From positions 1 to 36,719 of the forward strand of contig DWXC01000007.1 of NCBI GenBank assembly GCA_019119395.1: DNA of 36,719 nucleotides, given 5' to 3'. Under the pieces are notes generated by a model. It was given only the letters and a program-made list of their open reading frames with translations. It had not been told where the DNA came from and searched no databases. The stretch is from Candidatus Borkfalkia stercoripullorum (lineage in GTDB: Bacteria; Bacillota; Clostridia; Christensenellales; Borkfalkiaceae). This document shows positions 1-36,719 of the stretch, in pieces (position 1 is the first letter of the stretch; each line of letters begins with the position of its first letter). A program made the position numbers and the translations under genes.

Positions 1-18
1 ATTGTCATTGTGATTCAT
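1..18 (-). CDS. First codons of a gene leaving the left edge (partial)
   Basis: An ATG on the minus strand (16-18) is followed by five open codons (Asn-His-Asn-Asp-Asn) before the window ends. A GGAGG Shine-Dalgarno lies at 29-33, 10 nt upstream of the ATG, and a good sigma-A promoter (69-97) points the same way. Nothing can be said about the product. The start is inferred only from promoter, ribosome site and ATG being correctly ordered. Confidence 0.45.
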
Positions 19-68
19 TTCTCAATGTCCTCCATTCGTTTTGTGTGCAACTGGCAGGTCGCACCTCC

Positions 69-97
69 ATTATATACGAATGGAGTTATTTTTTCAA
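69..97 (-). promoter_or_regulatory. Sigma-A promoter reading out of the left edge, with palindrome
   Basis: On the minus strand TTGAAA (92-97) and TATAAT (69-74) are separated by exactly 17 nt. A 7-bp inverted repeat, CTCCATT at 65-71 and AATGGAG at 79-85, straddles the -10 box and could be an operator. On the plus strand the same repeat plus a T-run looks like a terminator, but no plus-strand gene ends here, so the promoter reading is preferred. Confidence 0.6.
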
Positions 98-126
98 TAC
101 CACATCGGCATAAGCCTATTCCTGAA

Positions 127-149
127 CCCCCAGACTATCTGGGGGTTTT
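127..149. other. Strong hairpin between operon end and next promoter
   Basis: CCCCCAGA (127-134) pairs perfectly with TCTGGGGG (138-145) around a 3-nt loop and is followed by TTTT on the plus strand. It looks like a plus-strand intrinsic terminator, but no plus-strand gene is visible upstream. It may simply insulate the leftward operon from the leftward promoter at 69-97. Confidence 0.4.
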
Positions 150-154
150 CGAAA

Positions 155-186
155 TACAAAAAGCCCCCGCTTGCGTCCGCGGGGGC
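155..186 (-). terminator. Intrinsic terminator of the ecf-truA-NYN gene string
   Basis: GCCCCCGC (163-170) pairs with GCGGGGGC (179-186), an 8-bp GC stem with an 8-nt loop, and on the minus strand it is followed by TTTTTGTA. It lies 16 nt past the stop of the 60-aa gene and ends the leftward gene string. Confidence 0.8.
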
Positions 187-201
187 AACTTCAAATGTTC
201 C

Positions 202-384
202 TTACCAGTCCTGTTTTTTCAGGGATTTCGATTTCACGTCGTCGTAATAGGAAAAATATTTCTCCTTTTCGCTCTCCGCTTTTTTGCCGCGGAGCATGGC
301 TTCCAGTTCGTCGGGAGTAAAGTCGGAAAGGTCGGCTTCCCCGTCGTAATCCGAAAAAAATTTGTAAAGATCCGCTTCCGACAC
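202..384 (-). CDS. 60-aa acidic hypothetical protein
   Basis: A 60-aa, acidic and Lys/Tyr-rich protein with no membrane segment or recognised domain. The middle (TPDELEAMLRGKKAE) looks helical. The ATG lies only 4 nt after the stop of the upstream NYN gene and the stop is followed by a strong terminator, so it is very probably the last gene of that operon and translationally coupled to it. I do not recognise the family. A partner or regulator of the NYN protein is possible from position alone. Confidence 0.65.
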   Translation of the reverse strand: MSEADLYKFFSDYDGEADLSDFTPDELEAMLRGKKAESEKEKYFSYYDDVKSKSLKKQDW

Positions 385-388
385 CTTT

Positions 389-1174
389 TTACCTCCTGCG
401 GTTTTTCCCGTCGCGCGGGGCCCGGGCGAGATACATGGTCGTGCCGTCCGCCTCGGTGCATACGGCGTATTTGCTGAGCGCGGGCATGATCTTTTCCATG
501 AGTTTTTTGAAAGAATTGCAGCCGAAGTTTTTGGGAATGAAATCGGCGTATTTCTGTTTCATTTCCATGGAGATCTGCGCGTAATACGCCTTGCCGTTGT
601 TGTCGTCGATCAGGCGGTCGATGATGTCGGCGAGGTCTTTTTTCTGCGAAGGGTCGATGATCTCGTTCTTTTCCTCTTTGGCGGCGGGCGCGGGCGCTTT
701 CGCTTTGCCGCCCTTGTCCTTTTTCGGCTTCTCCTTCTCCCGTTCGTCCGAAAGGAGATAGATATATTCGTTGAACGCGTTGACAAAGCCGGGGTTCACG
801 TTCCTGCCGCCCATGCCGATGACGACCTTATTGCGTTCGCGCAGTTCACGGACGAGGCGGGTATAGTCGCTGTCGCCCGCGGCGATGCAGAACACGTCCA
901 CGTCCTTTTCAAACAATACGATGAGCGCCTGAATGATGAGCGCGATGTCTATCGTGTTTTTGCGCGGCTGCACCTCGAACTGCTGTACCGCCGTCATCGA
1001 ATAGCGGTTGACCTCTTCCTTCCAGCCCTTGACCGAAGCTTTCGACCAATCGGCAAAAATGCGCTTGACCATGACGTTGCCGTAGTTGGAAGCCTCGTCG
1101 AAGATCTGTCTCGCGCTGTGCGCGGGCACGTTTTCCGCATCGATGAGAACCGCGACGTTTTTGACCTTTTCCAT
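389..1174 (-). CDS. NYN domain protein with C-terminal OST-HTH/LOTUS domain
   Basis: 261 aa. Residues about 5-145 form a LabA/DUF88-type NYN domain, a PIN-like fold: the acidic signature is visible as D12 in LIDAEN, an Asp in NTIDIAL and two in AAGDSDY. A Lys/Ala/Pro-rich linker (about 147-170) leads to a C-terminal segment (about 172-252) that fits an OST-HTH (LOTUS) module, a winged helix that binds RNA. Proteins of this architecture are predicted RNA-binding proteins or RNases; bacterial substrates are largely unknown. GGGAGG lies 5 nt before the ATG, supporting this start. It follows a membrane-protein gene by 78 nt and precedes a 60-aa gene by 4 nt, so it probably belongs to the tail of the ecf-truA transcript. 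The family call is firm; the activity is inferred. Confidence 0.85.
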   Translation of the reverse strand: MEKVKNVAVLIDAENVPAHSARQIFDEASNYGNVMVKRIFADWSKASVKGWKEEVNRYSMTAVQQFEVQPRKNTIDIALIIQALIVLFEKDVDVFCIAAGDSDYTRLVRELRERNKVVIGMGGRNVNPGFVNAFNEYIYLLSDEREKEKPKKDKGGKAKAPAPAAKEEKNEIIDPSQKKDLADIIDRLIDDNNGKAYYAQISMEMKQKYADFIPKNFGCNSFKKLMEKIMPALSKYAVCTEADGTTMYLARAPRDGKNRRR

Positions 1175-1252
1175 GATTCCTCCCTTTTATACACATCCTG
1201 ACCGCCGGTTGCGGCATACCTCCGACGCCGGCCGCGGCGACATGAGCGCGGT

Positions 1253-2131
1253 TCAGCCCTGATCCCCGCCGTCGTTTTTTCCGTCGCCGTTTTGCTGCGT
1301 GCCGCTCCCCGCAAAGGGATCGCCGCCGCCGCGAGGGTCGGGGAAATCACCGAACGGGTCGTCGGGCGAACGCGGGGGCTGCGGCTGCGCACCGGGCGTG
1401 CCGCCCTGCATTCCGCCGTACGGCTGCCTGCGGCGCTGCATCTCTTCCATGCGGGCGCGCATGTACGCGTCGAAATCGATCGCCTCCCTGTTGCGGACGG
1501 CAAAGATCGCGATCTGCGGCACAAGCACGAGCGCGGGCAGCCAGACCATGAGCACATTGCAGAGCCCGAGCATGAAATACCCGCCGGGCACATACCTTTT
1601 GAAAAACGCGATATAAACGAACACCGCGACGATCACGTAAATCCATTGGAAAATATTTGCCAGCGTATAACCGATATTCGCGACGTCCGCCACCCAGGTG
1701 ATCTCGTGCCCGACCGTATAGATGATGCCGCTTTCGGACGGAACAAGATAAATTTTATCCACGATGTAACCGTACAGCGTGGGAATATATTGCAACGCAA
1801 GCGAAACGGTCAGCAAAAATTCCGCCGCCGCAAGATAAATGCCGCACTTTTTGATAACGCTTTTCCCGAAGCGCATATCCCCCGCCAGTTCCCCGACGAG
1901 ATAGGACGTCGCCACGGGCACGAACGCGCACCATGCGAGATTCGGCTTCCCCGCGTTTTTCGCCATTTTCAGCAGCCCGATCGCGCGGAGCACGTACATG
2001 GCGATGTATACGCCCGCCGCAATGCCGATGGAAACGTATGCGGCCGTGGGCGCCTGCATGCGCCCCATATACGACATCGCGCCCGGGTCGAGAAAGAAAA
2101 ACACGGTACTGATGATCAGAAAAAATTCCAT
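1253..2131 (-). CDS. Multi-pass membrane protein with disordered C-terminus
   Basis: 292 aa from the ATG at 2131, chosen because AGAGG lies 7 nt upstream; the frame stays open further upstream but would run into truA. The N-terminal 210 residues carry about four to six hydrophobic segments (for example near 28-46, 100-125, 165-185 and 190-215). The last 80 residues are hydrophilic, rich in Gln, Gly, Pro and Asp, and probably disordered in the cytoplasm. A motif such as PNLAWCAFVPV after the first helices recalls small membrane proteins with cytoplasmic tails of unknown function. It lies 101 nt after truA on the same strand. I do not recognise a specific family and propose no function. Confidence 0.75.
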   Translation of the reverse strand: MEFFLIISTVFFFLDPGAMSYMGRMQAPTAAYVSIGIAAGVYIAMYVLRAIGLLKMAKNAGKPNLAWCAFVPVATSYLVGELAGDMRFGKSVIKKCGIYLAAAEFLLTVSLALQYIPTLYGYIVDKIYLVPSESGIIYTVGHEITWVADVANIGYTLANIFQWIYVIVAVFVYIAFFKRYVPGGYFMLGLCNVLMVWLPALVLVPQIAIFAVRNREAIDFDAYMRARMEEMQRRRQPYGGMQGGTPGAQPQPPRSPDDPFGDFPDPRGGGDPFAGSGTQQNGDGKNDGGDQG

Positions 2132-2232
2132 AAAAAACCTCTTTATGCGGACTTGCCTTGGCCGTCCGCCGGCCGTTACAGGCCGCATGACCGCCCTCCT
2201 CGAAGGGCATTCGTGAAAGAACCGCGCCCGCC

Positions 2233-3003
2233 TTATTCCCCGAACAGGGGGAAACCGTAATCGACGGAAAGAAGGGTCAGCCCCTTGGCGGGCATCGTTT
2301 TGCTCAAAACCTCCCTGTCTCCCGTCCGCAAAGCAGCGAGGATCTCTTTTTCGGAAAGCCTCCCCGCTCCGAACGCGAGAACCGCGCCCGCCATGATTCG
2401 TACCATATTGTAAAGAAAACCGTTTCCGCACACGTCGAAAGATACGCACGGCACGCCGAAGCGCATCTGCTCCCCGACCGCCGCCGAATAAACGGTGCGC
2501 ACCGTCGTTTTGACCGAAGAACCCGACGCGGAAAACGCCGCGAAATCGTGCTCCCCTTCCAACAATGCCGCGCAAGCTTTCATGCGGGCGGGGTCGGGCC
2601 TCTCACCGGAACGCACCGCGTACCGTTCCATCAGCGGATGTTCCCGTCTCGAGAGGTACACGCAATAGCGGTAAGTTTTTTTCTTTGCCGAGCGGCAGGC
2701 GTCGAATTCTTCGGGCACGGCGGCGCTTTTGAGCACGCGCACGTCCTGCGGAAGGCATGCGTTGAGCGCGTCGGCGATCTTTTCGGGCGCGATCTTTATA
2801 TTTTCGTCAAAGGGAAAATTACATACCTGCCCCGCCGCATGCACGCCCGCGTCCGTCCTTCCGCTGCCCGTAACGCGCACGGAGAGCGAAAAGGCCCGCG
2901 AGAGGGCGCTTTCCAGTTCGTACTGTACCGTCCTGCCGTTTTTTTGTATCTGCCAGCCGGAAAAATCCGTCCCGTCATAGCAGACGAGAAGCGCAACGTT
3001 CAT
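2233..3003 (-). CDS. truA: tRNA pseudouridine(38-40) synthase TruA
   Basis: 256 aa, a normal length for TruA. It isomerises uridine to pseudouridine at positions 38-40 in the anticodon arm of tRNAs. The catalytic motif GRTDAGVHA is intact with the nucleophile Asp at residue 51, and the N-terminal YDGTDFSGWQ and central KTYRYCVYLSRREHP segments are typical of the family. The gene follows ecfT by 45 nt, as in many Firmicutes, where truA sits just downstream of the ECF transporter genes. The ribosomal genes rplM and rpsI that often follow are absent; a membrane-protein gene is found instead. Confidence 0.97.
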   Translation of the reverse strand: MNVALLVCYDGTDFSGWQIQKNGRTVQYELESALSRAFSLSVRVTGSGRTDAGVHAAGQVCNFPFDENIKIAPEKIADALNACLPQDVRVLKSAAVPEEFDACRSAKKKTYRYCVYLSRREHPLMERYAVRSGERPDPARMKACAALLEGEHDFAAFSASGSSVKTTVRTVYSAAVGEQMRFGVPCVSFDVCGNGFLYNMVRIMAGAVLAFGAGRLSEKEILAALRTGDREVLSKTMPAKGLTLLSVDYGFPLFGE

Positions 3004-3048
3004 AATTTTGTACCGGAAATGCGCGCAACGTATGCCGCATTTTATGAC

Positions 3049-3897
3049 TTAACCCAAAAAATATGCCAAAATTTCGAATTTGCCGCCCAGATAAATATTC
3101 AGGAACACGATGCCCGTGATGAGCGCCGCCACGACCAAAAGCCCCACGAGATCGCGCCATGTAAACCTGAGTTTTTTGTACTTCGTTCTGCCCTTCGCCC
3201 CGCTGTAACAGCGCGCGTCCATCGCGTCGCCGAGGTCTTCCGCCCTGCGGAAAGCGGATACGAGCAGAGGGATCAGGATGGGTACGACCGCTTTCGCGCG
3301 GGAGATCAGCCCGCCCGTTTCGAAGTTCGCGCCCCTCGCCTTCTGCGCCGCGACGATGCGGTTGGTCTCGTCCATCAGCGTAGGGATGAAGCGGAGCGCG
3401 ATGCTCATGATGAGCGCGAGTTCGTGCACGGGGAATCTGATCCATTTAAGGGGGGTCAGAAGGCTTTCGATGCCGTCCGTCAGCGCGACGGGCGTCGTCG
3501 TGAGGGTCAGGATCGACGTGCCCATGACGAGCAGGAACAATCTGAGCGCGAGGAAGATCATATTGACGATCGACTCGTACGTGATCGTGATGATCCACCA
3601 GTCGACGAGGGGTTCGTAAGAACTTTCCCCCGAGTAAAAGAACAAATTGAGTATCGCGGTGAAAACGATGAGGAAGAGGATCATCTTCACCGAGCGCAGC
3701 ACCCTGCCGAAGGGCACGCGCGAAAAGACGATCGCCAGAACGAGGAACAGGATGACCGCCGCGAGCCCGAAAAAGTTTTTCGCTATAAAGATCGCGACGA
3801 TAAAGGCGATCATCAGGACGATCTTCGCGCGGGCGTCCATGTTGTGCACGAAGGATTTTGCGGGATAGTACTGCCCGAAAGTGACGTCATTGAGCAT
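3049..3897 (-). CDS. ecfT: ECF transporter transmembrane component EcfT
   Basis: 282 aa from the ATG at 3897, which has AAGGAGG 8 nt upstream and overlaps the end of ecfA2 by 11 nt; an in-frame start 36 nt further up is less likely. It is the shared membrane scaffold of group II energy-coupling-factor transporters and couples the two ATPases to vitamin-binding S components. About five hydrophobic segments are visible. The two ATPase-coupling motifs are present: Ala-Arg-Gly at about 187-189 and Ala-Arg-Cys at about 228-230, a variant of the usual second ARG. No S component is encoded in the window, so the module probably serves several S subunits encoded elsewhere. Confidence 0.95.
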   Translation of the reverse strand: MLNDVTFGQYYPAKSFVHNMDARAKIVLMIAFIVAIFIAKNFFGLAAVILFLVLAIVFSRVPFGRVLRSVKMILFLIVFTAILNLFFYSGESSYEPLVDWWIITITYESIVNMIFLALRLFLLVMGTSILTLTTTPVALTDGIESLLTPLKWIRFPVHELALIMSIALRFIPTLMDETNRIVAAQKARGANFETGGLISRAKAVVPILIPLLVSAFRRAEDLGDAMDARCYSGAKGRTKYKKLRFTWRDLVGLLVVAALITGIVFLNIYLGGKFEILAYFLG

Positions 3898-4834
3898 CTT
3901 CCGCGCCTCCTTCTCCGTCCGATGCGGGACCATCCGCTTTTGCGGCGAACGTCTCCCCCGTTTTGGAAACGCCGCCGCCCGAACGGGCGTACAGTTCCAG
4001 CACTTTGGAGATAAAATCGTCGCAGGTGAAATCGGTGTCTATTTCGATGCCGCGCTCTTTGAGGATGCGCGCGCATTTCGCCGTGACGGGGATGTCCAGC
4101 CCCAGGCCGATGAGCTCGTCCGAACGGCGGAAAATTTCGGCGGGCGTGCCCTCCATGACCACCTTTCCGTCCGAAAAGACGGCGGCGCGGGTGCAGTTTT
4201 CGGCGATCTCGTCCATATCGTGCGAGACGACGACGATCGTCTTGCACCACCCGCCGTGGATGGCGTGCAGAAGTTCCATGATCTCCCGTTTGCCGAGGGG
4301 GTCGAGCCCCGCCGCGGGTTCGTCGAGGATGAGCACTTCGGGTTTGGTGACGATGACGCCCGCGATGGCGGCGCGCCTCTTCTGCCCCCCCGAAAGTTCG
4401 AAAGGAGACCTGTCCTTTACGTCCTCGTAGCCGAGGCCGACCGTTTCGAGCGCCTCCCTGACCGCTTTGCGCTTATCCTCTTCGCTCATGTCCTTGCGGA
4501 AATTTTTCAGCCCGAACATGACGTCTTTTTCCACCGTTTCGGCAAAGAGCTGGTATTCGGGGTACTGAAAGACCATCCCCACTTTGCTGCGCAGTTCCAA
4601 AAAATTACACTTTTTTTCGGAGAGGTCGTACTCGCCCACTTTAAGGAAGCCGCCCGTGAGTTTGATGAGGGCGTTGAGGTGCTGCACGAAAGTGGACTTG
4701 CCGCTGCCCGTGTGCCCGATGATCCCGAAAAACTCCCCTTCCTCGATGACGATGTCTACCCCTTTGAGCGCCTGCGAAGCGAACGGGGACTTCGGGTTGT
4801 ACGTATAGGTCAGCCCTTTCGCAATGATCCGCAT
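3887..4834 (-). CDS. ecfA2: ECF transporter ATPase EcfA2 (EcfA')
   Basis: 315 aa ABC ATPase. Walker A GHTGSGKST is at residues 40-48, the signature ELSGGQKRRA and Walker B LILDEPAAGLDP follow, and the switch His is in VVSHDMDE. The order of the two ATPases and the PAAGLDP wording fit EcfA2. The C-terminal extension of about 25 residues is Ala/Gly/Glu-rich and looks unstructured. The start overlaps the end of ecfA1 by 25 nt and the stop overlaps ecfT, so the three subunits are translationally coupled, in line with a fixed A1:A2:T assembly. Confidence 0.95.
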   Translation of the reverse strand: MRIIAKGLTYTYNPKSPFASQALKGVDIVIEEGEFFGIIGHTGSGKSTFVQHLNALIKLTGGFLKVGEYDLSEKKCNFLELRSKVGMVFQYPEYQLFAETVEKDVMFGLKNFRKDMSEEDKRKAVREALETVGLGYEDVKDRSPFELSGGQKRRAAIAGVIVTKPEVLILDEPAAGLDPLGKREIMELLHAIHGGWCKTIVVVSHDMDEIAENCTRAAVFSDGKVVMEGTPAEIFRRSDELIGLGLDIPVTAKCARILKERGIEIDTDFTCDDFISKVLELYARSGGGVSKTGETFAAKADGPASDGEGGAEDAQ

Positions 4835-5646
4835 ATTTCCTCCGCAAGTTCTTCCGCGTTGAACGCGCCCTTCACGGGCATGCCGCCCTCCGCAAGTTTT
4901 TTGGAAATGTAAGCCGCGCGCGGCAGGGTCAGGTTGTAAGATTCCAGTTCGTCCGCGCGGGAAAAAATTTCTTCGGGCGTGCCGTCCATGACGATCTCGC
5001 CGCGGTGCATGACGACCGCCCTGCCCGCTTCGAGCGCCTCGTCCATAAAATGGGTAATGAGGATGACCGTCATCCCGCGCTCTTTGTTGAGCCTTTTTAC
5101 GACGTCCATGACCTCGCGCCGGCCCTTGGGGTCGAGCATGGCGGTGGATTCGTCGAGGATCATGATCTTCGGCATGACGGCGAGCACGCCCGCAATGGCG
5201 ATGCGCTGTTTCTGCCCGCCCGAAAGGCGGGAAGGCGTTGCCTGGCGGAACGCCTGCATCCCCACCGCGTCCAGCGCGAAGTCGATGCGTTTGCCGATCT
5301 CCTCCCGCGGCACGCCGATGTTTTCGGGGCCGAAAGCCACGTCGTCCTCCACGATGGAGGCGACCGTCTGGTTGTCGGGGTTCTGAAAGACCATGCCCGC
5401 GCTCTTGCGGATCTCGAAGGTGTTTTTCTGCTCGGAAGTATCCAGTCCGAAAACGGTCACCGTCCCCTCTGTAGGCACGAGCAGGGCGTTGATCATTTTG
5501 GCGAGGGTGGATTTGCCGCTGCCGTTCCTTCCCAGCACGGCGACGAATTCGCCTTCTTCCACCGAGAGGGTGACCCCGTTGACGGCGAACTCCCCTTCCT
5601 CTTCCCTGTATGAAAATTTTACGTTTTCGAAACTGACCGCTTTCAT
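4810..5646 (-). CDS. ecfA1: ECF transporter ATPase EcfA1
   Basis: 278 aa ABC ATPase, first gene of the ecf operon. Walker A GRNGSGKST lies at residues 39-47; the signature is RLSGGQKQRIA and the Walker B is MILDESTAMLDP, where the Ser after the catalytic Glu is typical of EcfA1. With EcfA2 it powers the substrate-binding S subunit toggling through EcfT. The ATG at 5646 has no Shine-Dalgarno (upstream bases ATAGAACC), and a TATAAT box ends 8 nt before it, so the mRNA may start at or next to the AUG. Confidence 0.95.
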   Translation of the reverse strand: MKAVSFENVKFSYREEEGEFAVNGVTLSVEEGEFVAVLGRNGSGKSTLAKMINALLVPTEGTVTVFGLDTSEQKNTFEIRKSAGMVFQNPDNQTVASIVEDDVAFGPENIGVPREEIGKRIDFALDAVGMQAFRQATPSRLSGGQKQRIAIAGVLAVMPKIMILDESTAMLDPKGRREVMDVVKRLNKERGMTVILITHFMDEALEAGRAVVMHRGEIVMDGTPEEIFSRADELESYNLTLPRAAYISKKLAEGGMPVKGAFNAEELAEEICGSLRKG

Positions 5647-5654
5647 GGTTCTAT

Positions 5655-5683
5655 ATTATAGCAAATGCGGAAAAATTTCACAA
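5655..5683 (-). promoter_or_regulatory. Promoter of the ecf operon, abutting the start codon
   Basis: On the minus strand TTGTGA (5678-5683) and TATAAT (5655-5660) are 17 nt apart. Only 8 nt separate the -10 box from the ecfA1 ATG, too little for a normal leader with a ribosome site. Confidence 0.65.
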
Positions 5684-5765
5684 CGATTTTGACCCCGCAT
5701 TCCCGCGATTTCATCTTTCTATTATAAATATTTAACAAATTTGTCCTTTTTATATCGATGTTTCA

Positions 5766-5794
5766 TTGACTATTTCCGAAAAAACAATTATAAT
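5766..5794 (+). promoter_or_regulatory. Sigma-A promoter of the PFOR gene
   Basis: TTGACT (5766-5771), a 17-nt spacer and TATAAT (5789-5794) form a near-consensus promoter. Transcription should start near 5801, giving a leader of about 70 nt with GGAGG at 5855-5859 before the ATG at 5871. The strength suits a central catabolic enzyme. Confidence 0.85.
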
Positions 5795-5849
5795 AATCGT
5801 GAACGTGCCGAAAAACCGCGCGTTTTATCACAATCAGGAAAATTTATAG

Positions 5850-9398
<3,549 letters not shown>

Positions 9399-9422
9399 GT
9401 CTTTATTCCGATAAAACGAACC

Positions 9423-9460
9423 CCGCCCCGCAGCCGTTCGGCTGCGGGGCGGACTTTTTT
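9423..9460 (+). terminator. Intrinsic terminator of the PFOR gene
   Basis: A perfect 13-bp stem, CCGCCCCGCAGCC (9423-9435) with its complement (9440-9452), a 4-nt GTTC loop and TTTTTT at 9455-9460. It lies 24 nt past the stop codon. Confidence 0.95.
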
Positions 9461-9575
9461 GCGCCTCGGATTTTTTGCTTGTTTTTTTGTTGCACGTTTT
9501 TTGCCGCGAGGCGTTTTCCGGCACGGCATAACGTTGTCCGCGCGCCGCGCGGCGGAAAAGCCGGCCGAAGCGAAA

Positions 9576-9620
9576 CGGGCGGAGCGCCGCAAATATGCGG
9601 CGCTCCGCCCGTCATTTTTT
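9576..9620. terminator. Second strong hairpin, probably bidirectional terminator
   Basis: A perfect 15-bp stem (9576-9590 with 9597-9611) and loop AAATAT, followed on the plus strand by TCATTTTTT. It sits between the convergent ends of the PFOR gene and the 75-aa gene. On the minus strand the tail is weaker (CGTTTCGCTTC) but it starts 28 nt after that stop codon. The DNA between 9461 and 9575 holds T-runs and short inverted repeats but no gene. Confidence 0.7.
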
Positions 9621-9638
9621 ACGCAAAAGGGCGGCGGG

Positions 9639-9866
9639 TCAATCCAGCCCTTCGCCGCTGCGCAATTTATAAGCGATATAGTCGAGACAGCGTATTTTCT
9701 TTTCCGCGCCGTGTACCTCTTCCAAAAGCCGCGCGCGGCGGCCTGCCAGAATTTTCAGCTGACCGCAGCCGTTTTTCTGCTGCGCCAGGCGGAGAAATTC
9801 TTCCGCCTCTTCGGGAGTCAGCCCCGCATCCGAAAGGCATTGCCTGATATCGCAACCGCAAGACAT
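9639..9866 (-). CDS. 75-aa Cys-rich hypothetical protein
   Basis: 75 aa with an N-terminal Cys cluster (C3, C5, C10) and further Cys near 34 and 59; the rest is predicted helical (GLTPEEAEEFLRLAQQ; RARLLEEVHGAEKKI). AGGAGG lies 8 nt upstream of the ATG and a near-perfect promoter precedes it, so it is a real, well-expressed small gene. It looks like short conserved clostridial proteins of the same layout that end in a cysteine-aspartate-tyrosine helix, function unknown to me. It is transcribed divergently from a LysR regulator, and LysR proteins often control the divergent gene. Confidence 0.8.
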   Translation of the reverse strand: MSCGCDIRQCLSDAGLTPEEAEEFLRLAQQKNGCGQLKILAGRRARLLEEVHGAEKKIRCLDYIAYKLRSGEGLD

Positions 9867-9887
9867 ATTTCCATCCTCCTGATCAGC

Positions 9888-9916
9888 ATTATAAAGCCGA
9901 CGTTCCGAAAAGTCAA
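9888..9916 (-). promoter_or_regulatory. Promoter of the 75-aa gene
   Basis: On the minus strand TTGACT (9911-9916), 17 nt, TATAAT (9888-9893). Transcription would start near 9881, 15 nt before the ATG, leaving room for AGGAGG. Confidence 0.85.
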
Positions 9917-10019
9917 ATACTTATATTTTATACATGCCGATACGGCGGGCGCATAGTTTTTTCCGCAAGTACGCCGCGGCGACATATAGCGTTTTTGACG
10001 GGAAAACCAAAAATTATGC

Positions 10020-10048
10020 TTGACGGCTATACATCCGCATGATATACT
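10020..10048 (+). promoter_or_regulatory. Promoter of the LysR gene
   Basis: TTGACG (10020-10025), a 17-nt spacer and TATACT (10043-10048). The region between the two divergent -35 boxes (9917-10019) holds an ATGC/GCAT inverted repeat around 9937-9957 that could be a LysR site, but I could not assign it with confidence. Confidence 0.8.
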
Positions 10049-10067
10049 TTAAAAAAGGAGAACGGCC

Positions 10068-10961
10068 ATGGACATCTTGCAAATGAAATATTTTCTCGCG
10101 GTCGCGCGGGAAGAGAACATATCGAGGGCGGCGGAGTACCTTTACATCACCCAGCCCAGCCTTACGCGGCAGATACAGAACATGGAAAAGGAGATCGGAC
10201 GCCCCCTCTTCGAGCGCGGAGGCCGCAAAATGACGCTGACCGAAACGGGCATGATGCTCAAAAAACGCGCGGAAGAGATCGTCTCCCTCTACGAAAAGAC
10301 GGAAACCGAACTGATGCGCCCGCCCACGGAGATCGGCGGGGACGTGACGATCGGCGGAGGCGAAACGTATGCGATGAAACTCATCGCGGACACGGCGATG
10401 AGCCTGCGGGACGAATACCCGAACATCCGCTTTCATCTGCACAGCGGCGACATCGAGGACATCTGCGAACGGCTGGACAAAGGCCTGATCGACTTCGGCG
10501 TGGTGATCGACCCCGCAGACCTGACAAAATACGAACATCTGCGGCTGCCCGTGACGGACAAGTGGGGCATCGTGATGCGAAAGGACAATCCCCTCGCGGA
10601 AAAGGAAGGCATCTCCCCGGAAGACCTGCAAGGCATTCCGCTCATCCATTCTCGCCACGCGTTCAGCCGCGGGCACGTCGTCGACTGGTTCGGCGGCACG
10701 GACGGGCTGAACATAGCGGCGACGTTCAACCTGCTGTACAACGCCGCGCTCATGGCAAAGGCGGGCGTGGGCGTCGTTCTGAGCATAGACAAACTGTGCA
10801 ACACATCGGAGGAAAGCGAACTCTGTTTCCGTCCCCTTTCGCCGCCCCTCGAATCGCGGTTGAACGTGATCTGGAAAAAATATCAGATATTTTCGAGCGC
10901 CGCACAGCTGTTCCTCGCGCGCCTGCGCGAAAAGATCGCCGCGTTTCCCGAAAAAGCATAA
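10068..10961 (+). CDS. LysR family transcriptional regulator
   Basis: 297 aa, standard LysR length. The N-terminal winged helix (residues 1-60) shows MKYFLAVAREENISRAAEYL and ITQPSLTRQIQNMEKEIG, the classic recognition helix, followed by the co-inducer domain with substrate-binding folds (about 90-290). AAGGAG lies 7 nt before the ATG. The divergent 75-aa gene is the obvious candidate target. The effector cannot be predicted. The convergent terminator at 10974-11007 separates it from the ABC exporter genes. Confidence 0.95.
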   Translation: MDILQMKYFLAVAREENISRAAEYLYITQPSLTRQIQNMEKEIGRPLFERGGRKMTLTETGMMLKKRAEEIVSLYEKTETELMRPPTEIGGDVTIGGGETYAMKLIADTAMSLRDEYPNIRFHLHSGDIEDICERLDKGLIDFGVVIDPADLTKYEHLRLPVTDKWGIVMRKDNPLAEKEGISPEDLQGIPLIHSRHAFSRGHVVDWFGGTDGLNIAATFNLLYNAALMAKAGVGVVLSIDKLCNTSEESELCFRPLSPPLESRLNVIWKKYQIFSSAAQLFLARLREKIAAFPEKA

Positions 10962-10973
10962 CTGCAAAAAGGC

Positions 10974-11007
10974 AAAGCCTCCCCGCAAACAGGCAGGGGG
11001 GCTTTTT
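10974..11007. terminator. Bidirectional terminator between LysR and ABC exporter genes
   Basis: AAAGCC (10974-10979) and CCCC (10981-10984) pair with GGGG (10996-10999) and GGCTTT (11000-11005) with one bulged T. It is followed by TTTTT on the plus strand and by TTTGCCTTTTT on the minus strand, so it can serve both convergent genes. Confidence 0.85.
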
Positions 11008-11026
11008 CTGTTCCCGCAAACGGAAA

Positions 11027-12811
11027 TCATTCGAACTGCGCCTCGTAAATCTCGGAATAGAACCCTTCCCTTTGCAGCAGTTCCTCGTGCCTGCCGCGCT
11101 CGACGATGTCGCCGCCCTTTACGACGAGGATGAGGTCGGCGCTGCGCACGGTGGTCAGGCGGTGGGCGATGACGAAACACGTCCTGCCCTTCATCAGCCG
11201 CGCCATCGCGTCGCGGATGAGAAGCTCGGTGCGGGTGTCCACGTTGGAAGTCGCCTCGTCCAGAATGAGCAGCTTGGCGGGCGAAAGCATGGCGCGGGCG
11301 ATCGTGAGGAGCTGTTTCTGCCCCTTGGACAGGCTGCCGCCGTCCGTAAGCACGGTGTCGTACCCGTCGGGAAGCCCCTCGATAAAGTCGGCGATGTGCG
11401 CCTCTTCCGCGGCGCGTTTCACCTCCCCGCGCGTGGCACCCTCTTTGCCGTAGGCGATGTTCTCAAACACCGTGCCCTCGAAGAGCCACGTATCCTGCAA
11501 GACCATGGTAAAGGCGGCGCGCAGGCTCTTGCGGGTATAACCCCGTATATCCTCGCCGTCCAGAAGTATGCTGCCGCCGCGCGGGTCGTAAAAGCGCATC
11601 ATGAGGTTCACGAGCGTCGTTTTCCCCGCGCCCGTAGGCCCCACGATCGCGACCGTCTGCCCGGGCTCGGCGGTGAAGGAAAGATCGCCGATCACGTCCT
11701 CGCCCTCCTCGTAGCCGAAGCGCACGTTTTTAAATTCGACTTTGCCCTTTACGTCCGAAAGCACCTTTGCGCCGGGCGCGTCCGCCGCTTCGGAAGGGCG
11801 GTCTAAAAGCCTGAACACCCTTTCCGCCGCCGCAAGTGCGGACTGTATTTCCCTTATGATGTTGGCAAACTCGTTGACAGGCCCCGAAAATCGGCGGGCG
11901 TACAGCAAAAAGGACGAGATCGCCCCCAGCCCGATCTTGCCGTACAGATAGAAAAACGCGCCTGCGGCGCTGATGAGCACCGTGCCGAAGTTGTTGACGA
12001 AGTTGACGGACGGGCCGATCAGGCTTGCGATATAGTCCGCCTTATAATACGCGTCCGCGGCTTCGGTATTTTTTACGCGGAATTTTGCGGTGATCTCCTC
12101 TTCCCTGCCGTACGCGCGGATGGTATTCAGCCCCGAAAGCATTTCCTCGGAAAACCCGTTCAGTTCCGCGAGTTTCGCCGAGCGTTTGCGGAAAAGGGGG
12201 CGCATCGTTTTCCCGCGCAAAACGGTGATGAGCAGGGAGATCGGGATCGTGACCGCGAACACCCCCAACAGCGGCGGAGAAACGGCGATCATGCCGACCA
12301 GCGCGCCTATTACGGTCACGATGCCCGTCGCAGCTTGCAAAACGTCGTTGGAAAGGGAAGCGTTCACGGTGGATATATCGTAAGATATGCGGTTGATGAG
12401 ATCGCCCGCCGCAACGCGGTCGATATCCCCGACGGGCAGGGCGAGGATCTTATCGAACACGTCCTGCCGCATCGTTTTGACGATGCGCTGGCTCAGTTTG
12501 ACCATGAGAACGGAAAGCAGATAGGAAAGCCCCGCCGAGACGACGTAAAAGACCGCCATGAGAAGGCAGTAATAGCCGACCGCCGCAAAATCGACTCCCG
12601 CGGGGGAATCGATCGCGTCGATCGCTTTTCCCGAAAGCCACGGCCCGAGCAGCGCGAAAAGGTTGCTGCCCAGCATGAGCGCGAACGCCGCCGCGACCCT
12701 CCATTTGTACATCATGTAATAGCGCGCCAGCCGCGCCGCGACCGCGCGCCTGTTCTTTTTCGGCAGCGCTTCTCCCGTACGGGGAACGCCCGCATAATCG
12801 ATTTTAGGCAT
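11027..12811 (-). CDS. ABC exporter half-transporter with consensus ATPase site
   Basis: 594 aa from the ATG at 12811, which has a GGGGGTG ribosome site and overlaps the upstream gene by 8 nt. Six membrane helices (about residues 40-310) precede an ABC domain with Walker A GPTGAGKTT, signature LSKGQKQ and Walker B LLILDEATSNVD containing the catalytic Glu. It belongs to the multidrug/lipid exporter class (ABC-B). It pairs with the half-transporter encoded just upstream, which has an Asp in place of the catalytic Glu, giving an asymmetric heterodimer like BmrCD or LmrCD. Control by the first gene of the operon, a MarR repressor, suggests a drug or toxic-compound efflux role; the substrate is unknown. 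Confidence 0.93.
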   Translation of the reverse strand: MPKIDYAGVPRTGEALPKKNRRAVAARLARYYMMYKWRVAAAFALMLGSNLFALLGPWLSGKAIDAIDSPAGVDFAAVGYYCLLMAVFYVVSAGLSYLLSVLMVKLSQRIVKTMRQDVFDKILALPVGDIDRVAAGDLINRISYDISTVNASLSNDVLQAATGIVTVIGALVGMIAVSPPLLGVFAVTIPISLLITVLRGKTMRPLFRKRSAKLAELNGFSEEMLSGLNTIRAYGREEEITAKFRVKNTEAADAYYKADYIASLIGPSVNFVNNFGTVLISAAGAFFYLYGKIGLGAISSFLLYARRFSGPVNEFANIIREIQSALAAAERVFRLLDRPSEAADAPGAKVLSDVKGKVEFKNVRFGYEEGEDVIGDLSFTAEPGQTVAIVGPTGAGKTTLVNLMMRFYDPRGGSILLDGEDIRGYTRKSLRAAFTMVLQDTWLFEGTVFENIAYGKEGATRGEVKRAAEEAHIADFIEGLPDGYDTVLTDGGSLSKGQKQLLTIARAMLSPAKLLILDEATSNVDTRTELLIRDAMARLMKGRTCFVIAHRLTTVRSADLILVVKGGDIVERGRHEELLQREGFYSEIYEAQFE

Positions 12812-14519
12812 CCTCTTCACCCCCTTCGCCGTGCTGGGAATCATAAATGCGGCGGTACTCTTCGCAACGTTGCATCAGCTCCGCGTCCGTGCCGAACCCG
12901 ACCATCCTGCCGCCGTCCAGCACGAGAATATGGTCGGCGAACCGCACCGAACTGATGCGCTGCGCGATGAGCACGACCGTGGTTTCGGGCATGTTCTCAA
13001 AGAGGGTTTTGCGCAGCCGCGCGTCCGTCTTATAATCGAGCGCGCTGGAAGAATCGTCCAGCACGAGTATCTCGGGCGAGGCCGCCAGGGCGCGCGCGAT
13101 GAGCAGGCGCTGTTTCTGCCCGCCGCTGAAATTGGAGCCGCGCGCGGTGAGTTCCGCATCCATTCCTCCGTGTTCCCCGATGAATCCGGACGCCTGCGCG
13201 TACTCCGCCGCCCGCGCGATCTGTTCGTCCGAAAGCCCGCGCTCGAAGTCGATGTTCCCGCGCACGCTCGCCGCCATGAGAAAATCGTTCTGGAAAACCG
13301 CGCCGAACTTTCGGTTCAGTTCCTCTTTGGGATAACTCTTCACGTTCCTGCCGCCGACGTACACCGCGCCGGCGTCGGGGTCGTACAGCCGCATGAGCAG
13401 GCCGACGAGCGTGCTCTTGCCGCTGCCCGTGCCGCCGATCACGCCGAGCGTTTCCCCTTTTTTGACGGAAAAATCGATATTTTTGAGCGCGGGCGCGCCG
13501 CCGTAGGAAAAGGCGACGTTTTCGAAACGGATGAACGCGCCGCTCCCGTCCCCTTCGCACAGTTCGGGCAAAAGTTCGCGCGGCAGGCGCATGACCTCTT
13601 CGATGCGTTTCGCGGACGCGCCGCCCCGCGAAAATTCGACAAAGATCCTGCCGATCGCGATGACCGCGTTGAGCATGACGGTGAAAAAGGACGTGAACGC
13701 GAGAATGTCGCCGCCCTGCACTTTCCCCGCCGCCACGCGGTACGCGCCGATAAAGATGACGGCGGTCATGCCGATGTTCAGAACCGCCGACATGACGGGG
13801 TTGGAAACGCCCGTCGTGACGGACGCGCGCGTTTCGTTGGCGACGATCTCCCCGTTGATCTTCGAAAACGCCGCGCTCTCGTATTCAGACTTTGACAGCG
13901 CCTTGATGACGCGTATACCCGTATGATCGTCGCGCACCTTGCGCACCATGGCGTCCATGGAATTTTGAAGACGGGTATACAGCCCGATCCCCTTTTTTGC
14001 GACGAGCACGGAAACGAGAGCGAGAAAGGGCACGGAAACGAGCAAAACGAGCGCGAGCACGGGATCGACCGTAAAGGTGAGCGCCACGCCGCCCACGAGC
14101 AGAATGGGCGCGCGTATACCCATCCTCTGCATCATGCCGAGCATATTATGTACGTTGTACGTGTCCGTCGAAAGGCGGGAAACGAGGGACGGAACGGTCT
14201 CCGCGTCCGTCTGCTTTGCGGAAAGCGACAGCGTTTTGGAAAACAGGTCGGCGCGGATGCGCTCGGTCGTATCCCGCGCGACTTTGGAAGCGAATCGGTT
14301 CGCGATCACGTTGCCCGCCCACGCGACGACTGCGACGAGCAGCATCCCGACGCTCCACAGCGAGAGCGCGAGCACGCTCCTCGTCGGAACGACGTCGTCG
14401 ATCATGTGCGCCATGATGAGGGGCAGGAAAAGTTCCGCGACCGTGCCGACCACTTTGAAAGTCATGCCCGCCGCCATGCGCCCCTTACTGCGCGACAGGT
14501 AGGAAAAGATGAGTTTCAT
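12804..14519 (-). CDS. ABC exporter half-transporter with degenerate catalytic residue
   Basis: 571 aa from the ATG at 14519, which overlaps the marR stop as ATGA. Six membrane helices, then an ABC domain with Walker A GGTGSGKST, signature NFSGGQKQRL and Walker B LVLDDSSSALD. The residue after Walker B is Asp rather than Glu, as in the degenerate subunit of heterodimeric exporters (BmrC type). It overlaps the next gene, its partner, by 8 nt, so both halves are made together. A longer reading of the frame exists upstream but lies inside marR. Confidence 0.93.
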   Translation of the reverse strand: MKLIFSYLSRSKGRMAAGMTFKVVGTVAELFLPLIMAHMIDDVVPTRSVLALSLWSVGMLLVAVVAWAGNVIANRFASKVARDTTERIRADLFSKTLSLSAKQTDAETVPSLVSRLSTDTYNVHNMLGMMQRMGIRAPILLVGGVALTFTVDPVLALVLLVSVPFLALVSVLVAKKGIGLYTRLQNSMDAMVRKVRDDHTGIRVIKALSKSEYESAAFSKINGEIVANETRASVTTGVSNPVMSAVLNIGMTAVIFIGAYRVAAGKVQGGDILAFTSFFTVMLNAVIAIGRIFVEFSRGGASAKRIEEVMRLPRELLPELCEGDGSGAFIRFENVAFSYGGAPALKNIDFSVKKGETLGVIGGTGSGKSTLVGLLMRLYDPDAGAVYVGGRNVKSYPKEELNRKFGAVFQNDFLMAASVRGNIDFERGLSDEQIARAAEYAQASGFIGEHGGMDAELTARGSNFSGGQKQRLLIARALAASPEILVLDDSSSALDYKTDARLRKTLFENMPETTVVLIAQRISSVRFADHILVLDGGRMVGFGTDAELMQRCEEYRRIYDSQHGEGGEEDA

Positions 14520-14959
14520 TTTTGCGCACCGCCCCTTCTGCCCTCGGCGCGCTTCGCGTTTTCGGCGAGGCGCTCCAGATATTTCCCCGCAAGTTCCCGC
14601 TCTTCTTCGGAAAACCCCTGCAAAAGCAGTTCTCTCCAAGCGGCATGCGCCTCCCGTATCCGCCCCATCGCCGCGGCAGCCTTTTCCGTCGGGTACAGGA
14701 GCAGGTTGCGCCTGTCCGAAGGGTCGGGGCGGCGCTCTACGAACCCCTTCTCTTCCAGCGATCCGACCTGCCGCGCCACATTGCTCTTATGCACGTACAT
14801 GATCTTCGACAACTGTTCCTGCGTGACGCCGGGATGTTTGCAGATGTCGACAAGATACGAATCCTGATAACTGCCTATCCCCAACTCCTCGTATTCTTCC
14901 ATGCGGAACAGGTTCGCGCATCTCCAGATCTCCCCGATGTTTCTCATGATCGTCGCCAT
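14516..14959 (-). CDS. MarR family transcriptional regulator
   Basis: 147 aa from the ATG at 14959, preceded by GGGAGGAG at 6 nt; an upstream in-frame start lies in the operator region and is unlikely. The winged helix is clear: GVTQEQLSKIMYVHKSNVARQVGSLEEKGFV followed by the wing RRPDPSDRRN. It is the first gene of the exporter operon and is coupled to it by ATGA. Two palindromes at the operon promoter are its probable binding sites, so it likely represses itself and the exporter until a ligand binds. Confidence 0.93.
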   Translation of the reverse strand: MATIMRNIGEIWRCANLFRMEEYEELGIGSYQDSYLVDICKHPGVTQEQLSKIMYVHKSNVARQVGSLEEKGFVERRPDPSDRRNLLLYPTEKAAAAMGRIREAHAAWRELLLQGFSEEERELAGKYLERLAENAKRAEGRRGGAQK

Positions 14960-14992
14960 GTTATTCTCCTCCCGTCGGTACGCCGCACTTTT

Positions 14993-15021
14993 GTTGCGCA
15001 CGCAACCGTTGCGAGCGCAAC
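14993..15021. promoter_or_regulatory. Tandem palindromic operators, probable MarR sites
   Basis: Two 14-bp palindromes, GTTGCGCACGCAAC (14993-15006) and GTTGCGAGCGCAAC (15008-15021), share the half-site GTTGCG and are separated by one base. They directly follow the -10 box of the marR promoter on the minus strand and cover the expected transcription start, an ideal place for autorepression. Confidence 0.8.
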
Positions 15022-15024
15022 TAT

Positions 15025-15053
15025 ATAATAGAACAAAAGGCGCGCTTTGTCAA
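15025..15053 (-). promoter_or_regulatory. Promoter of the marR-ABC exporter operon
   Basis: On the minus strand a consensus TTGACA (15048-15053), 17 nt, and TATTAT (15025-15030). The strong -35 with downstream operators suggests high derepressed expression. Confidence 0.85.
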
Positions 15054-15127
15054 ACAAAAACGCGCCGCTTTGAAAAATCCGCTTTGATTTTTCGGCAAAC
15101 GAGAGCCCTTATGTTTCCTTTGCCGAA

Positions 15128-15221
15128 AAAACCGCCCTTTGCGGCAAACAAAAACTTCTCTCCCCCGAACACAAAACCGCCCTTTGCGGCAAACAAAAAC
15201 TTCTCTCGCTCTTCCGAACAC
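15128..15221. repeat. Direct repeat, two units of 45 and 49 bp
   Basis: Unit 1 (15128-15172) and unit 2 (15173-15221) share an identical 35-nt block beginning AAAACCGCCCTTTGCGGC and the ending CCGAACAC, differing by a 4-nt insertion. A third partial copy with changes starts at 15222 (AAAGCCGCCCTTTCCGGC). Each unit contains a small CCGC/GCGG hairpin which on the minus strand is followed by a T-run. An 8-bp hairpin (15072-15079 with 15086-15093) lies nearby. No gene is seen between 15054 and 15283. Confidence 0.7.
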
Positions 15222-15222
15222 A

Positions 15223-15279
15223 AAGCCGCCCTTTCCGGCGATGCGCGGACGCCGCGCACTTCGCGCAGCAAGGCGGCTT
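15223..15279 (-). terminator. Possible terminator after the DUF3810 gene
   Basis: AAGCCGCC (15223-15230) pairs with GGCGGCTT (15272-15279) around a long GC-rich loop with its own inverted repeats. On the minus strand the stem ends in GGCTTTGTGTT, a weak T-tract, just past the stop codon at 15284. Confidence 0.4.
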
Positions 15280-15283
15280 CCGT

Positions 15284-16366
15284 TCACGCCGAGATCTGTT
15301 CGTAGAGATACACGAGGCTTGCGGCCGTCGCGGAATAGCTCTGCGTGCCGCCCTCCACCCCGTTGGCTTTGAGGAAAAGGTCGTTGAAAAAGGACGAAAT
15401 GCGGTCGATCGCGCCCTCGTATTTCGCGAAATGCGCCGATTCGTTGCGGTATTCCCGCTTCACCTCGTCGCCGAGGCGGGCGTAGAGCGTTTGAAAATCC
15501 TCTTCGGGCAGTTCGTTGAGAAGCCGCGCCGCCGCGCGCATCAGCCCGCAGTAACGGAGATAATCGTCGTTTGAGCGGATGCAAAGCACGTATGCGACGA
15601 TGTTCGCTTCCCCCTCGACGGCGACGCCCTTCGCGTGCGCCATTTCGTGCGCCATGGTGACCCCGAGCTGCGAGGGCGGGATGTTCACGTTGACGTTCGC
15701 TTCCGCATAGAACGGAAAGTAAATGCCCGTGATGCCGAGATAACTCATCGGCACGGACATGACGACCTTTTTCGGCCGCACTTCCCACCCCGCGAAATAA
15801 TCCCCCTCCTGCTTTTCGAATTCACCGTTCAGGATGTCGGCGAGTTCCTCGAAAGAATGGCCGGGAACGACGTTCTCCTCTTCGTCGCGGGAGAGTTTTG
15901 CGGAAACCGCGTTGAGTTCTTCGACATAGTATTCCGCAGCGGCGTACAACTTTTCTTCCGTCACTTCGGTCGGGGTCAGCCCGAGCGCGGAAATGACGGA
16001 GGCGCGGTTATAGAGCGGAGAATAGAGAAGCCCGAACGCGATGAGCACGCACAGCACGGCGACTCCGAGGCGGTACAGCCAGCCGAGCAATCTCGGCCAA
16101 CGCTTTTTGCAAAGCAGGATTATGATGCCGACGAGCAGGGCGATCCCCCCTGCAATGAGCAGGAGCGCCGTCCATTCGTAAAAGGAGATCGGGATATAAT
16201 TCGTGACGAAGTGGAGCGCATAGCCGAGCCCGCGCGTGACGCCGCGCGCGAAAAACGTTTCCGCGACGGCGGGGATGTTTGCCGACACGAACACGAGCAC
16301 GGCAAACGCCGCGAGCGCCGCCAGCACGATCAGACGGCGGCGGCCGCGCTTTGTGATGCTTTTCAT
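15284..16366 (-). CDS. DUF3810 membrane metalloprotease-like protein
   Basis: 360 aa from the ATG at 16366. The N-terminus has a hydrophobic segment (about 12-35), then two more (about 65-85 and 98-118), followed by a soluble domain. A zinc-protease motif HEMAH lies at 240-244 with a downstream Glu in VEGEAN, and the segment NVNIPPSQLGVTMAHEMAH matches the DUF3810 family. Function is unknown; a membrane-bound peptidase is plausible. A TTG 48 nt upstream could extend it, but the ATG is preferred because an extended -10 box ends 6 nt before it. No Shine-Dalgarno is present at either site. Confidence 0.88.
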   Translation of the reverse strand: MKSITKRGRRRLIVLAALAAFAVLVFVSANIPAVAETFFARGVTRGLGYALHFVTNYIPISFYEWTALLLIAGGIALLVGIIILLCKKRWPRLLGWLYRLGVAVLCVLIAFGLLYSPLYNRASVISALGLTPTEVTEEKLYAAAEYYVEELNAVSAKLSRDEEENVVPGHSFEELADILNGEFEKQEGDYFAGWEVRPKKVVMSVPMSYLGITGIYFPFYAEANVNVNIPPSQLGVTMAHEMAHAKGVAVEGEANIVAYVLCIRSNDDYLRYCGLMRAAARLLNELPEEDFQTLYARLGDEVKREYRNESAHFAKYEGAIDRISSFFNDLFLKANGVEGGTQSYSATAASLVYLYEQISA

Positions 16367-16372
16367 GCCGCT

Positions 16373-16381
16373 ATTATACCA
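16373..16381 (-). promoter_or_regulatory. Extended -10 promoter abutting the DUF3810 start
   Basis: The minus strand reads TGGTATAAT, an extended -10 element, with the hexamer at 16373-16378 and no convincing -35. Six bases separate it from the ATG at 16366, which would make the transcript leaderless. Confidence 0.55.
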
Positions 16382-16418
16382 CGCCCGAAAGCAAAGCGCA
16401 CCCCCGCGGCGCAAAAAT

Positions 16419-18473
16419 TTACAGTTTTTTCACAGAAAACGCCCCTCTGCCGCTCTTTTTGTCCATGAGCAGGGGCGCAAAACACCCGCCCTGCACCGAG
16501 CGGTTGCGGAACATCAGCCCGCCGCCGTATTTCTGCGCTTCGCCGGCGGCGGTGTCGTACCAATCCCCGAACGGGATGCGGTCGGGCGTTTCGCGCAGAT
16601 AGCGGCCGAGCGCCGCTATGAAAGTTTTCCGCTTATCCGTATCGTCGGTCAGCGCCGCCGCCCACATCAGCCAGTCCGATTTCCCGTAATCCTTGCGCAC
16701 GTCCAGCGGCGTGCCGTAACGGTTCATATGCGCAAGGCAGCAATCGGCCTCCGCTTCGTATATATCCGAAAACAGCCCCGTGCCGAGCAGTTTGTCCGCA
16801 AACAGGTTGTATTTTACGCCGTACGTGCCTTTATCCCCGAAGGACAGGGGCAGAGGGCTGCCCTCCGCCTTGATGAGCGCCGCGCGCCGCTCCGCCTCTT
16901 TGCGGTAAGCGCTCCCGTCCTCGCGGTTCTTTTCGAGCAGCGCCGCGAACCCCGCGAGCGCGACCGCCGCTTTGACCGCGAGATTGACGTTCTTGTCCTG
17001 ATGCCCCGCAAAATCGTCGGTGCAGAGCTGGTTTTCGGGCACCGCGCCGGCTTGCACGAGGTAATCCGCCCACTTTTTCAATAAAGGCAGATACCGCCCG
17101 ACAAATTCTTTGTCGTCGGACAGGAGCGAAGCGAGTATGAGGATGTTGCCGCACTCTTCGACGGGCATCTGACGCGAAAAGTCGTACAGCCCGCTCCCCG
17201 CGGGGTACAGATAATAGTGCGGCAGAACGCCGTGGTTACTTTTTTTATAATCGACGCAGCGGCGGTATTTGCCCTCCGCGGCGTTCTTCACCCCGTAATA
17301 CTGCCCGTTGCAGTACGGGTAAACGCCCGCGTCGTGCGGCGCGAAGCCGTAGTCCCAGACGGGCATTTCGGCAAAATCGAGGATCGGATACAACATCCCC
17401 TTGACGAGTTCGGGCGCGAACAGAAGGAAGAGCGGCATGCTCGGGTAAGTCACGTCGAGCGTGGCGATGCAGCCGTCCGAACCGCACTCCTCGGAGAGGA
17501 ACAACAGCCTCCCCTTGCCGTCGTACACGGCCTTGTGCGCCGCCATCGCCTGGCGCAGGGACGCGCACAGCACGCTGTAATAATCTTCCCCGTAAGGGGC
17601 GGAAAGCGCTTTGAGTTTTTCGTCGAAGGCGCGGCACTGTTCCCTGACGCCCTCGAATCCGTCCAGCGCGCGCGAGATCTCGTCCAAAATCGTTCCGCCG
17701 CCCGAAGTCCACGCGCCGCGCAGCATCTGCCCGTAATAGAATACCGAGCACACGTCGTCGAAGGCGACCGCCATCGTGCCCGAAAACGCCTTTCCGTCCG
17801 CGGGGCGGGCGTCCGCACCGCCGATCAGCATGCCGTCCTCTTCCCCGAAGGCGGGCGCCTCTCCCGAGAGGAAGCGGGCAAGCCCCTTCCCGTCCGTCAC
17901 GAAGCATTCGGGCGCGGCGATATACATATATCCCCAGTCAGCCGCGCGCATATCCGCCGTATGCGCGAAAACGCGCTGTTCGTCCGACCCGAAATACGCC
18001 GTTTCATATTTTCCGCACCGCATGACGTCGCCGCGCACGCCCTGCGCGGGGCGGTCGTGATAGACGTTGCGCTCGTGCAAAAACAGCCCGACCGTAAAGG
18101 CGAGCGGCTTTTTCGGGCGGAGTTCGTATGTAAAATAGCAGACGGGGCCGGAAAAGACGCGCACGTCGTCGGGCGGGAGCGGAGACAAAAATTCCGCGCG
18201 GAGCGAAAAATCCGCACACTCCGACTCGTACACGGTGGAAAAGGCGGTGACCTTCACCTCCCTGCACTCCATAGGCTCCGCGCCCTCGGCTTTGCCGAGG
18301 AAGGAATAGGCGCGGACGCCCTTCTCCCCGCGGGCGACAACGACGCCGTACACGGGTTTTTCGTCTCCCTGCCAGAACACGACGTTTGAAGCGGTCGGGT
18401 CGTCCGAGGGCGACCAGAGCGAAAAATAGGGATCTTTGACAAAGATCGGGTAAGCGGGAAGTTTCCTTTGCAT
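16419..18473 (-). CDS. GtaA/DUF4965-DUF1793 family hydrolase (glutaminase A-like)
   Basis: 684 aa. The N-terminus (AYPIFVKDPYFSLWSPSD, VVFWQGDEKPVYGVVV) and the C-terminal (alpha/alpha)6-type part (PFGDWYDTAAGEAQ, RNRSVQGGCFAPLL) match the glutaminase A/DUF4965-DUF5127-DUF1793 family, built like a glycoside hydrolase. Fungal and actinobacterial members are called glutaminases, but most bacterial members are uncharacterised and a carbohydrate-active role is possible. There is no signal peptide, so the enzyme should be cytoplasmic. GGAG lies 9 nt before the ATG and a consensus promoter precedes it. It is divergent from an ArsR-type regulator with a jelly-roll-like C-terminal domain, the likely controller. 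Confidence 0.85.
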   Translation of the reverse strand: MQRKLPAYPIFVKDPYFSLWSPSDDPTASNVVFWQGDEKPVYGVVVARGEKGVRAYSFLGKAEGAEPMECREVKVTAFSTVYESECADFSLRAEFLSPLPPDDVRVFSGPVCYFTYELRPKKPLAFTVGLFLHERNVYHDRPAQGVRGDVMRCGKYETAYFGSDEQRVFAHTADMRAADWGYMYIAAPECFVTDGKGLARFLSGEAPAFGEEDGMLIGGADARPADGKAFSGTMAVAFDDVCSVFYYGQMLRGAWTSGGGTILDEISRALDGFEGVREQCRAFDEKLKALSAPYGEDYYSVLCASLRQAMAAHKAVYDGKGRLLFLSEECGSDGCIATLDVTYPSMPLFLLFAPELVKGMLYPILDFAEMPVWDYGFAPHDAGVYPYCNGQYYGVKNAAEGKYRRCVDYKKSNHGVLPHYYLYPAGSGLYDFSRQMPVEECGNILILASLLSDDKEFVGRYLPLLKKWADYLVQAGAVPENQLCTDDFAGHQDKNVNLAVKAAVALAGFAALLEKNREDGSAYRKEAERRAALIKAEGSPLPLSFGDKGTYGVKYNLFADKLLGTGLFSDIYEAEADCCLAHMNRYGTPLDVRKDYGKSDWLMWAAALTDDTDKRKTFIAALGRYLRETPDRIPFGDWYDTAAGEAQKYGGGLMFRNRSVQGGCFAPLLMDKKSGRGAFSVKKL

Positions 18474-18499
18474 GGCTGTTTTCTCCGTTTTTTATTTCT

Positions 18500-18527
18500 A
18501 TTATATACCCGTTTCCGCGTTTGTCAA
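18500..18527 (-). promoter_or_regulatory. Promoter of the GtaA-like gene
   Basis: Minus strand: TTGACA (18522-18527), 16 nt, TATAAT (18500-18505). The -35 and -10 boxes are both perfect consensus. Confidence 0.88.
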
Positions 18528-18538
18528 CGGCGGCGCGC

Positions 18539-18588
18539 TTTCAGATTTTCTGCTTTTTCGCGCGCTTGTTTTTCAGTAATTCTGAAAA
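18539..18588. promoter_or_regulatory. Candidate operators between divergent promoters
   Basis: A 19-bp palindrome, TTTTCAG-N5-CTGAAAA (18570-18588), and a degenerate copy, TTTCAG-N5-CTGCTT (18539-18555), lie between the divergent -35 boxes. Their centres are 32 bp apart, about three helical turns, so dimers would bind the same DNA face. The adjacent ArsR-type regulator is the obvious candidate. Confidence 0.5.
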
Positions 18589-18613
18589 TATAAGCCTTTG
18601 GCCGAAAAACAGA

Positions 18614-18642
18614 TTGACAAACGCGCGCGGAGCGCTTATACT
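18614..18642 (+). promoter_or_regulatory. Promoter of the ArsR-type regulator, abutting its start
   Basis: TTGACA (18614-18619), 17 nt, TATACT (18637-18642). The ATG at 18649 begins 6 nt after the -10 box, right where transcription should start. Confidence 0.8.
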
Positions 18643-18648
18643 GGACGC

Positions 18649-19602
18649 ATGGACGGAGAAAAAAGGATACACCACGACTTCGATTTTTCCATTGCGGACG
18701 AAGCGCGGTACACACAGATCAGAGACGTAGGCGCGGCGCTCGCGAGCGAAGACCGACTGCGCATCCTGCGGCTGATCTCGCAGCGGCCGAGGACGCTTTC
18801 AGAACTGAGCGCAGAACTCGGGCTCGCCGTTTCGAGCGTTTCCTACCACATAGACGCGCTGGTGAGGGCGCAGCTCGTTTACGTGCAGTACCGCCCCGGG
18901 CCGAAGGGGCACACAAAATTGTGCAGCATACGGGCGCCGGCGGTATCGCTCGATCTGAACGATTCGGGCCGGGACGCGCGCGAGCGCGCCGTGCGCGTGG
19001 AAATGCCGATCGGCAATTACGTGGAATGCGACGTGACCGCCCCCTGCGGCATCGCGGGAGATACGGGCGTGATCGGGCGGGTGGACGACGCGGGCGTGCT
19101 GTTTTCCCCCGAGCGCACGCAGGCGCAGCTCCTCTGGTTTCACAGCGGAAAGGTGTCCTACAACTTCCCCAACCCCGCGCGGGAAAAGGGGCGCTTCCGC
19201 TCGATCTCGTTCTCGATGGAAATCTGCAGCGAAGCGATGTACCACCGCAACGAGTGGCCGAGCGACGTGACCGTGTGGATCAACGGCAAGGAAACGGCGA
19301 CACGCACCCTCCCCGGGGATTTCGGCGGGCGGCGGGGCAAATACACGCCCGCGTACTGGTCGCTGACCAGCACCCAATACGGGCTTTTGAAACACTTTAC
19401 CGTGACCGAGGAAGGCGCGTTTGCGGACGGCGCGCCCGTGCGCGGCGGCATACGCTTTGCCGACCTGAAAATCGAGGAACGCCCCTATATCCGCTTTACG
19501 ATCGGCGTGAAAGAGGACGCGCCGCACGCGGGCGGGCTCAACCTGTTCGGCGCGCGCTTCGGAGACTTTCCGCAGGCGATCGTCATGACCCTTTCCGAAT
19601 AA
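18649..19602 (+). CDS. ArsR-type winged-helix regulator with C-terminal sensor-like domain
   Basis: 317 aa. Residues about 20-95 form an ArsR-like winged helix (DRLRILRLISQRPRTLSELS, VSSVSYHIDALVRAQLV). The remaining 200 residues are a beta-rich domain with WPSDVTVWINGKE, PGDFGGRRGKYTP and GGLNLFGARFGD, motifs I associate with a regulator family found beside carbohydrate-active genes in Paenibacillus and clostridia; a jelly-roll ligand-binding role is inferred. The start at 18649 is chosen because a consensus promoter ends 6 nt before it; a further in-frame ATG at 18598 would lie upstream of the promoter. No ribosome site is present, so the mRNA is probably leaderless. It likely controls the divergent GtaA-like gene. 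Confidence 0.88.
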   Translation: MDGEKRIHHDFDFSIADEARYTQIRDVGAALASEDRLRILRLISQRPRTLSELSAELGLAVSSVSYHIDALVRAQLVYVQYRPGPKGHTKLCSIRAPAVSLDLNDSGRDARERAVRVEMPIGNYVECDVTAPCGIAGDTGVIGRVDDAGVLFSPERTQAQLLWFHSGKVSYNFPNPAREKGRFRSISFSMEICSEAMYHRNEWPSDVTVWINGKETATRTLPGDFGGRRGKYTPAYWSLTSTQYGLLKHFTVTEEGAFADGAPVRGGIRFADLKIEERPYIRFTIGVKEDAPHAGGLNLFGARFGDFPQAIVMTLSE

Positions 19603-19609
19603 ACGCACA

Positions 19610-19644
19610 GAGCGGCTTCGCAGAACGCGAAGCCGCTCGTTTTT
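19610..19644. terminator. Terminator between the ArsR-type gene and the phage island
   Basis: A perfect 12-bp stem GAGCGGCTTCGC (19610-19621) with its complement (19627-19638), loop AGAAC, followed by GTTTTT. It ends the plus-strand regulator and marks the convergent border with the last phage-type gene. Confidence 0.92.
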
Positions 19645-19656
19645 CCGACGCGGTTT

Positions 19657-20130
19657 TCAGACCATCGTCAGCAAGAGTTGATGGATATAACTGTAATACG
19701 AACCGAGATAATCCTGCGCGACGGTATCCGCCAAAAAATCGGAAAGAGCCTCTTCCTTGTCTTCATAGGAAAGGTAATAATCGCGCACGGTGATGTAGCG
19801 CTCGCGCATCGGCAGGGAATAGTCCACCTCGTAAGGCGCGTCCTCCCCGCCCGAGCCGCCCGGCCCGGAGCCGCTCGCGCCGCTCTGCGCGTACAGTTCT
19901 TCCAGTTTTTCGTCCAGTTCGCTCTGGATCTCGGCGACCGCGTCGTCGAGATCCTCTTTCAACCGCGCGAGAATGTTTTGCAGGATGCTCGACCGCGCCG
20001 CCCTGCGCGCGGACGCTTCGCACTCCTCGGTATAGCGATCGTCCTCGTATTTTCGGCGCTCCACGTCGCTCTTGCGGTTCGCCTCTTTGATGAGCCGCTG
20101 TGCCGCGCGCTCCACTTCTTCTTCCGTCAT
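19657..20130 (-). CDS. 157-aa coiled-coil protein, last gene of the head module
   Basis: 157 aa. Residues 1-82 are highly charged and helical with heptad-like spacing (VERAAQRLIKEANRK; ILARLKEDLDDAVAEIQSELDEKLEEL), followed by a Gly/Ser linker (GASGSGPGGSGG) and an acidic, Tyr-rich tail (about 95-157). AAAGGAGG lies just before the ATG, 10 nt after the upstream stop. I do not recognise the family. In P22 the gene after gp10 encodes the coiled-coil tail needle gp26, so a plug or needle role is conceivable, but there is no sequence evidence beyond position and the coiled coil. Confidence 0.7.
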   Translation of the reverse strand: MTEEEVERAAQRLIKEANRKSDVERRKYEDDRYTEECEASARRAARSSILQNILARLKEDLDDAVAEIQSELDEKLEELYAQSGASGSGPGGSGGEDAPYEVDYSLPMRERYITVRDYYLSYEDKEEALSDFLADTVAQDYLGSYYSYIHQLLLTMV

Positions 20131-20140
20131 AGCCCCTCCT

Positions 20141-21436
20141 TTACGCGTTCCGCGAATAGCCCGCCGTCAGGGAAAACACCTTGCCGTTTTCCCCTTTGGA
20201 GATCACTTTGAAGCAAAACCGCGCGCCCGCAAGCGCGGCGCGCACCCGCTTCGTTCCCCTGCACACGATCTCGAAACTGCGTTCCCCGCGTTCGCTGCAA
20301 ACGCACAGTGCGAAACTCCCTTCGGCGGTCAGCGCCAGCTCTTCCAGCACGCATTCCTCGCCGCCGAAGGGCGACACGCCGCCGCTTTTCCACTCGGCGG
20401 GCGCGCTTCCGCCCTCCGAGACGGCATAAATATTCCCGCCGCGGTAAAACAGCACGCGCGCGCCCGCAGGCGTCGCGGCCGCCGTCATCGCCGCGCATTC
20501 GCACGGGCAGACGAAGCCGTCCTTCCCGTCTTCCGAAAAGACGCCGAGGCCCGCCTCCCCGTCAAATTCGGCGGCGAGGTACACCTTGCCCCCGCACGCC
20601 GCCATGCGCGCGTTCCTGTTCGCGGCGGACGAAATTTTCTCCGCAAACGCGGGGTAAAAACTCTGCGCGTCGCCGAAGCGGTACATGCCGCGTTCGGTCA
20701 GGACATACGCGCGCCCGTTTTCGGTGCAAACCGCGTAAACTTCCGTAAACGGCGCCGGTTCGTCGGAGAGGGAAAACTCGTCCTCCGTGCCCTTCGCGTC
20801 AAGTTTCTGCACGCCGTACCGCCTGAAAAGGTAAAACGCGCCGTTCAGTTCGGCAAAGGCGGCGATCTCCCCGCGCCCGTCGGGGAAGTCGATATAGTTT
20901 TCCCCTTCCTCCCCGAATCCGTAAATATCGCGGAGCGCGGAAAAGCGCACGCGGTGCGCGTCTCCCCCGCCCGTATACAGCCAAAGCCTGTCGTAAGCGT
21001 AGCCGCCGCAGGAAAAGGGAGGGATCTCTTCCGTTTGGGTGAGCCCGTCCGAATTGAAAACGCACACGCTCTCCCCGTCTGACAGGACGAGCGCCTCCTC
21101 CCCGTCGTAGACCCGCACGCAGGCGGGCGCCTTTTCAAACCGAACGCCCGCCGAAGCGAACGCGCCGCCGTCGGTCAGGCAGACGTACATCTGTCCGCCC
21201 GCGTACGCCGCCGCAGAAAAGCAGTCCGTACCCGAAAGAAAGTACAGCGCCTCGGGCTCCACGCCCGACGGCAGGATGTATTTCCCCGCGCTCCCTTCGT
21301 AGACGGCGGCTCCCTTTCCGTGCGACAAAGCGCCGTCTTTGAGCGAAAAGCCCCTGCGTTCCCCCGCGGCAAGGTCGCACGCGGCGCGCGTGAGCGAACC
21401 CGCTTTGCGGAACGCGCTCTTGACCGCCCGCCTCAT
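20141..21436 (-). CDS. Beta-propeller-like protein in the position of P22 gp10 (nozzle)
   Basis: 431 aa from the ATG at 21436, which overlaps the upstream stop as ATGA. Most of the protein is made of short repeated beta stretches (for example YAGGQMYVCLTDGG, YDRLWLYTGGGD, NGAFYLFRRYGVQKL, NGRAYVLTERGMYRFGD, GGKVYLAAEFDG), the look of a beta-propeller. P22 gp10 is about 470 aa and forms the tail nozzle that closes the portal channel; podoviral nozzle proteins contain propeller domains. Placement after coat and adaptor genes supports a nozzle role. This is inference from order and fold impression, not a clear sequence match. Confidence 0.65.
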   Translation of the reverse strand: MRRAVKSAFRKAGSLTRAACDLAAGERRGFSLKDGALSHGKGAAVYEGSAGKYILPSGVEPEALYFLSGTDCFSAAAYAGGQMYVCLTDGGAFASAGVRFEKAPACVRVYDGEEALVLSDGESVCVFNSDGLTQTEEIPPFSCGGYAYDRLWLYTGGGDAHRVRFSALRDIYGFGEEGENYIDFPDGRGEIAAFAELNGAFYLFRRYGVQKLDAKGTEDEFSLSDEPAPFTEVYAVCTENGRAYVLTERGMYRFGDAQSFYPAFAEKISSAANRNARMAACGGKVYLAAEFDGEAGLGVFSEDGKDGFVCPCECAAMTAAATPAGARVLFYRGGNIYAVSEGGSAPAEWKSGGVSPFGGEECVLEELALTAEGSFALCVCSERGERSFEIVCRGTKRVRAALAGARFCFKVISKGENGKVFSLTAGYSRNA

Positions 21437-21981
21437 ACCCACCGCCTCGGCTTCATCGCCGCGCCCCCGCTCTTCGCCGCCGCGGCGAGCGCGTCTTTAT
21501 AGCGCGCGTCCAGTTCGGCGGCGCGGTCGAGCATGCCTTCCATGAGGGCGAACTCGCACGCCGTGCCCAGCGCGAGAAACCTTTCCCCGCAACGGAATTC
21601 CGTTTCGTCGTCCAACCCCTTGACCGCGGGGCGGGCGCGGTATCGTACGGTCACGTCGCCCCTGCGCACCGATACGCCCTCTTCGTTGACTTTAAAGCAC
21701 AGTTTTTCGCCCTTTTCCGAAAGGACGGCGACGATCTCGACGGGCATCCCCGAAAACGCGGAAAAGGGAATATTCCCTTCCGAACGCAGTTTTTCCTCCC
21801 GTTTGAGCGGGATATAATCGAGCGCAGCCTCGTTTTCGGTCAGATTGAAACATTTGAGCATCTGTTCCGCGTCGCGGCGCAGGCCGTCGCCGTCCACGCC
21901 GCCCTTTCCTTCCAGCCAGTCGCACAGGTCGCGCCTGCCCGCAAGGGACGCCGCGCACGCCATGATGTTCCTTACCTTCAT
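21433..21981 (-). CDS. Head-completion/adaptor-like protein in the position of P22 gp4
   Basis: 182 aa from the ATG at 21981, which has AAGGAGG 6 nt upstream; an ATG two codons earlier overlaps that site. The N-terminal third is helical with LAGRRDLCDWLEGKGG and AEQMLKCFNLTENEAALDYIPLK; the middle is beta-rich and the end is an Ala-rich helix (CEFALMEGMLDRAAELDARYKDALAAAAKS). P22 gp4 is about 166 aa and lies in the same position, joining portal to nozzle. Similar proteins occur after coat genes in clostridial prophages. The role is inferred from size, order and helical ends. Confidence 0.65.
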   Translation of the reverse strand: MKVRNIMACAASLAGRRDLCDWLEGKGGVDGDGLRRDAEQMLKCFNLTENEAALDYIPLKREEKLRSEGNIPFSAFSGMPVEIVAVLSEKGEKLCFKVNEEGVSVRRGDVTVRYRARPAVKGLDDETEFRCGERFLALGTACEFALMEGMLDRAAELDARYKDALAAAAKSGGAAMKPRRWV

Positions 21982-22019
21982 CCTCATCCTCCTTTGCGGG
22001 AACGCCCCGCACGAGCGCG

Positions 22020-22132
22020 AAGCGGGCAAAACCCGCTCCGCGCGCCTTGTTTTTTCACCCGCGAAGAGGGCGGAACGAGTCCGTGCTCCCGCCCGCCCCT
22101 TCAAAGCGCAGCCGCGTTCCGCGCGGAACGCG
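22020..22132 (-). other. Two hairpins in the coat-adaptor gap
   Basis: A 20-nt perfect palindrome, CGCGTTCCGCGCGGAACGCG (22113-22132), begins 6 nt after the coat stop on the minus strand, and a smaller AGCGGG/CCCGCT hairpin lies near 22020-22037. Neither has a T-run. They could protect the coat mRNA or reduce read-through, giving more coat than downstream products. Confidence 0.45.
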
Positions 22133-22138
22133 CCGCCC

Positions 22139-23302
22139 TTACGCCTCGGTGATGCCCGAAAGCATCGCCTGCCCGCACGGGCGGGTGCAGATGAGGTCGG
22201 CGTACTTGACGAGTGTCGCCGTGTAGACGGGCTTGCCCGCCACCTGTTTGAGCACTCTTCCGTCGTCCCCCTCCAGCCACTTCCAGTCGCAGAGCTGGTG
22301 CAGGCAAAAATCATCCGTGTTCAGAAGGTACATCGTGCCGTCGGGGCAGAACCTGTCCGCCACGACGGGAATGCCGTTGTACGAAATGGTGCGGTAACCG
22401 CCCGCAAGCTCCATGACGTCGGTGTTGCGCTTGTTCGTGCTGAAAAGTTCCTGCAGCGCGCGCTTCACGCCCCAGCTGCACACGATGAAGTTGACGCGGC
22501 TGCCCGCCGTCTCTTCGAGGCGGTCGATCGCCGTCTGAATGGCGGTCTCGCTGATCTTGCCGACGCTCGTTTTGATATACGGGATCAGCCACTTGTGCGT
22601 GGAGCGGTCGAGCCCGTAAAGGCTGCCTTGCGTTTTGAAGATCGCGCCGAGGCCCGTGAGTTCGAGATTGTAAGAGCCCTGCACGCACATTTCGCAGCCT
22701 TCCGCAACGCCCGTGAGCGCCCCGCCCGAAAGGGTGACCGTCTTGGTGTCGCGGTCGACCGAAAGGATGCGCCTGCCCGCCGCGGCGGCGACCGCTTCCC
22801 CTTCGTCCATGAAGTCGACGACCATGCCTTCGACGACGTTTTTCACGCCGTCGAGGGTGACGGACGTGCCCGAAACGGACGCGACCGTCGCCAGGACGCC
22901 GCTGCCGTCGCCGAAGAGCATCCTGCCGAAATTGAAGGACGAGGAACGAACGAGCCCCTCCATCTCCGCGTTGAGCAGGTTCACGAACGCGCCGACGTTG
23001 TTTTCGGACGCGCGCACCGCCTTGTCGCTGATCTCGATCGTGCCGTACAGGTTTTTGAGCGTGGTCACGAACTGCTCGTAGTTGTTGCCCGCCGCCGCGG
23101 GGAGTTCGCCCTCTTCCGTGCCCGCACCCACGCCGCCGTTCACGCCGTAGCGGGCGAGCCGCCTCACTTCCTTGCCCCACACGTCCGCGGCAGACTGCCT
23201 GATCGCCGCCAGAAGCGGGTTTGCCGCCGTGTTCAACTGATCGGAAATTACGCCGAGATATACGCTTTTGAGCGCGTTGTCCGCGCTGGTCATTGTTACC
23301 AT
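22139..23302 (-). CDS. Major capsid (coat) protein, HK97-fold type
   Basis: 387 aa. The N-terminus LKSVYLGVISDQLNTAANPL, the segment GNNYEQFVTTLKNLYGTIEISDKAVRAS and the C-terminal half with VNFIVCSWGVKRALQEL, YRTISYNGIPVVADRF and TMYLLNTDDF are typical of HK97-fold major capsid proteins; the central stretch (about 135-190) is beta-rich, like an inserted domain. P22 coat is about 430 aa. It lies directly after the scaffold gene. AAGGAG is 14 nt before the ATG, rather far, and a second ATG lies three codons in. Confidence 0.85.
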   Translation of the reverse strand: MVTMTSADNALKSVYLGVISDQLNTAANPLLAAIRQSAADVWGKEVRRLARYGVNGGVGAGTEEGELPAAAGNNYEQFVTTLKNLYGTIEISDKAVRASENNVGAFVNLLNAEMEGLVRSSSFNFGRMLFGDGSGVLATVASVSGTSVTLDGVKNVVEGMVVDFMDEGEAVAAAAGRRILSVDRDTKTVTLSGGALTGVAEGCEMCVQGSYNLELTGLGAIFKTQGSLYGLDRSTHKWLIPYIKTSVGKISETAIQTAIDRLEETAGSRVNFIVCSWGVKRALQELFSTNKRNTDVMELAGGYRTISYNGIPVVADRFCPDGTMYLLNTDDFCLHQLCDWKWLEGDDGRVLKQVAGKPVYTATLVKYADLICTRPCGQAMLSGITEA

Positions 23303-23349
23303 ATGCCGTTAAAATTCTCCTTTTTTTATTTGCGGAAACGCCCGCGCGT

Positions 23350-23820
23350 TCAGCCCCTGCCCTGCAGGAGATGCGCCGCGAGCGCGCCCGCCTCTTCCAT
23401 GGTGCGCGCCCTGCGTTCGGGCGCGGAAACGTGCGTTCCCCCGCCCGCCATGACGAGCGGCGCGCCTGCGGAAACGGACGCGAGATATTCCTCGATGACG
23501 CTCCTCTTCACGTCGTCGGGCACGTCCGCCCCGCCCGCCCTTTCGGGCACGGTTCCGGGCGCGGAGCTTTCGCGCGGGGCGGGCGGCGCCGCGTTATCGC
23601 CCGAACCCGCGTTCCCGTTGTTCTGCACCCGCGCTTCCAGTTCCCTCAGGCGCTGACTGCGGCGGGTAAATTCAGCTTCGAGGGAATTGTAAGCGTTCAG
23701 AAGGGCATCTACGCTCTTGAATTTGCCAAGCCGCGCGGCCGCCGCGCCTTCCTCCGTATGAGCCTCCGCTCCGTGCGCCGCCTCCTGCGCCGCGTCCATG
23801 TTCTCCTTCCTTTCTTCCAT
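23350..23820 (-). CDS. Scaffolding-like protein
   Basis: 156 aa from the ATG at 23820 with AAGGAG 7 nt upstream; an internal ATG seven codons later also has a ribosome-like site. The first half is Ala/Glu-rich and helical with GKFKSVDALLNAYNSLEAEF and RSQRLRELEARVQNN, a pattern seen in scaffolding proteins of clostridial phages; the rest is a Pro/Gly-rich low-complexity stretch and a final helix with PERRARTMEEAGALAAHLLQ. Position between portal and coat, high charge and coiled coil support scaffolding. It is about half the size of P22 gp8. Confidence 0.75.
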   Translation of the reverse strand: MEERKENMDAAQEAAHGAEAHTEEGAAAARLGKFKSVDALLNAYNSLEAEFTRRSQRLRELEARVQNNGNAGSGDNAAPPAPRESSAPGTVPERAGGADVPDDVKRSVIEEYLASVSAGAPLVMAGGGTHVSAPERRARTMEEAGALAAHLLQGRG

Positions 23821-23831
23821 CCTGATTCTCC

Positions 23832-25709
23832 TTATTCGATTTTGTTTTGCTTCGCGCCGAGCGCCGACTCGTGTTCCGCGAGGTGCCGCTCGAAGCGCTC
23901 CTTCGCTTCCCCGCCGCACTTCCCGAACTCGTCGGAAAGGAGAAAGCGGGTATGCTCGGCGATATGCAGGGCATGGTCGTCGTAACCGTCCGCCCCGACG
24001 TATCCCTTCGCCAGCCGCAGATTTTCCTCCGCGGCCTTGTTTGCGTGCAGCTGCTCCAGCCCGCGCGCGTTTTGCAGCCCGCCGAAGCCGAGCGCGTTCA
24101 GAACGCGCCGCTTGGTATCCGAAGAGACTTTTCCGTCCTCGTCGGAAAGCAGCCCCATGTTGTAAATTTCATAGAGCAGCGAACGGTTTTCCGAAGGGTT
24201 GTTCGCGCCCGCGCTCTCCGCTTCGAACACGACGTCGTCCGAAGAGATGTCGCTGGCGGCAAAGTAAAACATTTCCACCCTGCCGCCTTCGCCCGTCATG
24301 CGCATCAGCCTGCCCGCGCCCGCAAATTCGCGCATGAGCCGAAGCGCCTGCCTGCCCGTCTCTTTGAGCGCCCTCGCGATGCTTCCCCGCGTGACCGCGA
24401 GGCGGGTATCGTCGAGGTCGATGAGAAGCTGCAGCCCCGTGGCGCTCGTGATGCGCGTGCCGTTCGCGGAATTGGAACTGATCTCGCTGACGCCGCTCAC
24501 CAGCGTGAATTCGTCGAGAAGCCGCTCCTCCTCGTCGTGAAAATCGGCGGGAAGCGCGTCGGGCCCCAGAAATTCGGGCTTCGCCGCGCCCTGGCGGTAG
24601 ACGACGATCTTGCCGGGAGAAAGCCCCTCTTCGGCGAGTTCGTCGGTATCCACAGACCCGTCCTCCACGGCGAGCACGCCCATCGTCAGGCGGTTGAGGA
24701 ATTCGTGCTTCCTGTTCTTCACCGCGTTGTACGCGCGCTGGACGGGGATGAGCCTGTCCACGATGCTCCCGCCGAAAAAGCTGCCCGAAAGTTCGATCGC
24801 GCACTGTTTGACGAAGGGGAACGCCCTCGCCCCGCCCGCGCCGTTGCGGTACGGGAGCGGGCCGTCGTGCACGAGCACGTCCCCCGCCACGACCGTGAGC
24901 CGGCCCTCGGGCAGTTCCGCGTTCGGGCGGATATAACGCTCGATGACGATCTCCGAATTTTTCGCCGCGCCCTGCGCAAAGCCGCCCGCCCCGCCCGTAA
25001 AATGCGCGGAAACGGATACGGGCGCATAGGAAAAGCCGCGTATCTCCCTGCCCGCGAGCCTGACGCCGTAAAGGCGCTCGATCTCGGAAACGTGCACGGC
25101 GCGCGCCTCTATGATGCTCTCCTGCTCCTCCACGCTCTCGCAGCCGAGGTTTTCGGGATAGATCTCGAAGGGCGAGACCGCCGCGATGCGCACCCCGCCT
25201 TCATAGACGGGCGCGCCGTCCCTTTCCCCGATCTTTTTGCCCGCGTTCGCGTCCCACAGCACTTTATAGAACGCCGTGCCGCACGTTTCGCTCCAGACCG
25301 TCGCCTTGTCCGCGGCCGCGTCCAACCCCGCGTCCTCGCACACCGCTTTGAGCACGTTCGCCGATATTTTCGCCGTGCGCATGTCGCTCTCCTGATCGCT
25401 CGCCGCGCGCACCGTGAGCGCGGGGCGCATGGAAGCCAGTTTCGCACAGCGCGTGTCGATGGCGGGCGCGATGTGGTTGAACACCCGCCTGTACTGCCAC
25501 GCATAGCGCGGCTCTTCCTCCTCGAGTTCGCCCGCGGGGTCGATGCCGCAGTACTGGTTTCCCGCCAAAAAATTCATGTCCAGTTCCCAGCCCCGCTCGA
25601 TCAGCCTGCGTTCCGCCTGTCGGCGCGCGAGCTCTTCTTTCACCTCGCGCACGATGCGCTCGGCGGCTTTGTCCTGCGCGTTCCGCAAAGCCTGTGTCAT
25701 GTTTTTCAT
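23832..25709 (-). CDS. P22-type portal protein
   Basis: 625 aa. The portal forms the dodecameric DNA gate at one capsid vertex. Features typical of the P22-portal family are WELDMNFLAGNQYCGIDPAGE near the N-terminus, WQYRRVFNHIAPAIDTRCAKLASMRP (about 73-98), PFEIYPEN, PVQRAYNAVKNRKHEFLNRL, and the long C-terminal helix region with TSATGLQLLIDLDDTRL. The start overlaps the 86-aa gene by 4 nt and has GGGGAGG just upstream. P22 portal is about 725 aa, longer because of its C-terminal barrel. Confidence 0.9.
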   Translation of the reverse strand: MKNMTQALRNAQDKAAERIVREVKEELARRQAERRLIERGWELDMNFLAGNQYCGIDPAGELEEEEPRYAWQYRRVFNHIAPAIDTRCAKLASMRPALTVRAASDQESDMRTAKISANVLKAVCEDAGLDAAADKATVWSETCGTAFYKVLWDANAGKKIGERDGAPVYEGGVRIAAVSPFEIYPENLGCESVEEQESIIEARAVHVSEIERLYGVRLAGREIRGFSYAPVSVSAHFTGGAGGFAQGAAKNSEIVIERYIRPNAELPEGRLTVVAGDVLVHDGPLPYRNGAGGARAFPFVKQCAIELSGSFFGGSIVDRLIPVQRAYNAVKNRKHEFLNRLTMGVLAVEDGSVDTDELAEEGLSPGKIVVYRQGAAKPEFLGPDALPADFHDEEERLLDEFTLVSGVSEISSNSANGTRITSATGLQLLIDLDDTRLAVTRGSIARALKETGRQALRLMREFAGAGRLMRMTGEGGRVEMFYFAASDISSDDVVFEAESAGANNPSENRSLLYEIYNMGLLSDEDGKVSSDTKRRVLNALGFGGLQNARGLEQLHANKAAEENLRLAKGYVGADGYDDHALHIAEHTRFLLSDEFGKCGGEAKERFERHLAEHESALGAKQNKIE

Positions 25710-25966
25710 GTTTCCTCCCCTTCCCGCAGCATGGCGAGAAGTCTCTTTTTTTCCGCTTGCAACGCCTCGGGGGAGAGCGCCGAAAGGGGCTTTTCCTCCT
25801 CCGAAAGCATCTTTGCCGCCGCTACGTCGGGCGGCACCGTCTTTTTCGTGACCTTGCGTTTGAGAAGGACTGCTTCCCCTTCCTGAAAAGCGTACTCCTC
25901 CACCACTTCGTCCGCCTCGAACCCGAGCGCGCGGCGAAGCATTGCGTCCTTTACTCCTTCATCCAC
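25706..25966 (-). CDS. 86-aa small protein between terminase and portal
   Basis: 86 aa, acidic. MLRRALGFEADEVVEEYA followed by KRKVTKKTVPPDVAAAKMLSEEE resembles the C-terminal part of small phage proteins that accompany terminases (helix-turn then PPDxxAAxxLL). The last 25 residues form a Lys/Glu helix. It overlaps terL by 8 nt and the portal gene by 4 nt, with GAGGAGG upstream. It may replace or assist a small terminase subunit, none of which is otherwise visible; it lacks a clear DNA-binding HTH. Role inferred only. Confidence 0.7.
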   Translation of the reverse strand: MDEGVKDAMLRRALGFEADEVVEEYAFQEGEAVLLKRKVTKKTVPPDVAAAKMLSEEEKPLSALSPEALQAEKKRLLAMLREGEET

Positions 25967-27401
25967 CGTAACCTCCTCTCCGCGCGAGCCTGCGCATGAG
26001 CCGCTGCTTATCCCGCATGACGGGCGTCGGCAGGGGGTCGGGCAAGGCGTTTTTCGGCTTCGTCATCAAAAGATACCGAAGCTCGTCCATTGCGTGGTCT
26101 CCGCGCTTTCGCGGCATGTCGCCGCTGCCCCAGAAATACCCCTTGAATTCGCGTATCATGTTGACGCAGTTCGAAAAAACATACAGCTTCGGCTTACCGC
26201 CCTCCCCGATCAGATAGCTTTTGACCCGCGCGATGCCCGAGAACAAGTCCTTGTTCACCTTCGTGTTGACGAGGATGCCCTGCTCGTAAAACAGTTCGCT
26301 CACGCTCTTTGCGCTCGCCAGCGTCCTCTGATTCGCCGCAGGGTCGATGAGCGCCGACACCCTGCCCTTCCCGTCCGTATGCCAGCCGAGCCTGCGGGAG
26401 ATCTCTTTGATCTTCTCCGCATGGTAGCCGATGTCGCGCTTTGCCTCGTAATGTTCGGCTATGACGTATACGTTGCCGTCATAATCGACCGCATACCAGT
26501 GCGCGGAGAGCGGATTGTTCAGCCCCGGATCGATGGATACGGTATCGTACCATTCGTGCGGGACGGGAAACGGGCTGATCACGTGCGCCTCCTCCGAAAA
26601 TTCGGGGTATACGAGCCCCTCCGCCGCGCAGAACCTGCCGAACCGCCGCGAGGCGAGTTCTTTTTCCCCGAGCAGGGCGGCGCAGCGGCTTATCTCTTCC
26701 TTGTCGAGGAAAGGGTTGTCCGCCCACTCCATAAACTCGTACCAGACTTCGGGGTCGTTCCGCTCGTTCATGTAGATCTCGTCGAAGAGGAAGGTCAGCC
26801 CTTTCAGCGGGGTCATCGTGCCGAAGATATCCCCCTTTTTGTCGAGCACGCGCATGCGGCATTCTTCATAAATATCGCGGGGCGGCTCTTCGTCGAACCA
26901 CACGAAATCGAGCGAGGCGCCCTGAAATTTTTCCCGCCCCTGGTCGCAGCTTTTGAATCCGATGACCGAAATGCCGCCGAAGACGTTGCGCACGCGGATC
27001 TGGTCGATGATTCCCGAATCGGGCGCGCCCTTCCTGCCCGAAAGCATGACGATGTCTTCGATCCATGCGGGGTCGAGGTAAAACAGCACCTTTTTCTGCG
27101 CCACGTCGCGCTGTACCTGTTGGGAAAGGGAGACGACCCAGCCGAACACGCCGTCCCTGTTCTTCCTGTACGGGTGCACGCCGCGCGCGAGATATACGCA
27201 CTCCGCCGCGCCGCACTCCGTTTTGCCGCTCCTGTTCCCGCCGAACACCCAGCGGTTGCGCTTTTTGCACTTGTGGAAAGCGATCTGCTTTTTGTGCTTT
27301 TTCCGCCCCGCATTGTACAGTTCGAGCGGGCCTTTCCGCGCGCGCCTGCGCTCTTCTCCCTCTATTTCCAATAATTTTGCAATAATTTCCTCTTCGCGCA
27401 T
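25959..27401 (-). CDS. terL: Phage terminase large subunit
   Basis: 480 aa, the packaging motor and nuclease. Walker A GGNRSGKT is at residues 54-61, Walker B FVWFDE at 166-171, and the coupling motif MTPLKG at about 196-201. The RuvC-like nuclease acidic residues are visible as D291 (SIDPGLNNP), D353 (LIDPAANQ) and D435/D439 (RGDHAMDEL), so both activities look intact. P22 gp2 is about 499 aa. No Shine-Dalgarno precedes the ATG; a TATTAT box lies about 15 nt upstream. A late regulator gene lies further upstream on the same strand. Confidence 0.93.
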   Translation of the reverse strand: MREEEIIAKLLEIEGEERRRARKGPLELYNAGRKKHKKQIAFHKCKKRNRWVFGGNRSGKTECGAAECVYLARGVHPYRKNRDGVFGWVVSLSQQVQRDVAQKKVLFYLDPAWIEDIVMLSGRKGAPDSGIIDQIRVRNVFGGISVIGFKSCDQGREKFQGASLDFVWFDEEPPRDIYEECRMRVLDKKGDIFGTMTPLKGLTFLFDEIYMNERNDPEVWYEFMEWADNPFLDKEEISRCAALLGEKELASRRFGRFCAAEGLVYPEFSEEAHVISPFPVPHEWYDTVSIDPGLNNPLSAHWYAVDYDGNVYVIAEHYEAKRDIGYHAEKIKEISRRLGWHTDGKGRVSALIDPAANQRTLASAKSVSELFYEQGILVNTKVNKDLFSGIARVKSYLIGEGGKPKLYVFSNCVNMIREFKGYFWGSGDMPRKRGDHAMDELRYLLMTKPKNALPDPLPTPVMRDKQRLMRRLARRGGYGG

Positions 27402-27436
27402 ATGACAATATCCGTGATAATACTCCGCTATTTCTC

Positions 27437-27465
27437 TTAAAGCGCGCCCCGCGCGGCGTTACAAT
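27437..27465 (+). promoter_or_regulatory. Possible promoter of the SH3-like membrane protein gene
   Basis: TTAAAG (27437-27442), 17 nt, TACAAT (27460-27465). The -10 is good and the -35 weak. AAGGAG follows at 27476-27481, 7 nt before the ATG at 27489. Confidence 0.45.
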
Positions 27466-27488
27466 AGACGCCCGTAAGGAGTTGAGCC

Positions 27489-28184
27489 ATGAAAAAATTC
27501 ATCCTTGTTTTGCTCGCCGCACTGGCGGCTTGCATGTCCCTTTTCGCTTTGCCCGTCTCCGCCGACGAAGGCGCGCGCTACGCGCGCGTCACGGAAGAAG
27601 GGGTGTACTTTTACTCCGCCGCCGACGAGGGCGCGGGGCTGTTCATCCTGCCGCGAACCTATTTCGTCAGGATCGTAGGCGAAGCGGGCGCTTTTTACCG
27701 CGTCGGCTACCTCGACGGTTCCGCAGACGGCGGGGCTTTGGAAGGGTACTGCCTCGCGGACGAGGTGACGCCCGTCGACTACGTACCCGAAACGCCTTAC
27801 CTCGAATACTCGGTGACGGTGACGTACAGCGCGGGCGGGGACGGGCAGATGCCCGACTCTCCCCTCGCCGAATACGAGGTTTCCGCCGCCTATTACGGCG
27901 AATTTGCGTACGGTTCTGCGACCTGCTATTACGTGAACATCGGCGGAAAATTCGGCTATGTGCCCGCCTCCGCCTGTTCCGCCGTTTCCTACCCGGAAAA
28001 TCCCGAGCACTCCGAAACCGAAACGCCGCCCGAGGAAAACGCACAGCCTTCGGGCGGGTTCGGCGCGCTGAACGTGGTGCTCATATGCGTGCTCGCCGTC
28101 GCCGCCCTCGGCGCGATCTGGTTTTTGTTCCGCCCCGCGAAACAGCGCAAAAACGACGAGGAAGAGGCGGAAGACGTGTTCTGA
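27489..28184 (+). CDS. Secreted SH3-like protein with C-terminal membrane anchor
   Basis: 231 aa. A signal peptide (MKKFILVLLAALAACMSLFALPVSA) is followed by two SH3-like modules, about 30-95 (RYARVTEEGVYFY, ILPRTYFVRIVGEAG, GYCLADEVTP) and 100-165 (YYVNIGGKFGYVPASACSAV), then an acidic Pro/Glu linker, a membrane helix (about 192-213) and a short charged tail. Orientation should be outside with a cytoplasmic tail. The modules resemble the C-terminal ones of the 878-aa protein at 29130-31766, so the two are paralogues in that part. It lies on the opposite strand between phage late regulator and terminase. Function unknown; cell-wall association is plausible. Confidence 0.82.
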   Translation: MKKFILVLLAALAACMSLFALPVSADEGARYARVTEEGVYFYSAADEGAGLFILPRTYFVRIVGEAGAFYRVGYLDGSADGGALEGYCLADEVTPVDYVPETPYLEYSVTVTYSAGGDGQMPDSPLAEYEVSAAYYGEFAYGSATCYYVNIGGKFGYVPASACSAVSYPENPEHSETETPPEENAQPSGGFGALNVVLICVLAVAALGAIWFLFRPAKQRKNDEEEAEDVF

Positions 28185-28318
28185 AAACGCCCCGCCGCGC
28201 TCTGCCATACCATCCCGTCCGGTATTCGCCCGCGCACTCTTTGCAATGTTGCCGCGCAAGGCGGCTTTGCGCTTTATCTTCCGTGCGCCCGCGCTTTATT
28301 CGCCCTCGTTTTTCCCGC

Positions 28319-28837
28319 TTAAGCGCCCCGTTTTCCTTCGCGGGCGAGAGAATTTTTCGTCCGCTTGTCCGCAAAGGCGGTCTGCCCGCATTCACGCAGT
28401 TTTCCGAGCGCGTCCGCTATGTAAGGGAACTCCCCGAACGTGCGCATGAACCACTCCTCGCTCATCCCGCGCCGCATGAACAGCCCGTTCAAACGGCTTT
28501 CCAGCCGCGCCTGGCGGCGGAAATAGGTGCGCTCCGAACAGGCAAGCCGCACGTCCGCGAACTCCTTTTCCAGCATCTTCTTGCGCCTGAAATACTTGTA
28601 TTCGAGCAAATACAGCTCTTCTCTCCCCAATTCGCCGAGGATACTTTGCATATCGTCCTCCAATACGATGAGGCAATCCCTGAACCGTATATACTCCATG
28701 ATCTTCTCCGCGCACCGCTCCGTCGCGAAATCCGCCCCCGAAGCGACCGCGCGCGCCTGCGCGATCTCCCCGACGCTTACGATCAGCCTCTTCAGTTTCG
28801 GATACAGGAACAGAATAATTTTTTGATAATCTTTCAT
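28319..28837 (-). CDS. ArpU/RinA-like phage late transcription regulator
   Basis: 172 aa from the ATG at 28837 (weak GGCGGGTG ribosome site). The N-terminal half is helical; the central part LGREELYLLEYKYFRRKKMLEKEF and SERTYFRRQARLESRLNGLF reads as a sigma-region-4-like helix-turn-helix, the layout of ArpU and RinA proteins that activate late operons just upstream of terminase genes in Firmicute phages. Here it lies upstream of terL on the same strand, with only a divergent membrane-protein gene between. A LexA-like box lies upstream (28918-28931). The family is suggested by the pattern and position, not by an exact motif. Confidence 0.65.
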   Translation of the reverse strand: MKDYQKIILFLYPKLKRLIVSVGEIAQARAVASGADFATERCAEKIMEYIRFRDCLIVLEDDMQSILGELGREELYLLEYKYFRRKKMLEKEFADVRLACSERTYFRRQARLESRLNGLFMRRGMSEEWFMRTFGEFPYIADALGKLRECGQTAFADKRTKNSLAREGKRGA

Positions 28838-28917
28838 CCGCGTCACCCGCCTTTTTTTCTCGCGCAAACTTATTATTGCACAGAAACCGCCCGATTGACA
28901 GCATAACTGCCAAAATA

Positions 28918-28931
28918 CAAACATATGTTCG
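28918..28931. promoter_or_regulatory. LexA-like (SOS) box before the late regulator gene
   Basis: On the minus strand CGAACATATGTTTG matches the Gram-positive LexA box CGAACRNRYGTTYC at 13 of 14 positions. It sits in a larger near-perfect 20-bp palindrome (28915-28934, one mismatch). A TACAAT -10 box (28943-28948, minus) just upstream would put the box immediately after the transcription start of the late regulator, a repressing position. Confidence 0.6.
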
Positions 28932-28955
28932 TATTTTTCTTTATTGTAACACACA

Positions 28956-28980
28956 AAACAGGCAGACGATTGCCTGTTTT
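28956..28980. other. Palindromic hairpin at the right border of the phage island
   Basis: AAAACAGGCA (28956-28965) pairs with TGCCTGTTTT (28971-28980) around GACGA/T. It looks like an intrinsic terminator on either strand, but no gene ends here. It may insulate the divergent late regulator and the 878-aa gene, or be an operator. Confidence 0.45.
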
Positions 28981-29038
28981 TAAATTTTCTTCCAAAAAAA
29001 GGAAAAATCGGGCATTGCGAGAAAAAACAAAAAACTTG

Positions 29039-29067
29039 TCGACAAACGGCGAATAATGTGATATAAT
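29039..29067 (+). promoter_or_regulatory. Promoter of the beta-propeller membrane protein gene
   Basis: TCGACA (29039-29044), 17 nt, TATAAT (29062-29067) with an extended -10 TGA directly before it. The start at 29130 then has a leader of about 55 nt without a strong Shine-Dalgarno. Confidence 0.7.
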
Positions 29068-29129
29068 CTTTTTATAATAAGGAAAAAATTGCGGCGCGGC
29101 TTTATGCGCGTCCGAAAAAAGTACGGAAA

Positions 29130-31766
29130 ATGAAAAAGAAACTCATCACGATTTTGATCATACTCGCGGCGGTCTGCGCGCTCGGCACGGGCGCGCTGAC
29201 GGCGCACGCGGAAAACGGGAAAGCCAATGGGGGCAATGCCGAAACGCGTCTGCTTCTGCCCTCTTCTTACGAGCAGTATCTCGAACTTGAAAGCCCCTCC
29301 GACTTTGCGGTAAGCGAGCGCTACATCGCCGTGGCGGACAAAGATATCATATATGTGTACGACAAAAGCGATAGCATTTTCGCAACATATACTCATACTG
29401 CGTCCACAAGTACTTTAAGTTCCTTGAACTTTTACGAAAACGGCGGCTCTTGCTACTTACTTTTCGTTGACAGCAATACGAATATTTACTATATTGACTG
29501 CGGTTCGCGCGCCGACGATGACACGTTTTCTTCTACTTCGCTGGACTTTACGTGCGCTTCGTTTATCATACAGGGAGAAACCCTGTATTACTCTCGCACA
29601 ACAAGCGGAACCGTGGTATACCGAACAGCCATGTCGCTGAGTTCCCTTGCGGAAGGAGAAACTATAGAGCAGGACGCAACAACGAGCATAACCCCTTATT
29701 TTTCCATGTCGGGCAACGAAGTATATTTTTCCCTGAACAGCCGCATTTATCTAATTACGGAAAACGGCGCAGCACAAGAATACCGCAGCGTTTCCTCTTC
29801 CATAACTGCTTTTTCGGTAACGGACGACAAAATATTTTACTCCACTACGGGAAGTGACAGAGATTTTTTGGTCTATCAAAATCAAATGTCGCAAGCGGTA
29901 CAATATAACGGGGATTCGATTACGGGAGTCCCTTCCGTCAAACTTGTCGGCAACGACCTTTGGTTTATAGAAAACCAAAATATCCGCTTGCTCGATCCAT
30001 TCGCGAAGGAGGGTTACTCTTTCCTCGACTACACCATCGGCAAATATGCAGACATCGAAAACCGCATCGGGCAAAACGCTTCCGATATATCTTTGAACGG
30101 CGATACCGTTGTGATCGCCGATACAAGCAACTCTCGCATACTTCTCGCGCACAACGATTCTAACGGCGGATCGTATACAAGCATTGAAACGGACGCATTT
30201 TCGCCGATGCTCGTTTGTGCGGGCGAAAGCGATTTTGCCGTAGCAGACGGTGGAATATTGCGCATCTACTCCTATAACGGTTCGCTCGTCCGCTCGTATG
30301 ACGCTCTCACCACAAGCATCAACGGCATCGCATATTCTTACGGAAATTATTACGTTACGGCGGAAAGCCAATCGTTCATATATGTTTACGATGCGGCAAC
30401 CGATCTCCCCGAAAGCAAGTCCGTTCCTGCGGCAGGCAATGCCATCACCGCCGACATTTACGGCAACTTGTATATTTTGAGCGGTACCGCGGTATATGAA
30501 CTGAATGTTCTTTCCGAAAATATTTTTGACGGCAATATCATTTACACGGCTCCCGCACAGACCAATAAAATTTTATCCGATTTTGCGGGCAACCTTTACG
30601 CACAGACGGACGGCGGGATTTATCTTCTCAACAGCGGCGGCAACACCTCCGTATTCGCCCCGGCAAGCCTCGCCCCCCTCGTCTATTACGACGGAACGCC
30701 GACGGTCGAATCCTTCGCTTTCTCCTTTGAAAGCGGCGAGGTTTATATCCTTTCGGACGGCTTTATCGCCGTGACCGAAAAGATCGGGGTCTCTTCCCTC
30801 GACCACCTTTCCTCCCAAGACGAAAACGGTAAAAAGGCGTACGATACGCTCTATACGGACGCTTTGACGGCGGATTCGTATACGGCGCTGCAGCTCGTGG
30901 CCGTGCCCGCGCAGAGCGTGGCGATCTCCCTGGACTTTCAGGGCCTGGATCAGAGTTCGGACTCTCTCCCCTACGAAAGTTATTCCAAAACGGCCGAAGA
31001 ACGGACGGGCGTCGTGCTCGCCCGGACGGTAAACGGGCCGATCGTCGGTTTCTTTACCCGTACGGAAGATCCAGACAGCGACGTCAACGTGGTTTATGCG
31101 TATGAAGTCGCGCTCATCCTCGATACCGACGATACGCTCGCGTACAGCGACGCTGCGCAGGAAAACGCGGCGCAAAGCGCTTCCGTCGTGGAAAACGTGG
31201 GCATTTACAAATACCCGCAGATGCGGCTGGGCAGCAACGCCGTTTCCTCCTCCGAAGATTATACCGACTTTCTCTGTATCGGACGTCTGGAGAAGGGCGC
31301 GCAGATCTCCCTGCTCGCGCGCGTGGACGGCGCTCATCTCGACAGCGATTATTACTTTGTTTCCGCGTCCGTGGGCGGGGAAACGGTGTACGGCTATATC
31401 CCCGCGAGTTTCGCCGTGCAATACGGAGAAGCGGGCGGCGGCGCAGGCGGGGCGGAATACCGCTACGCACGCCTCGACCGCGGCAAAAGCGTGACGCTGT
31501 ATCATACTTCCGCAAACACCGAACTCATCCTCTCCGACGAAGAGGAACTGAAAATCTACTATAACAACAAAGACGAACACGGCAACGTATATGCCGTATA
31601 CGAGACCGAAACCGGCACTTATGCGGGTTATATCGACCCCGACTGCCTGTACGAAGCGACGCCGATCGTCATGGTGACGCTTGCGCTCGTACTCGTCGTC
31701 GCGGCGGCGCTCATCGTGTCCGTCTGCTATCTGATCCTGCGCAAACAGCCGACCCTGCAGCCGTGA
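29130..31766 (+). CDS. Secreted beta-propeller/SH3-like protein with C-terminal membrane anchor
   Basis: 878 aa. A signal peptide (about 1-27, ending AHA) is followed by a long beta-propeller-like region (about 45-580) of repeated short strands (IAVADKDIIYVYDKS, VVIADTSNSRILLAHN, FAVADGGILRIYSYNG, GNLYILSGTAVYELN, GNLYAQTDGGIYLLN), NHL/YncE-like. Then come SH3-like modules (about 680-830; GYIPASFAVQY, YARLDRGKSVTLYH) related to those of the protein at 27489-28184, and a membrane helix (about 848-872). It should face outward. Base composition is uneven: 29340 to about 30650 is AT-rich (20 G/C of 60 at 29341-29400) while the ends are GC-rich (45 of 60 at 29161-29220; 42 of 60 at 31441-31500). 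Function unknown. Confidence 0.82.
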   Translation: MKKKLITILIILAAVCALGTGALTAHAENGKANGGNAETRLLLPSSYEQYLELESPSDFAVSERYIAVADKDIIYVYDKSDSIFATYTHTASTSTLSSLNFYENGGSCYLLFVDSNTNIYYIDCGSRADDDTFSSTSLDFTCASFIIQGETLYYSRTTSGTVVYRTAMSLSSLAEGETIEQDATTSITPYFSMSGNEVYFSLNSRIYLITENGAAQEYRSVSSSITAFSVTDDKIFYSTTGSDRDFLVYQNQMSQAVQYNGDSITGVPSVKLVGNDLWFIENQNIRLLDPFAKEGYSFLDYTIGKYADIENRIGQNASDISLNGDTVVIADTSNSRILLAHNDSNGGSYTSIETDAFSPMLVCAGESDFAVADGGILRIYSYNGSLVRSYDALTTSINGIAYSYGNYYVTAESQSFIYVYDAATDLPESKSVPAAGNAITADIYGNLYILSGTAVYELNVLSENIFDGNIIYTAPAQTNKILSDFAGNLYAQTDGGIYLLNSGGNTSVFAPASLAPLVYYDGTPTVESFAFSFESGEVYILSDGFIAVTEKIGVSSLDHLSSQDENGKKAYDTLYTDALTADSYTALQLVAVPAQSVAISLDFQGLDQSSDSLPYESYSKTAEERTGVVLARTVNGPIVGFFTRTEDPDSDVNVVYAYEVALILDTDDTLAYSDAAQENAAQSASVVENVGIYKYPQMRLGSNAVSSSEDYTDFLCIGRLEKGAQISLLARVDGAHLDSDYYFVSASVGGETVYGYIPASFAVQYGEAGGGAGGAEYRYARLDRGKSVTLYHTSANTELILSDEEELKIYYNNKDEHGNVYAVYETETGTYAGYIDPDCLYEATPIVMVTLALVLVVAAALIVSVCYLILRKQPTLQP

Positions 31767-31811
31767 CCGACGCAGCCGTTGCGGCCGCCCGACGGAAACA
31801 AAGCATTCAAC

Positions 31812-31851
31812 AAGCCGCCCCGCGCCGAAATCGGCGCGGGGCGGCTTTTCA
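31812..31851 (+). terminator. Terminator of the beta-propeller gene
   Basis: A near-perfect stem of up to 17 bp (31812-31828 with 31831-31847), rich in GC, followed by TTTTC. It lies 45 nt past the stop. Confidence 0.9.
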
Positions 31852-31947
31852 AATTCCTTGCAGCCTGTTATGCTTGCCCGCGGAACATCTGTCAGCGGAA
31901 TCGTTCCGGCATCTTCATCTGTCATAAATCATAAACAACGAACAGAC

Positions 31948-31983
31948 AAAGGACTCTCTTCCGTAACCGAAAGAGAGCCCTTC
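31948..31983 (-). terminator. Terminator of nfnAB
   Basis: On the minus strand GGGCTCTCTT pairs with AAGAGAGTCC (one G-U pair) around a 9-nt loop, followed by TTTGTCTGTT. It begins 18 nt after the nfnB stop. Confidence 0.7.
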
Positions 31984-32000
31984 TGATATGCGATGATCTG

Positions 32001-33392
32001 TTATTTTTTGGAACGGATATATTCGTCCATCGCCTCGGCGGCCGCTTTGCCCGCGCCCATGGCGAGGATGACGGTCGCAGCGCCGGTAACGGCGTCGCCG
32101 CCCGCGAACACGCCCTCGCGCGAGGTCTGCCCGCGCTCGTCGGCAATGATGCCGCCCCACTTCTGCGTTTCAAGCCCTTTCGTGGTGTTCTTGATGAGCG
32201 GGTTGGGGGATGTGCCGAGCGCCATGATGACGGCGTCGCACTCGATGTTGAACTCGCTCCCCTCTTTTACGACGGGGCGGCGCCTGCCCGACGCGTCGGG
32301 CTCGCCGAGTTCCATTTCCACGCAGGTCATGCCCGCGACCATGCCGTTTTCACCCTCGACGATCGCCGTGGGATTGGTGAGGAACTTAAAGACGATGCCC
32401 TCTTCTTCCGCATGCTCGACTTCTTCCGCACGCGCGGGAAGCTCCGCGCGCGAACGGCGGTAGACGATGGTCACTTCCTCCGCGCCGAGGCGCTTGGCGC
32501 TGCGCGCCGCGTCCATCGCCACGTTTCCGCCGCCCACCACGCACACTTTTTTCGCGTGCAGCACGGGGGTGCGGGAATCGTCTTTATAAGCCTTCATCAG
32601 GTTCACGCGGGTGAGGAATTCGTTCGCGGAATATACGCTTTTCAGGTTCTCGCCCGAAATGTTCATAAAGCGCGGCAAACCTGCGCCGCTGCCGATGAAC
32701 ACCGCTTCGAAGCCGTATTCGTCCATCAGCTCGTCGATGGAAAGCACGCGGCCGATGACCATATTCGTTTCCACCTTTACGCCGAGCGCTTTCAGGTTGT
32801 CGATCTCCTTCTGCACGATGGCCTTGGACAGACGGAATTCGGGTATGCCGTACACGAGCACGCCGCCCGCAAGGTGCAGCGCCTCGAAAATGGTAACGTC
32901 GTAGCCGCGTTTTGCAAGGTCGCCCGCGCAGGTCAGCCCCGCGGGCCCGCTGCCGATAACGGCCGCTTTATGCCCGTTCGGCTCCGCCTTCGTGGGAAGG
33001 TCGCAGCTGTTCGCGTTGTGCCAGTCGGCGACGAAGCGCTCCAGCCTGCCTATGGCGACCGGTTCGCCCTTGATGCCGCGCACGCACTTCTGTTCGCACT
33101 GCGTTTCCTGCGGGCACACCCTGCCGCATACGGCGGGGAGAGAGCTCGTCTGCTGAATGATGTGATACGCCTCTTCGAACGCCCCTTCCGCGACCTTTTG
33201 GATAAATTCGGGGATATGTATCCTGACGGGGCAGCCGCCCATGCAGGGTTTGTTCTTACAGTTCAGGCAGCGCTTCGCCTCGTCGATCGCGGTCTCCGCG
33301 GTATAGCCGAAGGTCACCTCGTAAAAGTTTTTATTGCGCACGTCCGCTTCCTGCGCGGGCATCGGATTTTTTTTCAGGCTCATGTTGGGCAT
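32001..33392 (-). CDS. nfnB: NADPH-binding large subunit of NfnAB transhydrogenase
   Basis: 463 aa from the ATG at 33392, with AAGGAGGT 9 nt upstream and 2 nt after the nfnA stop. N-terminal Cys motifs for two [4Fe-4S] clusters (CLNCKNKPCMGGCP; CGRVCPQETQCEQKC) are followed by two Rossmann folds, FAD (VIGSGPAGLTCAGDLAKRG) and NADPH (VVGGGNVAMDAARSAKRLG). This is the glutamate-synthase small-chain family; pairing with an NfnA-type gene points to NADH-dependent reduced ferredoxin:NADP oxidoreductase, which makes 2 NADPH from reduced ferredoxin and NADH by electron bifurcation. A sulfide dehydrogenase (SudA) or GltD reading is less likely as no gltB is present. Confidence 0.9.
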   Translation of the reverse strand: MPNMSLKKNPMPAQEADVRNKNFYEVTFGYTAETAIDEAKRCLNCKNKPCMGGCPVRIHIPEFIQKVAEGAFEEAYHIIQQTSSLPAVCGRVCPQETQCEQKCVRGIKGEPVAIGRLERFVADWHNANSCDLPTKAEPNGHKAAVIGSGPAGLTCAGDLAKRGYDVTIFEALHLAGGVLVYGIPEFRLSKAIVQKEIDNLKALGVKVETNMVIGRVLSIDELMDEYGFEAVFIGSGAGLPRFMNISGENLKSVYSANEFLTRVNLMKAYKDDSRTPVLHAKKVCVVGGGNVAMDAARSAKRLGAEEVTIVYRRSRAELPARAEEVEHAEEEGIVFKFLTNPTAIVEGENGMVAGMTCVEMELGEPDASGRRRPVVKEGSEFNIECDAVIMALGTSPNPLIKNTTKGLETQKWGGIIADERGQTSREGVFAGGDAVTGAATVILAMGAGKAAAEAMDEYIRSKK

Positions 33393-33394
33393 GG

Positions 33395-34237
33395 TCAACG
33401 CACCTCCTTTTTGAACAGGTTGCACGCCTTTTCGCGCTCTTTCGCTTCAAATTCCTTATAAGTGGAAGCGCGCTTCAAAATTTCGTCGTAATCCACTTCG
33501 TGCCCGTCGAAATCGGGGCCGTCCACGCAGGCGAATCTGGTTTTGCCCGCCACCGTAAGGCGGCAGCAGCCGCACATGCCCGTGCCGTCTATCATGATCG
33601 GGTTCATGCTGACCACCGTTTTGATGCCGTACTGTTTGGTGAGAAGGGACACGAACTTCATCATGACCACGGGGCCGATGGCGATCACCTCGTCGTAACT
33701 GTTGCCCGCCTCGATGAGCGCTTTGAGCGCGTCGGTAACCAGTCCCTTTTCTCCGTAACTGCCGTCGTCCGTCATCATTTTGAACACGTCGGAAACGGCG
33801 GAAAACTCCTCTTCGAGTATCACGAGGTCTTTATTGCGGAAGCCGACCACGGAATGCACTTCCGCGCCCTGTTCGTGCAGTTTTTTCGCGACGGGATACG
33901 CGATGGCGCAGCCGACGCCGCCGCCCACGACGGCGACCTTTTTCAGCCCTTCCGTGTGTGAAGGCTCGCCCAAAGGGCCGACGAAGTCCTGTATATATTC
34001 TCCCTCTTTCAGGTGGTTCAGCCGCTCGGTCGTGCCGCCGACGATCTGGAAAATGATGGTGACGGTGCCCTTTTCCCTGTCGAAATCCGCGACGGTGAGC
34101 GGGATGCGCTCGCCCTCTTCGTCCACGCGGAGGATGATGAATTGCCCCGGCTCCGCCTTGCGCGCGACAAAGGGCGCGGCCACTTCCATAAGCGTGACGG
34201 TCGGGTTCAGCTCTCTCTTTTTTACGATCTTGTACAT
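33395..34237 (-). CDS. nfnA: FAD/NAD-binding small subunit of NfnAB transhydrogenase
   Basis: 280 aa from the ATG at 34237, with GAGG 8 nt upstream. It has a ferredoxin-NADP reductase fold: an N-terminal FAD barrel (PGQFIILRVDEEGERIPLTVAD), an NAD domain (VAVVGGGVGCAIAYPVAKKL), and C-terminal Cys residues for a [2Fe-2S] cluster (GMCGCCRLTVAGKTRFACVDGP). The family includes PyrK and SudB, but the immediate coupling to an NfnB-type gene favours NfnA. It is the partner that takes electrons from NADH. Together with PFOR it links pyruvate oxidation to NADPH supply. Confidence 0.9.
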   Translation of the reverse strand: MYKIVKKRELNPTVTLMEVAAPFVARKAEPGQFIILRVDEEGERIPLTVADFDREKGTVTIIFQIVGGTTERLNHLKEGEYIQDFVGPLGEPSHTEGLKKVAVVGGGVGCAIAYPVAKKLHEQGAEVHSVVGFRNKDLVILEEEFSAVSDVFKMMTDDGSYGEKGLVTDALKALIEAGNSYDEVIAIGPVVMMKFVSLLTKQYGIKTVVSMNPIMIDGTGMCGCCRLTVAGKTRFACVDGPDFDGHEVDYDEILKRASTYKEFEAKEREKACNLFKKEVR

Positions 34238-34273
34238 ACCTTTTTCCTCAAAACTTTCGCTGTAACGCACAAT

Positions 34274-34302
34274 ATTATAACGGACGCGGCCCTTGAATAC
34301 AA
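34274..34302 (-). promoter_or_regulatory. Promoter of nfnAB
   Basis: Minus strand: TTGTAT (34297-34302), 17 nt, TATAAT (34274-34279). Transcription would start near 34267, a leader of about 30 nt with GAGG before the ATG. Confidence 0.8.
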
Positions 34303-34358
34303 GCGTTTTGCGCCGCAATTTATAAATTCGCGGTATTAAAATTTTTTATAAAGCCTTC

Positions 34359-34394
34359 GCCTTAGCAAATGCGCATATGTACATTTGCGAGGCG
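34359..34394 (-). terminator. Probable terminator of the aldolase gene
   Basis: CGCCT and GCAAATG on the minus strand pair with CATTTGC and AGGCG (34359-34371 with 34382-34394). The tail is weak (GAAGGCTTTATAAAAAATTTT), so some read-through into nfnAB is possible. Confidence 0.5.
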
Positions 34395-34398
34395 CGCG

Positions 34399-35379
34399 TC
34401 AGTCCTTTTCGAGGAGCGAGCGGTGGAACGCCTCGTAATCGGTATTGCCTTCCCGTATGCAGGCAATGGCGGAAGAGGGGTGCATATTCAGCCTGCCCGT
34501 GAGCAGGTACGGGATATCGTACCCCCAGACGACGCCCTGTTCCCGAAGCGGAAGCATATAATCGGTGATAAAGCGCAGGACGGGCGGGAGATGATATTTC
34601 GGGTTCTTCAAAAAGCCCAACAGCAGTTCCATGGAACAGTTGCCCGCGCCGCGCCCCATGCCGTTCACGGTGGCGTCGAGCATGCTTGCGCCCCAGCTTG
34701 CCGCCTCGATGGTGTTGCCGAAGGCGAGCTGCTGGTTGTTGTGCGCGTGCACGCCGATGCTCTTTTTGTATTTTTCGCCCGCTTCGAGGTATTTTAAGGT
34801 GAGCTTTGCCACCTGCTCCGGATAGAGCGAACCGTAGCTGTCCACAAGGTAAATGCAGTCCGCGGGGCTTTGCCCGAGCATTTCGAGCGCCGCGTCTATC
34901 TCCTCGTCGCGCGCTTTTGAAACCGCCATGACGTTGACGGCCGTTTCGTATCCTTTTTTCGCGCAGTATTCGAGCATTTCGATCGCCGCGGGGATCTCGG
35001 TGATGTAGCAAGCGACGCGCACCATGTCGATCACGCTGTCCTTTTTGTTGCCGATGTCCTTTTTGAAGTCCGTCCTGCCCACGTCCGCCATGACGGAGAG
35101 TTTCATGTCCGACTTATTTTCGCCGACGATCTTCTGCACGTCCGCCTCGTCGCAGAATTTGTACTTGCCGAATTTAGAAACGTCGAACATGGCTTTCGAC
35201 GCCTTGTAACCCATTTCCATGTAATCGACGCCCGCCGCAACGTTCATTTTGTAGAGCGCCTTGGCAAATTCGTCGGAAAACTCAAAATTATTGCAAAGCC
35301 CGCCGTCGCGCAAGGTAGCGTCGAGCACCTTGATGTCGGGGCGGAAGGATAATAACGAACCTTTACGTTTGACTTCCAT
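34399..35379 (-). CDS. DRE-TIM metallolyase family aldolase (HOA aldolase-like)
   Basis: 326 aa from the ATG at 35379, which has AAGGAG 5 nt upstream; a GTG 24 nt earlier is less likely. The TIM-barrel signature DATLRDGG (D20, R24, D25) and the metal-binding GVHAHNNQQLAFGNTIEAA are intact, followed by MGRGAGN, all typical of the HMG-CoA lyase/isopropylmalate synthase/4-hydroxy-2-oxovalerate aldolase superfamily. It is closest in look to stand-alone HOA-type aldolases encoded in gut Firmicutes. No DmpF-type dehydrogenase partner is nearby, so the substrate is open. An upstream TATAAT at 35499-35504 (minus) with no clear -35 may drive it through a hairpin-rich leader. Confidence 0.85.
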   Translation of the reverse strand: MEVKRKGSLLSFRPDIKVLDATLRDGGLCNNFEFSDEFAKALYKMNVAAGVDYMEMGYKASKAMFDVSKFGKYKFCDEADVQKIVGENKSDMKLSVMADVGRTDFKKDIGNKKDSVIDMVRVACYITEIPAAIEMLEYCAKKGYETAVNVMAVSKARDEEIDAALEMLGQSPADCIYLVDSYGSLYPEQVAKLTLKYLEAGEKYKKSIGVHAHNNQQLAFGNTIEAASWGASMLDATVNGMGRGAGNCSMELLLGFLKNPKYHLPPVLRFITDYMLPLREQGVVWGYDIPYLLTGRLNMHPSSAIACIREGNTDYEAFHRSLLEKD

Positions 35380-35403
35380 AAATACTCCTTGTTCCGTATT
35401 CAC

Positions 35404-36132
35404 AAAATTCTCGGCGAGCTGACGCCTGCGAATTTTCGTGAGTTGAGGGGAAACCCGAACGGCTTTCCCCTCTTTGCGGCACTTTTAAGGGCACACAAAT
35501 TATACAGTGCCGCAAATTCACCCTTTCCGTAAGGCAAAGCATTGCCAAATTGGGGTGCGCTGCGGAAAATTGCGATTTCCCTTGCGCGAATTAGTATTAA
35601 ATAATTTAAGGCGCGTTTGAAAACCGCGTTTTTCAAAAAGCGCACTCAATTTGCCGCACACTTGCGGCCTCGGCGGGTGAATGCGGCGCGCATGATACTG
35701 TGTGCCCTCAAAAAGCGCGCCGCAGAGGGCAGCGCCCTAAACTCACGAAAAATGATTTGTCAGCACAAATCATTTTTCGTGAACTAAAATACCTACTTGC
35801 GTTTCCGAAAATCGCACTTTTCGGAATAAGCCCCCTATTTGCCGCGATGAGCGGCTTGTCGAAAAAGAGTGAATGCGAAAATTGCTTTAATAGGTAAGCC
35901 CTTAAATTAAGGCTTCCAAAAATCGCAACGCGCGCAGCGGTGTGAGATTTTTGGAAATAAGGAGCGGCAAATATATAGGAGCAAAGCATTTGCAAACATT
36001 GTAAATGCTTGCGTAAAATATTTTGCCGCGACGCTGCAGAGAGAAAAACGCCGCAGAGCCGACCCGCGCGTCGGCGAACGGCGGTTGTCTCTCAAATCAC
36101 GACTTTTCGCAGCGCCTTTGCGCGAGAAAAGT
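35404..36132. other. Hairpin-dense intergenic region: candidate large structured RNA or composite of mobile hairpin repeats
   Basis: No gene is convincing in these 730 nt. Perfect stems include 35445-35453/35464-35472, 35473-35482/35507-35516, 35616-35623/35630-35637, 35682-35691/35715-35724, 35743-35760/35765-35782 (18 bp, 4-nt loop), 35803-35811/35818-35826, 35914-35924/35946-35956, 35964-35974/36018-36029 with an inner 8-bp stem, a three-tier stem 36039-36093, and 36102-36108/36126-36132. Two 10-bp long-range complementarities join hairpin loops (35488-35497 with 35699-35708) and distant segments (35602-35611 with 35900-35909). Diverged duplicated units are also present. Short reading frames here show no ribosome sites and read through the hairpins, so they are not called as genes. 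The strand is undecided. Confidence 0.55.
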
Positions 36133-36140
36133 GTGAACTC

Positions 36141-36719
36141 TCAGTGTCTGTTTTTCAACTCCGTGCATACGTCCGAGAGTTTTACGCCCGCATTTGCGAG
36201 CAATACGAGGGTGTGATAAAAGAGGTCTGCACACTCGCCCACGATCTCTTCTTTGTCTGCGTTCTTTGCCGCGATGACAAGTTCCACCGCCTCTTCGCCC
36301 GTCTTTTTGGCGATCTTGTCTACGCCCTTTTCGAACAGGTACGCGGTATAACTGCCCTCTTCGGGGTTCTGCTTTCTGTCCTCGACGATGCGTTGGAGTT
36401 CCCCGAGCATCTCCGCGCCCTTTCCGCATTCCTTTACGGGCGTAAAAAAGCAGGTGTAATTGCCCGTGTGGCAGGCGGCGCCGATCTGTTCCACCTTCAA
36501 AAGCACGCAGTCTTTATCGCAGTCGAGGTATATGCCGCGCACCTTTTGCAGATGCCCGCTCTCCTCGCCCTTTTTCCACAGTTTTTTGCGCGAACGGCTC
36601 CAATAGTGCGCGTAGCCCGTTTCCAGCGTCTTACGGTACGCCTCTTCGTTCATGTATGCCTGCATGAGCACTTCGCCGCTTTCGAAGTCCTGCGCGATCG
36701 CACAGACCAGCCCGTGCGC
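36141..36719 (-). CDS. hisIE: Bifunctional phosphoribosyl-AMP cyclohydrolase / phosphoribosyl-ATP pyrophosphatase (partial)
   Basis: 192 residues are in the window; the frame stays open to the right edge, so the N-terminus (a few tens of residues) is missing. The HisI half shows [28 protein letters not shown] and the metal-binding DCDKDC and [15 protein letters not shown]; the HisE half has [34 protein letters not shown] and [13 protein letters not shown]. It catalyses steps 2 and 3 of histidine synthesis. In many Firmicutes hisIE ends the his operon, which would extend to the right of the window. The stem-loops beginning 9 nt after the stop may terminate the transcript. Confidence 0.95.

Follow-up and report, generated by a model that had tools for sequence, protein, structure and literature searches.

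The window, the whole stretch of 36,719 nucleotides that we analysed (contig DWXC01000007.1 of Candidatus Borkfalkia stercoripullorum), carries a module of eight genes at positions 19657-27401 on the minus strand. Every frame in these 7.7 kb is open and closely packed. Overlaps amount to 8 nt between terL and the gene that we call TerS', 4 nt between TerS' and the portal gene, and 10 nt between g4 and g10. An earlier note on this DNA had likewise described eight open, tightly coupled genes. The module encodes a large terminase (TerL), a small TerS-like protein, a P22-type portal, a probable scaffold, a coat protein, an adaptor, a tail hub resembling P22 gp10 and a coiled-coil protein. The genes, followed by three neighbours discussed below, are:

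25959..27401, minus strand: terL, large terminase, 480 aa (Terminase_6N 4e-11, phrog_2 4e-28)
25706..25966, minus strand: TerS', C-terminal part of a small terminase without the HTH, 86 aa (profile A10)
23832..25709, minus strand: portal, 625 aa (P22_portal 1.4e-17, phrog_156 4e-39)
23350..23820, minus strand: probable scaffold, 156 aa (its place between portal and coat, kept in relatives)
22139..23302, minus strand: major coat protein, 387 aa (phrog_14242 major head protein, 6e-65)
21433..22002, minus strand: g4, gp4-like head-tail adaptor, exact start uncertain (AlphaFold model, pLDDT 93, and Foldseek)
20141..21442, minus strand: g10, gp10-like tail hub or nozzle, 433 aa (AlphaFold model, pLDDT 92, and Foldseek)
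19657..20130, minus strand: cc, coiled-coil protein, homologous to the ~310-aa G9 protein found in sister families but shorter
28319..28837, minus strand: putative late activator, RinA/ArpU/sigma-like (matches of its relatives, and its position upstream of the module)
27489..28184, plus strand: secreted or membrane SH3-like protein between the regulator and terL (53 of 62 loci)
29130..31766, plus strand: secreted beta-propeller-like membrane protein in the flank (50 of 62 loci)

By similarity, TerL, the portal and the coat are probably particle proteins of caudoviricete derivation. The TerL profile matches the solved TerL 5oe8 (E 3e-14). The coat also matches SU10_MCP at 5e-5, which is under the Pfam cut-off, and a sequence search of its profile against solved structures gave no match. 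The adaptor and the hub would be related to caudoviricete proteins through their predicted folds: Foldseek places the g4 model with podophage head-tail proteins (SU10 E 8e-5, KHP30 1e-4, T7 4e-3) and the g10 model with the Pa223 tail (2e-17), P22 gp10 (8eap_D, 4e-13) and Sf6 gp8 (3e-11), so that the labels 'gp4-like' and 'gp10-like', first given from the letters only, are borne out by fold. The scaffold label is a different matter. It has no family match and is a matter of position, with the slot kept in relatives. Family searches of the scaffold, G9/cc, zinc-ribbon and G13 proteins returned nothing informative. The homology of cc to G9 comes from profile alignment (hhalign of A3 against A9, probability 98.3, E 2e-14), and from its position cc is perhaps a needle or ejection protein. 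Nothing in the island was recognisable as a receptor-binding protein, tailspike or endolysin.

The packaging motor appears to be intact. Across 15 aligned sequences, the window included, the TerL columns G54-T61, D170-E172, D291, D353 and D435, which we take to be the Walker-type motor and nuclease Asp motifs, are invariant or nearly so; the earlier note had called the ATPase and nuclease residues intact. Second in the operon comes a headless TerS. Its profile matches the phage TerS of L282-L286, all five of which give an N-terminal HTH match, and no HTH match was obtained for any of the 12 island copies scanned. In 145 of 146 placeable matches TerS' follows terL on its downstream side. In 21 of 152 matches the longest frame extends 52-157 residues ahead of the motif; 17 of these probably reflect mechanical starts, because the frames run back into terL. 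Among the other four, L185 was scanned and has no HTH, L186 has match lengths identical to those of L185, and the last two are L035 and L164. According to PMC6854486 and PMC12946183, the TerS of RcGTA and of FpGTA likewise lack a DNA-binding HTH, and in RcGTA this loss is linked to random packaging (PMC6854486).

What surrounds the module looks like ordinary chromosome. We compared 20 flanking ORFs with Pfam and 10 with PHROGs. Fourteen of the 20 belong to ordinary host families (NYN, ABC transporters, PFOR, pseudouridine synthase, LysR, DUF3810, glutaminase-type, oxidoreductases, HMGL and HisIE); the remaining six have no Pfam match, and some of them are probably shadow frames. The PHROGs matches are solely to families of unknown function and ABC transporters. 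None of these scanned proteins matched an integrase, replication, lysis or fibre family, in agreement with the earlier note. The combination that marks a P22-like temperate phage or prophage, namely integrase, replication and lysis genes together with the structural module, was not seen in the scanned flanks.

Three neighbours deserve comment as possible partners. Of 62 loci, 51 have the putative regulator upstream of the module. The window copy has no NCBIfam match; of 19 relatives, 5 match RinA (best 0.013), 2 sigma70-ECF (best 1e-5) and 1 ArpU (0.026). The SH3-like protein has, judged by eye, a signal peptide and a C-terminal TM; its linkage to the coat is mixed, for at E<=1e-3 it has a match in 19 of the 20 genomes with a coat that were compared and also in 8 of the 20 without one, three of the latter eight being strong. 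The protein at 29130..31766 gives weak propeller matches under the cut-off. The holin BhlA was found in 5 of 61 genomes overall and in none of the 37 Candidatus Borkfalkia genomes; several sister families have holins beside the island.

The island recurs in relatives, where the earlier note had proposed to look for it. The coat is present in 33 of 37 Candidatus Borkfalkia genomes, in a single copy each and with no stops; in three of the four others a contig break falls inside the island, with terL or cc at contig ends. Across the order it was found in 237 of 396 sampled genomes, but in genomes from outside it only 12 times in about 372. At least two coat matches occur in 8 of the 237, and among the matches listed two have a stop. 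Gene order is fixed and the neighbourhood is largely shared across species. Frameshifts in relatives, which the note would have counted against its reading, were encountered in part: some sister genera have broken or lost islands (broken or collapsed in G061, G206, G218, G429 and G059), and within the genus the frames are open. The island is dispensable, since 159 of the 396 genomes of the order have no coat and some sister species broke or lost it. At L349 the shared neighbourhood is present and the island site is empty, regulator and module being absent together.

The module has also diversified with its hosts. We compared module and rpoB trees for 27 of 28 genomes (G022 had too little rpoB and was dropped). 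The two trees have 12 of 24 splits in common, where 2,000 label shuffles gave a mean of 0.19 and a maximum of 3, and their distances correlate with r=0.965 over the 27 genomes and 0.71 within the genus. Five pairs of well-supported splits clash between them. The sampled genomes are GC-rich, and the longest open frame at rpoB is often antisense. Median dN/dS is 0.14 for terL, 0.17 for the coat, 0.24 for the portal and 0.52 for the tail hub (0.07 for rpoB), and none of the ten genes tested from the island and its flanks reaches 1; the dN/dS comparison that had been suggested for terL, portal and coat thus gives values well below 1. In a sister genus with genomes of 0.8-1.2 Mb (g34), intact terL is separated from intact coat in six genomes, by 39, 42, 45, 48, 55 and 104 kb on one contig, and dN/dS there is 0.10 for terL and 0.20 for the coat.

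A GTA, as defined in PMC9662315, is built of caudoviricete-derived proteins, packages mostly random host DNA, has an endogenised and often multi-locus genome whose gene set exceeds the head capacity, is inherited vertically in co-diversification with its host, and delivers DNA to other cells. The island is endogenised in a shared chromosomal neighbourhood and is split in six genomes, and it has been inherited vertically and has co-diversified with its hosts, with rpoB as the single host marker and the five supported conflicts noted. For the packaging of random host DNA the signs are indirect, namely the missing HTH of TerS' and the packaging events published for other Christensenellaceae. In our opinion it is quite likely that the island is the head-and-short-tail cluster of a GTA-like particle of podovirus or P22 type, carried vertically by the Christensenellales. 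A packaging motor, a portal, a coat, an adaptor and a hub that are all intact in sequence point this way, and so do the purifying selection, the vertical inheritance, the lack of any autonomous-phage family in the scanned flanking proteins, the TerS without HTH and the split cluster. The domesticated packaging system that the earlier note favoured is thus supported by distribution, synteny, dN/dS and co-diversification with rpoB.

An unlikely reading, though the best of the alternatives, is a capsid domesticated for another use, for instance as a PBSX-like killing particle or a particle for secretion of DNA or protein. Receptor-binding and ejection proteins were not recognised in the island, DNA delivery is a prediction here, and strong selection on TerL suits any DNA-packaging role; for FpGTA, Borodovich et al. 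leave a PBSX-like option open (PMC12946183). Against it stands the loss of the TerS DNA-binding domain, tied to random packaging in RcGTA (PMC6854486), and a pure killer has no obvious need of a conserved TerL.

Decidedly improbable is a capsid-forming satellite or prophage that keeps its integrase and other genes elsewhere and re-inserts at a preferred site. An attachment site could account for the shared neighbourhood, with the empty site in the genome L349 as an instance, and the five tree conflicts and 88 coat relatives entered as viral in IMG/VR agree with mobility. However, those IMG/VR relatives that are 46-75% identical are for the most part short contigs laid out like the island, and the more distant contigs and isolated phages reach a coat identity of only ~25-32%. 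A satellite should be sporadic, mobile and equipped with its own integrase, whereas this island is near-universal and single-copy in the genus (mostly single-copy in the order), is congruent with rpoB, and shows no integrase family in the scanned part of its flanks. A mobile phage or satellite is hard to square with g34, because intact terL is kept there so far from coat. The satellite that the note had offered as its second option is therefore disfavoured. We have set the coat tree aside as evidence, because its phage-free group of order islands is weakly supported (0.15) and 6 of 13 outside-order coats fall with phage contigs. That the island is an old prophage remnant, surviving by chance or slowly decaying, is hardly credible: the broken islands of sister species would suit it, but dN/dS below 1 throughout, frames open genus-wide and the persistence of split loci even in genomes of 0.8 Mb speak against it, as the note had held in denying a decaying prophage.

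If the island does encode a GTA-like particle, a host signal would act through the RinA/ArpU-like regulator to switch the operon on; TerL and the headless TerS would package chromosomal DNA with no choice of a pac site; and short-tailed particles, freed by lysis, would hand this DNA to kin. Borodovich 2026 (PMC12946183) describes packaging of a GTA-like kind in the Christensenellaceae HGM11616/QANA01, and perhaps the island is behind it. A wider version, to which we give somewhat less than an even chance, is that of an ancient podovirus-type GTA, taken up when the Christensenellales were young and still present in ~70 of 142 sampled genera, in which the SH3 and beta-propeller surface proteins would be its own partners in release or uptake; such a GTA would be the genetic basis of the order's DNA packaging and, beyond the Alphaproteobacteria, one of the most widely distributed GTA families.

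Few lineages are known to have GTAs. Such particles do not enrich the DNA that encodes them, which makes GTA genes difficult to detect. We recognised no GTA gene cluster named for Borkfalkia or Christensenellales in the open-access literature. The island gives these gut Clostridia, most of them uncultured, a defined cluster. It is conserved across the order, where GTA-like packaging was observed and the cluster left unnamed, and gene exchange in Christensenellales becomes directly testable. Viral databases seem to enter such islands as viruses.

The gene order of P22 is that of the island. With the head-tail module of P22, Sf6 and SU10 it has the portal, adaptor and tail hub in common by family or fold; in contrast to these phages, families for integration, replication, lysis, tailspike or ejection were not seen with it, its TerS has no HTH and it is fixed in the chromosome. 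Thirteen INPHARED records have a coat match, including the ~45 kb Arthrobacter and Microbacterium phages Jasmine and Shocker, which are free phages with just 25-29% coat identity. RcGTA and the Rhodogtaviriformidae have a siphovirus-like tail and another capsid family. Their head genes, like those of the island, are vertically inherited; gene transfer is proven for RcGTA, whereas the island is known from its genes and transfer is predicted from them. FpGTA of Faecalibacterium, compared by its description in PMC12946183, comes from a different order and differs in having TerS upstream of terL (downstream in the island) and a second locus with fibre, RBP, holin and endolysin, of which none was found for the island. 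Yet both belong to Gram-positive gut Clostridia, are podovirus-like and have no replication genes, and the FpGTA operon of ~10 kb, like that of the island, unites the genes for TerL, a TerS without obvious HTH, the portal, a scaffold (a probable one in the island) and the MCP (PMC12946183).

The contig, C26 (36,719 bases), comes from a parent genome of 1.87 Mb in 39 contigs, whose genus NCBI places in Christensenellales, Bacillota. The earlier note read in it eight open, tightly coupled genes in a P22-like order, and indeed all eight are open and in part overlap:

27401 down to 19657, minus strand: terL, TerS-like, portal, probable scaffold, coat, g4, g10, coiled-coil

Family matches identify terL, portal and coat, while the structure model of g4 (pLDDT 93) resembles podophage head-tail proteins and that of g10 (pLDDT 92) a tail hub. 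On these matches and models, the predicted particle would comprise a head, a portal and a short tail. The last gene, the coiled coil, is related to, but shorter than, a ~310-aa protein, G9, that occupies the same place in sister families. In 21 loci of several families (L110:5507-5737 and similar), TerS', the short TerS of the island, and portal are separated by a ~75-aa zinc-ribbon-like gene; this cluster includes no Borkfalkia locus.

The island is a regular component of the genus, as the proposed search of related genomes now demonstrates: coat is present, in single copy and stop-free, in 33 of 37 genomes. Of the four genomes without a coat match, G003 and G013 retain terL and TerS' on contigs that terminate within portal, G009 has the coiled-coil gene at the end of a contig, and only G016 displays the downstream flank without the module. 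Across the order, coat was found in 237 of the 396 genomes sampled and in 72 of the 142 genera, with two or more matches in 8 of the 237 and an internal stop in two coats among the matches listed. A sample of the class gave coat in 26 of 391 genomes, 14 within the order and 12 outside it (five non-matching order genomes are listed; the outside-order total is ~372 if the list runs in kinship order). Some sister lineages have tandem-duplicated coat genes (L260/L273, that is G128:C2:8035-10370; L183:3690-6061; L188:2750-4668).

Trees of terL+portal+coat and of rpoB, the sole host marker, share 12 of 24 splits over 27 genomes, against an average of 0.19 and at most 3 in 2,000 label shuffles; five pairs of well-supported splits are in conflict. 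The correlation of distances is 0.965 over 351 pairs, and 0.71 over the 190 pairs within the genus. The dN/dS comparison asked for earlier gives genus medians (Nei-Gojobori; synonymous sites saturated for part of the pairs) of 0.14 for terL, 0.17 for coat, 0.24 for portal and 0.39 for scaffold; 0.32, 0.33 and 0.52 for coiled coil, g4 and g10; 0.30, 0.32 and 0.43 for the accompanying regulator, SH3 and beta-propeller genes; and 0.07 for rpoB.

Could a contiguous phage, prophage or satellite account for the island? In g34, a genus of another family whose genomes measure 0.8-1.2 Mb, terL and coat each occur as one open copy, and in six genomes they lie on one contig at distances of 39, 42, 45, 48, 55 and 104 kb. 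A seventh, G211, has them on different contigs, and neither was found in the eighth, G064. In g34, dN/dS is 0.10 for TerL (the 8 of 21 pairs that are unsaturated) and 0.20 for coat (14 of 15 pairs). Such an element could hardly persist in split form; the simplest cause is that the parts are under host selection. In G088 one block holds TerS', portal, scaffold, coat, adaptor, hub and two holins.

That ordinary host genes border the island was also claimed, and is borne out by 14 of 20 flanking ORFs in a Pfam scan; the other six had no Pfam match, some being probably shadow frames. A PHROGs scan of ten flanking ORFs matched only families of unknown function and ABC transporters. The gene convergent with the island end (18648-19602) encodes a protein with, by eye, an ArsR-like N-terminus and a long remainder of no known kind; Pfam and PHROG scans of the protein gave no match.

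Two genes just upstream accompany the island: a small regulator-like protein, with weak RinA/ArpU/sigma-factor similarity in relatives (a family search with the window's own copy gave no match), and an SH3-like secreted membrane protein encoded on the strand opposite to the island. We examined 90 loci (a few genomes twice). Among the 62 that extend 7.5 kb or more upstream of coat, the regulator occurs in 51, the SH3 protein in 53 and a beta-propeller-like surface protein in 50; among the 54 with 7 kb downstream, G9 or the coiled coil occurs in 51 and the membrane-protein genes M12/M11 in 21. Homologues of M12, M11 and phosphoglucomutase are found in 18-19 of 41 genus loci, after the coiled coil among the matches listed; in the window lineage this block sits on a separate contig, C17. 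Conserved beside the island, the two SH3/propeller-like proteins (27489-28184 and 29130-31766) are secreted and membrane-anchored, and could act at the surface as partners in release or uptake. In genome G044 the beta-propeller-like, SH3, M12 and M11 genes stand side by side, with module and regulator both absent. This locus is an empty site, and hints that regulator and module go together.

The earlier note took broken copies in relatives as evidence against its reading. Sisters G061, G206, G218, G429 and G059 do have broken or lost islands, but the coats of the genus are stop-free. G059 retains a collapsed remnant. In the other four the terL match breaks off at a shared point (profile position 281-286), and from there on they carry similar foreign sequence in which AAAAGTCTAA-type motifs recur:

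L303:8641-9164, foreign sequence cutting terL
L304:9577-17800, the same, in G061
L305:1-45, the same
L306:1-48, the same

The foreign stretch in G061 encodes a DNA cytosine methyltransferase, among other genes, and stands in place of the island from terL-C through most of coat. Might a site-specific element with defence genes be disabling the island here? Viral-collection contigs have restriction or methyltransferase genes after coat as well:

L161:8658-14182 (L161/L189), type I restriction-modification genes
L181:13203-18091, type II-like restriction-modification genes
L194:7211-12191, cytosine methyltransferase and type IV-like genes

In the stretch covered of L161, L181 and L194, g4/g10 gave no match.

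A TerS' profile search of viral contigs returned 19 loci, five of which (L282-L286) are not of island type. Their TerS is longer than TerS' and has N-terminal helix-turn-helix matches in 5/5 (weakest E 0.02); none was detected in the 12 of 12 island copies scanned. TerL directly follows TerS in three of the five, and a TerL profile search of the other two found no match. TerS' lies downstream of terL in 145 of 146 placeable hits (152 in all, from sets that share some genomes; the mechanical start of some extends back into terL). The single exception is L034:5092-7003 in G048, a genome whose coat is among the two most divergent. Here a longer TerS, with weak HTH matches (E 0.01-0.08), is encoded upstream of terL; the locus may represent the ancestral state, or a prophage.

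With respect to lysis, a BhlA holin follows G9 in L028, L029, L032 and L033, then a second holin-like gene (family tested in L029). BhlA occurs in 5 of 61 genomes, four times at the island and once (G059) beside the collapsed one, and in none of the 37 genus genomes. No receptor-binding proteins were recognised.

A search of IMG/VR yielded 88 coat relatives, and 79 loci were retained. At 46-75% identity these are mostly short contigs laid out like the island, which are probably pieces of host genomes; coat identity falls to ~25-32% in contigs further away and in isolated phages.

The g10 model matches P22 gp10/Sf6 gp8. As to gene transfer agents, the island shows three of the six criteria in the GTA definition of PMC9662315. 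TerS' without HTH resembles TerS of RcGTA, which seems to have no N-terminal DNA-binding domain and whose DNA binding is weak and non-specific (PMC6854486), and TerS of FpGTA, described without any obvious DNA-binding domain (PMC12946183). From this likeness and the absent HTH we infer that the island may package DNA at random. PMC12946183 places the fibres and lysis genes of FpGTA in a second locus 125 kb away; by analogy, island carriers may also have a separate fibre/lysis locus, though none was found. It further reports GTA-like packaging in Christensenellaceae HGM11616 and QANA01 (3 of 25 events), while it looked for gene clusters in MAGs of Onthomonas, Gemmiger and F. prausnitzii. The island would be a known kind of system, and what is new is the other order of bacteria, the other placement of TerS, the wide range and the split loci.
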